The position numbers were made by a program, and so were the translations under genes. The notes under the pieces are model-generated. The model worked only from the letters and a program-made list of their open reading frames with translations, searched no databases and had not been told where the DNA came from. Of a stretch of 64,000 bases of DNA, positions 1-64,000 are shown piece after piece; within the stretch, counting starts at the first letter, position 1, and each line of letters opens with the position of its first letter. The stretch comes from Planctomycetota bacterium (lineage in GTDB: Bacteria > Planctomycetota > UBA1135 > GCA-002686595), in NCBI GenBank assembly GCA_028823345.1, contig JAPKBR010000001.1, positions 1-64,000 of the forward strand, given 5' to 3'.

Positions 1-967
1 AGCGGCCTAGGGTTCCGTCTACGTTGGCCAAGGCGTCGGTCAAGGTTTCGATGTCTTCCGCAATCTTGGGATCAGTGAGCAATTTACCGATGGTGCCTTC
101 ACCGTCTGCTAAGCGCGCGGTCACACTTGCGAGATCCGAAAGGGTGGTGCGCAGGTCCTCCGCCATGACCTCGTCGGTCAAGAGCGCTCCAATCGTGCCT
201 TTGCCCTCGCGGGCCTCAGTAATGGCCTGCTGGGCATCTGCCAAGAGAATCTCCATGCTGGCGCTGGCGTTGTCGATTCGTTGGGCGAGGGCCGCATCAA
301 AGATCAAACGACCGATCGTGCCTTCACCAAGGTTGATTTGCCGGGTAGTCTCCTCTAGTTGGGAGAAGGTGCCCTCGACACTGCTCACCGCATCGCCGAG
401 GGATTGGCGTAGGGCCTCGTCGGTGACCAGAGCGCCGATGACTCCTTTTCCGTCCCGAATATTACGGACGACTTCGGCCAGGCCGTCGACCGCCTCGCGC
501 AGGCTTTCCCTGTTTTCTTCCAGCACGGAGCCTAGGGTCGAAAGGACATCCGGGCGGGTGGTTCCCATCCACTCGCCTTCGAAGGGTTGGCTGATGGGGC
601 TGCCCGGTTCGATCGATAAGTTCTTGCCACCCAAGACCGTGGCATCGGAAATGGTGATGGCGTGATCCGTAAAAAGCTGCACAGGCGCATCGAGGGAGAG
701 TTCCACTTGAATGCGGCGCTCAGTGGCACTGATCGTGGCGTCAAAAGCCACTTTCTCTACCTTTCCCCAGCGAACGCCAGCTACCAACACGGGGTCGCCG
801 GAGCGCAAGCCTCCGGCGTTGGCAAACCAGACTGTGGCCTTGCCGGTTTCACCGCCCATGGAAAAGTCGCTTTGGAACAGGGTGAACCAAGACAGGACAG
901 CGATGACTCCCACGAAGAAGAGGCCGAGCACTGCGTTGTTGGTAGCGTTGTTGATTTTATTGTTCAT
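1..967 (-). CDS. mlaD: MCE/MlaD-family lipid-transport substrate-binding protein (C-terminus off window)
   Basis: Partial gene; 322 residues are visible and the reading frame is still open at base 1. The N-terminus (MNNKINNATNNAVLGLFF) leads into one membrane helix at about residues 12-31, followed by an MCE domain at about 35-125. After that come at least four repeats opening with a G-x-G-[TV]-I-G-x-L motif, which alternate with predicted helices. MCE proteins form hexameric rings that carry phospholipid between the inner and outer membranes. The start codon overlaps the stop of the upstream ATPase gene by 4 bp (ATGA), so translation is probably coupled. The permease, ATPase and MCE order matches Mla-type ABC transporters. 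The GTIG repeats are longer than E. coli MlaD and may form a periplasmic coiled needle, which is inference. Confidence 0.85.
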   Translation of the reverse strand, partial: MNNKINNATNNAVLGLFFVGVIAVLSWFTLFQSDFSMGGETGKATVWFANAGGLRSGDPVLVAGVRWGKVEKVAFDATISATERRIQVELSLDAPVQLFTDHAITISDATVLGGKNLSIEPGSPISQPFEGEWMGTTRPDVLSTLGSVLEENRESLREAVDGLAEVVRNIRDGKGVIGALVTDEALRQSLGDAVSSVEGTFSQLEETTRQINLGEGTIGRLIFDAALAQRIDNASASMEILLADAQQAITEAREGKGTIGALLTDEVMAEDLRTTLSDLASVTARLADGEGTIGKLLTDPKIAEDIETLTDALANVDGTLGR

Positions 968-1725
968 CGTGCTGGTTCCTGTTGATAGCCCAAAAATGCT
1001 CGAAGCCGCGGGTGACTGGGCTGAAAGAAGGACTCGGTGGGTTCGTCCACCATGACTTTACCTTCGTGGACGAAGAGGACCCTGTCCGCGACCCTCTGAA
1101 GGCATTCGATGCGGTGCTCGACCACGAGGGAGGTGACCCCTAGCTTGTCCGAGACTTCGCGCATGAGGGCGTTGATTGAGCGCGAGATTTCCGGGTCGAG
1201 CCCCGCATTGGGCTCGTCGTAGAGGACCAGTTCCGGACGCGTGATCAAGGCCCGAGCAATGCTCACGCGCTTCTTCATGCCGCCGGAAATCTCGGCGGGG
1301 AAATTCTTGCCTGCGCCGGCCACGTGCACGGTTTCGAGGGCTTCCGCCACTCGCTCCTGGATTTCGGACTCGCTTAGTTTGCCCTGTTCCCGCAGGGGCA
1401 GGGCCAAGTTGTCCTCCACGGTCAGCCAGCCCACCAGTGCGCCTTCTTGGAACACATAGCCCACCCGCCGTCTAAGGGCGCGCAGCTCCTTGGCGCTGAG
1501 GGCGGCGACCTCCTTTCCAAACACCTCTACCGTGCCCGAGTCGGGTTCCATCAGGCCAATTACATGGCGCAGGGCCACGGACTTGCCCGTGCCCGAGCCG
1601 CCCATGATGCCCAGGCATTCCCCCGCGTGGACCTCAAGGTTCAAGCCCGTGAGCACATGCAAGTCACCAAAGGACTTGTGCAAGTCCTTGATGCGCACTA
1701 CCGGTGCTGACCTGTCGCCGCTCAT
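964..1725 (-). CDS. mlaF: Mla-type ABC transporter ATPase
   Basis: 253-residue cytoplasmic ATPase that powers the MCE lipid transporter. Visible motifs are Walker A GGSGTGKS (residues 42-49), Q-loop Gln93, signature ISGGM (146-150), Walker B LVLYDE (167-171 region) and a switch His204 within VVEHR. Full-length for the family. It overlaps the permease gene upstream and the MCE gene downstream by ATGA in both cases, giving a tightly coupled three-gene unit. Methionine and other importer ATPases share the fold, but the MlaE/MCE context decides the call. Confidence 0.9.
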   Translation of the reverse strand: MSGDRSAPVVRIKDLHKSFGDLHVLTGLNLEVHAGECLGIMGGSGTGKSVALRHVIGLMEPDSGTVEVFGKEVAALSAKELRALRRRVGYVFQEGALVGWLTVEDNLALPLREQGKLSESEIQERVAEALETVHVAGAGKNFPAEISGGMKKRVSIARALITRPELVLYDEPNAGLDPEISRSINALMREVSDKLGVTSLVVEHRIECLQRVADRVLFVHEGKVMVDEPTESFFQPSHPRLRAFLGYQQEPAR

Positions 1726-2579
1726 CGGTAAATCATCCAGGTCAAGAAGTAGTTGGCCACGATGATTGTGATCGTTGCGTCACGCACCGCGCGACTGGTG
1801 GCGCGTCCGACGCCGAGGGCACCACCTCTCGCGGAGATGCCCGAGGCGCAAGAGATCAAGGCCACTGCGATCCCAAAGCAGAAGGACTTGAACAGGCCGC
1901 CGAACACGTCCTTTGGTATGGGGATCGTTTGACCCAGGCCTGACAATGAAGAAAAGGCCGAGTCTAGGTACAAGTCCCAACCAACCCCCAACTGTGCGCT
2001 GGCCACAAACCCGCCGCCGATGATGCCGACCATGTCGCTGATGACGGTCATTGCGGGGCAGACGATGGCCAGAGCCACCACTCGGGGCAGCACCAAAAGG
2101 GAGATGCGGTCGATGGACATGACTTCCAAGGCGGTGAGTTCATCCGACACCGACATGGTGCCCATCTCTGCCGCCATGGCCGAACCATAGGTCGAAGCCA
2201 AAACCAGAGCGGTGATGAAAGGGCCCATCTCCCGCGCGATTCCTGCGGCCACTAGGGGACCAATCTGATCTTGTTGTCCGAAACGAGCGAGCTCAATGCC
2301 CGCTTGCAGGGCGAAGATCATTCCGATGAAAACTCCCACCAGGGAGATCACGTGCAGGTTGCCGATCGCGGCGGAACGCACTTGGATCAAGAGCCAACCC
2401 CGGCGTTTGGGGAGGTGATGCAGGCGCGCAAAGACTGCGGCTAAGAGAACCAGCCGGGCACCAGCTTCCTCCAGCAATGCCCGCGGGCCATTGCTGTTCC
2501 AAATCGCATGGCTCATGGCTGCGGCAAAGAGCACGGTCATGAACAGGGGCCACCAGGACGGGAGAGAATCGGGATTCAC
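1722..2579 (-). CDS. mlaE: MlaE-type ABC transporter permease
   Basis: 285-residue inner-membrane permease of the MlaE/YrbE family with several hydrophobic segments. The coupling motif typical of the family is visible as SDELTALEVMSID near the middle of the protein, preceded by a conserved REMGPFITALV-like stretch. It starts 9 bp after the stop of the aromatic-repeat lipoprotein gene, so that lipoprotein is probably cotranscribed. Its stop overlaps the ATPase start (ATGA). It should form the transmembrane dimer beneath the MCE ring. Confidence 0.9.
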   Translation of the reverse strand: MNPDSLPSWWPLFMTVLFAAAMSHAIWNSNGPRALLEEAGARLVLLAAVFARLHHLPKRRGWLLIQVRSAAIGNLHVISLVGVFIGMIFALQAGIELARFGQQDQIGPLVAAGIAREMGPFITALVLASTYGSAMAAEMGTMSVSDELTALEVMSIDRISLLVLPRVVALAIVCPAMTVISDMVGIIGGGFVASAQLGVGWDLYLDSAFSSLSGLGQTIPIPKDVFGGLFKSFCFGIAVALISCASGISARGGALGVGRATSRAVRDATITIIVANYFLTWMIYR

Positions 2580-2588
2580 AGGGAGATC

Positions 2589-4232
2589 CTAGTCAATCGG
2601 GGGCACGATATCGGGGGCCGAGACCTCCGGGGATGGCGAGGTTTCCAATTCGGGGTTGACCTCCAGCTGGATCGGGAGCGGCTGGATGGGGGCCTGCGGT
2701 CCGGTGCTCTGGGTATCCATCCCCGGGGGCATCCGACTGCTGGGAACCCGATCTCCAGGCCAGCCAGGGCCTGGGAAGGAGGGTCGCATGAGTTCAAACC
2801 CCTCCCGTTCTGATTGGCGCCAGCGGATCAGGCCGGCTAAGAGCGAGACCTCGCGCACATCCGAGCCCTCATCGGAATAGTCCCGTCGTGCCCAAAGCAC
2901 CGAAAGGGATCGCCGCTGTTCGTGCCGGTCGCTTTCCTCGCGATAGAGCCCTAGCCAGGTGCGCACCCGTACCTGATCAAAGGCTCGCTCTGCTGTGTAG
3001 AACTCCCACAGCCAGGTGTAGTGTTCATCGATAAAGGCGTAATGGCGTAGGGGGTTGAGCGCGGGCCACGCGATCATTTCCGTGTCCCCGGCTTCATCCC
3101 TAGCGTTGCGCACCAGGGGCCAGAGCTTGCGCCAAGAAGACTTGCGGCCCGCTGAATCCGTGCGATTCCAGGCGTGCCAAAATGGGAAGACCGAGAAACT
3201 CGTACGGTGGTGGCTCTTGTAGGTTTCCTCGCGCAGGTTGACGATGGGCCACAGATACCAAGTGGATTCCAGGCCTTCGCCCTTGTAGTAGGAGTAGAAA
3301 GGGATCACCCGCTGGCGCACGGCCCGTTCGGGGTCGCCACCCTGGAAGACCATCAGGGGCCAGGGACCGTCCCAGGCCCAAAAGCCCGAACGGTCATCCT
3401 TGGTGTAGCCAAAGAAGGGCCACAGGACCGTCCAACTGCGGGACTCTTCCCGCTCCGTTAGGCCAAAGAAGGGCCAGAAGAAGTAGGTCTTTTGGTGCAA
3501 ACCTTCGTCCTTACGCAGATCGTTGGTCTGCCACATGAAGAAGGGCCAAAGGAAGAATTTGCGTCGGTAGCGGCCCTCAAAGCCCTGGTCCCCATACAGG
3601 GGCCAAAGGCGCCAGGATTTCCCCCCGGTCCCTTCGGACCATTGGATCACCGGGAAGAGCACGTTGTGTGTCGTGCGTCCCGCTCGCTCGAAGCGGGCGT
3701 AAAAGGGAAACAGAATCCAGCTGGCCGAGTCGAAGCTGAGGAAGTTCTTCGTGTCGCCATAGAACACGAAGAACGCGCTCTTCTTGTCCCCGTCCGCATC
3801 CCGCGCCAGGTAAATCCCGGGCAACATGAGGAACTGATAGGAGCTGGGCTTGTCCTTCGGATACTGCCGCGCATGGCGCAGGATCGGCAGGAACTGGTGT
3901 ACGGTTTCTTCTGGGCGTTCGAAGCGTTGACCCAGGGGCGGCAAGAGCCAAGCGAAAGAGCGCCCTTCGCCCTGGCGTTGCCAGGAAACAAGGGGGCGCA
4001 GGGCCCAATAGTCCAGCCGCTTGGTCTCTTGATCCCAGCGGGCCAAAGCCGCGCCCCCCAGGGCTTCGATGGCGCTGTCGCCTCCCGCTAGGGACATGTG
4101 CGTGTAAAGGGGCGCAAGGTGGAGGTCTTGGCCAGGGGCGGTGCAAGCGCCGAGGCACCCGAGCAAAGCCATGGCCAAGCCGCGCAGGGAGCGGGTGGTC
4201 GGGGGCTTTCGATTGCGGGGGAGGCGCGCCAT
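2589..4232 (-). CDS. Large lipoprotein with aromatic WPFF-type repeats, in the Mla operon
   Basis: No named family recognised. The start was placed at 4232 because the N-terminus MARLPRNRKPP is then followed by a hydrophobic stretch and a lipobox LGAC, giving Cys30 as the lipidated residue. The frame stays open upstream to 4367, but that extension would bury the signal peptide. The mature part of about 517 residues repeats a unit of roughly 20-30 residues with a core such as LWPFF, FWPFFG or LWPLY, separated by short charged turns. The pattern of aromatic strand plus polar turn suggests a beta-rich barrel or propeller. The C-terminus is Pro/Ser-rich. It is the first gene of the probable mlaEFD operon, 9 bp before mlaE. 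It may be an outer-membrane partner of the transporter, which is inference. Confidence 0.7.
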   Translation of the reverse strand: MARLPRNRKPPTTRSLRGLAMALLGCLGACTAPGQDLHLAPLYTHMSLAGGDSAIEALGGAALARWDQETKRLDYWALRPLVSWQRQGEGRSFAWLLPPLGQRFERPEETVHQFLPILRHARQYPKDKPSSYQFLMLPGIYLARDADGDKKSAFFVFYGDTKNFLSFDSASWILFPFYARFERAGRTTHNVLFPVIQWSEGTGGKSWRLWPLYGDQGFEGRYRRKFFLWPFFMWQTNDLRKDEGLHQKTYFFWPFFGLTEREESRSWTVLWPFFGYTKDDRSGFWAWDGPWPLMVFQGGDPERAVRQRVIPFYSYYKGEGLESTWYLWPIVNLREETYKSHHRTSFSVFPFWHAWNRTDSAGRKSSWRKLWPLVRNARDEAGDTEMIAWPALNPLRHYAFIDEHYTWLWEFYTAERAFDQVRVRTWLGLYREESDRHEQRRSLSVLWARRDYSDEGSDVREVSLLAGLIRWRQSEREGFELMRPSFPGPGWPGDRVPSSRMPPGMDTQSTGPQAPIQPLPIQLEVNPELETSPSPEVSAPDIVPPID

Positions 4233-4344
4233 GGTTGTCACATCCTCGCGAGGTGGACCCGAGGATGCAAGGATCTGGGCCATTGGATAGGTACTATGGG
4301 CCTGCTTATCCAATGCCCCCGAACCGCGGGCCCGAGGCAATCCC

Positions 4345-5331
4345 ATGACTACTTTCCTTTCCGGCATTCAGCCCAGTGGCCGACCGCACCTGGGCAACTA
4401 CTTTGGCGCCATTCGCCAGCACGTGGCCTCCCAGGAGGAGGACGGTGAGCACTTTTTCTTCATTGCGGACTACCACGCATTGACCACCGTACAGGACGCC
4501 GAAGCCTTGCGCTCGAACGTGCGCGAGATGGCAGCCACCTACTTCGCCCTGGGGCTTGACCCCAAGCGAGCGGTGTTCTTTCGCCAATCCGATGTGCCTC
4601 AGGTGACCGAGATTACTTGGCTTTTGTCCTGCGTCACGGGCATGGGCTTGCTGGAGCGCGCGCACTCGTTCAAGGACAAGACCGCCAAGGGCATCAAGCC
4701 CTCGGTGGGGCTCTTCACGTATCCGATCCTGATGGCTGCAGATATTCTGGCCTATGACTCGACCATCGTGCCCGTGGGCAAGGACCAGGTGCAGCACGTG
4801 GAGATGGCCCAGGACATGGCTGGTCATTTCAACGCGGCCTTTGACAGTCAGGTTTTTGTGCGCCCAGAGTACCGCTTGCCCGAGACCGATGCCCTGGCCA
4901 AGGTGCCCGGCTCGGACGGAGAGAAAATGAGCAAGAGCTACGGCAACGACCTTTGGATTTTCGAGACGGGCAAACGTCTCAAGAAAGCCGTCGGACGGAT
5001 TTTGACCGACTCCCGGGACCCCTCCGAACCAAAAGACCCCGCGGGGGTCTTGTTGGTGGATTTCTTGGCACTCTTCTTGGAAGACAAAGAGCTCAATGAA
5101 TGGCGCGAGAAAATTCGCGAAGGTGGCGCGAACGCACCCGGTTACGGGCACCTCAAGGTGCGCCTGATCGAGGCTTGGGAAGAGACCTTTGCCCCGGCCC
5201 GCGCACGCTTTGAAGAGTACCTAGCCGACCCCGCTGCCCTCGACGCTACCCTGCTTGTGGGGGCCGAGCGTGCCCGGGAACGGGCCAGCGGTGTGCGCGA
5301 TCGAGCCTATCTCGCCTGTGGCTTGCGTTGA
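4345..5331 (+). CDS. trpS: Tryptophanyl-tRNA synthetase
   Basis: 328-residue class I aminoacyl-tRNA synthetase that charges tRNA-Trp in the cytoplasm. The HIGH-type signature is HLGN (residues 15-18), within SGIQPSGRPHLGN, and the KMSKS loop is exact at 194-198. Length is normal for bacterial TrpS. It is divergent from the lipoprotein/Mla operon, with 112 bp between the two starts that should carry both promoters. No T-box-like leader is recognisable in so short a gap. Confidence 0.97.
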   Translation: MTTFLSGIQPSGRPHLGNYFGAIRQHVASQEEDGEHFFFIADYHALTTVQDAEALRSNVREMAATYFALGLDPKRAVFFRQSDVPQVTEITWLLSCVTGMGLLERAHSFKDKTAKGIKPSVGLFTYPILMAADILAYDSTIVPVGKDQVQHVEMAQDMAGHFNAAFDSQVFVRPEYRLPETDALAKVPGSDGEKMSKSYGNDLWIFETGKRLKKAVGRILTDSRDPSEPKDPAGVLLVDFLALFLEDKELNEWREKIREGGANAPGYGHLKVRLIEAWEETFAPARARFEEYLADPAALDATLLVGAERARERASGVRDRAYLACGLR

Positions 5332-5416
5332 ACCTTGGATGTTGCCGATACTTAGGCTAGGGAGTCCCTGTCCAGAGACGCCGTACAGAACCATTGTCAC
5401 CAAGAGAACTGCCACT

Positions 5417-5977
5417 ATGAACCAACCTCCCATGCATCAAAGCCCCGTTGGACTGGTCCTTTTGGCACTTTTGGCCAGTTGTGGGGGAGGTCCCCAAAAA
5501 GCGTCAGAGTTCCCTTCCGCCGGATCCGGGCCCCAGCCTCAGACCGAGCCGGCCCCTGCGCCCCTGGGGCAAAACCCCGAGTACTTGGCCGCGGAACCGG
5601 TGCCTAGTCCCTGGACCCAGGCCTTCTTGCAACCGGCGACCTTGCTGGCCGACCGCATTCGGATCGAGGGACCCCATGGGCTGTTGGATCACTTGGTGGT
5701 GCGTTCTGATGATGAGTTCTTCCTGCGCACAGCCAAGACTAAACCCGAAGGGCTCTTGCAAGTTACCCGGCCCCGTCCTTCGGCAGATGTCGAGCTAGTG
5801 GGCGGGCAGTTGGATCGTTGGCAGTTGAGCGCCTTCGAGGAAATCACCGTGTTGATCAATCCGGCCTTACAAAGTGTGCGGGTGATCGCTGAGGGCGATG
5901 CGTTTTGGCGCACGCCCGACGGCACGGAAAAACGCGGGGCCCGCCTGGCTTTTGACGAACCCGTGCAGTTGCCGTGA
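5417..5977 (+). CDS. Putative lipoprotein with a weak OstA/LptA-like C-terminal segment
   Basis: 186 residues from the ATG at 5417. The frame opens earlier at 5255, but only this start gives a signal peptide (GLVLLALLASC) with a lipobox Cys. A Pro/Gln-rich linker follows. The C-terminal half is beta-rich and ends with a segment (AEGDAFWRTPDGTEKRGARL) that resembles the AxGxV..G..A.L repeat of OstA/LptA/LptC LPS-transport proteins. That resemblance is weak and judged by eye. The stop TGA overlaps the next start (TGATG), so it is coupled to the TPR lipoprotein. Function unknown. Confidence 0.6.
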   Translation: MNQPPMHQSPVGLVLLALLASCGGGPQKASEFPSAGSGPQPQTEPAPAPLGQNPEYLAAEPVPSPWTQAFLQPATLLADRIRIEGPHGLLDHLVVRSDDEFFLRTAKTKPEGLLQVTRPRPSADVELVGGQLDRWQLSAFEEITVLINPALQSVRVIAEGDAFWRTPDGTEKRGARLAFDEPVQLP

Positions 5978-7029
5978 TGGGGATTCGCTTGCGCTTGGGG
6001 CATTTGGTTTGTTTTGGTGCCGTGGGACTTTTCGTGGCATGCGCTTCCGCCCCCAAGGCTTGGGTGGTGGGTTGGCAGCGTCCCTATCACGACCTTTCCC
6101 CCGAGGCGCGTGAGGGCTTTGTCCAAGCACGCGGGGATGCCGGGGCCGGCGAGATCGATTCAGCGCTGCAGCAACTCGCCGGACTGATCGAATTCCATCC
6201 CACTAACCTTGACCTGCTGACCTATCGGCAGGATCTCTTGCTTGAGCGATCGCCTAGGGAGGCGGAGGCCCTGGGTGCCGCGGCGCTCTTGCTTGCCCAG
6301 CGCGATCCGCGGCCCACGTGGTTGATTTTGGCCGCCCGCTTGACCGAAAATAGGGAGCAAGCCAAGGCCTTGTTGGAGCAGGCCATAGGTTTGGATCCAG
6401 ACTGCGCAGATGCCCGTTTGGGGTTGGCCGCGTTGGCCTTGGAGGGGGACGAGCGGTATCGCTGGCGCAGTGCCAAGGAGTCCCTGGCCGATTGCCTCGC
6501 CTCGCATCCTGGCCACATGGGAGCCCGGCGTCTGGAGGCTTGGATGTTCTCCCAGGAGGGCAATCCAGCTGCCCCCGCGGCCTTGGCCCGTTGGTTGATT
6601 GCGAGCGATGGGGATCCCCGGGTGCGGCACACGGATCGGGTGGCCGCCGCCTTGGACCTCGCCGCCCTCCACCTTGGGGCGCAGGATCCCGAGCGTGCCC
6701 TCGAAATCTTGGATCGGCTTCAGGGCGAATCCCACCAGCGTCCCCGGCGGCTGGCTCTTTTGGCGGTAGCCAGAAGCGAGAGCGGGGATGAAGACGGAGC
6801 CCTCTGGGCGGTTTCCGCTGCGATTCGCGCGGATCCCACGAATAGTTTGCCGCGGGTGCAGGAAGCCTTATTGCTCGTGTCAAAAGACCCGCTGGTCCAG
6901 GCGGAGGCTTGGGACCGTGTGGTGCAGGTGGCGGGGGAGGGGAAGGGGACCGAACTTGCGGAATTGATCCAGGGCTTGCGCGCCCAGGTGGCGGGTACCC
7001 GTCTGCGCGAGAGTCTGCCCGAGGAATGA
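5977..7029 (+). CDS. TPR-containing lipoprotein
   Basis: 350 residues. ATG at 5977 is chosen over GTG at 5974 because it overlaps the preceding stop as TGATG. A short hydrophobic N-terminus ends in FVAC, a plausible though non-ideal lipobox with Phe at -3. The rest is Ala/Leu-rich and helical, with several TPR-like 34-residue units, for example AKALLEQAIGLDPDCADARL. Such proteins usually act as periplasmic scaffolds. The partner is unknown, and the close coupling to the preceding lipoprotein suggests joint function. Confidence 0.65.
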   Translation: MGIRLRLGHLVCFGAVGLFVACASAPKAWVVGWQRPYHDLSPEAREGFVQARGDAGAGEIDSALQQLAGLIEFHPTNLDLLTYRQDLLLERSPREAEALGAAALLLAQRDPRPTWLILAARLTENREQAKALLEQAIGLDPDCADARLGLAALALEGDERYRWRSAKESLADCLASHPGHMGARRLEAWMFSQEGNPAAPAALARWLIASDGDPRVRHTDRVAAALDLAALHLGAQDPERALEILDRLQGESHQRPRRLALLAVARSESGDEDGALWAVSAAIRADPTNSLPRVQEALLLVSKDPLVQAEAWDRVVQVAGEGKGTELAELIQGLRAQVAGTRLRESLPEE

Positions 7030-7078
7030 GCTGGCTTCGCCCCAGTGTTCTTGGCCCACTCCCAGTTAGGCTCTCCCC

Positions 7079-7531
7079 ATGAAACTCATCGTTCAGCGTT
7101 GCAACTCCGCTCAGGTTCAAGTGGATGGAGAAATTATTGGTCGGGTGGGGCGTGGAATGATGGTGCTTCTTTGTGTGCTGCGTGGCGATGGCCCGGAGCA
7201 GGCTAAGCGCCTAGCGGCGAAGCTTGCGACCTATCGCTTCTTTCCAGATCAAGAGGGCCGCATGAATGAAAGCGCCCTGGATCAGGGGCTCGGAGCCCTG
7301 GTGATCAGTCAGTTCACCCTGGCAGCCGATGGTCGCCGGGGGCGCCGTCCTTCCTTTGATCAGGCCGCTCCGCCGGAGTTGGCCGAGCCTCTCGTGGAGC
7401 ATTTTGTTGCGTGCCTGAGGGCCGCGGGTATGACCGTGGAAACCGGCCAATTCGGGGCCAAAATGGAAGTCTCATTGGTCAACGATGGCCCGGTCACCCT
7501 GCAGCTGGAAGACTTGCCGCCTTCGACCTAA
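7079..7531 (+). CDS. dtd: D-aminoacyl-tRNA deacylase
   Basis: 150 residues, the usual length of bacterial Dtd. The family signatures are present: SQFTL (residues 77-81) and the cross-subunit GPVT motif (137-140, as NDGPVTL; the usual form is NxGPVT). The dimeric enzyme removes D-amino acids, and also Gly from tRNA-Ala, from charged tRNAs. It lies 49 bp after the TPR lipoprotein gene and downstream of trpS, so it may share transcription with them. Confidence 0.95.
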   Translation: MKLIVQRCNSAQVQVDGEIIGRVGRGMMVLLCVLRGDGPEQAKRLAAKLATYRFFPDQEGRMNESALDQGLGALVISQFTLAADGRRGRRPSFDQAAPPELAEPLVEHFVACLRAAGMTVETGQFGAKMEVSLVNDGPVTLQLEDLPPST

Positions 7532-7689
7532 GTCCCGTCTCCGCTTAGGGTTGCGCCGCCGCCGGCCTCGCAAATTTTCGGTCTGCGGCTGAATGGTTCC
7601 CAGAATGGAGCTAACTTGTTGCCAGTAAAGGGGTTAGGTCTGGCCTAAGCGGCTCCAACCAGTGCCTCCCCGGGCCCTCTGACGGACCT

Positions 7690-7712
7690 AATCCCTTGCG
7701 CCCCAAGGGATT
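7690..7712 (+). promoter_or_regulatory. Hairpin in the leader of the HU-type gene
   Basis: A perfect 9-bp inverted repeat, AATCCCTTG / CAAGGGATT, with a 5-nt loop (CGCCC), lies 57 bp before the HU-type start within a 237-bp gap after dtd. No T-run follows, so it is not an obvious intrinsic terminator. It could be a leader stem or a protein-binding palindrome. Confidence 0.45.
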
Positions 7713-7768
7713 GCACGGTATCAACTCCTCTCACCCGAGGGGATAGCTCCCCCGCAACTCCGGCCACC

Positions 7769-8200
7769 ATGACATCTGCTTCGACCACCACCACCAAAAA
7801 GGAACTCGTCCAGCGTATCGCTGAGGAGACCGGTCAGACCAAAGCCGCCGCGCGGGACGTGATCCAGGCTTTGCTCGACATGATCATCGGGGACCTAGCC
7901 GGGGGCAATCGAATTGAGTTTCGCGAGTTTGGCATTTTCGAGCTCAAGCACCGGGAGGCTCGCATCGCCCGTAATCCGCGCACCAACGCCCCGGTGGAAG
8001 TGCCCGCCCAACGGCAGGTCAAGTTCAAACCAGGCAGCCGTATGCGCGAACGCATCGCCGTCCAGGACCAGGGCAAACAGGCTCCGCCCAAGGCCGCCCC
8101 CGAGGAATCTTCTAAGGCTCAACAATCGCAACCCTTGGCCCGTCCCACTCCGGCGCCCCCCAAGGCACCGCCTCCCACCTCTCCTGATTCTCCCTTCTAG
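7769..8200 (+). CDS. HU/IHF-family nucleoid protein with Pro-rich tail
   Basis: 143 residues, longer than the usual 90-100. Residues 10-100 form a standard HU/IHF fold: KKELVQRIAEETG at the start, IEFREFGIFELKHREAR in the middle, and the DNA-intercalating arm RNPRTNAPVEVPAQRQVKFKPG. The last 40 or so residues are Pro/Ala/Gln-rich and low in complexity. It has its own 237-bp upstream region, which suggests independent expression. HU versus IHF cannot be decided from the sequence alone. Confidence 0.9.
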   Translation: MTSASTTTTKKELVQRIAEETGQTKAAARDVIQALLDMIIGDLAGGNRIEFREFGIFELKHREARIARNPRTNAPVEVPAQRQVKFKPGSRMRERIAVQDQGKQAPPKAAPEESSKAQQSQPLARPTPAPPKAPPPTSPDSPF

Positions 8201-8251
8201 TAGTGGTACTGGTGGATGCCGGCGCCCACGTCACTGGCATTCAAAACTCGC

Positions 8252-9199
8252 ATGACTCCCACCCTTTCGATCCTGATGGTCAACTACAAGACCAGGGATC
8301 TGACCCTCGCTAGTTTGCGCACGGTGTTTGCCGAAACATCGGCGACGGACTTTGAGTTGATCCTAGTGGACAACGATTCAGGGGATGGTTCCTTCGAGGC
8401 CTTCGAGGCTTTTCAGCGTGAAGAGGCGGCATTGCTTGCGGGTCGCTTGCGGCTGATTTGTTCGGATGAGAACCTGGGCTTTGCCAAGGCCAACAACATG
8501 GCGGCCGAGGGGGCGCTAGGGAAGTTCCTCCTGCTGCTCAACCCGGACACAGAAGTCCTCGACGGGGCCATTGATCACTTGATGGAGTTTGCTCGGCAGC
8601 GTCCAGCGGCGCGCATTTGGGGCGGGCGTACGGTGTTTAGGGATCGGTCCTTGAACGCAGCGTCCTGTTGGAATCGGATCACCCCCTGGAGCGCCTTTTG
8701 TATGGCACTCGGATTGCGGGCGATGTTTCCAAACTCAAGCATTTTCAATCCCGAGTCCATGCCTGGGTTTCAGCGGGATTCCGTGCGCGATGTGGACATC
8801 GTGGTTGGTTGTTTCTTGATGATCTCGCTGGAGGACTGGAATGCCCTGGGGGGCTTCGACCTCAAGTACTTCATGTACGGCGAGGAAGCGGATCTTTGCC
8901 TGCGTGCGCGTGCTCTTGGAGTCCAGCCGGCGATCACGCCTAACGCCACGATCATGCACCTGGTGGGCGCCAGCGCCCCGAATGATGTGCGCAAGGAGAC
9001 CCTTCTGACCAAGGCAAGAGTGTCCTTGGTGCGCGACCACTGGTCGTCCCTGACCCGGCCCTTCGGGATCTTGATGTTCCTGGTCTACGCCGCAGGCAAG
9101 GGGCTGCGCGCGACGCTCAAGGGTGATCCTGAGCCGAGCCTCTGGAGCACTCGGGGTGAGTGGCTCGGCGGCTATGGGGAATCGCCCAATCGGGCTTGA
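8252..9199 (+). CDS. Family 2 glycosyltransferase (WbbL/rhamnosyltransferase-like)
   Basis: 315 residues from ATG 8252. An in-frame ATG at 8216 adds 12 residues, and neither start has a clear ribosome-binding site. The start at 8252 puts the first beta-strand (LSILMVNYKT) at the N-terminus as in relatives. Typical GT-A features are VDNDSGDGS, NLGFAKANN and LLLNPDTEV (the DxD-type region), then GGFDLKYFMYGEEADLCLRA, typical of the GT2 rhamnosyltransferase subgroup. It probably adds a sugar to a cell-surface glycan from a nucleotide-sugar donor. The acceptor is unknown. Confidence 0.85.
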   Translation: MTPTLSILMVNYKTRDLTLASLRTVFAETSATDFELILVDNDSGDGSFEAFEAFQREEAALLAGRLRLICSDENLGFAKANNMAAEGALGKFLLLLNPDTEVLDGAIDHLMEFARQRPAARIWGGRTVFRDRSLNAASCWNRITPWSAFCMALGLRAMFPNSSIFNPESMPGFQRDSVRDVDIVVGCFLMISLEDWNALGGFDLKYFMYGEEADLCLRARALGVQPAITPNATIMHLVGASAPNDVRKETLLTKARVSLVRDHWSSLTRPFGILMFLVYAAGKGLRATLKGDPEPSLWSTRGEWLGGYGESPNRA

Positions 9200-9216
9200 G
9201 CCCCGGAGTTCCGGCG

Positions 9217-10389
9217 CTAGATGCGCGCGACCTTGGCCAGGGCCAGGTCCACATCACTTAGCAAATCGGCCTCGTGCTCGATGCCCACGGAAAGGCGCAC
9301 AAGTCCGTCCATCAAGCCAGCTGCGTGACGAACATCGGCGGGGATCGAGGCGTGGGTCATGGACGGGGGAGTCTCCACCAGGGATTCGACCCCACCCAAT
9401 GATTCCGCCAGGGTGAAGATGTCGGTACCCGTGGCAAAGGCAACGCCTGCGGCCACGCCGCCCTTGAGTTCGAAACTGACCATGCCTCCGGGGGCGCGCA
9501 TCTGTTGCTTGCAGAGCTCAAAGCTCGGATGGCTTTCGAGTCCCGGGTAGTGCACCTTGTCCACTAAGTCCGACGCTTCAAGGTGTTTCGCCACGGCCAT
9601 GGCGTTGGTGCAATGTCGGTCCATGCGGACGGCGAGGGTTTTGATTCCGCGTAGAACCAAGAAGCTGTCCATCGGGCCCAGGATCCCTCCCGATGCATTT
9701 TGGTGGAATGCCAACTCGTCCGCTACCTTGTCTGTGCTTGTGACCAATGCCCCGGCCACAAGGTCCGAGTGTCCACCGAGGTACTTGGTCAAGGAGTGCA
9801 GAACGATGTCCGCACCCAGTTCGATGGGCCGCTGCAAATAAGGAGTAGCAAAGGTGTTGTCCACCGCCAACAGTGCTCCGTGATCGTGGGCGATCTTGGA
9901 GCAAGCGGCGATGTCGGTCAAACGCAGCAGTGGGTTCGACGGGGTTTCCACGTACACATAGCGCGTGCGGTCGGTCATGGCCGCGGCGACCTCTTCGGGG
10001 TTGCCGCTGTTGACAAAGGTAAACTTGATGCCGTAGCGCTCAAAAACCTTGGTGAAGATGCGATAGGTTCCCCCGTAGAGGTCGTCCCCGGCCACCACAT
10101 GGTCTCCCGGTTCCAGGCGTGCCATCAAGGTGTGGCTGGCGGCCAATCCAGAGGCAAAGGCCAGCCCCCGAGCACCGCTTTCGATGGCGGCGAGGTTTGC
10201 CTCTAGCGCTGTGCGCGTGGGGTTCCCCGAGCGACTGTATTCGTAGTCACCCACTGGCACCCCGGGAGCTTTTTGAGCATAGGTGCTGGTCATGAAGATC
10301 GGCGGCATGACTGCGCCGGTGACGGGTTCGTGGGGCTGGCCCGCATGGATCGCGCGGGTTTCGAATCGGCCTGATTGGGGGTTACTCAT
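9217..10389 (-). CDS. Cystathionine gamma-synthase/gamma-lyase family PLP enzyme
   Basis: 390 residues from ATG 10389. The frame continues upstream to 10548, but only the chosen start matches the family N-terminus (GRFETRAIHAGQ). Key residues are YSRSGNPT (Tyr51/Arg53), the PLP-ring Asp177 in AVDNTF, and the Schiff-base Lys202 in SLTKYLGGHSD. The family catalyses gamma- or beta-replacement or elimination in Met/Cys trans-sulfuration. Synthase (MetB) and lyase cannot be separated by eye. It is convergent with the glycosyltransferase gene and divergent from mutS2. Confidence 0.9.
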   Translation of the reverse strand: MSNPQSGRFETRAIHAGQPHEPVTGAVMPPIFMTSTYAQKAPGVPVGDYEYSRSGNPTRTALEANLAAIESGARGLAFASGLAASHTLMARLEPGDHVVAGDDLYGGTYRIFTKVFERYGIKFTFVNSGNPEEVAAAMTDRTRYVYVETPSNPLLRLTDIAACSKIAHDHGALLAVDNTFATPYLQRPIELGADIVLHSLTKYLGGHSDLVAGALVTSTDKVADELAFHQNASGGILGPMDSFLVLRGIKTLAVRMDRHCTNAMAVAKHLEASDLVDKVHYPGLESHPSFELCKQQMRAPGGMVSFELKGGVAAGVAFATGTDIFTLAESLGGVESLVETPPSMTHASIPADVRHAAGLMDGLVRLSVGIEHEADLLSDVDLALAKVARI

Positions 10390-10583
10390 GGGGGGGTGCG
10401 GAGCCGGTGAGGGAACGAACCGGCGGTTTCGCGCTGAGGATTCTAGCAGTAGGTGGCTCAATGGAACCAGAGGGAGGTGATGCATCGGGCCAAGAGTTTT
10501 TGGATCCCGAATGAACCAACTCCTAAGCCCATGGTTCCCAGCGCCCAAAACCCTGTATCGTGGGCTTGTTGACGCCCAGTTCT

Positions 10584-10634
10584 ATGAGCATCCCCATTTC
10601 ATGAGCACTCCAGTCCCATGAGCACCTCCGTTCC
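10584..10634 (+). repeat. Three 17-bp tandem repeats that create two mini-ORFs before mutS2
   Basis: ATGAGCAnnCC-type units begin at 10584, 10601 and 10618, exactly 17 bp apart, so each lies in a different frame. The first two encode six-residue peptides, MSIPIS and MSTPVP. Each of their TGA stops overlaps the next ATG as ATGA (stops at 10602-10604 and 10619-10621). The third ATG is the mutS2 start (MSTSVP). The frame shift of the period forces each copy to terminate on the next start. No Shine-Dalgarno sequence is visible before the first copy. Confidence 0.85.
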
Positions 10635-12738
10635 CAGTCCCAGCCCCGCCCTTGGTCGCGAGGACTTTGCCGCCGAGGTGCTTGAACTCGACGAGGTCTT
10701 GGAAATGTACGCCCGGGAAGCCGCTTCGAGTCTGGGCCGACGCATGTTGCGGAATCTCGCCCCACGCTCCACCGCCGACGCCCGCGAAGCCCTGGGCCGG
10801 GTGCGCGAAGCCTTGGCCTTGGCGGAATTCAATCTGGAACCGCCCATGGCGGGACTGACCGATCTGGTGCCCGCTTTTGATCTGGGGCTGCGAGGGTTCG
10901 ACGAAAAGACACTCGCACGCTTGCGCGACTTGATCGAGGCACGTGGTCGGATCGAATCCTGGCTGGGAGAGCGCTCGGGGCCTGGGGCACAAAACCCTAT
11001 CGAGTTGCCACTGTGGCTCGACTTGCTGGAGAAAACTCCGACCCTCACCAGTCTGCACCTGCGACTCGATGAAGCCCTCGATGACCGGGGTCTACTGCGC
11101 TCGGACGCATCGCCCCTGTTGGCCAGGCTGCGCCGCGAAGGGGCCAGTCAAGAGAAGCTCATCAGTGCGCGCCTGCGCGAGGTCATGGGACGCACCAACG
11201 TGCGCGCGGTGCTCAGCGATAGTTCCGTCCACCGCCGTGGTGGCCGTTCCGTGTTAGCGGTGCGCGCTCGATCCTCGGGGCGCGTGCGTGGCATCCTGCA
11301 CGATCGCTCTGCCAGTGGCGAGAGCGCCTTCATCGAACCGCGCGAGATCATTGAAGCGGGCAATCGCTTAGCGGAAGTGCGCGGGGACGCGCGCCGAGAG
11401 GTAGAGCGCATTCTGCTGGAACTCGCCCAAGGCGTGCTGGACCACAAGCCCGCCATCGCCCGCCTATCCCGAGGTTTGGGGGAGTTAGAGCTGGCGGTGA
11501 TCGGCGCACGTTTCGCCCGGCGTCACGATGCCCATGTGCCCTCGCTCCCCGGAGACCTGGCTGCCTCCTCAGCCTTGTCCCTGCGCAATGCCCGGCACCC
11601 CCTGTTGATCGAGCAAGTGGCCCGGGGCGAGATCGACGAGGTCCAAGGCATCGACATACGCCTGGGTGCGGACTTTGACATGTTGATCATCACCGGGCCG
11701 AACACCGGCGGTAAAACCCTGGCTCTGAAGACCGCTGGCTTGTTTGCGCTTTTGACCCGTTTGGGTCTGCCCCTAACCGCAGACGAGGGCAGCACCGTGC
11801 CGCTCTACAATCGAGTCTTGGCGGACATCGGCGACGAACAAGAAATCCGCCAAAACCTGTCGACCTTTGCCAGCCACCTTGCGCGCATCGGCCGCGCCCT
11901 CGCCCTGGCGGATGAACACAGTTTGGTCTTATTGGATGAACTCGGCGGAGGCACGGATCCCGAAGAGGGCGCGGCCTTGGGCACAGCCGTGTTAGAGAAC
12001 CTGTTGAACCGGCGAACTCCCACTCTTTGCTCGACCCACATCGGCCGCCTCAAAGAATTTGCCTACCGCCACGGTCGCGCGGAAAATGCCTGCACCGAAT
12101 TCGACCTGGAGACTCTGGCGCCGCGTTATCGGATTCAGTTGGGAACACCCGGGGAATCCAATGCCCTGGTGATTGCTCGCCGGTTGAATCTGCCCGAAGA
12201 CGTGTTGCAACGCGCGGAGGCCTTGACCATCCGCAAGGACGGGGAATTGGACGAATTGTTTCGGGATGTGCGCGAGGCGCGGGTCGAGGCAGAGCGCGTG
12301 CGCAAAGGTGCCGAGCAGCAGCACGATGAGGTGCGTGAGCAAGCCCGGGCCCTCAAGGAAGAAAAGGAGAAGGTCGAGCGGCGCAACGAGCAGCTGGAAT
12401 CCGAGGCCCAAAAGGGGTTGGAGGAGCGGGTGCGGGAGGCCCTCAGGGGGGTCCAGCGGGCCCGGACCCTCTTGCCCCAATTGGGACGCGATCAGGAAAA
12501 GGCCATGGGGGAGGTGCTCGACACCCTCAAGGCAGACCTCTCCGGGGCTTCCTTGACCCAGCGGCGGATGGAATTCATCGACAGCCTGCGGAAGGGGTCC
12601 CTGGTTTACTTGCCCAGGTACCGTAAGCGCGTGCAGGTCCACAAGATCAATCGAGAGCGGGGGCTGGTGGTTTGCAAAATGGGTGGCATGCAGGTTGAAG
12701 TGCCCTTCGACGAGGTGACGCCCTACGAGGCGCTCTAG
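10618..12738 (+). CDS. mutS2: MutS2 family ATPase lacking the Smr nuclease domain
   Basis: 706 residues. N-terminal helical core and lever, then the MutS ATPase: Walker A GPNTGGKT (about residues 360-367), Walker B LVLLDELGGGTDP (about 437-449) with EEGAAL after it, and the SSTHIGRLKEFA-type trans segment. A long coiled coil (about 540-620) follows. The protein ends in a KOW-like beta domain (GSLVYLPRYRKRV to VPFDEVTPYEAL). Typical MutS2 is about 780 residues and continues into an Smr endonuclease domain. Here the stop comes first and nothing Smr-like is seen in the following 118 bp in any frame. MutS2 acts on collided ribosomes and branched DNA; this form should keep ATPase but not nuclease activity. 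Confidence 0.9.
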   Translation: MSTSVPSPSPALGREDFAAEVLELDEVLEMYAREAASSLGRRMLRNLAPRSTADAREALGRVREALALAEFNLEPPMAGLTDLVPAFDLGLRGFDEKTLARLRDLIEARGRIESWLGERSGPGAQNPIELPLWLDLLEKTPTLTSLHLRLDEALDDRGLLRSDASPLLARLRREGASQEKLISARLREVMGRTNVRAVLSDSSVHRRGGRSVLAVRARSSGRVRGILHDRSASGESAFIEPREIIEAGNRLAEVRGDARREVERILLELAQGVLDHKPAIARLSRGLGELELAVIGARFARRHDAHVPSLPGDLAASSALSLRNARHPLLIEQVARGEIDEVQGIDIRLGADFDMLIITGPNTGGKTLALKTAGLFALLTRLGLPLTADEGSTVPLYNRVLADIGDEQEIRQNLSTFASHLARIGRALALADEHSLVLLDELGGGTDPEEGAALGTAVLENLLNRRTPTLCSTHIGRLKEFAYRHGRAENACTEFDLETLAPRYRIQLGTPGESNALVIARRLNLPEDVLQRAEALTIRKDGELDELFRDVREARVEAERVRKGAEQQHDEVREQARALKEEKEKVERRNEQLESEAQKGLEERVREALRGVQRARTLLPQLGRDQEKAMGEVLDTLKADLSGASLTQRRMEFIDSLRKGSLVYLPRYRKRVQVHKINRERGLVVCKMGGMQVEVPFDEVTPYEAL

Positions 12739-12750
12739 GGGCGGGTCTGG

Positions 12751-12765
12751 CCGGGCTTTGCCCGG
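12751..12765 (+). terminator. GC-rich hairpin after mutS2 (possible terminator)
   Basis: CCGGGC / GCCCGG stem with a TTT loop starting 13 bp after the mutS2 stop. No T-run follows, so termination is uncertain. Confidence 0.35.
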
Positions 12766-12856
12766 GCGCTGCTGACCTGTCTTGGGACGCTTGTCTAAGG
12801 TTTCTGGCGGCGATGATTGAACCGCGAGATTTCAGCCCTATTGTGGGGGAGTGCCT

Positions 12857-13552
12857 ATGAGTATCAGCGATCCAGAAGCCAACGACCCCGCCCGCGCCAA
12901 TCCCCTTCCGGAACCCAAGCCTTCCGAGAATGAACCTAGGGGATGTGCCGACATTCTGATCGTCGACAACGACGAGCGGATCGTCGAGCTCCTGGCCTGG
13001 TTCTTGAGCAAGCGTGGGTTCTCCGTGCAAGGTGTCCACTCCTTTTCGGAAGCCCGTGAAGTCTTGGCCCTGGGTCAGCCCGACCTAATGCTATCGGACC
13101 TGGATTTGGGCGCCGAATCCGCCCTGGTGGAACTGCCGCGTCTTGCCGAAGAGGGCATTCTGCCCCCGACTCTGGTGGTTTCCGGTTATCTCAACGCGGA
13201 AACAACAGAGCGTTTGACCTCGCTGCCCCAAGTTCTTGGCGTGCTTGCTAAGCCCTTTGACTTTGCTCGACTGGAGGAGCGTGTGGTGGGTTGCCTCAAG
13301 GAATTGAGCCAAGCACCAGCTGTCCGGTCAGCTCCCAGCTCCCCTGAGCCCGAAGCTTCTCCCGGCCCCACCAATGGGGATTGGGTCGAGATCAAACCCC
13401 ACCCCGGGCCCACGACGATTCCCTCTGAATCGGCCGGATCCGATCGGGCGAGTCAAGCCGGCGAGACTCCGGATGGCGGTACCCCGCCGAGCACGCCTCC
13501 ACCTCCCGCGGGCCACTACCGCCCCTCTTCCCTGCGTAGCGCTGTGCGCTAA
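12857..13552 (+). CDS. Response-regulator receiver-domain protein without output domain
   Basis: 231 residues from ATG 12857, preceded by a GGGGGA ribosome-binding site about 6 bp upstream. An in-frame GTG at 12851 lies within that site. A receiver domain spans about residues 31-150: acidic pair Asp37/Asp39 (IVDNDE), phospho-acceptor Asp81 (LMLSDLDLG), Ser109 and Lys132 (LAKPFD). The remaining 80 residues are a Pro/Ser/Gly-rich low-complexity tail with no DNA-binding domain. It therefore probably signals by protein contacts. No histidine kinase is nearby. Confidence 0.85.
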   Translation: MSISDPEANDPARANPLPEPKPSENEPRGCADILIVDNDERIVELLAWFLSKRGFSVQGVHSFSEAREVLALGQPDLMLSDLDLGAESALVELPRLAEEGILPPTLVVSGYLNAETTERLTSLPQVLGVLAKPFDFARLEERVVGCLKELSQAPAVRSAPSSPEPEASPGPTNGDWVEIKPHPGPTTIPSESAGSDRASQAGETPDGGTPPSTPPPPAGHYRPSSLRSAVR

Positions 13553-13588
13553 CCGGGAAACGCCTCCCCCCTTGGAGTCTCAACCGGT

Positions 13589-14746
13589 TTGACACACTTC
13601 ACCTTTCGAACCGCCGGCGAATCCCACGGACCCTCCCTGTGCACGATCCTGGAAGGCCTGCCCGCTGGCCTAACTCTCGACGTGGAGGCCATTGATGCAG
13701 AGCTCGCCCGCCGCCAAGAGGGCTATGGCCGCGGTGGTCGCATGAAGATCGAGCGCGACCGAGTGGAGGTCCTCAGCGGTCTCAAGGGTGGCGTGACCCT
13801 TGGCTCGCCTTTGACCCTCTTGGTGCGCAACAGGGATGCGGTGATCGAACAGCTGCCTCCGGTTGAAGCTCCACGCCCAGGTCATGCGGACCTCGCGGGC
13901 TGCATGAAGTACGGCCACCGGGATGGCCGCGCGGTGCTCGAGCGCGCCTCTGCACGGGAAACTGCGGCGCGGGTGGCGGCGGGAGCGGTGGCCCGGCAGG
14001 TGCTCAGTCAGTTCGGCATCGAAGTCTTTGCCCATGTGCTTGAGGTGGGGGGGATCCCCTCTCCCGCACCAGATCCGACTCGCCTCTGGGCCCAGAACTT
14101 CGAGCAGCGCCATCAGCTACGGGCGGCCTCAGCCTTTCACGGCCTCGACCCCGCCCTCGAAGGGGATTGGATTGCGCGCGTGGACCAAGCCAAGAAAGAC
14201 GGCGACAGCTTAGGTGGCATTTTTGAAGTGCGCGCCCTGGGCTTGCCCCCGGGCCTGGGCAGTTATCAATCGGGCCCCGGCCGCTTGACCTCGATTCTGG
14301 GTGCGGCGCTCTTTTCAATCCCCGCCATCAAGGGCGTGGAGTTCGGCCTGGGCTTTGAGGCCGGGCGCCTGCCCGGCTCCAAAGTCCACGACCCCATCGT
14401 GCCCGCGCCCGCCGGATCCCCCCGGCGTTTCGCCCGTCCGAGCAACGGCTGCGGCGGCTTGGAAGGTGGCTTGACCACTGGCGAGCCCCTGGTGCTGCGC
14501 GCCGCCATGAAACCCATTCCCTCCCTGCGCCAGGGAATGCCCAGCGTGGATCTGGAAACCGGCGAGGCCAAGCAAGCCACCTACCAGCGTTCCGACGTGA
14601 CCAGCGTCCCCGCCGCCTCGGTGGTGGGGGAGGCGGTGGTAGCCCTGGCTTTGGTGGAAGTGTTTTTGGAAAAGTACGGCGGGGATTCCCTCGAGCAAGT
14701 GCGTGCTGCTTTTGAGTTTCACGCGGAACAGCTGCGCGAGATCTGA
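13589..14746 (+). CDS. aroC: Chorismate synthase
   Basis: 385 residues, converting 5-enolpyruvylshikimate-3-phosphate to chorismate with reduced FMN. Family signatures are TAGESHG near the start, RRQEGYGRGGRMKIE, RASARETAARVAAGAVA, and RPSNGCGGLEGGLTTGEP near the C-terminus. It starts at TTG 13589; no upstream ATG keeps the family N-terminus. The TTG lies at the end of the palindrome AACCGGTT (13582-13589), which can also pair with AACCGG at 13551 and might affect start access. Confidence 0.95.
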   Translation: MTHFTFRTAGESHGPSLCTILEGLPAGLTLDVEAIDAELARRQEGYGRGGRMKIERDRVEVLSGLKGGVTLGSPLTLLVRNRDAVIEQLPPVEAPRPGHADLAGCMKYGHRDGRAVLERASARETAARVAAGAVARQVLSQFGIEVFAHVLEVGGIPSPAPDPTRLWAQNFEQRHQLRAASAFHGLDPALEGDWIARVDQAKKDGDSLGGIFEVRALGLPPGLGSYQSGPGRLTSILGAALFSIPAIKGVEFGLGFEAGRLPGSKVHDPIVPAPAGSPRRFARPSNGCGGLEGGLTTGEPLVLRAAMKPIPSLRQGMPSVDLETGEAKQATYQRSDVTSVPAASVVGEAVVALALVEVFLEKYGGDSLEQVRAAFEFHAEQLREI

Positions 14747-14872
14747 ACCCTGGAGGGTGGCTCCTCCGTCTTCAGAAGTCACGGCTCCTTCGGGCCGCCC
14801 AGGGAAGAAAGCGCGACTCTAGTGGGCAATGGAATCACCCCCGGAGTAATCGGGGCTTGCCTGGCGCCCTAT

Positions 14873-16798
14873 TCAGTCCAAAATATAGTGCGAAGCGCCC
14901 GACAGGTTCGCCGGGCGGGCCAGGGTATCCCAGTCAATCCAGAGGTCGGGCCCAACGATGTCCATCAGTCCGAAACGCGTGGGTCCAGCGGGACTGGTGG
15001 GGGTTAGGTCGAGTTCGGAGGTGGAGGATGCGGTGTGCAGGTGAGAAACGATGCCCGATTCAAAAACCGTTCCCGTTCCGTCAAGCAGGTTATAGGTCAT
15101 TGCATCGGTGCTGGCATCGAGTCGCGTGAACTCGATTTGTGCGGCGGAGAGCGAGCCTGTGATCCGTGAGCGCGAAGCTGTCAGGGGGAAACTCGACCCA
15201 AGAGAATTGCAGCGCAGGGGCTCCACTAGTTCTTCGCGGTAGGATGCGTTGGACCAGAGCGAGTTGAAGACTGCTTGGCCCGCGGGTGTGAAGTGCTCTG
15301 TGGGGCAGGTCGTTTCGCCAGCAGCCCTGACGGCTAGGTGCACATGGATTGGATTAGGGTCGGATCCCAAAACCTGGCCGCGGGTTACGGTGGCTCCCAA
15401 GAAGACTGCGGGATCCGGGGCGCCCATGTGGTCGTACTGCACAACCACTCCTGGGCGCGCTTCCAGCAAAATGTCGTAGCGCGCGGGGAAGTTGGAGTTG
15501 GGGCCGAGGAAGAGGATCACTCCGTCCGCCACGGCCAAGGTGTTGGCTCCCCCAGCGAATTCAATGTCGATTCCTCCGTGGCCTTCGGGGTGGTTACCGC
15601 CGTGGACTCCATAGGGCCAAATGCCGTAGTTGTTGAAAGCGCCATCACCGGCGGCGATGGGCATGTCAAGTGAGAAGGGGACAAGCTCATCGTTGCCCAC
15701 AAAAACTCGGCGGCTTCCTTCCATGCCGAGGTAATGGGCCCCGTCGTCGAAAGGGGCGGGAGCGTAATCGAGAAGAATCTCCCGGGTACTTCCAGCGTTG
15801 GGAATGCCCGTCAGGTTCAACTGCCAATCGAGCCGGTTGGGGCCGCTGAGGAAGGGCACGATTTCCCCGTCGTCGATGGTGATGATGCGCTCAAGGACTA
15901 CTGTGGCCTCAAGTGAGTGGTAGTCCGCAAACCAATTGGCAAACTCAGCGGCAAAGTCCGCCCGGGTACGGCCGTCGTGCAGATAGCTCGTGTGAAACGC
16001 ATCGATGGCGGTGGGGGACTCGGTTTCGAGGGCAGTGCATAAATCGGTGATGAGCTCCAAGACCTCTTGAATGTGTGTCCCCTGGGTCAGGCCACCCTTG
16101 CCTCCCAGGAATGTGCCTAGAGTGGTTCCTGCGCAATCGCTTGTGCTGAGGGCGCCGCTCAGCATTTTGGTCGCCCCATCCAATGTGCCGGTCAGGGTGG
16201 AGGAGGTGGGGCAGGGTCCGCTTGAGGAGGTTTCGATCAGGTGCGAGATCCCCGTCACGGTCCAAGCGTCGATGATTCCTCCGCAGGCCAGAAAATCGCA
16301 ATTTTCCAGGCCCCGGAAGCCGCCCCCGAAAAAGTGCCCAGCGCGGGACAGGCGGGCTGCTTCTACCTGGGCCCCGCTGCCCCCGGCATCCACGAGGAGC
16401 CAGTGTTCCTCCAGGAGGGACCCACTGAAGCGGGAGAGGGTCATGGGCACCGGTCCCGAACCATCATCGAAGGTCCCGCGTAGGCTGGCCCCTGAAAAGG
16501 TGCCGCTGAAGAGCCCCGGGCGCAGGGGGCCACCCCCGTCCGCGCTCTGGAAGGCAAGGTCGACGGCGCTTCCCGCCCGGGTGCCCGAAATCAGCTGCGT
16601 TCCTGGATCTCCGCCCAAGTACCCAAAAAGTCGGCCCCCAGCCCCCTCGCTGAGGAAAAGCACCCCTCCAGAAGCCGCCCAGGCCCCATCGATCGAGACG
16701 ATTGCCGGGCTGCGGGCCCCCGCAGGGGGGCCTGAGGGGGTTCCCTGGGAGAAAAGGAGAGGGGCTAGGATGAGGAGGAGGGAGGGGGCCATACCCAT
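14873..16798 (-). CDS. Secreted protein with M23 (LytM)-like metallopeptidase domain
   Basis: 641 residues. N-terminal signal peptide (SLLLILAPLLF), then a Gly/Ser-rich beta-region with paired Cys (about residues 165-230). The mid-to-C-terminal part carries M23-type zinc ligands: GHGGID (His about 408, Asp about 412) and HVHLAV (about 484-486), with a GVILFLGPN beta-hairpin and VQYDHMG between them as in LytM peptidases. M23 enzymes cleave peptidoglycan cross-bridges or other Gly-rich peptides. A further beta-rich C-terminal domain of about 130 residues is unassigned. It is convergent with aroC and has a long intergenic region upstream. Confidence 0.7.
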   Translation of the reverse strand: MGMAPSLLLILAPLLFSQGTPSGPPAGARSPAIVSIDGAWAASGGVLFLSEGAGGRLFGYLGGDPGTQLISGTRAGSAVDLAFQSADGGGPLRPGLFSGTFSGASLRGTFDDGSGPVPMTLSRFSGSLLEEHWLLVDAGGSGAQVEAARLSRAGHFFGGGFRGLENCDFLACGGIIDAWTVTGISHLIETSSSGPCPTSSTLTGTLDGATKMLSGALSTSDCAGTTLGTFLGGKGGLTQGTHIQEVLELITDLCTALETESPTAIDAFHTSYLHDGRTRADFAAEFANWFADYHSLEATVVLERIITIDDGEIVPFLSGPNRLDWQLNLTGIPNAGSTREILLDYAPAPFDDGAHYLGMEGSRRVFVGNDELVPFSLDMPIAAGDGAFNNYGIWPYGVHGGNHPEGHGGIDIEFAGGANTLAVADGVILFLGPNSNFPARYDILLEARPGVVVQYDHMGAPDPAVFLGATVTRGQVLGSDPNPIHVHLAVRAAGETTCPTEHFTPAGQAVFNSLWSNASYREELVEPLRCNSLGSSFPLTASRSRITGSLSAAQIEFTRLDASTDAMTYNLLDGTGTVFESGIVSHLHTASSTSELDLTPTSPAGPTRFGLMDIVGPDLWIDWDTLARPANLSGASHYILD

Positions 16799-17105
16799 CG
16801 ACTGTACTCTCTTCAGGGAATGCTGGGGCTAGAACTCCTCTGGTGGCCGCGGGGCGCTTGCCTGCCGGAGCCGGCGCGGGTTTCCTAGATGGAGACGACT
16901 GCTTCCCTCCTTCCCCGGCCATCCGGTAGCCAGGCCCGGGCAGTCAACCGCCCCGCCATTCGGCCTGGGGGTGAAAAAAAAAGCCCTAAACCCTTGACGG
17001 GGCAAGGTCCTTCCCTATTCTACTCGCTCCCCAAAAGGCGATATGCGTCGTGGCGGCCTCTGTGAGGCATCTTCGGCGTGTCTGGAGGGGAAGCCGAGCT
17101 GCATT
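16799..17105. other. Intergenic region between the M23-like gene and the tRNA-tuf operon
   Basis: 307 bp without a convincing ORF. It holds a run of nine A at about 16976 and the tRNA operon promoter at 16994-17021, and must also contain the promoter of the minus-strand M23-like gene. No RNA family was recognised in it. Confidence 0.7.
16994..17021 (+). promoter_or_regulatory. Sigma70-type promoter of the tRNA-tuf operon
   Basis: TTGACG (16994-16999), 16-bp spacer, TATTCT (17016-17021). It lies 85 bp before tRNA-Thr(UGU), just after an A-run that could act as an UP-like element. The same TATTCT hexamer occurs in the S10 promoter at 36295. Confidence 0.65.
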
Positions 17106-17181
17106 GCCAGCGTGGCTCAATTGGCAGAGCAGCTGATTTGTAATCAGCAGGTTGCGGGTTCGAGTCCCGCCGCTGGCTCCA
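17106..17181 (+). tRNA. thrU: tRNA-Thr (UGU)
   Basis: Full cloverleaf: acceptor GCCAGCG/CGCTGGC, anticodon stem GCTGA/TCAGC, loop TTTGTAA giving anticodon TGT, and a GGTTCGAGTC T-loop. CCA is encoded. First gene of the Thr-Tyr-Gly-Thr-tuf unit. Confidence 0.97.
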
Positions 17182-17425
17182 GCGGCGCGACCCTGCGTCC
17201 TGGCTTGGCCTAACGTTCACTGGAAACTAGAACCGATCACGAGGATGACACGGGAGCGCCGTGGGCCCCTGATCCGTGCGCGCATGCGCCGGGCAGAGGA
17301 CCATAGCGCGCCAGAACCGGTCTCCCGATCCGGATGCATATCCTGGCTGCGATCGCGGCCAGGACTCTTGCCCGCTCACGCGGGTTGCTGTTTGGCCCCT
17401 GGGTCACGAGCGAAGAGAACAAGGG

Positions 17426-17510
<85 letters not shown>

Positions 17511-17640
17511 TTCCCTGGGGCTTGCTCCTCGGCCACTGGCCAGGGCAAGGCAACCACCGCAATCCGGCTCGAGGTTCCAGTTCCCCCGGACCGAGCTTTA
17601 TGCGCGCCATAAGCATCGGACGCCCGCGAGCCGAACAACG

Positions 17641-17714
17641 GCGGGTGTAGTTCAATGGTAGAACGACAGCTTTCCAAGCTGTACACGAGGGTTCGATTCC
17701 CTCCACCCGCTCCA
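17641..17714 (+). tRNA. glyT: tRNA-Gly (UCC)
   Basis: 74 nt. Acceptor GCGGGTG/CACCCGC, anticodon stem ACAGC/GCTGT, loop TTTCCAA giving TCC. CCA is encoded. Confidence 0.97.
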
Positions 17715-17839
17715 TTTTCCCGGCCCCTCACTGCGATGGGCCGCGCTGCCTGGTCCAACCGACCAGCGCCCCCCCTAAGTCCCCGTGATCTGACGAGCAC
17801 CCTCGCCACATGCCCTCTTGGGCTTGGCGAGGACGGCAA

Positions 17840-17914
17840 GCTGCTGTAGCTCAGTGGTAGAGCACTTCATTGGTAATGAAGAGGTCATGGGTTCAAATCC
17901 CATCAGCAGCTCCA
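17840..17914 (+). tRNA. thrT: tRNA-Thr (GGU)
   Basis: 75 nt. Acceptor GCTGCTG/CAGCAGC, anticodon stem CTTCA/TGAAG, loop TTGGTAA giving GGT. CCA is encoded. Last tRNA before tuf, 264 bp upstream of its start. Confidence 0.97.
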
Positions 17915-18178
17915 CAGCCACCCCTTCCTCGTCATCCCCCCTCAATGCCCCACAAGAGTCACCCTCTAGGGGCAGCGAATTCTTTACAACATCAAATCTT
18001 CACCCCATGCCTGGGATCCTCCGGGCTTGGGGAGGTCAGTTGGACGCAAGTCCCGCTGATCGACGTATGGCCTCGGTCGTGCGTCAAAACCGTTCTGTAG
18101 CCTGTCGCTGCAGGGCATCTTTAACACACCTTCAAGTAAAACCCCGGGCTGCGGCCCACTAGGCAAGGACCTATTCAG

Positions 18179-19390
<1,212 letters not shown>

Positions 19391-19423
19391 TCGAGCCATA
19401 GATCGAATCGGCATGAGACCGAG

Positions 19424-19466
19424 TTGTTGGGGATCGGAGCGTTCCCCAGCAATCACTTAAGGGGAA
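19424..19466 (+). promoter_or_regulatory. Overlapping hairpins between tuf and rpmG
   Basis: A 10-bp stem (TTGTTGGGGA at 19424-19433 with TCCCCAGCAA at 19443-19452) competes with a second pairing of TTCCCC (19442-19447) with GGGGAA (19461-19466). The two are mutually exclusive. No T-run follows, so this could be an attenuator or processing site rather than a plain terminator. Confidence 0.4.
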
Positions 19467-19548
19467 TGGTGGGGAGCGCAACATTGCGACCCTCCACCTG
19501 CCCCCAGCGCTCCGCCCTCCTCCAACCAACCGTCGACAAGGCCCCACC

Positions 19549-19707
19549 ATGAAGGTCAAGGAACGATACGTCTTTCTCGAGTGCACCAAGTGCCGCAACC
19601 GCAACTACACGACGCATAAGCGTCTCAAGGCTGCGTACAAGCTCGAGAAGAAGAAGTACTGCCGCTTTTGTCGGGAGCACGTCAGTCACAGGGAAAAGAA
19701 ACTCTAG
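19549..19707 (+). CDS. rpmG: 50S ribosomal protein L33 (zinc-binding form)
   Basis: 52 residues ([20 protein letters not shown] to SHREKKL). Two CxxC pairs, Cys12/Cys15 and Cys38/Cys41, form the zinc ribbon of the C+ type of L33. L33 binds near the E site of the large subunit. It lies between tuf and secE, the usual bacterial position. Confidence 0.95.
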
Positions 19708-19876
19708 AGGCGTTTGCCTGCCGCACAGCTGGGTTTGATCCAGGGCGACCCCCCCGAATGTCGGGGCGCCTGGAAATCAGCCCACCCTCTGCGGTCCCCA
19801 GCCGACCTGACCTCCCACACACCTAGTCACCCGCCGCCCGCTCACCTGAGCAAGGCGGCCAACCCCAACCGAACAC

Positions 19877-20305
19877 ATGGCCTACAAAAAAGATCAAGGA
19901 CGTATGGCGCGAATGACCGTTTTCTGGTCGATCGCCGTTCTGGTGTTATATGGCTGCACGTCGTTGCACGCGACCTTGCAGGGCATGGGCAATCTTGCCG
20001 ACCCCTTGGGTGGCATGGGCCGTATCCCGTTGATCGGTGTGGTCCCGAACCTGGCCCTGGTGATTTCTATCCTGGCCGGCCTTTTGGGCCTGTGGCTGCT
20101 TTATCGCTGGGAACAAAAACCCAAGAACGCGGACTTGCTGATCGAAACCGAAGCCGAGCTTCGCAAGGTCACCTGGCCCACGATCGACGAGGCTGTTGAT
20201 TCTTCTCTGGTCGTCGCTGGAACCGTGTTGTTCCTGATGACCTTCATCGCTGGCGCGGACTGGTTCCTCGGTCGCCTAGCTCAACGCATCTTGATGGGGG
20301 GCTAG
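19877..20305 (+). CDS. secE: Preprotein translocase subunit SecE (enlarged, extra membrane helices)
   Basis: 142 residues, against about 60 in the minimal form. The diagnostic core is near the C-terminus: ETEAELRKVTWPT (residues 91-102), followed by one membrane helix (about 110-130). Two additional hydrophobic segments precede it (about 13-30 and 52-76). E. coli SecE is also three-helix, so the form is not unique. It works with SecY (encoded at 45849) in the inner-membrane translocon. It lies directly before nusG, as is usual. Confidence 0.92.
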   Translation: MAYKKDQGRMARMTVFWSIAVLVLYGCTSLHATLQGMGNLADPLGGMGRIPLIGVVPNLALVISILAGLLGLWLLYRWEQKPKNADLLIETEAELRKVTWPTIDEAVDSSLVVAGTVLFLMTFIAGADWFLGRLAQRILMGG

Positions 20306-20313
20306 GAGCACGC

Positions 20314-20865
20314 ATGGCGTACAAGTGGTTTTTCCTGAGGTGTCAGTCCGGTCGCGAGAAGCGCATCCGGCAGAATGCCGAACAGCGTCTCAAGATGGCT
20401 GGTCTGGAGGATTTGATTCCCCAGGTGCTGGTCCCCTTCGAGTTGGTCACCGACCTGCGTCGTGGCAAGAAGAAGGTCGTAGAGAAAAAGCTCTACCCCG
20501 GCTACTTGATGGTCCAGGCAGATCTGGACTCTCCTGATGACGTACGCGTGATTCAGGCGCGAAACACCCTGCGCACCGTTGACGGTCTGCGCGATTTCTT
20601 GGGCAGCCGCGGCGAGCCCACATCAATCACCGAAGCCGAAGTGACCTCGATTCTATCGAGGATGCAGGATTCGGAAAGTCGTCCCCAGGTCTCCATCGGC
20701 CTGAACAAAGGGGACATGGTACGAATCAACACTGGGCCCTTTGACGGCTTCGATGGAGCCGTCGAGGAGATCGACCCGGAGAGCGGAACGGTGAAAATCA
20801 CCGTGACTATCTTCGGTCGACCTACGCCCGTCGACCTTAAGTATTGGGAAGTAGAGGCTGTCTAA
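20314..20865 (+). CDS. nusG: Transcription termination/antitermination factor NusG
   Basis: 183 residues. NGN domain (KWFFLRCQSGREKRIRQ, then KKKVVEKKLYPGYLMV) followed by a C-terminal KOW domain (GDMVRINTGPFDGFDGAVEEID). It binds RNA polymerase and links it to Rho or ribosomal S10. A TAGGAG ribosome-binding site precedes the ATG. The stop is immediately followed by rplK. Confidence 0.97.
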   Translation: MAYKWFFLRCQSGREKRIRQNAEQRLKMAGLEDLIPQVLVPFELVTDLRRGKKKVVEKKLYPGYLMVQADLDSPDDVRVIQARNTLRTVDGLRDFLGSRGEPTSITEAEVTSILSRMQDSESRPQVSIGLNKGDMVRINTGPFDGFDGAVEEIDPESGTVKITVTIFGRPTPVDLKYWEVEAV

Positions 20866-21291
20866 ATGGCAAAAGAAGTCACAGGCAAAATTAAACTGCA
20901 ATGTCCCGCCGGCCAGGCAACCCCTGCGCCTCCGGTAGGCCCTGCACTCGGCTCTCACGGTGTCAACATCGGAGAATTCGTCAAGCGCTTCAACGACGCT
21001 ACACGCGATCAGAACGGGATGATTATCCCGGTAGAAATCAGCGTCTATGCGGACCGCACTTTTGACTTCATCCTGAAGTCTCCTCCGGCAGCTGTGCTGC
21101 TGAAGAAGGCTGCTGGTGTGGCCAAGGGCGCTGGTGAAGTTGGAACGCAAATCGTCGGCAAGGTCTCCATGGCCCAGGTCGAGGAAATCGCAACCATAAA
21201 AATGAACGACCTCAACGCTCGGGATATGGAGCATGCCTGCCGCATTATCGCTGGCACTGCACGCTCGTCCGGTATCGAGGTAGAAGGCTGA
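20866..21291 (+). CDS. rplK: 50S ribosomal protein L11
   Basis: 141 residues with the classical pattern: Pro-rich [18 protein letters not shown] near the N-terminus and [13 protein letters not shown] in the middle. It binds the GTPase-associated centre of 23S rRNA. It directly abuts nusG and is followed after one base by rplA. Confidence 0.97.
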
Positions 21292-21292
21292 T

Positions 21293-21979
21293 ATGACCAA
21301 GCACAGCAAGCGATTTATTCAGGCCGCCGCAAAGGTGGACCGCGAACAGGACTACTCCCCGGCTGAAGCCTTTGACCTGCTCAAGGGCCTCCCCGCAGCC
21401 AAGTTCGATGAGACCTTCGAGGTCGCCATCCGTCTGGGCATTGATCCGCGCAAATCGGACCAGTTGGTCCGTGGAGCCGTGTCCTTGCCTAAGGGTCTTG
21501 GTAAGAAGGTGTTCATCGCCGTCTTTGCCGAGGGCGATAAGGCTGAGGCAGCCAAGGAAGCGGGGGCCGATGTTGTCGGCTCTGCGGACTTGGCCGAGCG
21601 GATCCAAGGCGGTTGGATGGACTTTGACGTGGTGATCGCCAGCCCCGACATGATGAAACATGTGGGACGGCTGGGTAAGGTTCTGGGCCCTCAGGGCAAG
21701 ATGCCTTCGCCTAAATCCGGCACCGTGACTGCTGATGTGGCCCAGGCGGTCACAGATTTCAAAGCAGGTAAGGTCGAATTCCGCACCGATGCGGGCGGCA
21801 ATGTGCACGCCCCTCTCGGCAAGCGCTCCTTCGACACCAACGATCTGGTCGCCAACCTTGGCGCCTTTTTGGACCACGTGACCGGCATGCGCCCTGCAGC
21901 CGTGAAGGGGGTCTTCGTTCGCAAGATTAGCGTCTCGACCACTATGGGTCCCGGCGCCACCATCCAATACGGAGGCTGA
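21293..21979 (+). CDS. rplA: 50S ribosomal protein L1
   Basis: 228 residues. Signatures include the RKSDQLVRGAVSLPKGLGK stretch and LGPQGKMPSPKSGT. It forms the mobile L1 stalk at the E site and in many bacteria represses the L11-L1 mRNA. It is followed after 3 bp by rplJ. Confidence 0.97.
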   Translation: MTKHSKRFIQAAAKVDREQDYSPAEAFDLLKGLPAAKFDETFEVAIRLGIDPRKSDQLVRGAVSLPKGLGKKVFIAVFAEGDKAEAAKEAGADVVGSADLAERIQGGWMDFDVVIASPDMMKHVGRLGKVLGPQGKMPSPKSGTVTADVAQAVTDFKAGKVEFRTDAGGNVHAPLGKRSFDTNDLVANLGAFLDHVTGMRPAAVKGVFVRKISVSTTMGPGATIQYGG

Positions 21980-21982
21980 ATC

Positions 21983-22531
21983 GTGCCTAACATCATCAAT
22001 CAAATGGTTTCCGCCGACCTGGCGGGAATGCTCGACGGAGCAGACGGCATGCTCTTCGTGACCTATGCTGGTCTGACCGTCGCTGAAGACGAAGCTCTGC
22101 GTACCAAGCTCAATGGGCATGGCCTGCGCATGCGCATGGTCCGCAACAGCCTTCTTCGTCGTCTGCTCGCTGAGCAAGGCGTCGAGTTGGATGGGGCCGC
22201 TCTTCAGGGCAACACCGGTATGGTGGCCTGCGGCACCGAAGAGCTGATCAACGCGGCCAAGTCCTTCAGTGACGAGGACTTCAAGGCCCTGCGTAAGGAT
22301 GGCAAGCTAGCCATCAAGGCAGCCTTCTTTGAAGGTGAAGTGATGGGCTCTAACGATGCCAAAGCACTTGCCAACTTGCCGGATCGCGACACGGTCAATG
22401 CCATGCTGCTTGGCGTCATCTCTGGTCCGGCCCGCGGCCTGGCTTCGGTGATCAACGCAGTACCCTCGGGCTTGGCCCGGGTTCTACAGGCACACATCGA
22501 TGGCCAAGGCGAAAGCCAAAGCGACGACTGA
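21983..22531 (+). CDS. rplJ: 50S ribosomal protein L10
   Basis: 182 residues, starting at GTG 21983, 3 bp after the rplA stop. The L10 N-terminal domain contains LRTKLNGHGLRMRMVRNSLLRR. The C-terminal helix that binds L12 dimers ends in GESQSDD. The near-overlap with rplA leaves no room for the separate L10 leader that regulates rplJ-rplL in E. coli. Confidence 0.95.
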   Translation: MPNIINQMVSADLAGMLDGADGMLFVTYAGLTVAEDEALRTKLNGHGLRMRMVRNSLLRRLLAEQGVELDGAALQGNTGMVACGTEELINAAKSFSDEDFKALRKDGKLAIKAAFFEGEVMGSNDAKALANLPDRDTVNAMLLGVISGPARGLASVINAVPSGLARVLQAHIDGQGESQSDD

Positions 22532-22684
22532 TTCATGACTGAAGGGGCAGGGCGTTCAAGCGTCTTGTTCCGACCTAACTTCCACACGTGGGCTTGCCCG
22601 CGTGACACAACCCCCTGAAGCTGGCGGATGGGCCGCCAGCACCGACGAGCAACTAGTAACTCATCTCAAACGAGAAATAGCACC

Positions 22685-23083
22685 ATGTCCGAAGAGACCA
22701 CCACGATTGAGCTCGACACAGAGCTGAAGGCTATCGCTGATCAACTGAGCGGTTTGACCCTTATGCAAGCTTCGCAGCTTGTTAAGTTCCTTGAGGATGA
22801 GTGGGGCGTTAGCGCCGCCGCTCCCGCAGCCGCTGCATCAGCAGCACCGGCAGCCGCCGAAGAAGAGGAGAAGACGTCTTTCGACGTGATCCTCGAGAGC
22901 GTCGGCGGCAACAAGATTTCCGTGATCAAGGAAGTCCGCGCGATCACCGGTCTTGGCCTCAAGGAGGCCAAAGGCCTGGTCGATGCGGCTCCCAAGCCGG
23001 TCAAGGAAGGGGTCTCCAAGGAAGAGGCCGAAGAAATCAAGACCAAGCTCGAAGGCACCGGTGCCTCCGTCAAGATCGACTGA
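22685..23083 (+). CDS. rplL: 50S ribosomal protein L7/L12
   Basis: 132 residues from ATG 22685. The frame opens at 22628, but the upstream residues do not fit the family. N-terminal dimerisation helix, Ala/Pro-rich hinge (about 44-58), then the factor-binding C-terminal domain ([33 protein letters not shown] in sequence). It forms the flexible stalk that recruits EF-Tu and EF-G. A 153-bp gap separates it from rplJ. Confidence 0.97.
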
Positions 23084-23090
23084 TTCTCGC

Positions 23091-23118
23091 TGCCTCCCCC
23101 GGGGAACCGGTGGGGGCA
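23091..23118 (+). terminator. Candidate attenuator hairpin after rplL
   Basis: TGCCTCCCCC pairs with GGTGGGGGCA (one wobble, one mismatch) around an 8-nt loop, 8 bp after the rplL stop. No T-run follows, so partial termination or RNA processing is more likely than full termination. Confidence 0.4.
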
Positions 23119-23291
23119 ACGCATCCTTGTCATCTTGCATTCGGATAGCCGACTCCTTCCCAGACCTCTGGGCTCCACCCCCTTGGGACGTTCTGAAACC
23201 GCTAATTTGCGGAATCGGGACGTTGCTCTGGGGCCGGTATATTCCAGAGGTATGCGGCGGAGTGGCAACTGCCGGGCTCCATGGGCGGGCT

Positions 23292-23333
23292 CCAGCCAGG
23301 ATTCAGCTCTCCGGAGCTTAATCCAGCCAGGAT
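23292..23333 (+). repeat. Hairpin flanked by 11-bp direct repeats in the rplL-rpoB gap
   Basis: GGATTCAGCTC (23299-23309) and GAGCTTAATCC (23314-23324) form a stem with one mismatch around a TCCG tetraloop. The direct repeat CCAGCCAGGAT overlaps both edges (23292-23302 and 23323-23333). It resembles a mobile-palindrome footprint or a regulatory stem. No other copy was noticed in this window. Confidence 0.6.
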
Positions 23334-23775
23334 CACCCCTCCTCCATGGCTCCTGGCCCGATTCCCTCCTTCCGGATTTATCTGGAGAGGGCACGGCCCG
23401 CTCCTCGGAACGGGAATTGCCAAAAATGCCCTCCTTCACTATTATGCCGGGCGGTCTGAGTGCCCCTTTTCTGCTCGGACCCTCTCGGTCCATATTGAGT
23501 ATGGCGAGGCTGAGTCAGCCGCGTCCCATTCTGCATGGCCACTTCCCGTGCGGCAACCAAGCCAAGGTTGTCACGTCCAGTGAGCCTAGTCTGTCGGATG
23601 GCCTGCAAAGGTCATCTCTACGATCCCAAACCACAAGTCGGGCGTTGCCATGCCCTCCGACTTTTTTCCCGTTGACCCCTGTCGTTCAGCCTCTCGGCTT
23701 GCAGCAGGGATCTCCGCATGGTGCCCAAACCCCCTTCCACGCACCCACCCCCCAGGGTGCCGGAGTGTTGACGCT

Positions 23776-26700
23776 ATGACCAATCAACCCGGCCGCATTG
23801 CGGATCCGACTGTCTCCACCAAGGTATTCGGCCGCGTCACGGAAATTGAGTCCCTCCCGAACCTCACGGAGATCCAAACCGAGGCGTATGAAACGTTCCT
23901 CGGAGCGGACACGCCTCCTGGTTCGCGTCCCGTCCAAGGTTTGGAAGCCCTCTTGCACGAGGTCTTCCCTATTTACTCGTACGACAAGACCATGTGCCTT
24001 GAGTACATCGGCTACGAGTTGGGACGTCCGCGCTATGACATTGAAGAATGTCGCCATTTGCGCATGACCCACGGCTTCCCGTTCCGGGTACGCCTGCGCT
24101 TGATCAAGCCCGAGCCCATCGAGGAAGAGGTCTACCTTGGGGAGCTCCCGATCATGCGTGGTGGTGGCGAGTTCATCATCAACGGCAGTGAGCGAGTGAT
24201 CGTGAGCCAGCTGCACCGTTCGCCCGGTGTGGATTTCATCGTGGACAACGATGCGGACCGTGCCTTGCATTCTTGCTGGATCATTCCCGAGCGTGGTAGC
24301 TGGATCGAGCTGAACGTCACGAAGAAGGAAATCCTTCAGATCCGGATCGACCAGTCCGGCAAGTTCTCCGCAGTGACCTTCCTGCGTGCCTTGGACGAGG
24401 ACCTGGGCACGGACCAGGCCTTGATGCGTGAGTTCTATCCCACCAAGGTGATCAAGAAAACCAAGTCCACCACGGAAAACGCTTTCGCCAAGAAAGTCAC
24501 TGACCGGATTGCGGTGGGGGACATTGTTGTGCTCAAGACCGGCGAAGTCCTGGTGCCTTCAGGCATGCCGATTCCCGAAACGGCCGCCCTTGAAATTGCC
24601 GCCAGTCAGCTGGCCGAAGTCGAGATCATCGACGCCAACATCGCTGACCTGGATATGCTGATTCTGAACAGCATGCACGCCGATCCCTCGGTGCGCAGCC
24701 ATGAGGATGCCCTGCTTGAGATCTACAAGCGCTTGCGTCCCGGCAACCCGCAGCAGCTAGAGAAGGCTCGCGAGCTGTTTCACGAGAAGTTCTACGATCC
24801 CCAGCGCTATCGTCTGGGCCGCGTAGGCCGCTTCCGCCTCAACCGGAAATTCAGTCAGGTCATCGACGAGGCCGTACAGGTCCTCCAGCCCCAAGACATC
24901 CTGAACTCGGTCAAGTACCTGGTCGGGTTGCGCAAGGGCGAGGGTGAGATCGACGACATTGACAACCTCGGTAACCGCCGGGTGCGCACGATCGCCGAAC
25001 TGGCTGGCGAGGAGTTCCGCAAGGGTCTGCTCAAGCTGCGCCGCACCGCTCAGGAACGTATGAACCTGGAAGACCGCGAGAAGGTCAAGCCCCGGGAGTT
25101 GATCAACTCCAAGACGTTCTCCAGCGCCGTGGACTATTTCTTCGGCCGCTCGGAACTGTCCCAGGTCGTGGACCAGGCAAACCCTCTGAGCCAGTTGGCC
25201 CACGAACGCCGTCTATCGGCCTTGGGCCCGGGAGGCCTGAACCGTAAGCGCGCCGGCTTCGACGTGCGTGACGTTCACCTTTCCCACTACGGACGCCTTT
25301 GCCCGATTGAGACCCCCGAGGGTGCAAACATCGGCTTGATCTCATCCCTGGCCCTGTACTCCAAGTTGGATCCCTACGGGTTCTTGACCTCGCCCTACCG
25401 CGAGGTCGTCAAAGGCCGTGTCACCGAAACGGTGCGCTACCTTCGAGCCGACGAGGAATTGGGAATGGTCATGGTCCCCGCCGACGTGTTGGTGGACGAC
25501 AAGGGCCAAATCACCCAGGACCGCGTGCTGGCCCGTCGAGACGGGGACAACGTAGAAGTGGATCCCGGCGAAGTGAACTACGTCGATGTATCTCCCAAGC
25601 AGATCATTGGCATCTCCGCCTCCTTGATTCCGTTCCTCGAGCACGATGACGCTAACCGGGCCTTGATGGGCTCGAACATGCAGCGTCAAGCAGTGCCCTT
25701 GATGATTCCCGAAGTGCCCATCGTGGGCACGGGCATGGAGAAAGAGGTCAGTCAGAACTCGAACATCCCGCTCTTTGCCCGCAACGGCGGCACGGTTGAG
25801 TACGCAGACAGTCGCGTGATCATCGTCGGCGACGACGAGTATCACCTGACCAAATTCCGTGGGATGAACGAGCGCACCACTCAGAACCACCGCCCTATGG
25901 TGCGGACCGGTGATGAGGTTCAGAAGGGCGACCTTCTGGCCGACGGCGCTTCCAGTCACCATGGCGAGCTTGCCCTGGGTAAGAACCTCGTGGTGGCTTT
26001 CATGCCCTGGGACGGTTTCAACTACGAGGATGCCATCCTGGTCTCCGAGCGATTGGTGCGCGATGACGTCTTCACCTCGATTCACATCGAGGAGTACGAG
26101 GTCGAAATTCGCGAGACCAAGCTGGGCAAAGAGGAATTCACCCCTGACATCCCCAACGTGGGCGAAGGCGCGCTCGCCAACTTGGACGAGTCGGGCATGA
26201 TCCGCGTCGGAACCTTTGTTGAAGCTGGCGATATGCTGGTCGGTAAGGTTGCGCCCAAGTCCAAGAGCGAGCTGACCCCCGAGGAGAAGCTGTTGCACGC
26301 GATCTTCGGTAAGGCCGGTGTGGACGTGAAGAACGCCAGCTTGACCATGCCTCCCGGTTCCCGCGGAGTGGTCATCGATGCACGCAAATTCTCCCGTCGG
26401 GTCAACCTGACGGACGAAGAGCGCATGCAAACCCTGAACGTGATTCGCGACGCAGAGATGAGCTTCTTGGCCGCCCTGCGCGAGAACACGGCGGTCATGC
26501 TGGGCAAGGTTCAAGAGAGCCTCAAGACTGAAATTCAAGACGACATGACAGGTACGGCCTTTGCCCTTGACGACACCTCGACTTATGACGAGTTGCGCCG
26601 GGTCAAGGTTCTCAGCCAGCAAGCTGCGGAGAACGCCGACGAAGGCGAAGCTCGCGTGGCTGCCCTGCGTGCCATTCACGAGTCTACGGTCAAGATCGAA

Positions 26701-27513
26701 GCCCGCGAGGCTGAGAAAAACCGGATCGTCAACCGCCTTAGCCGCGGCGACGAACTGCCCACGGGCGTGCTGGAAATGATCAAGATCTATGTTGCCACCA
26801 AGCGCAACATCTCGGTGGGAGACAAGATGGCTGGGCGGCACGGCAACAAGGGTGTCATCAGTAAGGTCTGTCCCCTCGAGGACATGCCCTACCTGCCCGA
26901 CGGCCGGCCCGTGGACATCGTGCTTAACCCCCTCGGCGTTCCCAGTCGTATGAACGTGGGACAGATCCTTGAAACCCACCTGGGTTTCGCGGCTCACAAG
27001 CTGGGGATTCGTTGCTACACGCCAGCCTTCGACGGTGCCACGGAAGAGGAGATCGCCAAGGTCCTTTCGGACGCGGACATGCCCGCCGATGCCAAGTTCG
27101 AACTCTTTGACGGCCGTACTGGCGTTCCCTTCGAGCAAAGGGTCACGGTCGGCATCATGTACATGCTGAAGCTGCACCACTTGGTTGACGAGAAGGTGCA
27201 CGCCCGGGCCACTGGCCCCTACAGCCTGATCACACAACAACCCCTCGGAGGTAAAGCACGCTTCGGCGGCCAGCGCTTCGGAGAAATGGAAGTCTGGGCC
27301 CTCGAGGCCTATGGCGCAGCGTCGATCCTGCAGGAACTCCTGACTGTGAAGTCGGATGATGTAGACGGCCGCACCAAGATTTACGAGTCGATGGTCAAGG
27401 GCCTCAACGTTTTGGAGCCCGGCACGCCGGTTTCCTTCGAGGTGCTGACTAACGAGATCCGGGGCTTGGGCCTCAACATGCAGCTTCACAAGAAGTCCGC
27501 TGCGACGCTTTGA
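23776..27513 (+). CDS. rpoB: DNA-directed RNA polymerase subunit beta
   Basis: 1245 residues from ATG 23776 ([20 protein letters not shown]). The frame opens at 23650, but that extension is not family-like. The rifampicin-pocket region reads [27 protein letters not shown]. Residues equivalent to E. coli Gln513, Asp516, His526 and Ser531 are kept, which suggests rifampicin sensitivity; Asn518 is Ala here. Catalytic regions [14 protein letters not shown] and [24 protein letters not shown] are present. It pairs with rpoC 56 bp downstream. Confidence 0.98.
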
Positions 27514-27569
27514 TGACCTGCACTGCATAACTGGCCCCCCGATCAATTAGCTCAACAAGGAAACCTCCC

Positions 27570-32129
<4,560 letters not shown>

Positions 32130-32163
32130 CCTATTCCGATGCAGGAAACCTCGCCATAGGTAC

Positions 32164-32191
32164 TTGACGGCGGGCTCCTGCTCCCTAGAAT
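32164..32191 (+). promoter_or_regulatory. Sigma70-type promoter before rpsL
   Basis: TTGACG (32164-32169), 16-bp spacer, TAGAAT (32186-32191), about 100 bp before rpsL. It makes the str genes independent of rpoBC. Confidence 0.65.
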
Positions 32192-32287
32192 CTTTGCCCC
32201 CCGAGGTCTTTTCGCTCCGCGAGCAGACCATCAAGAAGCCCACTACTTAGTGGCCCCGCTGGCCCAACGGCCAGCACGACCTTACCA

Positions 32288-32662
32288 ATGCCCACGATCA
32301 ACCAACTCATCCGCAAGGGACGCAAGAAGCCGATCAAACGGTCCAAGTCTCCTGTTCTGGAATCATGCCCCCACAAGCGGGGCGTCTGCCTCCAGGTCAA
32401 GACCCAGACCCCCAAGAAGCCCAACTCGGCTTTGCGGAAGACCGCTCGTGTGCGTCTTTCGAACGGTAAGGAAGTCACCGCCTACATCGGCGGCGAAGGC
32501 CACAACCTCCAAGAGCACAGCGTTGTGCTGATCCGGGGTGGTCGTGTTCGTGACCTTCCTGGTGTGCGTTATCACATCGTTCGCGGCACCCTTGACACCT
32601 CAGGCGTCGACGACCGTAAGGCTGGACGCTCTAAGTACGGCTGCAAGCGTCCCAAGTCCTGA
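32288..32662 (+). CDS. rpsL: 30S ribosomal protein S12, natural Arg88
   Basis: 124 residues, collinear with E. coli S12. Decoding-centre loop [11 protein letters not shown] keeps Lys43 and Lys44. The second decoding loop reads [13 protein letters not shown], so residue 88 is Arg (CGT at 32549-32551) where E. coli has Lys88. In E. coli and mycobacteria K88R in S12 gives streptomycin resistance. First gene after the promoter at 32164 and followed by rpsG. Confidence 0.98.
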
Positions 32663-32697
32663 ACGCATTAGAACAATCTAGTCCAGAGCAATAAGCT

Positions 32698-33171
32698 ATG
32701 CCCCGTAACTACAAATCAACCGCTGTTCTGCAGCGCCCCGACCCTAAATTCCAGTCGATGCTCGCCACCAAGATCATCAACGCCATCATGCTGGACGGTA
32801 AGAAGAGCACCGCTCAAAAGGTGTTCTACGATGCCCTTGACCTTGCTTCCAAGAAGCTCCCGGAAGTGGAGCAAGAGGAGATCTTCACCACGGCGATCGA
32901 AAACGCCAAGCCCGCTGTCGAAGTGCGCTCCAAGCGCGTCGGTGGTGCGAACTACCAGATTCCTCGGGAAGTCAAGCGCGCCCGTCAGCAGGCCCTGGCC
33001 ATCCGTTGGGTGATCGACAACAGCCGGAAGAAGAAGGGCAAGCCCATGCGCGAACGTCTTTCGGAAGAATTGGTGGACGCCTATAACGGTACCGGTGCTT
33101 CGGTGCAGTGGAAAGAGAACGTGCACAAGATGGCGGATGCCAACAAGGCCTACGCTCACTTCGGTCGCTAG
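32698..33171 (+). CDS. rpsG: 30S ribosomal protein S7
   Basis: 157 residues. Typical stretches are the start MPRNYKSTA, LDGKKSTAQKVFYDAL, KPAVEVRSKRVGGANYQIP and RWVIDNSRKKKGKPMRERLSEE. It nucleates the 30S head at the 3' major domain of 16S rRNA, near helix 31 and the P/E sites. It is followed by two strong hairpins, so the str operon ends here rather than continuing to the EF-G gene. Confidence 0.98.
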   Translation: MPRNYKSTAVLQRPDPKFQSMLATKIINAIMLDGKKSTAQKVFYDALDLASKKLPEVEQEEIFTTAIENAKPAVEVRSKRVGGANYQIPREVKRARQQALAIRWVIDNSRKKKGKPMRERLSEELVDAYNGTGASVQWKENVHKMADANKAYAHFGR

Positions 33172-33179
33172 TTCGATTG

Positions 33180-33198
33180 CTCTGGTCAAGGACCAGAG
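33180..33198 (+). terminator. Hairpin directly after rpsG
   Basis: Perfect 8-bp stem CTCTGGTC / GACCAGAG with an AAG loop, 8 bp after the stop. There is no T-run. It may protect the 3' end or assist the terminator that follows. Confidence 0.5.
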
Positions 33199-33239
33199 AC
33201 CCAAGGTCATTGGCGCAGTGCGCTGATTGAACCTAGCTC

Positions 33240-33266
33240 ACAAGCCCCCACTCGGGGGCTTGTTTT
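33240..33266 (+). terminator. Intrinsic terminator of the rpsL-rpsG unit
   Basis: ACAAGCCCCC / GGGGGCTTGT, a perfect 10-bp stem with an ACTC loop, followed by TTTG. A classical Rho-independent terminator that separates rpsG from the Tsr3-like/EF-G pair. Confidence 0.9.
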
Positions 33267-33508
33267 GTTGGGGCTCGGTGGCGGCCCCTCGAGTGGCCAC
33301 ATTTGCCCCGGGTTCGGGTGGCCCCCCCGCAGCGGGCCTGGAGCTAGGCCGCGCGGAGGGGCTAGGCCGCAGGTTGAGACCCCGTGGCCACATCCGAGCC
33401 CTAGCCCAACAGCGAAATTCCCCAGGGGCGACTCACATCAGGTCCGGCAAGCTAGGAGCCGCGCTCAGATCGGTGTATCCTTTCGCTCTGGCTTCCGAGC
33501 CTAACCCC

Positions 33509-34003
33509 ATGCGCCGTCCCCATGTTCTGATCCTGCGTGACCCGCGCGAGAGCGCATCTAAGTGCAGCTTGACACCCCTGCGCGGTATGCCAGGCATCGA
33601 GTTCCGGCGCTTCGACGCCAAGGTGACTGTGCCGGTTGAGGGGCGCGTGTTGCTGCATCCGGACGGGGAAGAGATATCTGCCGCAGACCGGGGGCGTGAC
33701 CTGCTTTTGCTCGACAGCAATTGGCGGCGCCTGCCCAGGTTGGTGGCGACTCTTACGGGCCAGCCAATCCTGCGCCGCTTGCCGCCTCTCTTGACCGCCT
33801 ATCCCCGCAAGAGTCGCATCGTGCCCGATCCCGAACGTGGCTTGGCCTCGGTGGAGGCCCTTTGGGCGGCCTTGGCCCTGCTGGGGGATCCGCGTCCCGA
33901 GCTGCTGGCGGACTATCACTTTCGCGAGGCGTTCTTCGATTTGAATCCCAGCCTACGTGCCCTGCTCAAAATCCAAACTGAAGCGGGTGGGCCTGAGGCA
34001 TGA
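33509..34003 (+). CDS. Tsr3-like (DUF367) rRNA aminocarboxypropyltransferase homologue
   Basis: 164 residues from ATG 33509. The frame opens at 33227 but would then run through the rpsG terminator. The order of conserved blocks follows Tsr3/DUF367: DPRESASKCS with a basic/Cys motif near the N-terminus; LLHPDGEEISAADRGRDLLLLDSNW (compare the LSPxDxxxxxxxDCSW block); RRLPPLLTA (compare LP.L.AAN); SVEALWAALALLG; and FREAFFDLNPSLRALL (compare the F.WG..F...N..LL block). Tsr3 transfers the 3-amino-3-carboxypropyl group of SAM to a hypermodified uridine in helix 31 of small-subunit rRNA in archaea and eukaryotes. Its stop overlaps the EF-G start (ATGA). Family assignment by eye; substrate in this bacterium unknown. 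Confidence 0.7.
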   Translation: MRRPHVLILRDPRESASKCSLTPLRGMPGIEFRRFDAKVTVPVEGRVLLHPDGEEISAADRGRDLLLLDSNWRRLPRLVATLTGQPILRRLPPLLTAYPRKSRIVPDPERGLASVEALWAALALLGDPRPELLADYHFREAFFDLNPSLRALLKIQTEAGGPEA

Positions 34004-36177
34004 ATCCCGAGCAGATCCGTAACATCGGTATCGCGGCCCACATCGATGCGGGCAAGACCACCGTAGCTGAGCGCATCCTAGTAGAGACTGGCATCGAACG
34101 GCACATGGGTCGGGTTGAAGATGGCACCACCGTCCTGGACTTTTTGGCCCCCGAACGCGATCGGGGCATCACCATTGTCTCCGCCTGCACCCATGTTCCT
34201 TGGGGAGGCTGCGGAATCAATCTGATCGACACTCCGGGTCATGTCGATTTCACCCTAGAGGTCCAGCGCTGCATGCATGTACTCGATGGGGGAGTGCTGG
34301 TATTGGATGCGGGCGCAGGAGTGCAGGCGCAAACCGAGACCGTTTGGCGTCAAATGAAACGCCGGGGAGTAGCGACCATCGCCCTGATCAACAAGTGTGA
34401 TTTGCCCGACGTTGATCCTTTAGGGGCAGTGGCTTCCCTGGAGGAGCGCCTCGATGCACACACGCTCTTGATTCAATATCCCCAAACCGGGCCGAAGGGT
34501 TTGACCGGGTTGGTGGATTTGGTGGAGCGCAGGTACCGGACTTGGAGTGGGGGCAAGGGTACCCTCGTGTCTTTGCCCGAATCCCTGAGTGACGAGGTGG
34601 AGGTCTTGCGCAGCGAGCTTGCAGACAAAATCAGCAACCTGGACGACGAGTTCCTTGAGCATTGCCTCAGTGTGGAAGAAAGTCCGTCAGGGCAAGCGGA
34701 CCCCCAGGCCATGCACGCAGCGATCCGTCGGGTGACCCGTGCCGGTCTGGCCTTGCCGGTGATGTTCGGCTCGGGCTTGAGTGGAATGGGCATCGACTGG
34801 CTGCTCGATGGGATTTGCGCCTACTTGCCCTCGCCCGCGGATCGCTTGGCTTGGGGCTCTCGGGTTGACGGAGCGCTTCGCCTGCCTGCCCCCGATGCGG
34901 ATGCTCCCCTGAGCTGCATGCTTTTCAAGTTCCAGGACCAGGGCAAAGAAGAGCTGGCCTTCCTGCGGATTTATGGGGGAACCATTCGCCCGGGAGATGA
35001 GCTGTGGAACCCACGCACCCAGGAGCACGAGCGCGTGCTGACTTTGGCTCGGGTCCATGCCGAGCACGGTGAAGAGTTGGCATCTGCCGGCCCTGGCCAA
35101 ATCGTGGGGGTCACGGGGATCAAGGCCAGCGCCACCGGGGACACCCTATGTGACCCTGCCCATCCCCTGCAGTTAGAGGCGGAACCGCCGCCCGCGCCGG
35201 TGATTCAGCGAATCCTCGAACCTCAGCAGGATGCGGACCGCCCTGCCCTGGCCCAGGCCCTCGCGCGCTTGGTCCATCAGGACTCTTCCCTCTACGCCCA
35301 TGAGGGCCCGAGCCCCGGCCAATGGACCCTCGGAGGGGTGGGGGAGCTACATCTGGAGATTCTGGCGGGGCGCCTCGCCCAACTCAGCGGCGTGGAGCCC
35401 CGGGTGGGCAAGCCCCGGGTCACCTACTTGGAAACCATCGAGGGGGTTTCCACGGGGACGGGCAAAATCGAGCGCGCCCTAGCCGGAGAGGTCAAATTCG
35501 GAATGGTCAGCCTCGCGATCAGACCACAGCATCGGGCCTGGTCCGAAACCCGCACTCTTAGCTCTGGACTGGAGGTGACCCTCCAGCCCGAGATCTCCAT
35601 GCCCAGCCCGGGCCAGGACGCCGAATCGCGCCCCATGGGCGTGGTGGCCCCGAATCTGCAGCCCCAGATCCAATTTGGCCCCACCTGCCCGATCCCCGAC
35701 CCCATGCGCTCCGGGATTGAGGCGGCTCTGTTGGGGGAGGCTCAGAGCGGCCCCCTCTGCGGATTTCCCCTCGCGGGCATCATGGTCACGGTTGTGGGGG
35801 GGGAAACTCGTCCTGGGCAGGATTCCCAGGCCGCCTTCGCCCAAGCGGCGATTGTCGCCCTCCGGGATGCTCTGGGGGGGGATGAGACCCAGGTTTCGGT
35901 CCTCGAGCCCACCATGTCCTTCGAGGTGGAGGTGCGCGAGGAATTCGCCAGTGCGGTCATGGCGGATTTGACCGGCCGCGGGGCCCAGATCGAGGGCTTT
36001 CGCCCAGAAGGTACTCTGAGGGTGATCTGGGGCATGGTGACCCTGTATTCCATGCTGGGCTACGCCACGGGCGTGCGCTCGATTTCCCAGGGCAACGCCA
36101 CCTATTCTCTGCGTCCGAGGGGCCAGAGGGCTCTAACTCCCGGTGATCTAGAGTCCCGGGGGCTTTCCTTCGGCTGA
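34000..36177 (+). CDS. Divergent elongation factor G paralogue
   Basis: 725 residues with all EF-G domains. G motifs are AHIDAGKTT, DRGITI, DTPGHVDF and INKCD, followed by a G-prime domain (GLTGLVDLVERRYRTW), domain II, domain III (VGELHLEI), domain IV and domain V (LEPTMSFEVEV to GRGAQIEG). Domain IV lacks the GGRGQYAHV-type segment conserved in housekeeping EF-G, and switch I and its flanks are atypical. It sits where fusA normally lies in the str locus, but behind a terminator and coupled to the Tsr3-like gene by ATGA. Whether it is the main translocase or a specialised paralogue, such as the spdEFG types reported in planctomycetes and spirochaetes, cannot be settled here. Confidence 0.85.
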   Translation: MNPEQIRNIGIAAHIDAGKTTVAERILVETGIERHMGRVEDGTTVLDFLAPERDRGITIVSACTHVPWGGCGINLIDTPGHVDFTLEVQRCMHVLDGGVLVLDAGAGVQAQTETVWRQMKRRGVATIALINKCDLPDVDPLGAVASLEERLDAHTLLIQYPQTGPKGLTGLVDLVERRYRTWSGGKGTLVSLPESLSDEVEVLRSELADKISNLDDEFLEHCLSVEESPSGQADPQAMHAAIRRVTRAGLALPVMFGSGLSGMGIDWLLDGICAYLPSPADRLAWGSRVDGALRLPAPDADAPLSCMLFKFQDQGKEELAFLRIYGGTIRPGDELWNPRTQEHERVLTLARVHAEHGEELASAGPGQIVGVTGIKASATGDTLCDPAHPLQLEAEPPPAPVIQRILEPQQDADRPALAQALARLVHQDSSLYAHEGPSPGQWTLGGVGELHLEILAGRLAQLSGVEPRVGKPRVTYLETIEGVSTGTGKIERALAGEVKFGMVSLAIRPQHRAWSETRTLSSGLEVTLQPEISMPSPGQDAESRPMGVVAPNLQPQIQFGPTCPIPDPMRSGIEAALLGEAQSGPLCGFPLAGIMVTVVGGETRPGQDSQAAFAQAAIVALRDALGGDETQVSVLEPTMSFEVEVREEFASAVMADLTGRGAQIEGFRPEGTLRVIWGMVTLYSMLGYATGVRSISQGNATYSLRPRGQRALTPGDLESRGLSFG

Positions 36178-36203
36178 GGGCTGATTTGGCTTTTTCCGGG
36201 AGC

Positions 36204-36227
36204 GAATTGGGCTGCCGGGCCAAATTC
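36204..36227 (+). terminator. Hairpin after the EF-G-like gene
   Basis: GAATTGG pairs with CCAAATTC (one bulged A) around a GC-rich loop, 26 bp after the stop. It is preceded rather than followed by a T-run. Possible terminator. Confidence 0.35.
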
Positions 36228-36271
36228 CCCAAAAGAGTCGAGGAATCTGCGCAGAATGTCCCCCTGGGGCG

Positions 36272-36300
36272 TTGACCCTCCCCCACCTCGAACGTATTCT
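36272..36300 (+). promoter_or_regulatory. Sigma70-type promoter of the S10 operon
   Basis: TTGACC (36272-36277), 17-bp spacer, TATTCT (36295-36300), 130 bp before rpsJ. The -10 is identical to that of the tRNA-tuf promoter at 17016. Confidence 0.65.
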
Positions 36301-36429
36301 CTTCGGCCCTCAACGCGATTGGGACCGTCCTCAGTCGTGAAAGCCCACCCGGGGCAAAAGTCCCGGAACTTACTCAGAACCCCACCCTCCAGGTGGAGCG
36401 CATTCACTGTGCCCCGCCGATTCGAACGC

Positions 36430-36735
36430 ATGAGCGAGAAGATTCAGATCCGCATGGAAGCCTATGACCACGAGGCGCTTGACCAGTCAGGCCTCGAGAT
36501 CGTGGACACAGCCAGGCGCACCGGCGCACGGGTCACAGGACCCATTCCGTTGCCCACGCGCATCGAGCGCTACACCGTTCTCCGGTCGCCGTTCATCGAC
36601 AAGAAGTCCCGCGAGCAGTTTGAGATCCGTACGCACAAGCGTCTGATCTACATCTCCGAGCCGACGCCTCAGACCATCAACTCCCTCTCCAGTCTCAATT
36701 TGCCCGCGGGTGTCGACATCCGCATCAAGGCCTGA
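36430..36735 (+). CDS. rpsJ: 30S ribosomal protein S10
   Basis: 101 residues from ATG 36430 ([18 protein letters not shown]). An open frame from 36256 is not family-like and spans the promoter. Conserved GPIPLPT and [12 protein letters not shown] are present. S10 sits in the 30S head and also binds the NusG KOW domain as NusE. A 275-bp gap separates it from rplC, unlike the tight E. coli arrangement. Confidence 0.97.
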
Positions 36736-36783
36736 GCCCTCCCAGCGGGTAGCGCCCCTCCGGCGCAAACCGCACCATCATTC

Positions 36784-36807
36784 AACCACTGGCTTCTGCT
36801 GGTGGTT
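36784..36807 (+). promoter_or_regulatory. Hairpin in the rpsJ-rplC leader
   Basis: AACCACTGGC pairs over 10 bp (two G-T wobbles) with GCTGGTGGTT around a TTCT loop, in the 275-bp gap before rplC. It could be a ribosomal-protein autoregulatory site or attenuator. No T-run follows. Confidence 0.4.
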
Positions 36808-37010
36808 ATTGCGACGCCCCCGGGCGAAGCAGACAAGACCTTCGGGTCACCAAAATCGTCCTCACTGCTAAGCTCCCCTGCGCTCAGGCGCAAGGGTCCC
36901 CAGCCGGGAGGACACTGTTCACAATCACTATCCACCGCCGCGTGGCCAGAGGTCAACCCTTCGGGGAACACACTGGTCGAACCGGCCCTTCATACGAGGA
37001 CTCAAGGATC

Positions 37011-37649
37011 ATGACTCTGATTCTAGGGCGCAAAAAAGGCATGACACAATTGTTCGCTGAGGACGGTACAGCCACTGGCTGCACTATCGTCGAAGCAGGC
37101 CCTTGCTTAGTCATGCAGCTGCGCACGCAAGAGAAGGACGGCTACTCAGCCGTCCAGCTTGGATTTGAGGATGTTCGCGACAAGGTTGCCAGCAAGCCCC
37201 ATCGCGGGCAGGCAGCTCAAGTCGGGACCGCCCCCAAGCGCTTCCTGCGCGAGAACCGTCTCGCTGCTGACTCCGATCTGGACGTGGGCGCTGCCATCAC
37301 TGTCGAGAATTTCACCGATGGTGATCTCGTCGACGTGATCGCGACCTCCCGCGGCCGAGGCTTCTCCGGAACCATCCGGCGCCACGGTTTTGCACGGGGT
37401 CCCAAGACCCACGGCTCCAGGAACTATCGTAAACCGGGGTCGATTGGGTGTTCTGCCTATCCCTCGCGCGTGTTCAAGGGCAAGCGGAGCTCGGGCCACT
37501 TTGGTGACAAGCGCATTACTACCAAGAACTTGGAAATTCTGCGCATCGACACCGGGCGCAACCTCCTGTTCATCAAGGGCGCAGTACCGGGACCCCGTAA
37601 TGGGTTTGTCCAGGTTCAGACCGCCAAGACTGGAGTCAAGAAGGGCTAA
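37011..37649 (+). CDS. rplC: 50S ribosomal protein L3
   Basis: 212 residues from ATG 37011 (MTLILGRKKGMTQLF). The conserved RGRGFSGTIRRHGFARGPKTHGS block reaches toward the peptidyl-transferase centre, followed by GHFGDKRIT. The frame opens at 36942, but the first residues do not fit. Followed after 4 bp by rplD. Confidence 0.97.
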   Translation: MTLILGRKKGMTQLFAEDGTATGCTIVEAGPCLVMQLRTQEKDGYSAVQLGFEDVRDKVASKPHRGQAAQVGTAPKRFLRENRLAADSDLDVGAAITVENFTDGDLVDVIATSRGRGFSGTIRRHGFARGPKTHGSRNYRKPGSIGCSAYPSRVFKGKRSSGHFGDKRITTKNLEILRIDTGRNLLFIKGAVPGPRNGFVQVQTAKTGVKKG

Positions 37650-37653
37650 TCCC

Positions 37654-38286
37654 ATGCAGGTCAAAACCTATCAAGCCGGCAACGTCGGCACCGTCGACTT
37701 TGACGAAGGCCCCTTCGGTGGCAAGGTCCTTTATCGCACCCTTAAGGATGCGGTGCTGATGTACCAGGCCAACAAGCGCCAGGGCAACGCCAGCACGAAG
37801 GGACGCTCCGAAGTTCGGGGTACCAACAAGAAGCCCTTCAAGCAGAAGCACACCGGTCGTGCCCGAGCAGGTGACGTGAAGTCGCCCATCTGGCGTGGTG
37901 GTGGAACGGTCTTCGGACCTAAGCCCCGGGACTTCAGCTATCAGATGCCCATCAAGGCCCGTCGGGTCGCCCTGCGTTCGGCTCTGGCCGGCAAGCTGGC
38001 CGATGACGAGGTGGTGGTGGCAGACCTGGGTGGCTTCAGCAACCCGTCTTCCAAAGCCGCCCGTAAGGTGCTGGCTGACCTGGGCAACCCCCGCCGCGCT
38101 TGCGTGGTGATTGGCCAGGCAAACCCTTCCCTATATCGGTCCTTCCGTAACTTCCCGGGTGTCAACGTTCGCGTCTCAAGCGACCTGTGCGCCATGGACG
38201 TGATCAACGGTGGCCTGATCATCGCCGAGAGCTCTGCTCTTGAGCAACTTGCTCAGCGGGTTGGCACCCAAGGAGGAGCCGCATGA
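37654..38286 (+). CDS. rplD: 50S ribosomal protein L4
   Basis: 210 residues from ATG 37654. The tunnel loop reads [27 protein letters not shown] in sequence, as expected for L4. In E. coli L4 represses the S10 operon; whether it does so here is unknown. The stop overlaps rplW (ATGA). Confidence 0.97.
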
Positions 38287-38573
38287 CTTCAATGGAACGT
38301 TTCTACCGTCTCACTAGCAGCCCCATCTTGACCGAGAAGGGCAGTGACGACATGGGTCGCCGTAACGCATATCACTTCCGCGTCCCGCCCGACGCCGGCA
38401 AGGTTGAAATTCGCCAAGCCGTCGAGAAGGTCTTCGACGTCAAGGTTCAGGCAGTCAACACCTCCACCGTGCGCGGCAAGGATCGTCGCCGTGGATGGGC
38501 CAAGGGCAAGCGCCCGGACTGGAAAAAGGCCATGGTGGTCTTGCATCCCGAACACTCCCTCGACCTCTTCTAG
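38283..38573 (+). CDS. rplW: 50S ribosomal protein L23
   Basis: 96 residues. The ATG at 38283 follows a full AGGAGG ribosome-binding site inside the end of rplD and overlaps the rplD stop; ATG 38292 is a weaker alternative. Conserved LTEKG and FRVPPDAGKVEIRQAVEKVFDVKV. L23 sits at the tunnel exit and docks trigger factor and SRP. Confidence 0.96.
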   Translation: MTSMERFYRLTSSPILTEKGSDDMGRRNAYHFRVPPDAGKVEIRQAVEKVFDVKVQAVNTSTVRGKDRRRGWAKGKRPDWKKAMVVLHPEHSLDLF

Positions 38574-38618
38574 TCCACCAACCCAGCACAGCGCTAACTA
38601 GCACCAAGAGCAAATCAC

Positions 38619-39449
<831 letters not shown>

Positions 39450-39512
39450 CCCACGGGTCACTCGAACCAGCACACATTCACCTAGCGAGCACCGAAAAGG
39501 AACAAAAACAGT

Positions 39513-39797
39513 ATGGGACGCAGCATCAAAAAGGGACCGTTTATCGATCCCAGCGTGGCCAGGAAGGTCGCAGCCATGGAGGCTTCGGGCACGAAAAGCC
39601 CGATCACTACCTGGGCACGTGCCAGCACGATCCTGCCCGAGTACGTGAACCTTGTTTTCATGGTTCACGACGGCCGCAAGCACATCAAAGTCACCATCAC
39701 CGAGGACATGGTGGGGCACCGTTTGGGCGAATTTGCGGTGACCCGCACGTTCCGTGGACACACCAACAAGAAAGAGGGCCTCAGGGTCGGCAACTAA
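39513..39797 (+). CDS. rpsS: 30S ribosomal protein S19
   Basis: 94 residues ([12 protein letters not shown]). Contains the family blocks TWARASTI and [16 protein letters not shown]. It binds the 30S head with S13. Normal position between rplB and rplV. Confidence 0.97.
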
Positions 39798-39821
39798 GCC
39801 AAACCCTCAGCGGATAATCTC

Positions 39822-40202
39822 ATGAGCGAAACCATCACCGAAACAACCCCCGCCTTTGTGGCCAAGCACCGTTTTGCGCGCATTACCCAGCGCAAGGCAC
39901 GCTTTGTGGCGGACATGATCCGTGGCAGGAACTGCAACGAGGTCCTTGACCTCTTGGAGTTCTCGCCCCTACGTGCAGCAACCTTTTACAAGCGAGTTGT
40001 GACCTCGGCCATGGCGAATGCCTCCCATGACGAGCAGGTCAACGTAAACCACCTTTACATCTGCGATGTGCGTGCCGACGACGGCCCTATGTTGCAGAAC
40101 CGTTTGCGCTGGCGTCCCGGCCCCCAGGGTCGCGCCATGCCGTGGGCTAAGAAGACCAGCCATCTCACCGTGATCGTCAAGGAGCGCCCTCTCAAGGGCT
40201 GA
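39822..40202 (+). CDS. rplV: 50S ribosomal protein L22
   Basis: 126 residues. RFARITQRKARFVADMIRG at the start and a beta-hairpin containing GRAMPWAKKTSHLTVIV, which lines the exit tunnel. Length is normal. 25 bp before rpsC. Confidence 0.97.
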   Translation: MSETITETTPAFVAKHRFARITQRKARFVADMIRGRNCNEVLDLLEFSPLRAATFYKRVVTSAMANASHDEQVNVNHLYICDVRADDGPMLQNRLRWRPGPQGRAMPWAKKTSHLTVIVKERPLKG

Positions 40203-40227
40203 AGCCCTCAACAGGCATTAAAATAGT

Positions 40228-40953
40228 ATGGGACAAAAAATTCACCCCACTGGTTTCCGTATGGGAATCATCGAGCCCTGGGCTTCCCGCTGGTTCTGCC
40301 GCAAGGAGGACTTCGCCAAGAACCTCTTGCAGGATCGTCACGTGCGTGAGCATGTACTCCGAGAGTACGGCTCCGCCGGTATCCCGCGCATCGAAGTTGA
40401 GCGCACCCCCGATGCAGTCAACGTGGTCATCTACACCGCGCGTCCCGGCGTTCTCGTCGGCCGCAAGGGCGTCAAGATCGACCAGCTCAAGGCCGAGTTG
40501 CAGGTAATCGTCGAATTGACGGTGCACCTGACGATTCACGAGATCAAGCGTCCTGAGTTGTCCTCGGGTTTGGTGGCCGAAGCGGTTGCCGATCAGCTTC
40601 GACGCCGGATGGCTTTCCGTCGCGCGGTCAAGAAGGCGGTGCAAACCTCCATTCAGGCCGGAGCCCTCGGGATCAAGGTCGAAATCAACGGTCGCTTGGG
40701 CGGTGCCGAAATGGCACGCACCCTGACCGAGCGTGAAGGCCGCGTGCCCCTGTCCACCATTCAGGCCAACGTGGAATACGGCACTGCTGCCGCCAAGACC
40801 ACCTACGGCATCGTCGGAGTCAAGGTCTGGATCTACAAGGGTGACATTGACCGTGGTCAGAAGATCAACCACCGCACCGTCTCTGCCGTCGCCGGCCGTG
40901 CGGATCGTGGTGGCCCCCGTCGCCGCCGCCGTCGCTCAAGCGGACCCCGCTGA
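40228..40953 (+). CDS. rpsC: 30S ribosomal protein S3
   Basis: 241 residues. The KH domain contains RPGVLVGRKGVKIDQLK (GRKG as the GxxG loop). C-terminal S3 domain with GVKVWIYKGDI. The end is very Arg-rich (PRRRRRRSSGPR). It guards mRNA entry and contributes to ribosomal helicase activity. Confidence 0.97.
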   Translation: MGQKIHPTGFRMGIIEPWASRWFCRKEDFAKNLLQDRHVREHVLREYGSAGIPRIEVERTPDAVNVVIYTARPGVLVGRKGVKIDQLKAELQVIVELTVHLTIHEIKRPELSSGLVAEAVADQLRRRMAFRRAVKKAVQTSIQAGALGIKVEINGRLGGAEMARTLTEREGRVPLSTIQANVEYGTAAAKTTYGIVGVKVWIYKGDIDRGQKINHRTVSAVAGRADRGGPRRRRRRSSGPR

Positions 40954-41014
40954 AAACACGGTCTAAGTACGTCACCAAAACACTCAACTTCCACCAGTAC
41001 CTAAGAGAATCACC

Positions 41015-41434
<420 letters not shown>

Positions 41435-41464
41435 TCGTTCACGAGCAACCCCCCCCTAAATATC

Positions 41465-41680
41465 ATGAAGATTGAAGAAGTGCGCAGCAAGAAGGACGCC
41501 GAGCTTGAGTTCGACCTAAACGGTCTGAACAAGGAGCTCCACGACCTGCGCTTCAAAGCGGCCACGGGTAACATCCAAAACCCTTCCAGTATCCGTACCG
41601 TCCGCCGCTCCGTAGCGCGCGTCAAAACGGTGATGGCCGAACGTGTCCAAGGCCTTAGAGGTCAGGAACCCCAGCAATGA
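41465..41680 (+). CDS. rpmC: 50S ribosomal protein L29
   Basis: 71 residues, all helical. Contains the diagnostic LRFKAATGNIQNPSSIR block. Sits near the tunnel exit beside L23. The stop overlaps rpsQ (ATGA). Confidence 0.95.
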   Translation: MKIEEVRSKKDAELEFDLNGLNKELHDLRFKAATGNIQNPSSIRTVRRSVARVKTVMAERVQGLRGQEPQQ

Positions 41681-42018
41681 CAGATTCCAGAAATAGCCGC
41701 CGCACCCTGCAAGGGGTTGTGCGCAGCACGGCCGCCAGCAAAACGCTGACGGTGCGCATCGAGCGCCTCGTACGTCACCCCATGTACGGCAAGTACATCC
41801 GTAAGCACAGCCAAGTGCATGCACACGATGAGAACAGCGAAGCTCAAGTGGGGGACATTGTCGAGATCATGGGCTGCCGTCCCATGTCTAAGCTCAAGCG
41901 CTGGCGCTTCATCCGCGTTGTCCGTCGTCCCGACACTGCCGACCTGGTAGACGTGATGGGCGAGCAGCTCCCTCCCCCCGCAGCCCCGGCCGCGAGCACT
42001 GAAGAGGTGTCCTCATGA
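41677..42018 (+). CDS. rpsQ: 30S ribosomal protein S17 with C-terminal tail
   Basis: 113 residues, about 25 longer than E. coli S17. OB-fold core with [26 protein letters not shown] and [11 protein letters not shown]. The last 25 or so residues ([15 protein letters not shown]) are Pro/Ala/Glu-rich and probably disordered. Overlaps both neighbours by ATGA. Confidence 0.96.
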
Positions 42019-42383
42019 TTCAAATGCAATCCCACCTGGATGTGGCGGATAACACCGGCGCAAAAGAAGTCCAGTGCATCAAGGTCCTCGGCGGAACGAA
42101 CCGTCGCTATGCCAGTCTTGGCGACGTCATCGTCGCCTCGGTCAAGAAGGCCATTGCTGGCTCCGAGGTCCGCACGGGCACCGTGGTCAAGGGCGTTATC
42201 GTCCGGGTCAAGCAGAACATCCGTCGCAGCGATGGATCTTATGTTCGCTTTGATCGCAACGCTTTGGTTCTGGTGGATGCTGAAGGCAACCCCAAGGGCA
42301 CCCGCATCTTCGGGGCCGTGGCCCGCGAACTTCGCGAGCGAAACTTCATGAAGATCGTTTCACTTGCTGAGGAGGTCATCTGA
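42015..42383 (+). CDS. rplN: 50S ribosomal protein L14
   Basis: 122 residues ([18 protein letters not shown]). [12 protein letters not shown] and the C-terminal [12 protein letters not shown] match the family. It forms inter-subunit bridges. Coupled to rplX by TGATG, with an AGGAGG site inside its own 3' end serving rplX. Confidence 0.97.
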
Positions 42384-42643
42384 TGAAGCTACGCAAAGGA
42401 GACGACGTCATTGTCATTGCTGGCAACGACAAGGGGCGCACCGGCCAAGTGGTCGAAGTGGACCGCGATCGGCACCGCGTCCTGGTCAGTGGCATCAACA
42501 TGCGCACGAAGCACCGTAAACCGACTCAGCAAACGCCCCAGGGCGACCGCATTCAGGAAGAAGTACCGATTCATGCCAGCAATGTGATGCTGGTGGACCC
42601 CAAAACCGGCAAAGGCGCCCGTAAGCGTCCCTCCAAGGACTGA
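42383..42643 (+). CDS. rplX: 50S ribosomal protein L24
   Basis: 86 residues. KOW domain [22 protein letters not shown], then [11 protein letters not shown] and [12 protein letters not shown]. It is an early assembly protein near the tunnel exit. Its ATG shares one base with the rplN stop. Confidence 0.96.
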
Positions 42644-42693
42644 TCTAGCCACATGGAAATGCCGCGGATTCAACAGCGGCAAAGGAGCAACCG

Positions 42694-43254
42694 ATGACTC
42701 AACGTCTTAAAGAACAATACAACAAAGAGATCCTGCCGACCCTCAAGGAGCGGTTCTCGATTGGTAATGACCTGGCAGCCCCCCGGCTGTTGAAAATCGT
42801 GATCAACATGGGCGTCAATGGCGCCGTTGAGAACAAGGCTCGGGTCGAATCTGCCGCTAAGAACATGTCTCAGATCGCTGGACAGAAGCCCACCATCCGC
42901 AACGCCAAGCAAGCCATCGCCGGTTTTAAGCTGCGCGAAGGTATGCCCATCGGCTGCGCGGTCACCCTGCGCCGCGAGCGCATGTGGGAATTTGCCGACC
43001 GGTTGATTTCGGTGGTTCTTCCCCGTATCCGGGACTTCCGTGGTGTCAAGTCCAAGCTTGATGGCCGTGGCAACTACACCCTCGGGTTGGGCGAGCAATC
43101 GGTCTTCCCCGAGATTGACTTCGATCAAATCGAATTCCCCCAGGGAATGGATGTGACATTCGTGACCAGTGCCCTGAGCGACGAGCAGGGCTATGCCCTT
43201 CTTCGGCAGATGGGCATGCCTTTCATCGATAAGGACGCCGACGGCAACAAGTAA
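42694..43254 (+). CDS. rplE: 50S ribosomal protein L5
   Basis: 186 residues. IVINMGVNGAVENK, AKQAIAGFKLREGMPIGCAVTLR, and the C-terminal FGEIDFDQI-type segment. It binds 5S rRNA in the central protuberance. Confidence 0.97.
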   Translation: MTQRLKEQYNKEILPTLKERFSIGNDLAAPRLLKIVINMGVNGAVENKARVESAAKNMSQIAGQKPTIRNAKQAIAGFKLREGMPIGCAVTLRRERMWEFADRLISVVLPRIRDFRGVKSKLDGRGNYTLGLGEQSVFPEIDFDQIEFPQGMDVTFVTSALSDEQGYALLRQMGMPFIDKDADGNK

Positions 43255-43287
43255 GCTTCGACTACGACGCCCAAACACCAAAATTTC

Positions 43288-43473
43288 ATGGCCAAGACCT
43301 CACTGATCAACAAAAGCAAGCGAGTCCCCAAGTACAAAGTACGGGGTTACACGCGCTGCAATTTCTGCGGCCGTTCGCGCGCTGTCTACCGCAAGTTTGG
43401 CATCTGCCGAATCTGCCTGCGAGAATCAGCCCACAAGGGCGAAATCCCCGGAATGCGTAAGGCCTCTTGGTAA
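43288..43473 (+). CDS. rpsN: 30S ribosomal protein S14, zinc-binding short form
   Basis: 61 residues with a CxxC-x12-CxxC zinc site (Cys24, Cys27, Cys40, Cys43), the type Z form. Ends [11 protein letters not shown] as usual. It sits in the 30S head near S3 and S10. Confidence 0.97.
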
Positions 43474-43489
43474 ACGGAGAATATTAATC

Positions 43490-43885
43490 ATGATGACCGA
43501 CCCTATTGCCGACATGTTGACGCGTATTAGAAACGCCAACCGAATCGGCAAAACACAAGTACACATGCCCGCGTCAAGGATGCGTGTTGGTATCGCCCAG
43601 GTCCTGAAGGACGAAGGCTTCGTGCAAGACTACAACGTCGAGCCCGGCAGCCCCTGCAGCACCCTGAGCCTTAACCTTAAGTACGGCATCGACGGCGAAA
43701 CCGTCATCCGTACCATCGACCGCATCAGTAAGCCCGGTTGCCGGGTCTACGCGGGAGTCGAAGACCTCAAGCCAGTCCTCCGGGGCCAAGGTATCAGGGT
43801 TCTTTCCACTCCTCGCGGTGTTATTTCGGACCGTAAGGCCCGTGTCGAAAACGTCGGAGGCGAAATCCTCGCCGAGGTGACTTGA
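43490..43885 (+). CDS. rpsH: 30S ribosomal protein S8
   Basis: 131 residues from ATG 43490; ATG 43493 is an equal alternative. The frame opening at 43397 overlaps rpsN and is not family-like. DPIADMLTRIRNANR at the start and the C-terminal LSTPRGVISDRKAR are diagnostic. In E. coli S8 binds the spc mRNA near rplE and represses it. Confidence 0.97.
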   Translation: MMTDPIADMLTRIRNANRIGKTQVHMPASRMRVGIAQVLKDEGFVQDYNVEPGSPCSTLSLNLKYGIDGETVIRTIDRISKPGCRVYAGVEDLKPVLRGQGIRVLSTPRGVISDRKARVENVGGEILAEVT

Positions 43886-43888
43886 GCC

Positions 43889-44434
43889 ATGTCCAGAATC
43901 GGTAAAGCCCCCATTCCTATCCCTAGCGGAGTCTCGGTTGACGTTAAGTCAGCTCAGGTTTCGGTCAAGGGCCCCAAAGGCAACCTTTCCATTCCCGTGC
44001 GCGGCGAAGTCAAGGTCGCTGTTGAAGGTGATGTCGTTCAGGTCTCCATTTCCGGCACCGGCAGTGAGCGTTTTGCTCGGGCCATGCACGGGACGACCCG
44101 CGCCCTGATCGCCAACATGATCACCGGCGTGTCCAAGGGTTTCGAGAAGCAGCTCGAGATCGTCGGTGTTGGTTGGAACGCCAAGGCCAAGGGCAACAAG
44201 TTGACCCTCAACATTGGCTTCTGCCATCCGGTGGATTTCACAATGCCCGACGGCGTTGAGCTCGAGACGCCCAAGCCCAGTCAGATCATTCTTCGTGGAC
44301 CCGACAGCCAGGCCGTTGGCCAAATGGCTGCCGTCATCCGCAAGGTTCGTCCCCCCGAGCCCTACAAGGGCAAAGGCATTCGTTACACCGACGAGTACGT
44401 TCGTCGTAAAGCCGGCAAGAGCTTCGGTACCTAA
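43889..44434 (+). CDS. rplF: 50S ribosomal protein L6
   Basis: 181 residues: SRIGKAPIPIPSGV at the start and PPEPYKGKGIRYTDEYVRRKAGKS at the end. Two similar L6 folds. It lies near the sarcin-ricin loop and the factor-binding site. 3 bp after rpsH. Confidence 0.97.
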   Translation: MSRIGKAPIPIPSGVSVDVKSAQVSVKGPKGNLSIPVRGEVKVAVEGDVVQVSISGTGSERFARAMHGTTRALIANMITGVSKGFEKQLEIVGVGWNAKAKGNKLTLNIGFCHPVDFTMPDGVELETPKPSQIILRGPDSQAVGQMAAVIRKVRPPEPYKGKGIRYTDEYVRRKAGKSFGT

Positions 44435-44436
44435 TC

Positions 44437-44811
44437 ATGTTGAAGTCCCAAACAATGGCCGCGAACAAGCGGACCAAGCGCCGTGGTTACCACGTGCGAA
44501 ACAGGATTCGCCGCGAATCCGACCGTCCCCGTCTTTCCGTACACCGTACGGACAAGCACATTTCTGCCCAGGTAATCGACGACAAGCAGGGCCGCACGCT
44601 CTGCGCCGTTACGAGTACTGCTAAGGCTATGGGGGATGCCCTCTCGGGCAAAACCAAAGTCGAGCGGGCGGTCATCATGGGCACCGAGCTAGCACGCAAG
44701 GCCAAAGATGCCGGCGTGGAGCTGGTCATTTTTGACCGCGGACCATTCACCTATCACGGCCGCGTCAAGGCCTTTGCTGAAGCCGCCAGGGAGGGTGGAC
44801 TCAAGTTCTAG
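44437..44811 (+). CDS. rplR: 50S ribosomal protein L18
   Basis: 124 residues from ATG 44437; ATG 44455 (MAANKRTKRRGYHVRNRIRR) is also plausible and nearer the family start. RPRLSVHRTDKHISAQVIDD and the terminal DRGPFTYHGRVKAFAEAAREGGLKF are typical. Binds 5S rRNA. Confidence 0.95.
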   Translation: MLKSQTMAANKRTKRRGYHVRNRIRRESDRPRLSVHRTDKHISAQVIDDKQGRTLCAVTSTAKAMGDALSGKTKVERAVIMGTELARKAKDAGVELVIFDRGPFTYHGRVKAFAEAAREGGLKF

Positions 44812-44813
44812 TT

Positions 44814-45326
44814 ATGAAGCCTACTACTGAATATCTCGACCACGGTGCCGTGGAAGAACTGCAGAACATGAACGACCAGTTGCTCAGCGTGAACCGTTGC
44901 GCAGCCACCATGAAAGGTGGTCGTCGTTTCTCATTCGCCGCCTTGGTGGTGACCGGGGATCGCTCCGGTCACGTTGGCTATGGCTTCTCCAAAGCGCGGC
45001 AGGTGCCGAACGCTATCGAGAAGGCGGGTAAAGACGGTCGCAAGCACATGCAGAGCGTTCCTGTCACCAAGGAGGGATCGATTCCCCATGAGGTGGTCGG
45101 TGAATTCTGCGCTGCACGCGTCAAGCTGATCCCCGCCTCCAGTGGTACCGGCATTATCGCCGGTGCTTCCGTGCGCGCCGTTGCCGAAATGGCCGGTATC
45201 CGCAACCTGCTCACCAAATCTCTGGGGTCTACCAACCCCGTCAACCTGGTCAAGGCCACCTTGCACGCTCTCTCCCAGCTTCGCACACCTGAAGAGGTTG
45301 CTGAGTTGCGTGGAGTCGAACTCTAA
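44814..45326 (+). CDS. rpsE: 30S ribosomal protein S5
   Basis: 170 residues. GGRRFSFAALVVTGDRSGHVGYG and the loop VPVTKEGSIPHEVVG, where E. coli spectinomycin-resistance changes occur, have no unusual substitution noticed. Only 22 bp separate it from rplO, so rpmD (L30), often found here, is absent. Confidence 0.97.
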   Translation: MKPTTEYLDHGAVEELQNMNDQLLSVNRCAATMKGGRRFSFAALVVTGDRSGHVGYGFSKARQVPNAIEKAGKDGRKHMQSVPVTKEGSIPHEVVGEFCAARVKLIPASSGTGIIAGASVRAVAEMAGIRNLLTKSLGSTNPVNLVKATLHALSQLRTPEEVAELRGVEL

Positions 45327-45348
45327 AGCATAGGCAGGAATCACGAAT

Positions 45349-45834
45349 ATGGATCTCAAGACAGTTCTCTCAAAGGGTCATCCCTACACGAAATCCAAAC
45401 GGATTGGTCGTGGTATCGGTTCCGGTAGTGGCAAGACCTCTGGTCGTGGCCACAAGGGACGTGGCGCCCGTTCTGGTGCCAGCCGCCGTGCTGGTTACGA
45501 GGGTGGCCAAATGCCGATCTATCGGCGAATACCCAAGCGTGGTTTCACCAACGCGCGCTTCCGTACGGAATACACCATCGTCAACGTGGATCTTCTGAAC
45601 CACTTCGACGACGGCACGACGATTGATCTGAAGGCAGTGATTGACGCTGGCTTGGTCAGCATGAACACACCGCTTTTCAAGGTATTGGGCAATGGGGAGC
45701 TCACCACCAAGTTGACCGTCCAGGCTGATAAGTGCTCCAAGAGCGCCCAAGCCAAAATTGAAGCTGCCGGAGGAACTGTGGTCTTACCCGCAGCCACCGA
45801 TGGTGACTCCGATTCCGCCGCCTCCGACTCCTAA
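45349..45834 (+). CDS. rplO: 50S ribosomal protein L15
   Basis: 161 residues. Gly/Lys-rich N-terminal extension ([33 protein letters not shown]). The C-terminus has a short Asp/Ser tail. Its 3' end lies 14 bp before secY. Confidence 0.96.
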
Positions 45835-45848
45835 CCCCCAGCACCCAC

Positions 45849-47174
45849 GTGGAAAAAGGCTTTTTTCAGCTCTTCCGGATACCGGAAACCCGCCAACGCA
45901 TCTTCAGAACCCTCGGGCTTCTGGTTTGCTACCGGCTAGGGTTCCAGATTCCGATTCCCGGCATGAGTCCGGAATATCTGAAGCAGGCAGGAGACCAAGG
46001 CATATTCGGCCTTCTCTCCGCCTTGTCAGGTGGGGCAATCGGGCAAACCACCATCTTCGCCCTGGGCATCATGCCCTTCATCTCGGCCAGCATCATCTTC
46101 TCGATGCTGACGAAGGTGTCCCCGGCCCTTGAGGCCGTGGCTAAGGAAGGCGCTGCTGGACAGAAGAAGATCACCCAATGGACACGATTGGCCACGGTGC
46201 CCATCGCTCTGGTCCAAGCCATCTTCATCTACACCGGGGTCTTCATGCCCATGCGGGCCCAAATGGTGGACCCAAGCATGTCCGGCAACCCGGTCGCGCT
46301 GTTCTTCATCGTGACCACGGCGCTCCTCGCGGGTGCACTACTGGTCATGTGGATTGGCGAGTTGATCACCGAATACGGGGTCGGCAACGGCGCATCGTTG
46401 ATCATTATGGCCGGCATCATCGCGAGCCTGCCCAGCAGCCTCTGGTCCATCAGGGAAAGCCCTGACTTCTGGCAGGTGATCCTGTTCCTCAGCGCTGTCT
46501 GGCTGATCACGATCTTCGCGGTGGTTTTCATGCACAAGGGTGCCCGCCGAATCCCGATCCAGTACGCCCGCCTCACCCGCGGTCGTCGTGTCTACGGAGG
46601 CCAGCGACACTACCTACCGATCAAAGTCAACATGGCGGGCGTGATGCCCATCATCTTCGCTTCTGTGCTGTTCGTGATCCCCGGGGTGCTCTTCCAGTGG
46701 CTCGGTTGGTCGAGCCTACAGAATGCGTTCCAGGACCAGACCGGCTTCATCTATGTCTCGGTTTACTTGGTGCTGATCTTCTCCTTCTGCTTCTTCTGGA
46801 ACCGCTTGATGTTCCAGCCTGAAGAGATCGCGAACAACTTGCGAGAGCACGGTTCCTTCATCCCGGGCATCCGTCCGGGCCAGAAGACGTCCGAATACCT
46901 GTCCAATGTGTTGACCCGCATCACCATGGTGGGCGCAGCTTTCTTGGCGGTGGTCGCAGTGTTGCCCGCCTTCATTACTAAAGACTCTGGCATGACCATG
47001 CAGATGCAGTACTTCGTCACTGGCACCTCGGTGCTCATCGTGGTGGGTGTTGCCCTGGAATTGGTGGACAAGCTCAACGCCCAATTGGTCATGAAGGCCT
47101 ACGACGGTGATCCCCAAGAGCCTGCTGAAGGAGCTGGCGCTGGCTGGGCGAAGGCCCGGGGTGGAACTAGCTGA
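45849..47174 (+). CDS. secY: Preprotein translocase channel SecY
   Basis: 441 residues, about ten membrane helices. Begins at GTG 45849 (MEKGFFQLFRIPETRQRI). Family blocks FQIPIPGM, FALGIMPFISASII, ELITEYGVGNGASLIIMAGI and GIRPGQKTSEYL are present. It forms the Sec channel with SecE. Its stop shares a base with the adk start (TGATG). Confidence 0.97.
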   Translation: MEKGFFQLFRIPETRQRIFRTLGLLVCYRLGFQIPIPGMSPEYLKQAGDQGIFGLLSALSGGAIGQTTIFALGIMPFISASIIFSMLTKVSPALEAVAKEGAAGQKKITQWTRLATVPIALVQAIFIYTGVFMPMRAQMVDPSMSGNPVALFFIVTTALLAGALLVMWIGELITEYGVGNGASLIIMAGIIASLPSSLWSIRESPDFWQVILFLSAVWLITIFAVVFMHKGARRIPIQYARLTRGRRVYGGQRHYLPIKVNMAGVMPIIFASVLFVIPGVLFQWLGWSSLQNAFQDQTGFIYVSVYLVLIFSFCFFWNRLMFQPEEIANNLREHGSFIPGIRPGQKTSEYLSNVLTRITMVGAAFLAVVAVLPAFITKDSGMTMQMQYFVTGTSVLIVVGVALELVDKLNAQLVMKAYDGDPQEPAEGAGAGWAKARGGTS

Positions 47175-47830
47175 TGGTGCGTACGGTCCTCATTCTGCTC
47201 GGAGCTCCGGGAGCCGGTAAAGGAACGCAAGCCACGCGGCTTGCGGAGTCCTTGCGTCTCCCGCATGTTTCGACGGGGGACCTGTTCCGTACCAACCTTT
47301 CCCAGGGAACCGAGTTGGGCCAAAAGGCGCGCACCTTCATGGACGCGGGTAACTTGGTGTCTGACTCTTTGGTGATTGACATGCTCTTCGATCGCGTTGG
47401 TCAGCCGGATTGCGCAGGTGGTTATCTGCTGGATGGTTTCCCGCGTACGGTCGCCCAAGCAGAGGCTCTCCAGCAGCGCTTCGATGGGGGAGAAGACCGT
47501 GTGGTCATCGACATCCAAGTGCCCGACGAGTTGATCGTCGAACGCATCATTGGCCGTCAGTCCTGCCCCAAGTGCAGCGCGATCTTCCACACCCGCTTCA
47601 ACCCTCCCACGAGCGAGGGCATTTGCGATCATTGCCAGACGGCCCTTACCCAACGTGCGGATGACACCGCAGAGGTGGTTGGGACGCGCCTGGCCGCATA
47701 CCACGAACAAACCGCTCCGGTCGCCGAGTACTACCGCCAACAGGGCGGTGTTTGCGCGGTGAATGGAAACCAGCACCCCGATAAGGTCTTCGAGGCCTGT
47801 CAGGTCTGCGTTACGGAGGCAGCCGCATGA
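47174..47830 (+). CDS. adk: Adenylate kinase with zinc-type lid
   Basis: 218 residues. P-loop GAPGAGKGT (10-18), [16 protein letters not shown] and a long LID domain with a four-Cys zinc site (Cys131, Cys134, Cys151, Cys154). It interconverts ATP, ADP and AMP. It overlaps secY upstream and infA downstream (ATGA). Confidence 0.96.
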
Positions 47831-48087
47831 TGGCCAAAGAAGAGCCCATCACCGTGGAGGCCATAGTCACCGAGGCTCTGCCCAACGCGCGCTTTAAAGC
47901 CAAGTTGGAATCGGGTCACGAAATTCTTGCCCATGTCAGCGGGAAGATGCGGATGCACTACATCCGCATTCTGCCCGGTGACAAGATCACAGTTGAAATG
48001 TCACCTTACGATTTTAGTAAGGGACGCATAGTTTGTCGCGGCGAACGCCGCCGCTCAGGCCGCAGAAGAAGAAGGAGAAGACGATGA
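47827..48087 (+). CDS. infA: Translation initiation factor IF-1 with poly-Arg C-terminus
   Basis: 86 residues against 72 in E. coli. The OB-fold (residues 3-70) is canonical: [29 protein letters not shown], then [18 protein letters not shown]. The extension [15 protein letters not shown] contains eight consecutive Arg, six of them AGA/AGG codons (48064-48081). The same purine-rich stretch holds a GGAG 6 nt before the overlapping rpmJ start, so it doubles as a ribosome-binding site. IF1 binds the 30S A site. Confidence 0.95.
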
Positions 48088-48203
48088 AAGTACGAAGCAG
48101 CGTCAAGCGCATGTGCGCACAATGCAAAATCGTCAAACGACGCGGAGTTGTCCGGGTTGTTTGTAAGGCAGATCCCCGTCACAAACAGCGCCAGGGCAAA
48201 TAG
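48084..48203 (+). CDS. rpmJ: 50S ribosomal protein L36
   Basis: 39 residues ([20 protein letters not shown] to PRHKQRQGK). Zinc ligands Cys11, Cys14, Cys27 and His33. Its ATG overlaps the infA stop (ATGA), and a GGAG inside infA precedes it. Normal place between infA and rpsM. Confidence 0.95.
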
Positions 48204-48253
48204 CTCTAGCGCACTGATCCAAGCACCCATCAAAGCAATAACCAACATTTAGT

Positions 48254-48637
48254 ATGGCACGTATCGTCGGGGTCGACATCCCCACCAACAAGCGACTTGA
48301 AATCGCACTGACCAGCGTCTTTGGCGTGGGACGTCAGACCGCAAGGGACGTCTGCAAGGCTCTCAATTTGGATCCGGGTATGAAGCCCCGCGACCTTACT
48401 GAGGGACAAACCACTGAGTTGGCGACCCATCTCACCAAAACCTACACGGTGGAGGGTGACCTTCGCCGGCAACTGGCGATGGACATCACCCGTCTGCGGG
48501 ACATCGGCTGCTACCGCGGCCTACGTCACCGACGAGGTTTGCCGGTTCGCGGTCAGCGCACGCGCACCAACGCCCGTTGCCGTAAGGGAGCCCGCAAGAC
48601 GGTTGCCGGCAAGAAGTCCGTGAAGGGCATGAAGTAA
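48254..48637 (+). CDS. rpsM: 30S ribosomal protein S13
   Basis: 127 residues. [28 protein letters not shown] and the C-terminal [22 protein letters not shown] are diagnostic. It contacts the P-site tRNA and L5. Confidence 0.97.
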
Positions 48638-48670
48638 CCAATAGAGTCAACGACCAACCAGCATTCAATC

Positions 48671-49051
48671 ATGGCCAAAAGTACCAAGAAAAAGGTGAAG
48701 AAGAACGTCCACCGTGGCATTGCCCACATCAAGGCGACCTTCAACAACACCCACATCACTATCACGTCTCCGAACGGGGACGCCCTATCCTGGGGCACGG
48801 CGGGCATCGTCGGCTTCAAGGGCACTCGTAAGAGCACCCCCTTCGCTGCCCAACGGGCAGCCGAGACCGCAGCCAGCGCAGCCATGCGCCACGGCCTGAA
48901 GGAGATCATTGTGCGCGTAAAAGGAGCCGGCTCTGGTCGCGAGTCCGCCGTGCGTGCTCTCTCTAATTCGGGTCTGCGCATCCTCTCGATCGAGGATATC
49001 ACGCCCATTCCCCATAACGGCTGCCGTGCGCGTAAGCGCCGTCGCGTCTAA
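48671..49051 (+). CDS. rpsK: 30S ribosomal protein S11
   Basis: 126 residues. [35 protein letters not shown] and the terminal [16 protein letters not shown] match S11. It lies on the 30S platform beside the E-site mRNA. Confidence 0.97.
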
Positions 49052-49089
49052 GCCTTTCCTAACACCTCTTTCTAACCAAGAGCAATACC

Positions 49090-49719
49090 ATGGCCCGCTA
49101 TACCGGACCCAAAATCAAGCAATGCCGTCGCGAAGGAATGAACTTGTTCTTCCTCGGGGCAAACACATCGAGCGGCAAAGTCGCCGTTCTTCAGCGCCGT
49201 GACTACCCGCCCGGAGTCCACGCCCAAACCCGACGTAAGGTCACCGAGTACGGTGTCCGCTTGCGCGAGAAGCAAAAGCTCAAGCGCGTCTTCGGGGTCT
49301 ACGAGCGTCAGTTCATGATCTACTTCAAGGAGGCCGAGCGTCTCAAGGGCAACACGGGAGCTAACATTTTGATGCTCCTGACTCGTCGCTTGGACAACCT
49401 CGTGCTGACCGCCGGTATGGCCACCACCCTGGCTCAGGCCCGGCAGTTGGTCAACCACGGGCACTTCTTGGTGAACGGCAAGCGTATGGGTATTTGCTCT
49501 TACCAGGTGTGTCCTGGTGATGTAGTGACCCCGCGCAGCAAGGAGAACACCAAGAAGCTCGTCTCTGAGAGCCTCGAGGTGAGTAAAGGTGCCGCGACAC
49601 CCGCATGGCTTAGCGTCAGCGGAGACACCTTGACCATCACTGTTAACAGTCTGCCCACCCGGGAAGACTTCCAATTCCCGATCCAAGAGCAGCTCATTGT
49701 CGAGCTCTGCTCGAAGTAA
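49090..49719 (+). CDS. rpsD: 30S ribosomal protein S4
   Basis: 209 residues. N-terminal region without the zinc cysteines (C-minus form), then KQKLKRVFGVYERQF and the S4 RNA-binding domain (RLDNLVLTAGMATTLAQARQLVNHGHFLVNGKR). It nucleates 30S assembly at the five-way junction of 16S rRNA. Confidence 0.97.
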   Translation: MARYTGPKIKQCRREGMNLFFLGANTSSGKVAVLQRRDYPPGVHAQTRRKVTEYGVRLREKQKLKRVFGVYERQFMIYFKEAERLKGNTGANILMLLTRRLDNLVLTAGMATTLAQARQLVNHGHFLVNGKRMGICSYQVCPGDVVTPRSKENTKKLVSESLEVSKGAATPAWLSVSGDTLTITVNSLPTREDFQFPIQEQLIVELCSK

Positions 49720-49783
49720 GTCCAACCACAGTCATAATCCCGCTGAGGCCTCGAGCTTCGGCATCTTCATCCGATCATCCAAA

Positions 49784-49807
49784 GGGAACGTTCCCCCCCC
49801 CGTTCCC
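49784..49807 (+). promoter_or_regulatory. Hairpin before rpoA
   Basis: GGGAACG (49784-49790) and CGTTCCC (49801-49807) form a 7-bp stem over a C-rich loop, 32 bp before rpoA. The 120-bp rpsD-rpoA gap may carry extra control of alpha-subunit synthesis. Confidence 0.35.
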
Positions 49808-49839
49808 CTCAGCACCGAGCTGAAACCCGGAGAAACAGT

Positions 49840-50832
49840 ATGAGAATCCGCTGGCGTAACTTTGAACTTCCCAGCCGCGTCCATGAGGACGAGGCTGACC
49901 AGACGGCCAACTTTGGTCGCTTTGTGGTCGAGCCCTTCGAGGCCGGCTTTGGTCACACGATTGGCAACGGCCTGCGCCGTGTTTTGCTGTCCTCTATTGA
50001 GGGCTGTGCTGTCAAGTCGATCAAGATCGAAGGTGTCAACCACGAGTTCGACAGTTTGGACGGCGTCTATGAAGACGTGGCCGACCTGATCATGAACTTG
50101 AAGCAGCTCTGCTTGAGCTCGGATACGGACGAGCCTCAGACTTGTCGTATTTCCAAGTCCACCGAAGGTCCCGTGACCGGTGCTGATGTGGAGTGCCCCC
50201 CGTCCTTGACTGTTGTCAACCCGGACTTGGTGCTGTGCACCTTGACCATGGACCGCGATCTCGAGATCGAGTTCGAGGTCTGCCGCGGCCGTGGTTATGT
50301 GCCCGCTGCTGACAACCACACTGACGACCAAGCCCTTGGGACCATCCCCATGGATGCGATCTACTCGCCCGTGCAACGGGTGCGTTACACGATCGAAGCT
50401 ACCCGAGTCGGCAAGCTGACGAACTACGACCGTTTGATCCTCGAGATTTGGACCAATGGCACCGTGGCCCCGGAAATGGCTCTCAAGGAAGCTGCCAAGA
50501 TCTATCGTAAGCACCTGAACCCGTTCCTGATCGACCGGGACTTCTCGGACCAGCACCCCGTGCTGGAAATTGCCGACCGTGGTACCGTTCCCGAGGAAAC
50601 CCAAGAGACCACGGAACTGCAGCGTCTGCTCGCGGTCCCCGTGTCCGAGCTGGAGCTTTCCGTGCGAGCGCGCAACTGCCTTGATGGCGCCAACATGCGT
50701 ACCATGGGCGACATCGTTAACCTGTCCGAGAACGAGATCATGAATCTCAAGAACCTCGGAAAAACCAGCCTGACGGAGATCAAGGCCAAGCTCGCTGAGC
50801 ACGGCCTCTCCCTGGGAATGACTATTGACTGA
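49840..50832 (+). CDS. rpoA: DNA-directed RNA polymerase subunit alpha
   Basis: 330 residues. The N-terminal domain carries the assembly motif EPFEAGFGHTIGNGLRRVLLSS. The C-terminal domain (ELSVRARNCLDGANMRTMGDI, then NLKNLGKTSLTEIKAKL) contains the two helix-hairpin-helix elements that bind UP DNA and activators. Normal length, followed by rplQ. Confidence 0.97.
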   Translation: MRIRWRNFELPSRVHEDEADQTANFGRFVVEPFEAGFGHTIGNGLRRVLLSSIEGCAVKSIKIEGVNHEFDSLDGVYEDVADLIMNLKQLCLSSDTDEPQTCRISKSTEGPVTGADVECPPSLTVVNPDLVLCTLTMDRDLEIEFEVCRGRGYVPAADNHTDDQALGTIPMDAIYSPVQRVRYTIEATRVGKLTNYDRLILEIWTNGTVAPEMALKEAAKIYRKHLNPFLIDRDFSDQHPVLEIADRGTVPEETQETTELQRLLAVPVSELELSVRARNCLDGANMRTMGDIVNLSENEIMNLKNLGKTSLTEIKAKLAEHGLSLGMTID

Positions 50833-50884
50833 TTACATCCGGTGTCGATTCCCCTGAATCGATCCCACTGAAGAGAGCAAGAGC

Positions 50885-51292
50885 ATGCGTCACCGCGTAA
50901 AAGGATTTAAACTGGGCCGTACGGCAAGCCACCGTAAAGCCATGTACAAAAACATGTCCGTCTCGATCATTGATCATGAGCGGATCATCACCACCCAGGT
51001 CAAGGCTAAGGCTATCCGGCCCGTGGTCGAGAAGCTGATCACCTTGGGTAAGACCGACACTCAGCACAATCGCCGTAGGGCCTTTGCCCAGCTGCGTAGC
51101 GCTGAGGCCGTCGAGAAACTTTTCGATATCCTGGGCCCGCGCTTTGCGGAACGAGCTGGCGGCTACTGCCGTATCGTCAAGCTGGCCAAGCGCCGCCTTG
51201 GTGATGCTGGTGAGCGAGCGATCATTGAGTTGGTCGAGCGCACCCAAGTTGAAGCCCCGGCCGTTGAAGTCGAGGCAGCCGAAGCCGAGTAA
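50885..51292 (+). CDS. rplQ: 50S ribosomal protein L17
   Basis: 135 residues. [17 protein letters not shown] and [19 protein letters not shown] are typical; an Ala/Glu-rich tail of about 15 residues ends the protein. Last gene of the ribosomal series, just before a very long hairpin. Confidence 0.97.
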
Positions 51293-51597
51293 GGCTCATG
51301 AGGGTCCGGCATATCGTGCCAACCTCATCGAAGAACCCTCAAGTCCGATGGACTTGAGGGTTCTTTGATGGGGTTGGCGTGACGTGCCGCCTCATCGCCC
51401 ACAGTGGAGTCCCCAGCAGGTTCTTTTCGAGGGGCTATTGGACTGGCTTTTATTTGTACTCGGTCAACGCCGTGTCATCTTCGACCTTGGGCACCCGGCG
51501 ACTTTCAGTTTTTAGGACGCTGATGCGATGGCATACGTATCAGCGTGAAGAAAACGGGCCTCTGATCTACCTGCGCGTCAAAGGCAGGGACTTGCCA
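51293..51597. other. Convergent gap between rplQ and dnaE
   Basis: 305 bp. It holds the 83-nt hairpin (51307-51389), an 8-bp inverted repeat ACGCTGAT/ATCAGCGT (51517-51524 and 51539-51546), and a 21-bp inverted near-copy of part of the dnaE 3' end (51566-51586). The plus-strand ORF that opens here runs mostly antisense to dnaE and is not considered real. Confidence 0.6.
51307..51389 (+). terminator. Exceptionally long hairpin after rplQ (bidirectional terminator)
   Basis: Two 40-nt arms (51307-51346 and 51350-51389) face each other around a GAT loop. The inner 29 bp pair without mismatch if G-T wobbles are allowed, and the outer part continues with one mismatch. The core reads GAACCCTCAAGTCC / GGACTTGAGGGTTC. 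It lies between convergent rplQ and dnaE, so it can stop transcription from both sides. The flanking T-tract is weak (TTCTTTG lies inside the stem). Confidence 0.75.
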
Positions 51598-51740
51598 CTA
51601 GGAGCGCACCAGGCCTACGCGGCCTTCTCCGAGCACTTCGAGCAACTCTCGGGCCAATTCCTCGGAGAGGTTTACCGACCATTCGCGGCTTGTGCGCACA
51701 CGGCGCAGGACTCCGTCGTTGCCCTTGACGCGCAGGTAGA
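51566..51740. repeat. 21-bp inverted repeat linking the intergenic region and the dnaE 3' end
   Basis: TCTACCTGCGCGTCAAAGGCA (21 bp, truncated in spirit to YLRVKG codons) at 51566-51586 matches, at 20 of 21 positions, the complement of 51720-51740, which encodes VYLRVKG in DnaE. The arms are 133 bp apart. Confidence 0.65.
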
Positions 51741-54700
51741 CCGGGCTCTTGCCCTTGTGGCTGGTGAGGGTGGTGGCGAGAGCCTTGAGGCTGGCCTGGT
51801 CTTTAGGTTCCAGGTCGAGGGAAAGACCGCCGCGGAAATGGGCGAGGGCCTCCCCGAGGGTCCAGGCCTCTTCGAGCAAGAGGCCGGGTTCTTCCCGGGA
51901 CTCATCCATCTTTGCCCGGAGGACCAGCACGTCCCCGTCGTTGATTTGATCGCGCATCTCGGCCCAGGTGCGTGGGAAGACCGTGACGGGGATCGAGCCG
52001 TGCAGGTCTTCGAGCAGGAAGCGGGCCATTTTCATGCCCGCAGAACGGCCCCGGCGCACGGTGTTCTCGGCCAATTGCAAGACGAGCCCGGCGATGGTGA
52101 CCTCGGTGCCCCCGGGAAGATCCCCCAGGGCGGGGATCGGGCTGGAGGAGAGCAGGGCGCAGATGCCAGCGCGCTCTTCCAAGGGGTGCCCGGTGAGGTA
52201 ATAGCCTAGGACCTCGTACTCCATGGCCAAGCATTCGGCGGGGGAGGCCGCCAGGCTTTCGTCGATCCCGTCGTCGGGGGTTCCGGTGGTTTCGCTGGGT
52301 TCGGGGGCTCCAAAGAGCGACGCCTGACCCGAACGCCGGTCTGCGGCGCTGGCGGCACCATCGCGCATGGCCCCTTCGAGGGCGGCCAACACCGCCCCTC
52401 GGTTGTGCCCGCTCTCATCGAAGGACCCTGCCTTGATCAGGGCCTCCCAGCAGAGCTTGCCCACGAGTTGGGGATCGAGAGCGCCCGCCATGGTGTGCAG
52501 GTCCAGAGCCTTGTCCTCTGCTTGCAGTTTGTCACGACCGCGGATCAATTCATCCACAGCCTTGGAACCGGTTCCTTTGATTGCGCCGAAGCCAAAGCGG
52601 ATGGCGTTCGGGCCCTCGGGGATGAACTCCCAATGGGAGTTGGCGATGGAGGGGGGGAAGACCTCGATCTTGCGCTTGCGGCACTCGTCCAAGAGGGCCT
52701 TGATCTTGTCCGAGTCGCCCATCTCGCAGGAGAAGTTGGCCGCGAGAAACGCGGTCAAGTAATTCGCCTTGAGGTACGCGGTCTGGTAGGTGATCAGTGC
52801 GTAAGCTGCCGAGTGGGACTTGTTGAAGCCGTAGCCACCGAACTTGACGATGTTGTCCCAGGTCTCCTGGGCAGTCTCTTTGGGGCAGCCGTTGGCCACT
52901 GCGCCTTCAATGAACTGGGCCGAGAACTTCTCCATGATCTCGGGCTTTTTCTTGCCCATGGCCTTGCGCAAGTTGTCCGAGTCGTTGAGTGAGAAGCTTC
53001 CGAGTTCCACCGCCGCCAACATGACTTGCTCCTGGTACACGATGCAGCCATAGGTGTCCTCCAGGATAGGAATCAGACTGTCGTGGGGATACTCAATCGG
53101 GATTCGTCCGTGCTTGCGATCCACGAATAGGTCCGTCATGCCGGACTCTAGGGGGCCCGGCCGGTAGAGGGCCAGCACAGCGATGATGTCCTCGAAGCAG
53201 TCCGGTTTCAGTCTTCCGAGCAGCTTGCGCATGCCCTCCGATTCCAACTGGAAGACGCCAAGGGTATCGCTGGCCCTGAGCATCTTGTAGGTGGCGGAGT
53301 CATCGAGGGGGAGGTTGTCCACATCGGGTGCTTCGATGCCGAGAGTCTTGAGGCAGCCCAGGCAGCGGTCGATGATCGTTAGGGTGCGCAGGCCCAGATA
53401 GTCCATCTTCAAAAGACCCAGTTCCTCTAGCTGGGGCGCCGGGTACTGGGTGGTGATGTCATCCCCGTTGCGCGAAAGGGGCACGAAGTCCACGGTGGGC
53501 CCGGGGGTGATCACAACTCCGGCTGCGTGGGTGGATGAGTGGCGGGAAAGCCCCTCCAGGGGCAGGCAGAGGCGGAAGAGGTCACCCCATACAGGCCCTC
53601 GGTCCCGGAAGGCCTGCAGCTCCGGGTCTTGTTCGAGGGCTTCGGCCAGTCCCGGTGCGCCTGGGCCCGAGGGGATCTTCTTCGCCAACTGATTGACCTC
53701 GCCCAGGGGCAGATCCAAGACCCGCGCCACATCGCGTACCACCGCACGTGAGGCCAAGGTCCCGAAGGTCACGATCTGGGTGACGCAGTCCGCACCGTAC
53801 CGGTCCCGGGTGTATTGGATGACGCGCTCTCGGCCTTCTTTGCAGAAATCGATGTCGATGTCGGGCATGGAAACCCGCGACGAATTCAAGAAGCGTTCGA
53901 AGAGCAGATTGTAGTGCAGTGGGTCGAGACGGGTGATGTCCAGAAGGTAAGCCACGATGGAACCCGCAGCGGATCCCCTTCCTGGGCCCACCGGAATGTC
54001 GTGTTGCCGCGCCCAAAGGATCAAGTCCCAGACGATCAGGAAGTAGGACACAAAGCCCAGCTCGCGGATCACTTTCTTCTCGTGCTCAAGGCGCTCGCGG
54101 GCAGCGCCCTTGTCGTTGGGGTAGAGCTTGGGCAGGGCCTCGTCGAGGAGCCGATCAAAAAGAGCCTCGGAGCTTTCCCCTGTTTGCGATGTGAACTCAG
54201 GCACATGGTAAGTGCCGAACTGAAAGTCGAAGTTGACCTGCTCGGCCACATCCATGGTGGCCCGTACGGAGTCCGGCAGGTCCCGGAACATGTGCCCCAT
54301 CTCGGCGCGCGTCTTAAAGAACAGTTGGTCGGTATCGAACCGGAAGCGCTTTTCGTCCGCGATCTTAGAGCCCGTGTTGATGCACAACAGGGCATCCTGG
54401 GCGGCGCAATCTTCGTGCCGCAGGTAGTGGATGTCATTGGTGGCAACGAGGGGGATGCCCGTGCGCTGGTGCAAACGCACCAGGGATTCGTTCACCGTAT
54501 TCTGCAGATCAATGCCGTTGCGCTGCAGTTCCAACCAAAAGTGCTCGGGACCGAACTGGTCTCGTAGCTTGATCGCCAGGTCTTCTGCTTCCTTTTCCTT
54601 GTTACTCAAGAAGAGCTGATTGATCTCGCCCGCCAAACATCCAGATAGGCAACTGATGCCTTCCGTATGACCCCCGAGCAGGTCCATGTCGATGCGCGGC

Positions 54701-55059
54701 CGGAAGGAATGCCCGTCGATGAAGGCAGCGGTGGTCAGGCGAGACAGGTTGCGGTAGCCCACCTCGTTGCGCGCGATCAGGGTCAAGTGGCTATAGCCGT
54801 TGCCGGCGCGCTTGTTGTGCTTCTCCTTCATGGAGCGCCGGGCCACATAGACCTCGCAGCCCACCAGGGGTTTCACATCCCCTTTCTTGCAGGTGGTGTA
54901 GAGTTCCACCGCCCCGTGCATGTTGCCGTGATCGGTGAGCGCCAGGGCCCGTTGACCGTCATCCTTACAGGCCTTGACCAAATCCTTGATGCGGTTCGCA
55001 CCGTCGAGCAGGGAATACTCGGAGTGCACATGCAGGTGAACGAAATCGGGGTTCGTCAT
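51598..55059 (-). CDS. dnaE: DNA polymerase III subunit alpha
   Basis: 1153 residues from ATG 55059; the frame opens at 55125 with a non-family extension. PHP domain first (HLHVHSEYSLLDG, LTDHGNMHG, ATNDIHYLRHED), with the metal ligands that E. coli has lost, so proofreading by PHP is plausible. The polymerase core has GPGRGSAAGSIVAYLL and PDIDIDFC with catalytic Asp. Helix-hairpin-helix and finger regions (GFNKSHSAAYALI) follow, then a C-terminal OB fold and tail. It is the main replicative polymerase. The N-acylornithine carbamoyltransferase gene lies 87 bp upstream on the same strand. Confidence 0.97.
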   Translation of the reverse strand: MTNPDFVHLHVHSEYSLLDGANRIKDLVKACKDDGQRALALTDHGNMHGAVELYTTCKKGDVKPLVGCEVYVARRSMKEKHNKRAGNGYSHLTLIARNEVGYRNLSRLTTAAFIDGHSFRPRIDMDLLGGHTEGISCLSGCLAGEINQLFLSNKEKEAEDLAIKLRDQFGPEHFWLELQRNGIDLQNTVNESLVRLHQRTGIPLVATNDIHYLRHEDCAAQDALLCINTGSKIADEKRFRFDTDQLFFKTRAEMGHMFRDLPDSVRATMDVAEQVNFDFQFGTYHVPEFTSQTGESSEALFDRLLDEALPKLYPNDKGAARERLEHEKKVIRELGFVSYFLIVWDLILWARQHDIPVGPGRGSAAGSIVAYLLDITRLDPLHYNLLFERFLNSSRVSMPDIDIDFCKEGRERVIQYTRDRYGADCVTQIVTFGTLASRAVVRDVARVLDLPLGEVNQLAKKIPSGPGAPGLAEALEQDPELQAFRDRGPVWGDLFRLCLPLEGLSRHSSTHAAGVVITPGPTVDFVPLSRNGDDITTQYPAPQLEELGLLKMDYLGLRTLTIIDRCLGCLKTLGIEAPDVDNLPLDDSATYKMLRASDTLGVFQLESEGMRKLLGRLKPDCFEDIIAVLALYRPGPLESGMTDLFVDRKHGRIPIEYPHDSLIPILEDTYGCIVYQEQVMLAAVELGSFSLNDSDNLRKAMGKKKPEIMEKFSAQFIEGAVANGCPKETAQETWDNIVKFGGYGFNKSHSAAYALITYQTAYLKANYLTAFLAANFSCEMGDSDKIKALLDECRKRKIEVFPPSIANSHWEFIPEGPNAIRFGFGAIKGTGSKAVDELIRGRDKLQAEDKALDLHTMAGALDPQLVGKLCWEALIKAGSFDESGHNRGAVLAALEGAMRDGAASAADRRSGQASLFGAPEPSETTGTPDDGIDESLAASPAECLAMEYEVLGYYLTGHPLEERAGICALLSSSPIPALGDLPGGTEVTIAGLVLQLAENTVRRGRSAGMKMARFLLEDLHGSIPVTVFPRTWAEMRDQINDGDVLVLRAKMDESREEPGLLLEEAWTLGEALAHFRGGLSLDLEPKDQASLKALATTLTSHKGKSPVYLRVKGNDGVLRRVRTSREWSVNLSEELARELLEVLGEGRVGLVRS

Positions 55060-55146
55060 GGGGGAGATGATTTGATTGGATAGGCCGCTCAGCAGGAAGC
55101 AGCATGGGGAAGATGGGGGGCGCACGGGAAGGCCGCGCCCGGTCGG

Positions 55147-56166
55147 TCAAGAGGGTCGGAGCAGGAGGGACAGGAGTCCCTTTTGGGTGTGCAGGCGGTT
55201 GGCCGCTTGGTCGATCAGCAGGCTGCGCGGGCCATCGAGCACCTCGTCGCTGGCCTCAAGGTTTCGCCGTACAGGCATGGGGTGCATCAAGCGTGCGTCT
55301 TCTCCCAGGGCCATGGTGCGCTCGTCCACGCACCAGCCGGTTTCCCGGGCCAAGCGGCTGGCGGTCAGGGTTGGATTGCCGTAGCTCTCAAGGGGCCACC
55401 AAGAACGGGCATAGACCACATGGGCGCCGCGGGCCGCCGCGTCCATCTCGTGGCCGACTTCGAGGCTTGCCCCTTCGCTTTCTGCTTGGGTGTGGGCCTC
55501 GTCCATCACGCTGGGTTCTAAATCGAATCCCTTGGGATGGGCTAGGGACACGTTCATGCCCGCGCGCAAAGCCGCGAGTAAGATCGAATGGACCACGGCG
55601 GGGGAGCCGGGGCTGGGGGAGCGCGTCCAGGTAATCGCCAGCCGCCGCCCTTCGAGTTTGCCCAGGGCATCGCGCAGTGTCATCAGGTCTGCGAGGGCTT
55701 GGAGAGGATGCCAGAGAGCGCTCTCCATGTTGATCACCGGTACCCGGGAATGTTCCGCCCAGGCCTTGAGTTCCGTGTCCTGGCGATCGCGCTCCCAGGA
55801 GTTGCCCGCCAGGGCCGGGCGGATCGCAAGGGCATCCGCATAGCAAGACAGGGCCGCCGCTGCGTCGCGGATGTGCTCGGGGGCCTCGCCGTCCATGACC
55901 GTGCCTGAGCGTTCCTCAAGTCGCCAAAAATCCGTGTTCGCGTTCAGGTTGAGGGCGTGTCCACCAAGTTGGTTGAGGGCTACTTCGAAGGATGATCGGG
56001 TGCGCAAGGAACCCCTGAAAAACAGCAGTCCAACGGTCTTGTTGACCAAATCGGCACCTCGGACGCCACGGCGCAGGCGTGCGCCCAGGTCGAGGATATC
56101 GTTGATTTCGCGGTCCGCGAGGTCGGAGAGGCGGAGGAAATGGCGGGGGGCGGAGCGCTGATTCAT
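55147..56166 (-). CDS. argF': N-acylornithine carbamoyltransferase, probably N-succinylornithine type
   Basis: 339 residues. Carbamoyl-phosphate site SLRTR (53-57) and HPLQ (153-156, where HPCQ is more common). Several blocks follow Xanthomonas N-acetylornithine carbamoyltransferase rather than ArgF: GTVMDG..PEHI, VINMES, ITWTRSP, VVYARSW, VDERTMAL, ANRLHTQK. At the specificity position (Glu92 in the acetyl enzyme, Pro90 in the succinyl enzyme) this protein has Pro97. It would therefore carbamoylate N-succinylornithine in arginine synthesis. The family is firm, the substrate is inferred. Confidence 0.8.
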   Translation of the reverse strand: MNQRSAPRHFLRLSDLADREINDILDLGARLRRGVRGADLVNKTVGLLFFRGSLRTRSSFEVALNQLGGHALNLNANTDFWRLEERSGTVMDGEAPEHIRDAAAALSCYADALAIRPALAGNSWERDRQDTELKAWAEHSRVPVINMESALWHPLQALADLMTLRDALGKLEGRRLAITWTRSPSPGSPAVVHSILLAALRAGMNVSLAHPKGFDLEPSVMDEAHTQAESEGASLEVGHEMDAAARGAHVVYARSWWPLESYGNPTLTASRLARETGWCVDERTMALGEDARLMHPMPVRRNLEASDEVLDGPRSLLIDQAANRLHTQKGLLSLLLRPS

Positions 56167-56353
56167 GGGCTCCTAGATTAGCGTCTTGTCCTCGATTCAA
56201 AAGGGTGCAAAGCCCGCAATTCGTGGAGTTCACGGGGTATCCTGGGGGGAGGCCACGGGGGACCACAGCGGGCCGAATCTGTGCCCGGAGGAGCCAAATT
56301 CCGAGGAAAAACGAAAGATCCGCCCCTTGCGAGGATCTGCCTAGCATTTCGGC

Positions 56354-56380
56354 TTGACACCTCCTTGCGGGACCTATAAA
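56354..56380 (+). promoter_or_regulatory. Sigma70-type promoter of tRNA-Arg
   Basis: TTGACA (56354-56359), 15-bp spacer, TATAAA (56375-56380), 13 bp before tRNA-Arg. Near-consensus hexamers with a slightly short spacer. Confidence 0.6.
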
Positions 56381-56393
56381 ACTCCTCGCCCAT

Positions 56394-56470
56394 GCACCCG
56401 TGGCTCAACTGGATAGAGCACCTGACTACGGATCAGGAGGTTACAGGTTCGAATCCTGTCGGGTGTACCA
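56394..56470 (+). tRNA. tRNA-Arg (ACG)
   Basis: 77 nt. Acceptor GCACCCG/CGGGTGT (a G-T first pair), anticodon stem CCTGA/TCAGG, loop CTACGGA giving ACG. CCA is encoded. A34 is the substrate of TadA, whose gene follows. Confidence 0.97.
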
Positions 56471-56567
56471 ATTAGTGTGTCGTGTGGCGTCCCCCGGGGG
56501 TGCTGGCGGTGCACCCACTGTCGATCGGATGGCCGTGGCTTCGGCCCCTCCTAGGAGCTTAAGCAAC

Positions 56568-57110
56568 GTGTCCACTACCGATCCCTTTGACAACTTGGAG
56601 GAATCGAGTCCCAACCCCAGCGGGCCAGGGCATCCCGATGACGAGCGCTTCATGGCCCTCGCCTTCGAGGAGGCCCAACGTGCCGCTGGCCGGGATGAAG
56701 TGCCCATCGGCTGTGTGATCGTGCGCGAGGGAGTGGTTTTAGGCCGCGCCCATAATCTAACCCGCACCCACACAGACCCCACATGCCACGCAGAGATGCT
56801 GGCCATTTCCCAAGCGGCCCGCCGCTTGGGGGTCATGCGTCTCGTGGGAGCCACGGTCTATACCACCGTGGAGCCCTGCTTCATGTGCGCCGGCGCCCTG
56901 GTTCATGCCCGCGTCAAGCGCGTGGTGTGGGCCGTGCGCGACCCGAAATTCGGGGGCTGCGCTTCTCTCGGCACTGTGCTCAGCCACCCGCAAGCCAACC
57001 ACCAAGTGGAATGGCATGAGGGGCCCATGGCTGACGCTTCTCGCGAAATCCTCCAAACGTTCTTTCGATCAAAACGAGTTGTTCCCCGGGTATCCCCGGG
57101 GGATGCGTAG
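56568..57110 (+). CDS. tadA: tRNA-specific adenosine deaminase
   Basis: 180 residues from GTG 56568, 10 nt after an AGGAG site. The frame is open back into tRNA-Arg and ATG 56529 is an alternative. Zinc/catalytic residues are HAE (His74, Glu76) and PCxxC (Cys104, Cys107), with NLTRTHTDPTCHAEM typical of TadA rather than cytidine deaminases. It converts A34 to inosine in tRNA-Arg(ACG), the tRNA encoded 97 bp upstream. Confidence 0.93.
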   Translation: MSTTDPFDNLEESSPNPSGPGHPDDERFMALAFEEAQRAAGRDEVPIGCVIVREGVVLGRAHNLTRTHTDPTCHAEMLAISQAARRLGVMRLVGATVYTTVEPCFMCAGALVHARVKRVVWAVRDPKFGGCASLGTVLSHPQANHQVEWHEGPMADASREILQTFFRSKRVVPRVSPGDA

Positions 57111-57144
57111 ACTCTGCGAGGATCCCACAAGGTATTCCTCTTTT

Positions 57145-57159
57145 GGGCGCTTAGCGCCC
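57145..57159 (+). terminator. Small hairpin after tadA
   Basis: GGGCGC / GCGCCC with a TTA loop, 34 bp after tadA and 16 bp before tRNA-Ser(CGA). The T-run precedes it on this strand, so it could also act on minus-strand transcripts. Confidence 0.35.
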
Positions 57160-57175
57160 GGAGGAGGTATTTTGG

Positions 57176-57265
57176 GGTGAGGTGCCGGAGCGGCTGAACG
57201 GACTGGTTTCGAAAACCAGCGTGTCCTAGCGGGCACCGAGGGTTCAAATCCCTCCCTCACCGCCA
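57176..57265 (+). tRNA. tRNA-Ser (CGA)
   Basis: 90-nt class II tRNA. Acceptor GGTGAGG/CCTCACC, anticodon stem CTGGT/ACCAG, loop TTCGAAA giving CGA, long variable arm. CCA is encoded. Confidence 0.97.
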
Positions 57266-57298
57266 TTCTCGCTCTTGAGTAGGCTCTTTGAACAATGC

Positions 57299-57391
<93 letters not shown>

Positions 57392-57393
57392 TT

Positions 57394-57418
57394 CCCCGCA
57401 GGCTTTGCCTGCGGGGTT
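57394..57418 (+). terminator. Terminator-like hairpin after the tRNA-Ser pair
   Basis: Perfect 10-bp stem CCCCGCAGGC / GCCTGCGGGG with a TTT loop, followed by only TT. It separates the Ser tRNAs from the SRP RNA. Confidence 0.6.
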
Positions 57419-57448
57419 CCATCCCCCTAGGGCACTCAAGCCCTGGGG

Positions 57449-57586
57449 TGTCAACGGGCCCGGCGGTGGGCCCGGTCCCCTGCAGTGGAACGCGTTCGAA
57501 CCGGGTCAGGCCGGGAACGGAGCAGCCCTAAGGACTGCGTTTCAGGTGTGGGGTGCCCGGGTCCTCCGGCGGGTCCGTTGGCTTTT
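57449..57586 (+). ncRNA. ffs: Small signal recognition particle RNA (4.5S type)
   Basis: The SRP core is visible: GTCAGG, then a CCG-GGAA-CGG stem-loop (GGAA tetraloop), then AGCAGC at about 57505-57526. This matches the FtsY/Ffh-binding helix 8. Flanking arms pair almost completely: GAACGC with GCGTTTC, CCCC with GGGG, and GTCAACGGGCCCGG with CCGGCGGGTCCGTTGGC-side bases, closing near 57450/57582. TTTT at 57583-57586 may end it. Ends are approximate. SRP RNA upstream of dnaX is a known bacterial arrangement. Confidence 0.85.
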
Positions 57587-57732
57587 GCGTGCGGGCACGT
57601 TTCTGGGCGAAGCCTGCTCTCTTGCCGGGGCTGACGCGCATGAGATCACCGGGGATTGGTGAGATCCGATCCCATGAGGAATCGCCCGGTCATTCGTCGC
57701 GATTGGGTGCTTAGGCGCATACACTGGGTCCC

Positions 57733-59412
57733 ATGGCCTATGTAGTCCTTGCGCGAAAATATCGTCCCCACTCGTTTGCGGAGTTAGTGGGGCAGGAGGC
57801 AGTCAAGGCCACCTTGCAGGGGGCCTTGGAGGGGGATCGGGTCGGGCATGCCTATCTGTTCGCCGGGCCCCGGGGCACGGGCAAGACCACCGTGGCGCGA
57901 ATCTTGGCCAAGGCTCTCAACTGCGAGAAGGGGCCGGGGCTTGAACCCTGCAATGCTTGCGACGCCTGTAAGGGAGCAGATCGGGGCAGCTACGCCGATC
58001 TGATCGAGATCGATGGAGCCTCCAACAACGGTGTGGAAAACGTGCGCACCTTGCGGGACCAAGCGGCCTATGCGCCGCTTGAGGGACGCTATAAGATTTA
58101 TTTGATCGACGAAGTGCACATGCTCTCGAAGCCTGCCTTCAACGCGCTCCTCAAAACCCTTGAGGAACCGCCGCCCCATGTGAAGTTTCTCTTCGCGACC
58201 ACGGAACCAAACCGTGTGATCGACACGGTTCTCTCCCGTTGCCAAGTGCTCAAGCTGACGCCTCTTTCCGAAGAGCTGATTGCTGCTCGATTGGACGAGG
58301 TTTTTACAGCTGAGGGAGTGCCAGCGGCTGATGGCGTGTCTCGAGAATTGGCACGTCGAGCTCGCGGTGGCATGCGCGATGCGCTTTCCCTAGCGGATCA
58401 AGTATTGTCCCGTGGGGCCGAGTCCTTGACCCTAGAAGATCTGATTGCTTTGGATGGCGGCGGTCGGGCGCGGGCGGCCGGGATCTTGGAGTTGATCGCC
58501 AGTGGGGATGCCGCCGGGGTCTTGCAGGCATTGCCGGTGGATGAGGGCCAGGAGGGAGAGGTGCTCACCGAGTTGCTCGACCACCTGCGTGCTGCAGTGT
58601 TGGCGGGTTTGTGTGGGCCGAATGTGCCTCACCTGCAAACCCACGCGCCCATGCCAGAAGAACGCACGGCTCTGGTGGAACTAGCCAAAAAGATCGGCGG
58701 TGCGAGGGCTGAGTTGTGGCTGACCGATTTGCTTTCTGCCCGGGAGCGATTGCGCCTCTTGCCAGCCCTGGGGCGCGTGATTTTGGAAGCCGCGCTGCTC
58801 GAAATGTGCCGGGATGGGGGAGCAGCGGACCTGAGCATTTTGGTCCAGCGCTTGGAGGCTTTGGAAGCGCGGCTGGGAGGAGCCCCCGCGGCTGTGCCTG
58901 TGCCCGGGCCCGTAGGAGCATCCAGGGAACCTTCAAGGCCAGCAGTTCAAGAACGGAGCCCGGCACCCCGTGCCCCGGAGCCTCCGCCGGCGGCTTCTAG
59001 AGAGCCACGCACGTCGGCTCCAGCGCCTGCGCCCCAGCGCGGTCAGGCACCCAGGAAGGCGGCGAGTTCCGCCCAACGGGTGCGCTCCAACAGCGCCCAG
59101 GATGCTTGGGTCGGTTTCCTGGAAGAGCTGAAGGGGGTTTCCCCTTCCCTAGAGCAAGTGATCAGCCGCCGGGGCAGTCTGCTCAAGTTCGAGGGCGCGC
59201 GGGCCTTGATCGAATTGCGCGACATGCGTGACGATGAGCGAGGCCAGGCCATGGACCGCCGCAGCGGCCGCCAAATCAACAAGGCCTTTAGCGCCGCCAT
59301 CGGCCGTGAGGTCGAGGTCGAACTCCAAGACGCTGCCGCCACCGCCCCCGGGACGGAAGACGCGTTCACTCGGGACGTGCGCGACCAATTCGATGGACGC
59401 ATCGATGACTGA
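57733..59412 (+). CDS. dnaX: DNA polymerase III subunits tau/gamma
   Basis: 559 residues. Clamp-loader ATPase with Walker A GPRGTGKT (45-52), four zinc cysteines (Cys64, Cys73, Cys76, Cys79), Walker B LIDEVHML and the arginine-finger SRC. An Ala/Pro-rich linker leads to a C-terminal domain that would bind alpha or DnaB. No clear slippery A-run for gamma production was seen. First gene of dnaX-ybaB-recR. Confidence 0.95.
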   Translation: MAYVVLARKYRPHSFAELVGQEAVKATLQGALEGDRVGHAYLFAGPRGTGKTTVARILAKALNCEKGPGLEPCNACDACKGADRGSYADLIEIDGASNNGVENVRTLRDQAAYAPLEGRYKIYLIDEVHMLSKPAFNALLKTLEEPPPHVKFLFATTEPNRVIDTVLSRCQVLKLTPLSEELIAARLDEVFTAEGVPAADGVSRELARRARGGMRDALSLADQVLSRGAESLTLEDLIALDGGGRARAAGILELIASGDAAGVLQALPVDEGQEGEVLTELLDHLRAAVLAGLCGPNVPHLQTHAPMPEERTALVELAKKIGGARAELWLTDLLSARERLRLLPALGRVILEAALLEMCRDGGAADLSILVQRLEALEARLGGAPAAVPVPGPVGASREPSRPAVQERSPAPRAPEPPPAASREPRTSAPAPAPQRGQAPRKAASSAQRVRSNSAQDAWVGFLEELKGVSPSLEQVISRRGSLLKFEGARALIELRDMRDDERGQAMDRRSGRQINKAFSAAIGREVEVELQDAAATAPGTEDAFTRDVRDQFDGRIDD

Positions 59413-59442
59413 TTCTCCAACACCAGATTTTAAGAGCAAACA

Positions 59443-59763
59443 ATGAGTGGATCATCCGGCGACATGGGGCACCTGCTTTCCGCAGCCCAAAGAATGCACC
59501 AAGCCATGGAAGCTGCCCGCGCAGAGTTGCGCGAGAAGCGAGTGGAGGGGACCGCCGGTGGGGGGGTGGTGAGCATTTCCTTCGACGGTGAATTAGCCCC
59601 TCTGGGGGTTACCATCGCCGACGAAGCTTGGCACGCGGGTAAAGACACCTTGCAAGAACTCATCGCCGCGGCTCTCCACGATGGCTATGCCAAGGCGGCA
59701 CACATGCGCGATGAACGCTTGAAGGAAGTCACCGGCGGGTTGGACTTGCCCGGGCTGTTTTAG
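59443..59763 (+). CDS. ybaB: YbaB/EbfC nucleoid-associated protein
   Basis: 106 residues: two helices around a central beta-hairpin (VEGTAGGGVVSISFDGELAPLGVTI), as in YbaB. It binds DNA as a dimer. Its place between dnaX and recR is the conserved one. Confidence 0.9.
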   Translation: MSGSSGDMGHLLSAAQRMHQAMEAARAELREKRVEGTAGGGVVSISFDGELAPLGVTIADEAWHAGKDTLQELIAAALHDGYAKAAHMRDERLKEVTGGLDLPGLF

Positions 59764-59831
59764 GCAAGCCGTTTGATGTTGACCGTTCTGGCTGTCATAC
59801 CCTCGTTTATTAGTCCCCACCCCGTTGCTCC

Positions 59832-60449
59832 GTGGCCTACCCCAAAGCCGTCCAATCCCTGATCGAGTCCTTCCGGATGTTCCCCGGAATTGGTGCCGTA
59901 ACCGCCGAACGTCTTGCCTTTCATGTGCTGCGTGACGGTCGAGCGCGGGATTTGGCCCGGGCTATTGACCGGGCAGTGAGGGAGGCTCGCCGGTGTCAAA
60001 TCTGCGGCAACGTGAGCGAAGCGGATCCCTGCCGTCTGTGCACGGACGAGGGCCGCGATCAGACTCTTCTTGCTGTGGTGGAAGAACCGCGCCATGTGGA
60101 GGCCCTTGAGAGCGCAGGGGTATTCCATGGGAACTACCACGTGTTGATGGGTGCCCTCAATCCCGCCGACGGCACCGAGGCCTCCCACCTGGGATTGGAT
60201 ACTCTCCTCCGGCGACTCAAGGACGGGACCGTGGAAGAGGTGATCCTGGCAACCGATCCCGACGCCGAAGGGGAAGCCACCGCGCAATTGGTCCTCGAAG
60301 CCATCGAGGCCCTAGGTGATCAAGCGCCCCGGGTCAGTCGCTTGGCCCGTGGCTTGCCCGCCGGTGGCGCTATCGAATACCTGCACAAGGGCATCCTGGA
60401 AGACGCCCTCACCGGAAGGCGCGAATTGCGCTTGCGGTCGAAGGAGTAG
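59832..60449 (+). CDS. recR: Recombination mediator RecR
   Basis: 205 residues from GTG 59832. Helix-hairpin-helix (RMFPGIGAVTAERLAFHVL), a four-Cys zinc finger (Cys55, Cys58, Cys67, Cys70), then a Toprim domain (LLAVVEEPRHVEALE, ATDPDAEGEATAQ). With RecO it loads RecA on gapped DNA. Confidence 0.96.
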   Translation: MAYPKAVQSLIESFRMFPGIGAVTAERLAFHVLRDGRARDLARAIDRAVREARRCQICGNVSEADPCRLCTDEGRDQTLLAVVEEPRHVEALESAGVFHGNYHVLMGALNPADGTEASHLGLDTLLRRLKDGTVEEVILATDPDAEGEATAQLVLEAIEALGDQAPRVSRLARGLPAGGAIEYLHKGILEDALTGRRELRLRSKE

Positions 60450-60558
60450 GGTCGCCCCCTGGGCACTTTGCGTCCATGGGCGCGGTCTGGGGATGGGGCC
60501 GCAAGAAAGTGCGCTTGGATAGGCACTTCCCCTCGGTTCTGCGGTTAGGGTTCGCCCC

Positions 60559-61407
60559 ATGCGGACGGTGCGACTTCTGGTTTCCTACAACGGCCTGTAC
60601 TTTTACGGTTGGCAACGCCAGGACGGTTTTATGACCGTGCAGCAGGCCCTCGAAGAGGGGGCCGCGGCGTTGCTGAATGAGTGCGTCGTGGTGCAGGGTG
60701 CGGGGCGCACGGATGGTGGGGTCCATGCCATCCGGCAGGTGGCCCATGTGCAACTGGAAACCGATCTGGACGATGTGACCCTGCGTCACGCTTGGAACGC
60801 GCACCTTGTGGAAGGCGTCGTGATCCGGCGCATCGAAACCTGTGAACCGGACTTTCATGCGCGCTTCGACGCCAGGGGCAAACGCTATTTATACCGGGTC
60901 CAGACCGCGCGCTTCCGTCCGCCGATCGGAGATGGCTATGCCCATTGGCTGCGTGCTCCCCTGGACCTTGGGGCCATGCGTGAAGCTGCGGCCCAACTGG
61001 TGGGCAGGCACGACTTTGCGGCTTTCGGCAACACCGGGCGCTATGCGACCTACCGCGGCCGCAGTGGCGAGCCGCCACCCATAGCCCACTCCACCGTGCG
61101 GACCATCAGCGGGGTGCGAATTTTGGCCCGGCGGGAGGGCCTGGGGATTTTTGTGGGCGGGGATGGGTTTCTCTACAACATGGTGCGTACCATCGCTGGG
61201 ACCCTGCTGGAGGTGGGGCGTGGGCAGATGGAGGTGAGCTCTATTGGGCGCGCCCTTTCCAGCGGCAAGCGCGAGGATGCGGGGCCCACGGCGCCGCCGG
61301 GGGGGCTGTACCTCCTGCGGGTGCTTTACTCCGAGCCGATCTTTGAAGGGCCAGACCCATCCCCACTGGGGGGGCCGGATTTGACACCTGGGGCATTTCC
61401 TGGGTGA
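60559..61407 (+). CDS. truA: tRNA pseudouridine synthase A (positions 38-40)
   Basis: 282 residues. Catalytic Asp52 lies in GAGRTDGGVHA. YNGLYFYGWQRQ at the start and FLYNMVRTIAGTLLEVG near the end are TruA blocks. It makes pseudouridine at tRNA 38-40. A Pro-rich tail of about 25 residues is unremarkable. About 110 bp after recR. Confidence 0.95.
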   Translation: MRTVRLLVSYNGLYFYGWQRQDGFMTVQQALEEGAAALLNECVVVQGAGRTDGGVHAIRQVAHVQLETDLDDVTLRHAWNAHLVEGVVIRRIETCEPDFHARFDARGKRYLYRVQTARFRPPIGDGYAHWLRAPLDLGAMREAAAQLVGRHDFAAFGNTGRYATYRGRSGEPPPIAHSTVRTISGVRILARREGLGIFVGGDGFLYNMVRTIAGTLLEVGRGQMEVSSIGRALSSGKREDAGPTAPPGGLYLLRVLYSEPIFEGPDPSPLGGPDLTPGAFPG

Positions 61408-61588
61408 GCCCCGTTCCAGCGAGGGAAGGGCCATTTCCGGAGCCTACGAACTGTGCCGGGTCCGATTCCGCACTGGTAAGAGGTTGATCTAGGAGCCTAA
61501 GTGGCCAATCTTAAGGCAGGGTCGTTGCACATCGCGATCGCCTTTCTTTTTCCCGTGCCCCCCCCGGGGCCTTCTCCAGGAGCTCTGC

Positions 61589-61894
61589 TTGAAGACTACC
61601 GTCGCCATTCCGCACAACAATTATCCCGACCGAGTCCGCGAAGCCGCCGAAGAGCAGCTTGAGAACCTGAGTGCCGTGGGCCGTGAAGTCCACAGCCTGA
61701 CCGCCACCCTGTCCCAGCAGAAGAACGAGCACCGGGTCGAGATTGTTGCCGAGGCCAACCACCACCAGACCTTGGTGGCCGACGGGGCCGGGTTGGTGAT
61801 TGAAGAGGCGTTAGTCATTGCCGCGGACCGTATGCGTTCCCAACTGCGCAAGCTACACGACAAGGTGCTGGACCGCCGCCACGGCAAGGCCTAG
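61589..61894 (+). CDS. hpf: Ribosome hibernation-promoting factor (short HPF/RaiA family)
   Basis: 101 residues from TTG 61589, with an AGGAG site about 6 nt upstream. It has the beta-alpha-beta-beta-beta-alpha outline of the family: an N-terminal strand, a helix (RVREAAEEQLENLSAV), three strands, and a C-terminal helix (DRMRSQLRKLHDKVLDRR). It lacks the long-HPF dimerisation domain. It blocks the decoding site of idle ribosomes. Neighbouring ptsN and HPr genes recall the rpoN-hpf-ptsN-npr cluster of proteobacteria. Confidence 0.8.
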   Translation: MKTTVAIPHNNYPDRVREAAEEQLENLSAVGREVHSLTATLSQQKNEHRVEIVAEANHHQTLVADGAGLVIEEALVIAADRMRSQLRKLHDKVLDRRHGKA

Positions 61895-61950
61895 GCCTTG
61901 GACTCGACATTGGCCGCCTGTGGGCCTTGCGGTGCCATATCGCCAAGAAT

Positions 61951-61979
61951 AGGCCCAGGAACGCATTCCTGGGCCTTTC
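61951..61979 (+). terminator. Intrinsic terminator after hpf
   Basis: Perfect 11-bp stem AGGCCCAGGAA / TTCCTGGGCCT with a CGCA loop, then TTC. It probably ends hpf transcription, so ptsN needs its own promoter. Confidence 0.8.
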
Positions 61980-62008
61980 AACTGGGGGGCTGATTGGTTA
62001 CGCTTCAT

Positions 62009-62021
62009 GGGTACCGTACCC
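62009..62021. promoter_or_regulatory. Palindrome upstream of ptsN
   Basis: GGGTACCGTACCC, a perfect 13-bp palindrome around a central C, 23 bp before the ptsN start. Candidate operator, or a hairpin in the leader. Confidence 0.4.
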
Positions 62022-62044
62022 CGGCAATAAAAAACCTAATAACC

Positions 62045-62524
62045 ATGACTTGGTGGAAGAACTTCAAGCCTAGCGCTTGCAATCACAAACTCCCTGCGGC
62101 GGAAAAGGAACAGGCCCTTCGGCTGATCCTCGAGACGATGACCAAGGCCAAAGTCTTGCAGTCTGATCTGACCGAGAAGGCTGCCGCAGCCATGATCGCT
62201 AGGGAAGAATTGGCCACCACGGGTGTGGGCAATGGGATGGCGATTCCCCATATCAAACTGCCTGGTTTGACCTCCGTTGCTTGCAGCATCGTGGTTTTGC
62301 GCGAGCCCATCGATTGGAAGGCCGTCGACGGTGCACCCGTTGACATCGTGATCACCATCCTGCGCCCGGATGCGCCCACCGACGAGTTCGATCCCGCCCA
62401 GCACATCAAGATGATGCAGTGGGTTGCGGGGTTGGCGCGAGATGGGGACTTCTGTTCCTTTGTTCGCAATGCGGACAAGAAGTCGACTCTGGTGGACTTG
62501 CTCAAAGAGCACGCCCACGCTTGA
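62045..62524 (+). CDS. ptsN: PTS EIIA domain protein (PtsN/fructose family)
   Basis: 159 residues from ATG 62045. The phospho-acceptor is His69 in GVGNGMAIPHIKLPG. EIIA-Ntr proteins take phosphate from HPr and act in regulation rather than sugar import; no EIIB or EIIC gene is near. An HPr gene follows 20 bp downstream. It lies behind the hpf terminator. Confidence 0.88.
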   Translation: MTWWKNFKPSACNHKLPAAEKEQALRLILETMTKAKVLQSDLTEKAAAAMIAREELATTGVGNGMAIPHIKLPGLTSVACSIVVLREPIDWKAVDGAPVDIVITILRPDAPTDEFDPAQHIKMMQWVAGLARDGDFCSFVRNADKKSTLVDLLKEHAHA

Positions 62525-62544
62525 GTCGCTAAGCCCAAAGAATC

Positions 62545-62853
62545 ATGGCTGAGACCAGCGCCTGTAGCGAAACCGTGAGGAATGAAGCGGGGCTTCACGC
62601 CCGGCCTTGCCATGCACTTGTCAGTCTCGCTTTAGGGTTTGAGAGCAGTCTCAGAGTGAGTCACGGGGGCCGCGAGGTCAACGGCAAGAGTATCTTGGAA
62701 TTGATGACCCTGGGGGTCGTCTGTGGGGGCGAAATGGAGTTTCGGGCGGAGGGCTCTGATGCCGAGGGGCTGATCGCAAGCGTCTCGGAATTACTGTCTT
62801 CGGGATTCGGCGAGGGGTACTCAACCCACGGGTCCCCCAAGGTCGAAGGGTAA
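62545..62853 (+). CDS. ptsH: HPr-like phosphocarrier protein
   Basis: 102 residues. Active His18 in NEAGLHARPC, and a regulatory-type Ser49 in NGKSILELMTLG. Likely the phosphate donor of the EIIA upstream. EI is not in the window. Ser49 keeps an HprK-type site, but whether HprK exists is unknown. Confidence 0.9.
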   Translation: MAETSACSETVRNEAGLHARPCHALVSLALGFESSLRVSHGGREVNGKSILELMTLGVVCGGEMEFRAEGSDAEGLIASVSELLSSGFGEGYSTHGSPKVEG

Positions 62854-62944
62854 GGCATGCGCCCAGTGCTCCCGTGTGAGCTTGGGATCCCTTACCGGTA
62901 GGCCCCCTTCATAGGGGTATTGCCGTACGAGCGCCTGTCCCTGG

Positions 62945-64000
62945 ATGATTTTGTTGAGAAAAGCGAAAAGTGTCGTCGGCCTCGACCTCGGAAGTTCCGT
63001 GGTCAAGGCGGTAGAGCTTTCATTGCTGGGTTCCGAACCGGTCTTGACCGGTTTTGGCCGAGCTGAAATCCCTCCCGGTGGTTCCCTTGAAGAGGCGGTC
63101 ACTGCTGCCCTAGCGACCCTGCGTGGACGCACCAAACGCTGCGTTAGCGGTGTGGGGGGACAGTCCACGGTAGTGCGCTACATCTCGATGTTGCCCATGA
63201 CCCATGAGGAACTCTTGCAGGCCGTCCGCTTTGAAGCGGACAAGTTCCTTCCATTTGACGCGGATGAGGTGGTGCTGGATTGCCAGCAACTCCAAGCCCG
63301 CACCAACCACGAGGGCGAATCTGACGGCAGCAAGATGCCCGTGCTGGTGGCCGCTTGCCGGCGTCAGCTGATCGAGGAGCAAGTGCAAGTGGTGGAACAA
63401 GCTGGACTGTTGCCCATCGCTGTGGATCTGGACCTGTTCGCCTTGGCTAACGCCTGGGACCTCTGCGGTTTGCAGGAAGAGGACATGCCCCAAGAGGAAG
63501 GAGCGCCCCAGGTCGCCCAAGCTTTGATCGACATTGGCGCCAGTCGCACCCTGATCAACGTGCTGCGCGGGGGCGAGACATGTTTCAGTCGTGAGATCGC
63601 CATCGGTGGCGCGGACATGACTCAAGCCGTTGCCCGGCGCCTGGGGGTTGAGCCCTTTGAGGCTGAGGCCATCAAGCGCGCAGGGGATGTGCACGAAGTT
63701 GAGGTGGGGGCCAGTGTCGCGCCCTTGCTAGAGGATTTGGCCAATGAGATTGCCCTCTCCATCGACTACGTGGAGCATCACGAAGGGGTCGAGGTGAGCG
63801 AGCTCTTGCTCTCCGGCGGCGGATCTCTGATCAGCGGCATGGCCACCTCGATCGAGCAAGCGACCACACGCACAACTCGGATTTGGAACCCCCTTGAGGG
63901 CTTGCGTGTGGACGCTGAGAGCCTCGATGTGGAAGAACTCGAAGCCTGGGCACCGTCCCTAGTCGTGGCCATGGGCCTCGCAGCGAGGGTCCGCGCATGA
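62945..64000 (+). CDS. pilM: Type IV pilus / type II secretion assembly protein PilM
   Basis: 351 residues, complete: the TGA is the last codon of the window. Actin-like fold with VGLDLGSSVVKAVEL at the N-terminus, the PilM block LPMTHEELLQAVRFEADKFLPFDADEVV, and C-terminal ATPase elements (LLSGGGSLISGM). It recruits PilN at the inner membrane. pilN and pilO would be expected beyond 64000. Confidence 0.9.
   Translation: MILLRKAKSVVGLDLGSSVVKAVELSLLGSEPVLTGFGRAEIPPGGSLEEAVTAALATLRGRTKRCVSGVGGQSTVVRYISMLPMTHEELLQAVRFEADKFLPFDADEVVLDCQQLQARTNHEGESDGSKMPVLVAACRRQLIEEQVQVVEQAGLLPIAVDLDLFALANAWDLCGLQEEDMPQEEGAPQVAQALIDIGASRTLINVLRGGETCFSREIAIGGADMTQAVARRLGVEPFEAEAIKRAGDVHEVEVGASVAPLLEDLANEIALSIDYVEHHEGVEVSELLLSGGGSLISGMATSIEQATTRTTRIWNPLEGLRVDAESLDVEELEAWAPSLVVAMGLAARVRA

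Follow-up and report, generated by a model that had tools for sequence, protein, structure and literature searches.

At the beginning of the window (the whole stretch of DNA analysed here, 64,000 nucleotides long) lies a minus-strand operon whose first gene (4232..2589, 547 codons, ATG start) encodes a lipoprotein with an aromatic xWPF repeat, here tentatively referred to as the WPF lipoprotein (or WPF-rim lipoprotein). It is followed after 9 bp by the permease gene mlaE (1722..2579, minus strand; PF02405, E=4.5e-61), which begins with GTG at 2579, and then by the ATPase gene mlaF (964..1725, minus strand; PF00005, E=2.3e-32) and the first 322 codons of mlaD (2..967, minus strand; PF02470, E=3.8e-12), which encodes a long MCE protein and lacks its 3' end, being truncated where both the window and the contig begin (base 1). 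Neighbouring mla genes overlap by 4 bp (mlaE/mlaF at 1722-1725 and mlaF/mlaD at 964-967), and the permease, ABC ATPase, and MCE-domain genes identified by Pfam are thus consecutive and coupled, and make up an MlaEFD system. The original prediction, made from the DNA letters, had described a 547-residue aromatic-repeat lipoprotein 9 bp before mlaE and an ATGA-coupled mlaE-mlaF-mlaD series; the open reading frame, lipobox, and spacing were all confirmed, and so was the coupling, with two 4-bp overlaps and with gene identities now assigned by Pfam. Divergent from the operon is trpS (4345..5331, plus strand), a neighbour of conserved position that is outside the system. Past trpS, two adjacent putative lipoproteins are encoded at 5417-7029, one without a family match and the other with TPR repeats.

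As expected of a bacterial lipoprotein, residues 1-30 of the WPF lipoprotein (4143..4232, minus strand; MARLPRNRKPPTTRSLRGLAMALLGCLGAC) comprise a signal peptide with a lipobox ending in LGA-C30, with Cys30 as the residue predicted to be acylated. The lipobox Cys and a [DE]-x-[HN]-L-[AS]-P-like motif after it are both common to most relatives (families f1-f8). The mature region that served as input to structure prediction (2718..4145, minus strand) is followed by a poorly conserved, Pro-rich C-terminal tail (2592..2717, minus strand), which more distant relatives lack or have in a very short form. The pattern [LFWVIM][WF]P[FLIVW] occurs nine times in the 547-aa protein, far exceeding what shuffling its sequence 5,000 times gave (mean 0.43, maximum 4), and the aromatic repeat is therefore not due to chance. 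Across 198 relatives, 16 xWPF units could be aligned, in which the Pro is 98% conserved and the usual spacing is 17-24 residues. Around this Pro, the profile favours L/V/F at position -2, W/F at -1, L/F at +1, and F/Y/V/W at +2, and becomes polar beyond about +/-5.

A planctomycete family linked to MlaEFD

No match to the WPF lipoprotein was found in Pfam or NCBIfam at E<=1, nor any credible family match when 24 of its relatives were scanned singly. A PDB-sequence search returned no clear relative, the BFVD viral library no convincing one, and a literature search no paper that mentions the family. Armadillo matches (E=0.003) were dismissed as chance or composition, as they were to designed repeat proteins.

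The WPF lipoprotein, which is single-copy in its own genome, was found in 58 of a set of 61 related genomes that includes its own, in 148 of the 154 genomes of the order (51/53 among those of good quality), and in 156 of 392 genomes sampled across Planctomycetota. All 59 named loci, collected by a related-locus search seeded with a family-level alignment, are planctomycete or metagenome records, including one from Planctomycetes bacterium Pla163 (L134), an isolate that we take to be Rohdeia mirabilis, which is classified in Planctomycetota. The WPF lipoprotein is thus a conserved, previously unnamed Planctomycetota family. Some genomes contain several copies as unlinked paralogues, with up to 8 matches per genome. 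One divergent paralogue (L059, 5191-7365) has WPxF-like repeats, and no Mla genes were found nearby. At two other loci (L171, 3688-6186; L175, 3101-5620), an FHA-like segment (IGRDxRxDxVIE...SxxH...SKNGTxIDG) lies in frame ahead of the lipoprotein signal and WPF repeats; these open reading frames represent either a true fusion or a start called too far upstream.

In the 59 named loci, the gene is adjoined by mlaE in 58 and accompanied by mlaF in 56, mlaD in 53, and divergent trpS in 55, the mlaF and mlaD counts being lowered by several contigs that end early. Among loci from the same order, the arrangement lipoprotein-mlaE-mlaF-mlaD is kept in essentially all those examined. One explanation of such conservation would be that the WPF lipoprotein is an unrelated structural lipoprotein of the envelope, located beside mlaE merely through conserved gene order, just as trpS is a conserved divergent neighbour without a functional link; the existence of unlinked paralogues such as that at L059 would also fit. 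Phylum-wide, however, trpS is usually gone from these loci, since beyond the closer families it is in most cases no longer a neighbour, while the WPF lipoprotein gene lies immediately 5' of mlaE on the same strand in 53 of 60. Because this coupling persists where trpS is lost, plain conservation of chromosomal order explains it poorly. Furthermore, one rearranged cluster (L192, 2748-6417) retained the gene at a new position between mlaF and mlaD, still inside the mla cluster. An unrelated lipoprotein kept beside mlaE by gene order alone is thus quite improbable. The four-gene order that the original prediction expected to recur in relatives is therefore conserved, the reshuffled L192 included, and the case for a functional link between the WPF lipoprotein and MlaEFD is strong.

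The remaining loci differ: in seven of the 60, L192 among them, mlaE does not directly follow, and in L164, L166, and L168, which represent one lineage, the WPF lipoprotein gene adjoins other genes, away from mla. In view of these seven loci and the unlinked paralogues, the WPF fold is not restricted to Mla. At L164 and L166, the gene comes after a conserved gene of ~300 codons, whose product is presumably a metallophosphoesterase.

Predicted fold of the WPF lipoprotein

The AlphaFold2 model of residues 30-505, computed with a 58-sequence alignment, is almost all beta (pLDDT 93.3, pTM 0.76) and consists of ~45 strands, mostly of 5-8 residues, in an antiparallel meander; a truncated construct reproduces the fold. 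In the model, the connections between strands alternate between a hydrophobic xWPF-type turn and a charged turn. Mean-field covariation provided a check that is independent of the network, although its input is an alignment of similar kind. Over 198 relatives (Neff 167), the score was 4.74 for adjacent strands and 1.78 for distant pairs, with 82% of the pairing antiparallel. In the smaller first alignment, the hairpin signal at the two junction types was 0.87 +/- 0.11 and 0.62 +/- 0.13 at the centre and about zero 2-4 residues off. The top single couplings are noisy at 71 effective sequences, whereas the 198 sequences (Neff 167) resolve many hairpins individually. An alternative in which xWPF is a kink inside one long strand was rejected, as covariation shows a hairpin. 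With hairpins at both junction types, one rim would be formed by hydrophobic, aromatic xWPF turns and the opposite rim by charged ones. Both the model and covariation thus point to a predicted strand meander with amphipathic rims.

An all-beta meander could also be a transmembrane outer-membrane beta-barrel similar to LptD, ushers, or porins, and ushers, porins, TOM40, and VDAC were matched at low Z. Nevertheless, strands of mostly 5-8 residues are too short for a tilted barrel, a 98% conserved Pro sits at each second turn, and the hydrophobic residues gather at one rim and do not alternate within strands. Given the length of the strands and the placement of hydrophobic residues, we rejected the transmembrane barrel, which we regard as highly improbable. 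A beta-propeller was rejected as well, since the propeller matches in Foldseek had a query TM of at most 0.15. Among solved structures, no clear global match to the model was found (VIA gave Z of at most 9.8, at high rmsd, and Foldseek a query TM <=0.18 among the PDB matches listed), and the nearest structures are the single-layer sheets of TCP10, MORN1, OspA, and apoB100, all with Z<10. The OspA, MORN-repeat, TCP10, and apoB100 beta-belt structures resemble the WPF lipoprotein in being long, one-layer antiparallel meanders of short strands, but differ in that no sequence relation was found and in having no xWPF rim or probable closure. Thus, of the two folds that had been suggested for a structure check, barrel or propeller, the model shows no transmembrane barrel and no recognisable propeller, while a membrane-like feature did emerge in the form of the long hydrophobic/aromatic rim. 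The fold is probably new.

Whether the meander is a ring or an open ribbon was assessed from its two ends. In divergent relatives (Neff 108), strands 1 and 40 in antiparallel orientation rank 1/903 among distant pairs of strands, and the residues coupled between them alternate (D7-E404, H9-R402, A11-L400), the pattern expected of beta pairing. The rank is 5/903 over all sequences and 178/903 in close relatives (Neff 59), where the signal is absent, and residue-coupling methods are weak at such alignment depth. When residues 417-476 were deleted, the pLDDT of residues 1-10 fell from 88 to 63, with the rest nearly unchanged. Several usher matches of the full model take in both chain ends, and the best structural matches of the truncated model are open single-layer sheets. 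Closure of ~40 strands into a ring, with strand 1 paired to strand 40, is plausible, in our view somewhat more probable than an open form, and is the least secure step of the model. By arithmetic rather than measurement on the model (40 x 4.8 / pi), a closed 40-strand sheet would be ~60 Angstrom across.

The pTM of 0.76 leaves the global shape uncertain and is compatible with an open, elongated single-layer sheet similar to MORN repeats, OspA, or the apoB belt. Such a sheet, up to ~200 Angstrom long, would lie alongside the MlaD needle in the periplasm, acting as a scaffold or as a slide for lipids and not as a ring in the outer membrane, with lipid possibly bound by the hydrophobic turns along one edge. 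That the top structural matches (TCP10, MORN1, OspA, and apoB100) are open single-layer sheets agrees with this arrangement, albeit at Z<10, while the strand 1-40 covariation and the confidence lost by residues 1-10 without residues 417-476 both suggest that the chain ends meet. We therefore view the open sheet as possible yet doubtful.

MlaEFD and the outer membrane in Planctomycetota

Omp85 is present in 13/13 genomes, indicating that these bacteria are diderm and expected to have an outer membrane. MlaE was found in 59/61 genomes. Homologs of MlaA (PF04333) were detected in 3 of 41 relatives and of MlaC (PF05494) in 1 of 41, and neither in the own genome, which is 88% complete, so that lone absences are weak evidence while the pattern across relatives is not. 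This agrees with the original observation that no MlaA-type partner is recognisable here, as MlaA is lacking in the own genome and in 38/41 relatives. The accompanying claim that Mla systems need an outer-membrane partner went too far, as systems made up of MlaEFD alone, with a long MlaD, are common (PMC10665443). In the PVC group, MlaD was reported to lack the C-terminal beta-barrel seen in other phyla, and the same study of Veillonella invokes "as yet unidentified proteins" where MlaD has no barrel (PMC10665443).

The complete MlaD of a close relative (L291) comprises 398 aa; beyond its single MCE domain it is long and reads as helical. At its C-terminal end, MlaD has a Phe in 84 of 114 distinct sequences, with the typical motif REAAPxxTFxxxLFxxF. 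Repeated GxGT(I/L)GxL units were also observed past the MCE domain, both in the window (2-967) and in relatives. Besides this operon, the own genome contains a second MCE cluster (L287 on contig C78, 4343-7819) that encodes STAS-MlaE, MlaF, an MCE protein of 346 aa, and a lipoprotein of 187 aa that weakly matches PF03886 (PqiC-type; E=0.005, below the cut-off). Each of the two MCE operons in the genome therefore encodes its own lipoprotein. In one relative (G013), MlaE, MlaA, and MlaC are encoded close together (C1, 41405-43942), and pieces of the WPF lipoprotein are located on other contigs, one adjoining a different MlaE; both kinds of systems can thus coexist.

We propose that, in Planctomycetota, the WPF lipoprotein is the part of the MlaEFD lipid transporter that is anchored in the outer membrane, a reading to which we assign a probability of roughly 0.6. 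The kept gene neighbourhood and the predicted rim support and strengthen the original idea of a candidate new outer-membrane part of the lipid pathway, whose outer-membrane location and role with lipids we infer. Signal peptidase II would cleave the lipoprotein, and the acylated Cys30 would anchor it to the outer membrane on the periplasmic side. Once mature, the chain would form a single-layer antiparallel meander of ~45 short strands, probably closing (strand 1 with strand 40) as a flat ring, and the xWPF at every second turn would create a continuous hydrophobic/aromatic belt that dips into the inner leaflet, with the charged rim pointing to the periplasm. Docking at the outer membrane is likely; the WPF lipoprotein would receive the long MlaD needle there and may let lipids pass in one direction or the other. 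In its fullest form, the proposal holds that a closed ring of ~40 strands, with ~20 xWPF turns in one leaflet, is the outer-membrane dock and lipid gate of MlaEFD throughout Planctomycetota, which we advance tentatively and at somewhat less than even odds.

Mostly no match to the LolA and LptD Pfam models was found in these genomes, which weighs against the outer-membrane lipoprotein model. Lipoprotein sorting is poorly known in these genomes, and the gene adjoins the permease gene in the operon; the WPF lipoprotein might accordingly be an accessory or assembly/stability lipoprotein of MlaEFD that is anchored in the inner membrane and does not touch the outer membrane. A tether of this kind, however, would not need a long hydrophobic rim together with an acyl anchor, and the sister MCE operon encodes a PqiC-like lipoprotein, which is of the outer-membrane type. 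In addition, residue +2 of the lipoprotein is Thr, and in E. coli it is Asp at +2, not Thr, that retains a lipoprotein in the inner membrane, a sorting rule that may not be that of Planctomycetota. On balance, an inner-membrane accessory appears unlikely.

With an outer-membrane location, the WPF lipoprotein would resemble MlaA, an outer-membrane lipoprotein working with MlaEFD. MlaA is predominantly helical, in contrast to the almost all-beta AlphaFold2 prediction and repeat architecture of the WPF lipoprotein, and mlaA in E. coli is encoded away from the operon, whereas the WPF lipoprotein gene is inside it. PqiC, the outer-membrane lipoprotein of PqiABC, is likewise encoded in an MCE-transporter operon, and serves PqiB as a toroid located partly in the inner leaflet that takes up the C-terminus of the MCE protein (PMC10897342). 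The two differ in that E. coli PqiC is a 187-aa protein with another domain that forms an octamer, while the WPF lipoprotein is one chain with ~45 predicted strands. Neither PF03886 (ABC_trans_aux) nor PF04333 (MlaA) matched the WPF lipoprotein or any of 24 relatives. The best-supported reading of these comparisons is that it would work like PqiC or MlaA and belongs to neither family. In Veillonella parvula, a long MlaD with a C-terminal beta-barrel addresses the same problem of bridging from MlaEFD to the outer membrane when MlaA and MlaC are lacking; there, the barrel is within MlaD, whereas PVC MlaD is reportedly barrel-less and a separate lipoprotein gene is present here (PMC10665443).

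The WPF lipoprotein is a new component in a known kind of system, and would offer a second case, besides PqiC, of an MCE operon supplying its own outer-membrane lipoprotein. In the PVC group, lipids would have to travel to or from the outer membrane mostly without MlaA and MlaC, and without the barrel that MlaD has in other phyla (PMC10665443). The WPF lipoprotein family represents a strong and concrete candidate for the missing outer-membrane part, with a fold that is probably new. If true, a closed WPF ring would add a new fold of monotopic type and supply the outer-membrane half that has been missing from lipid transport in Planctomycetota.
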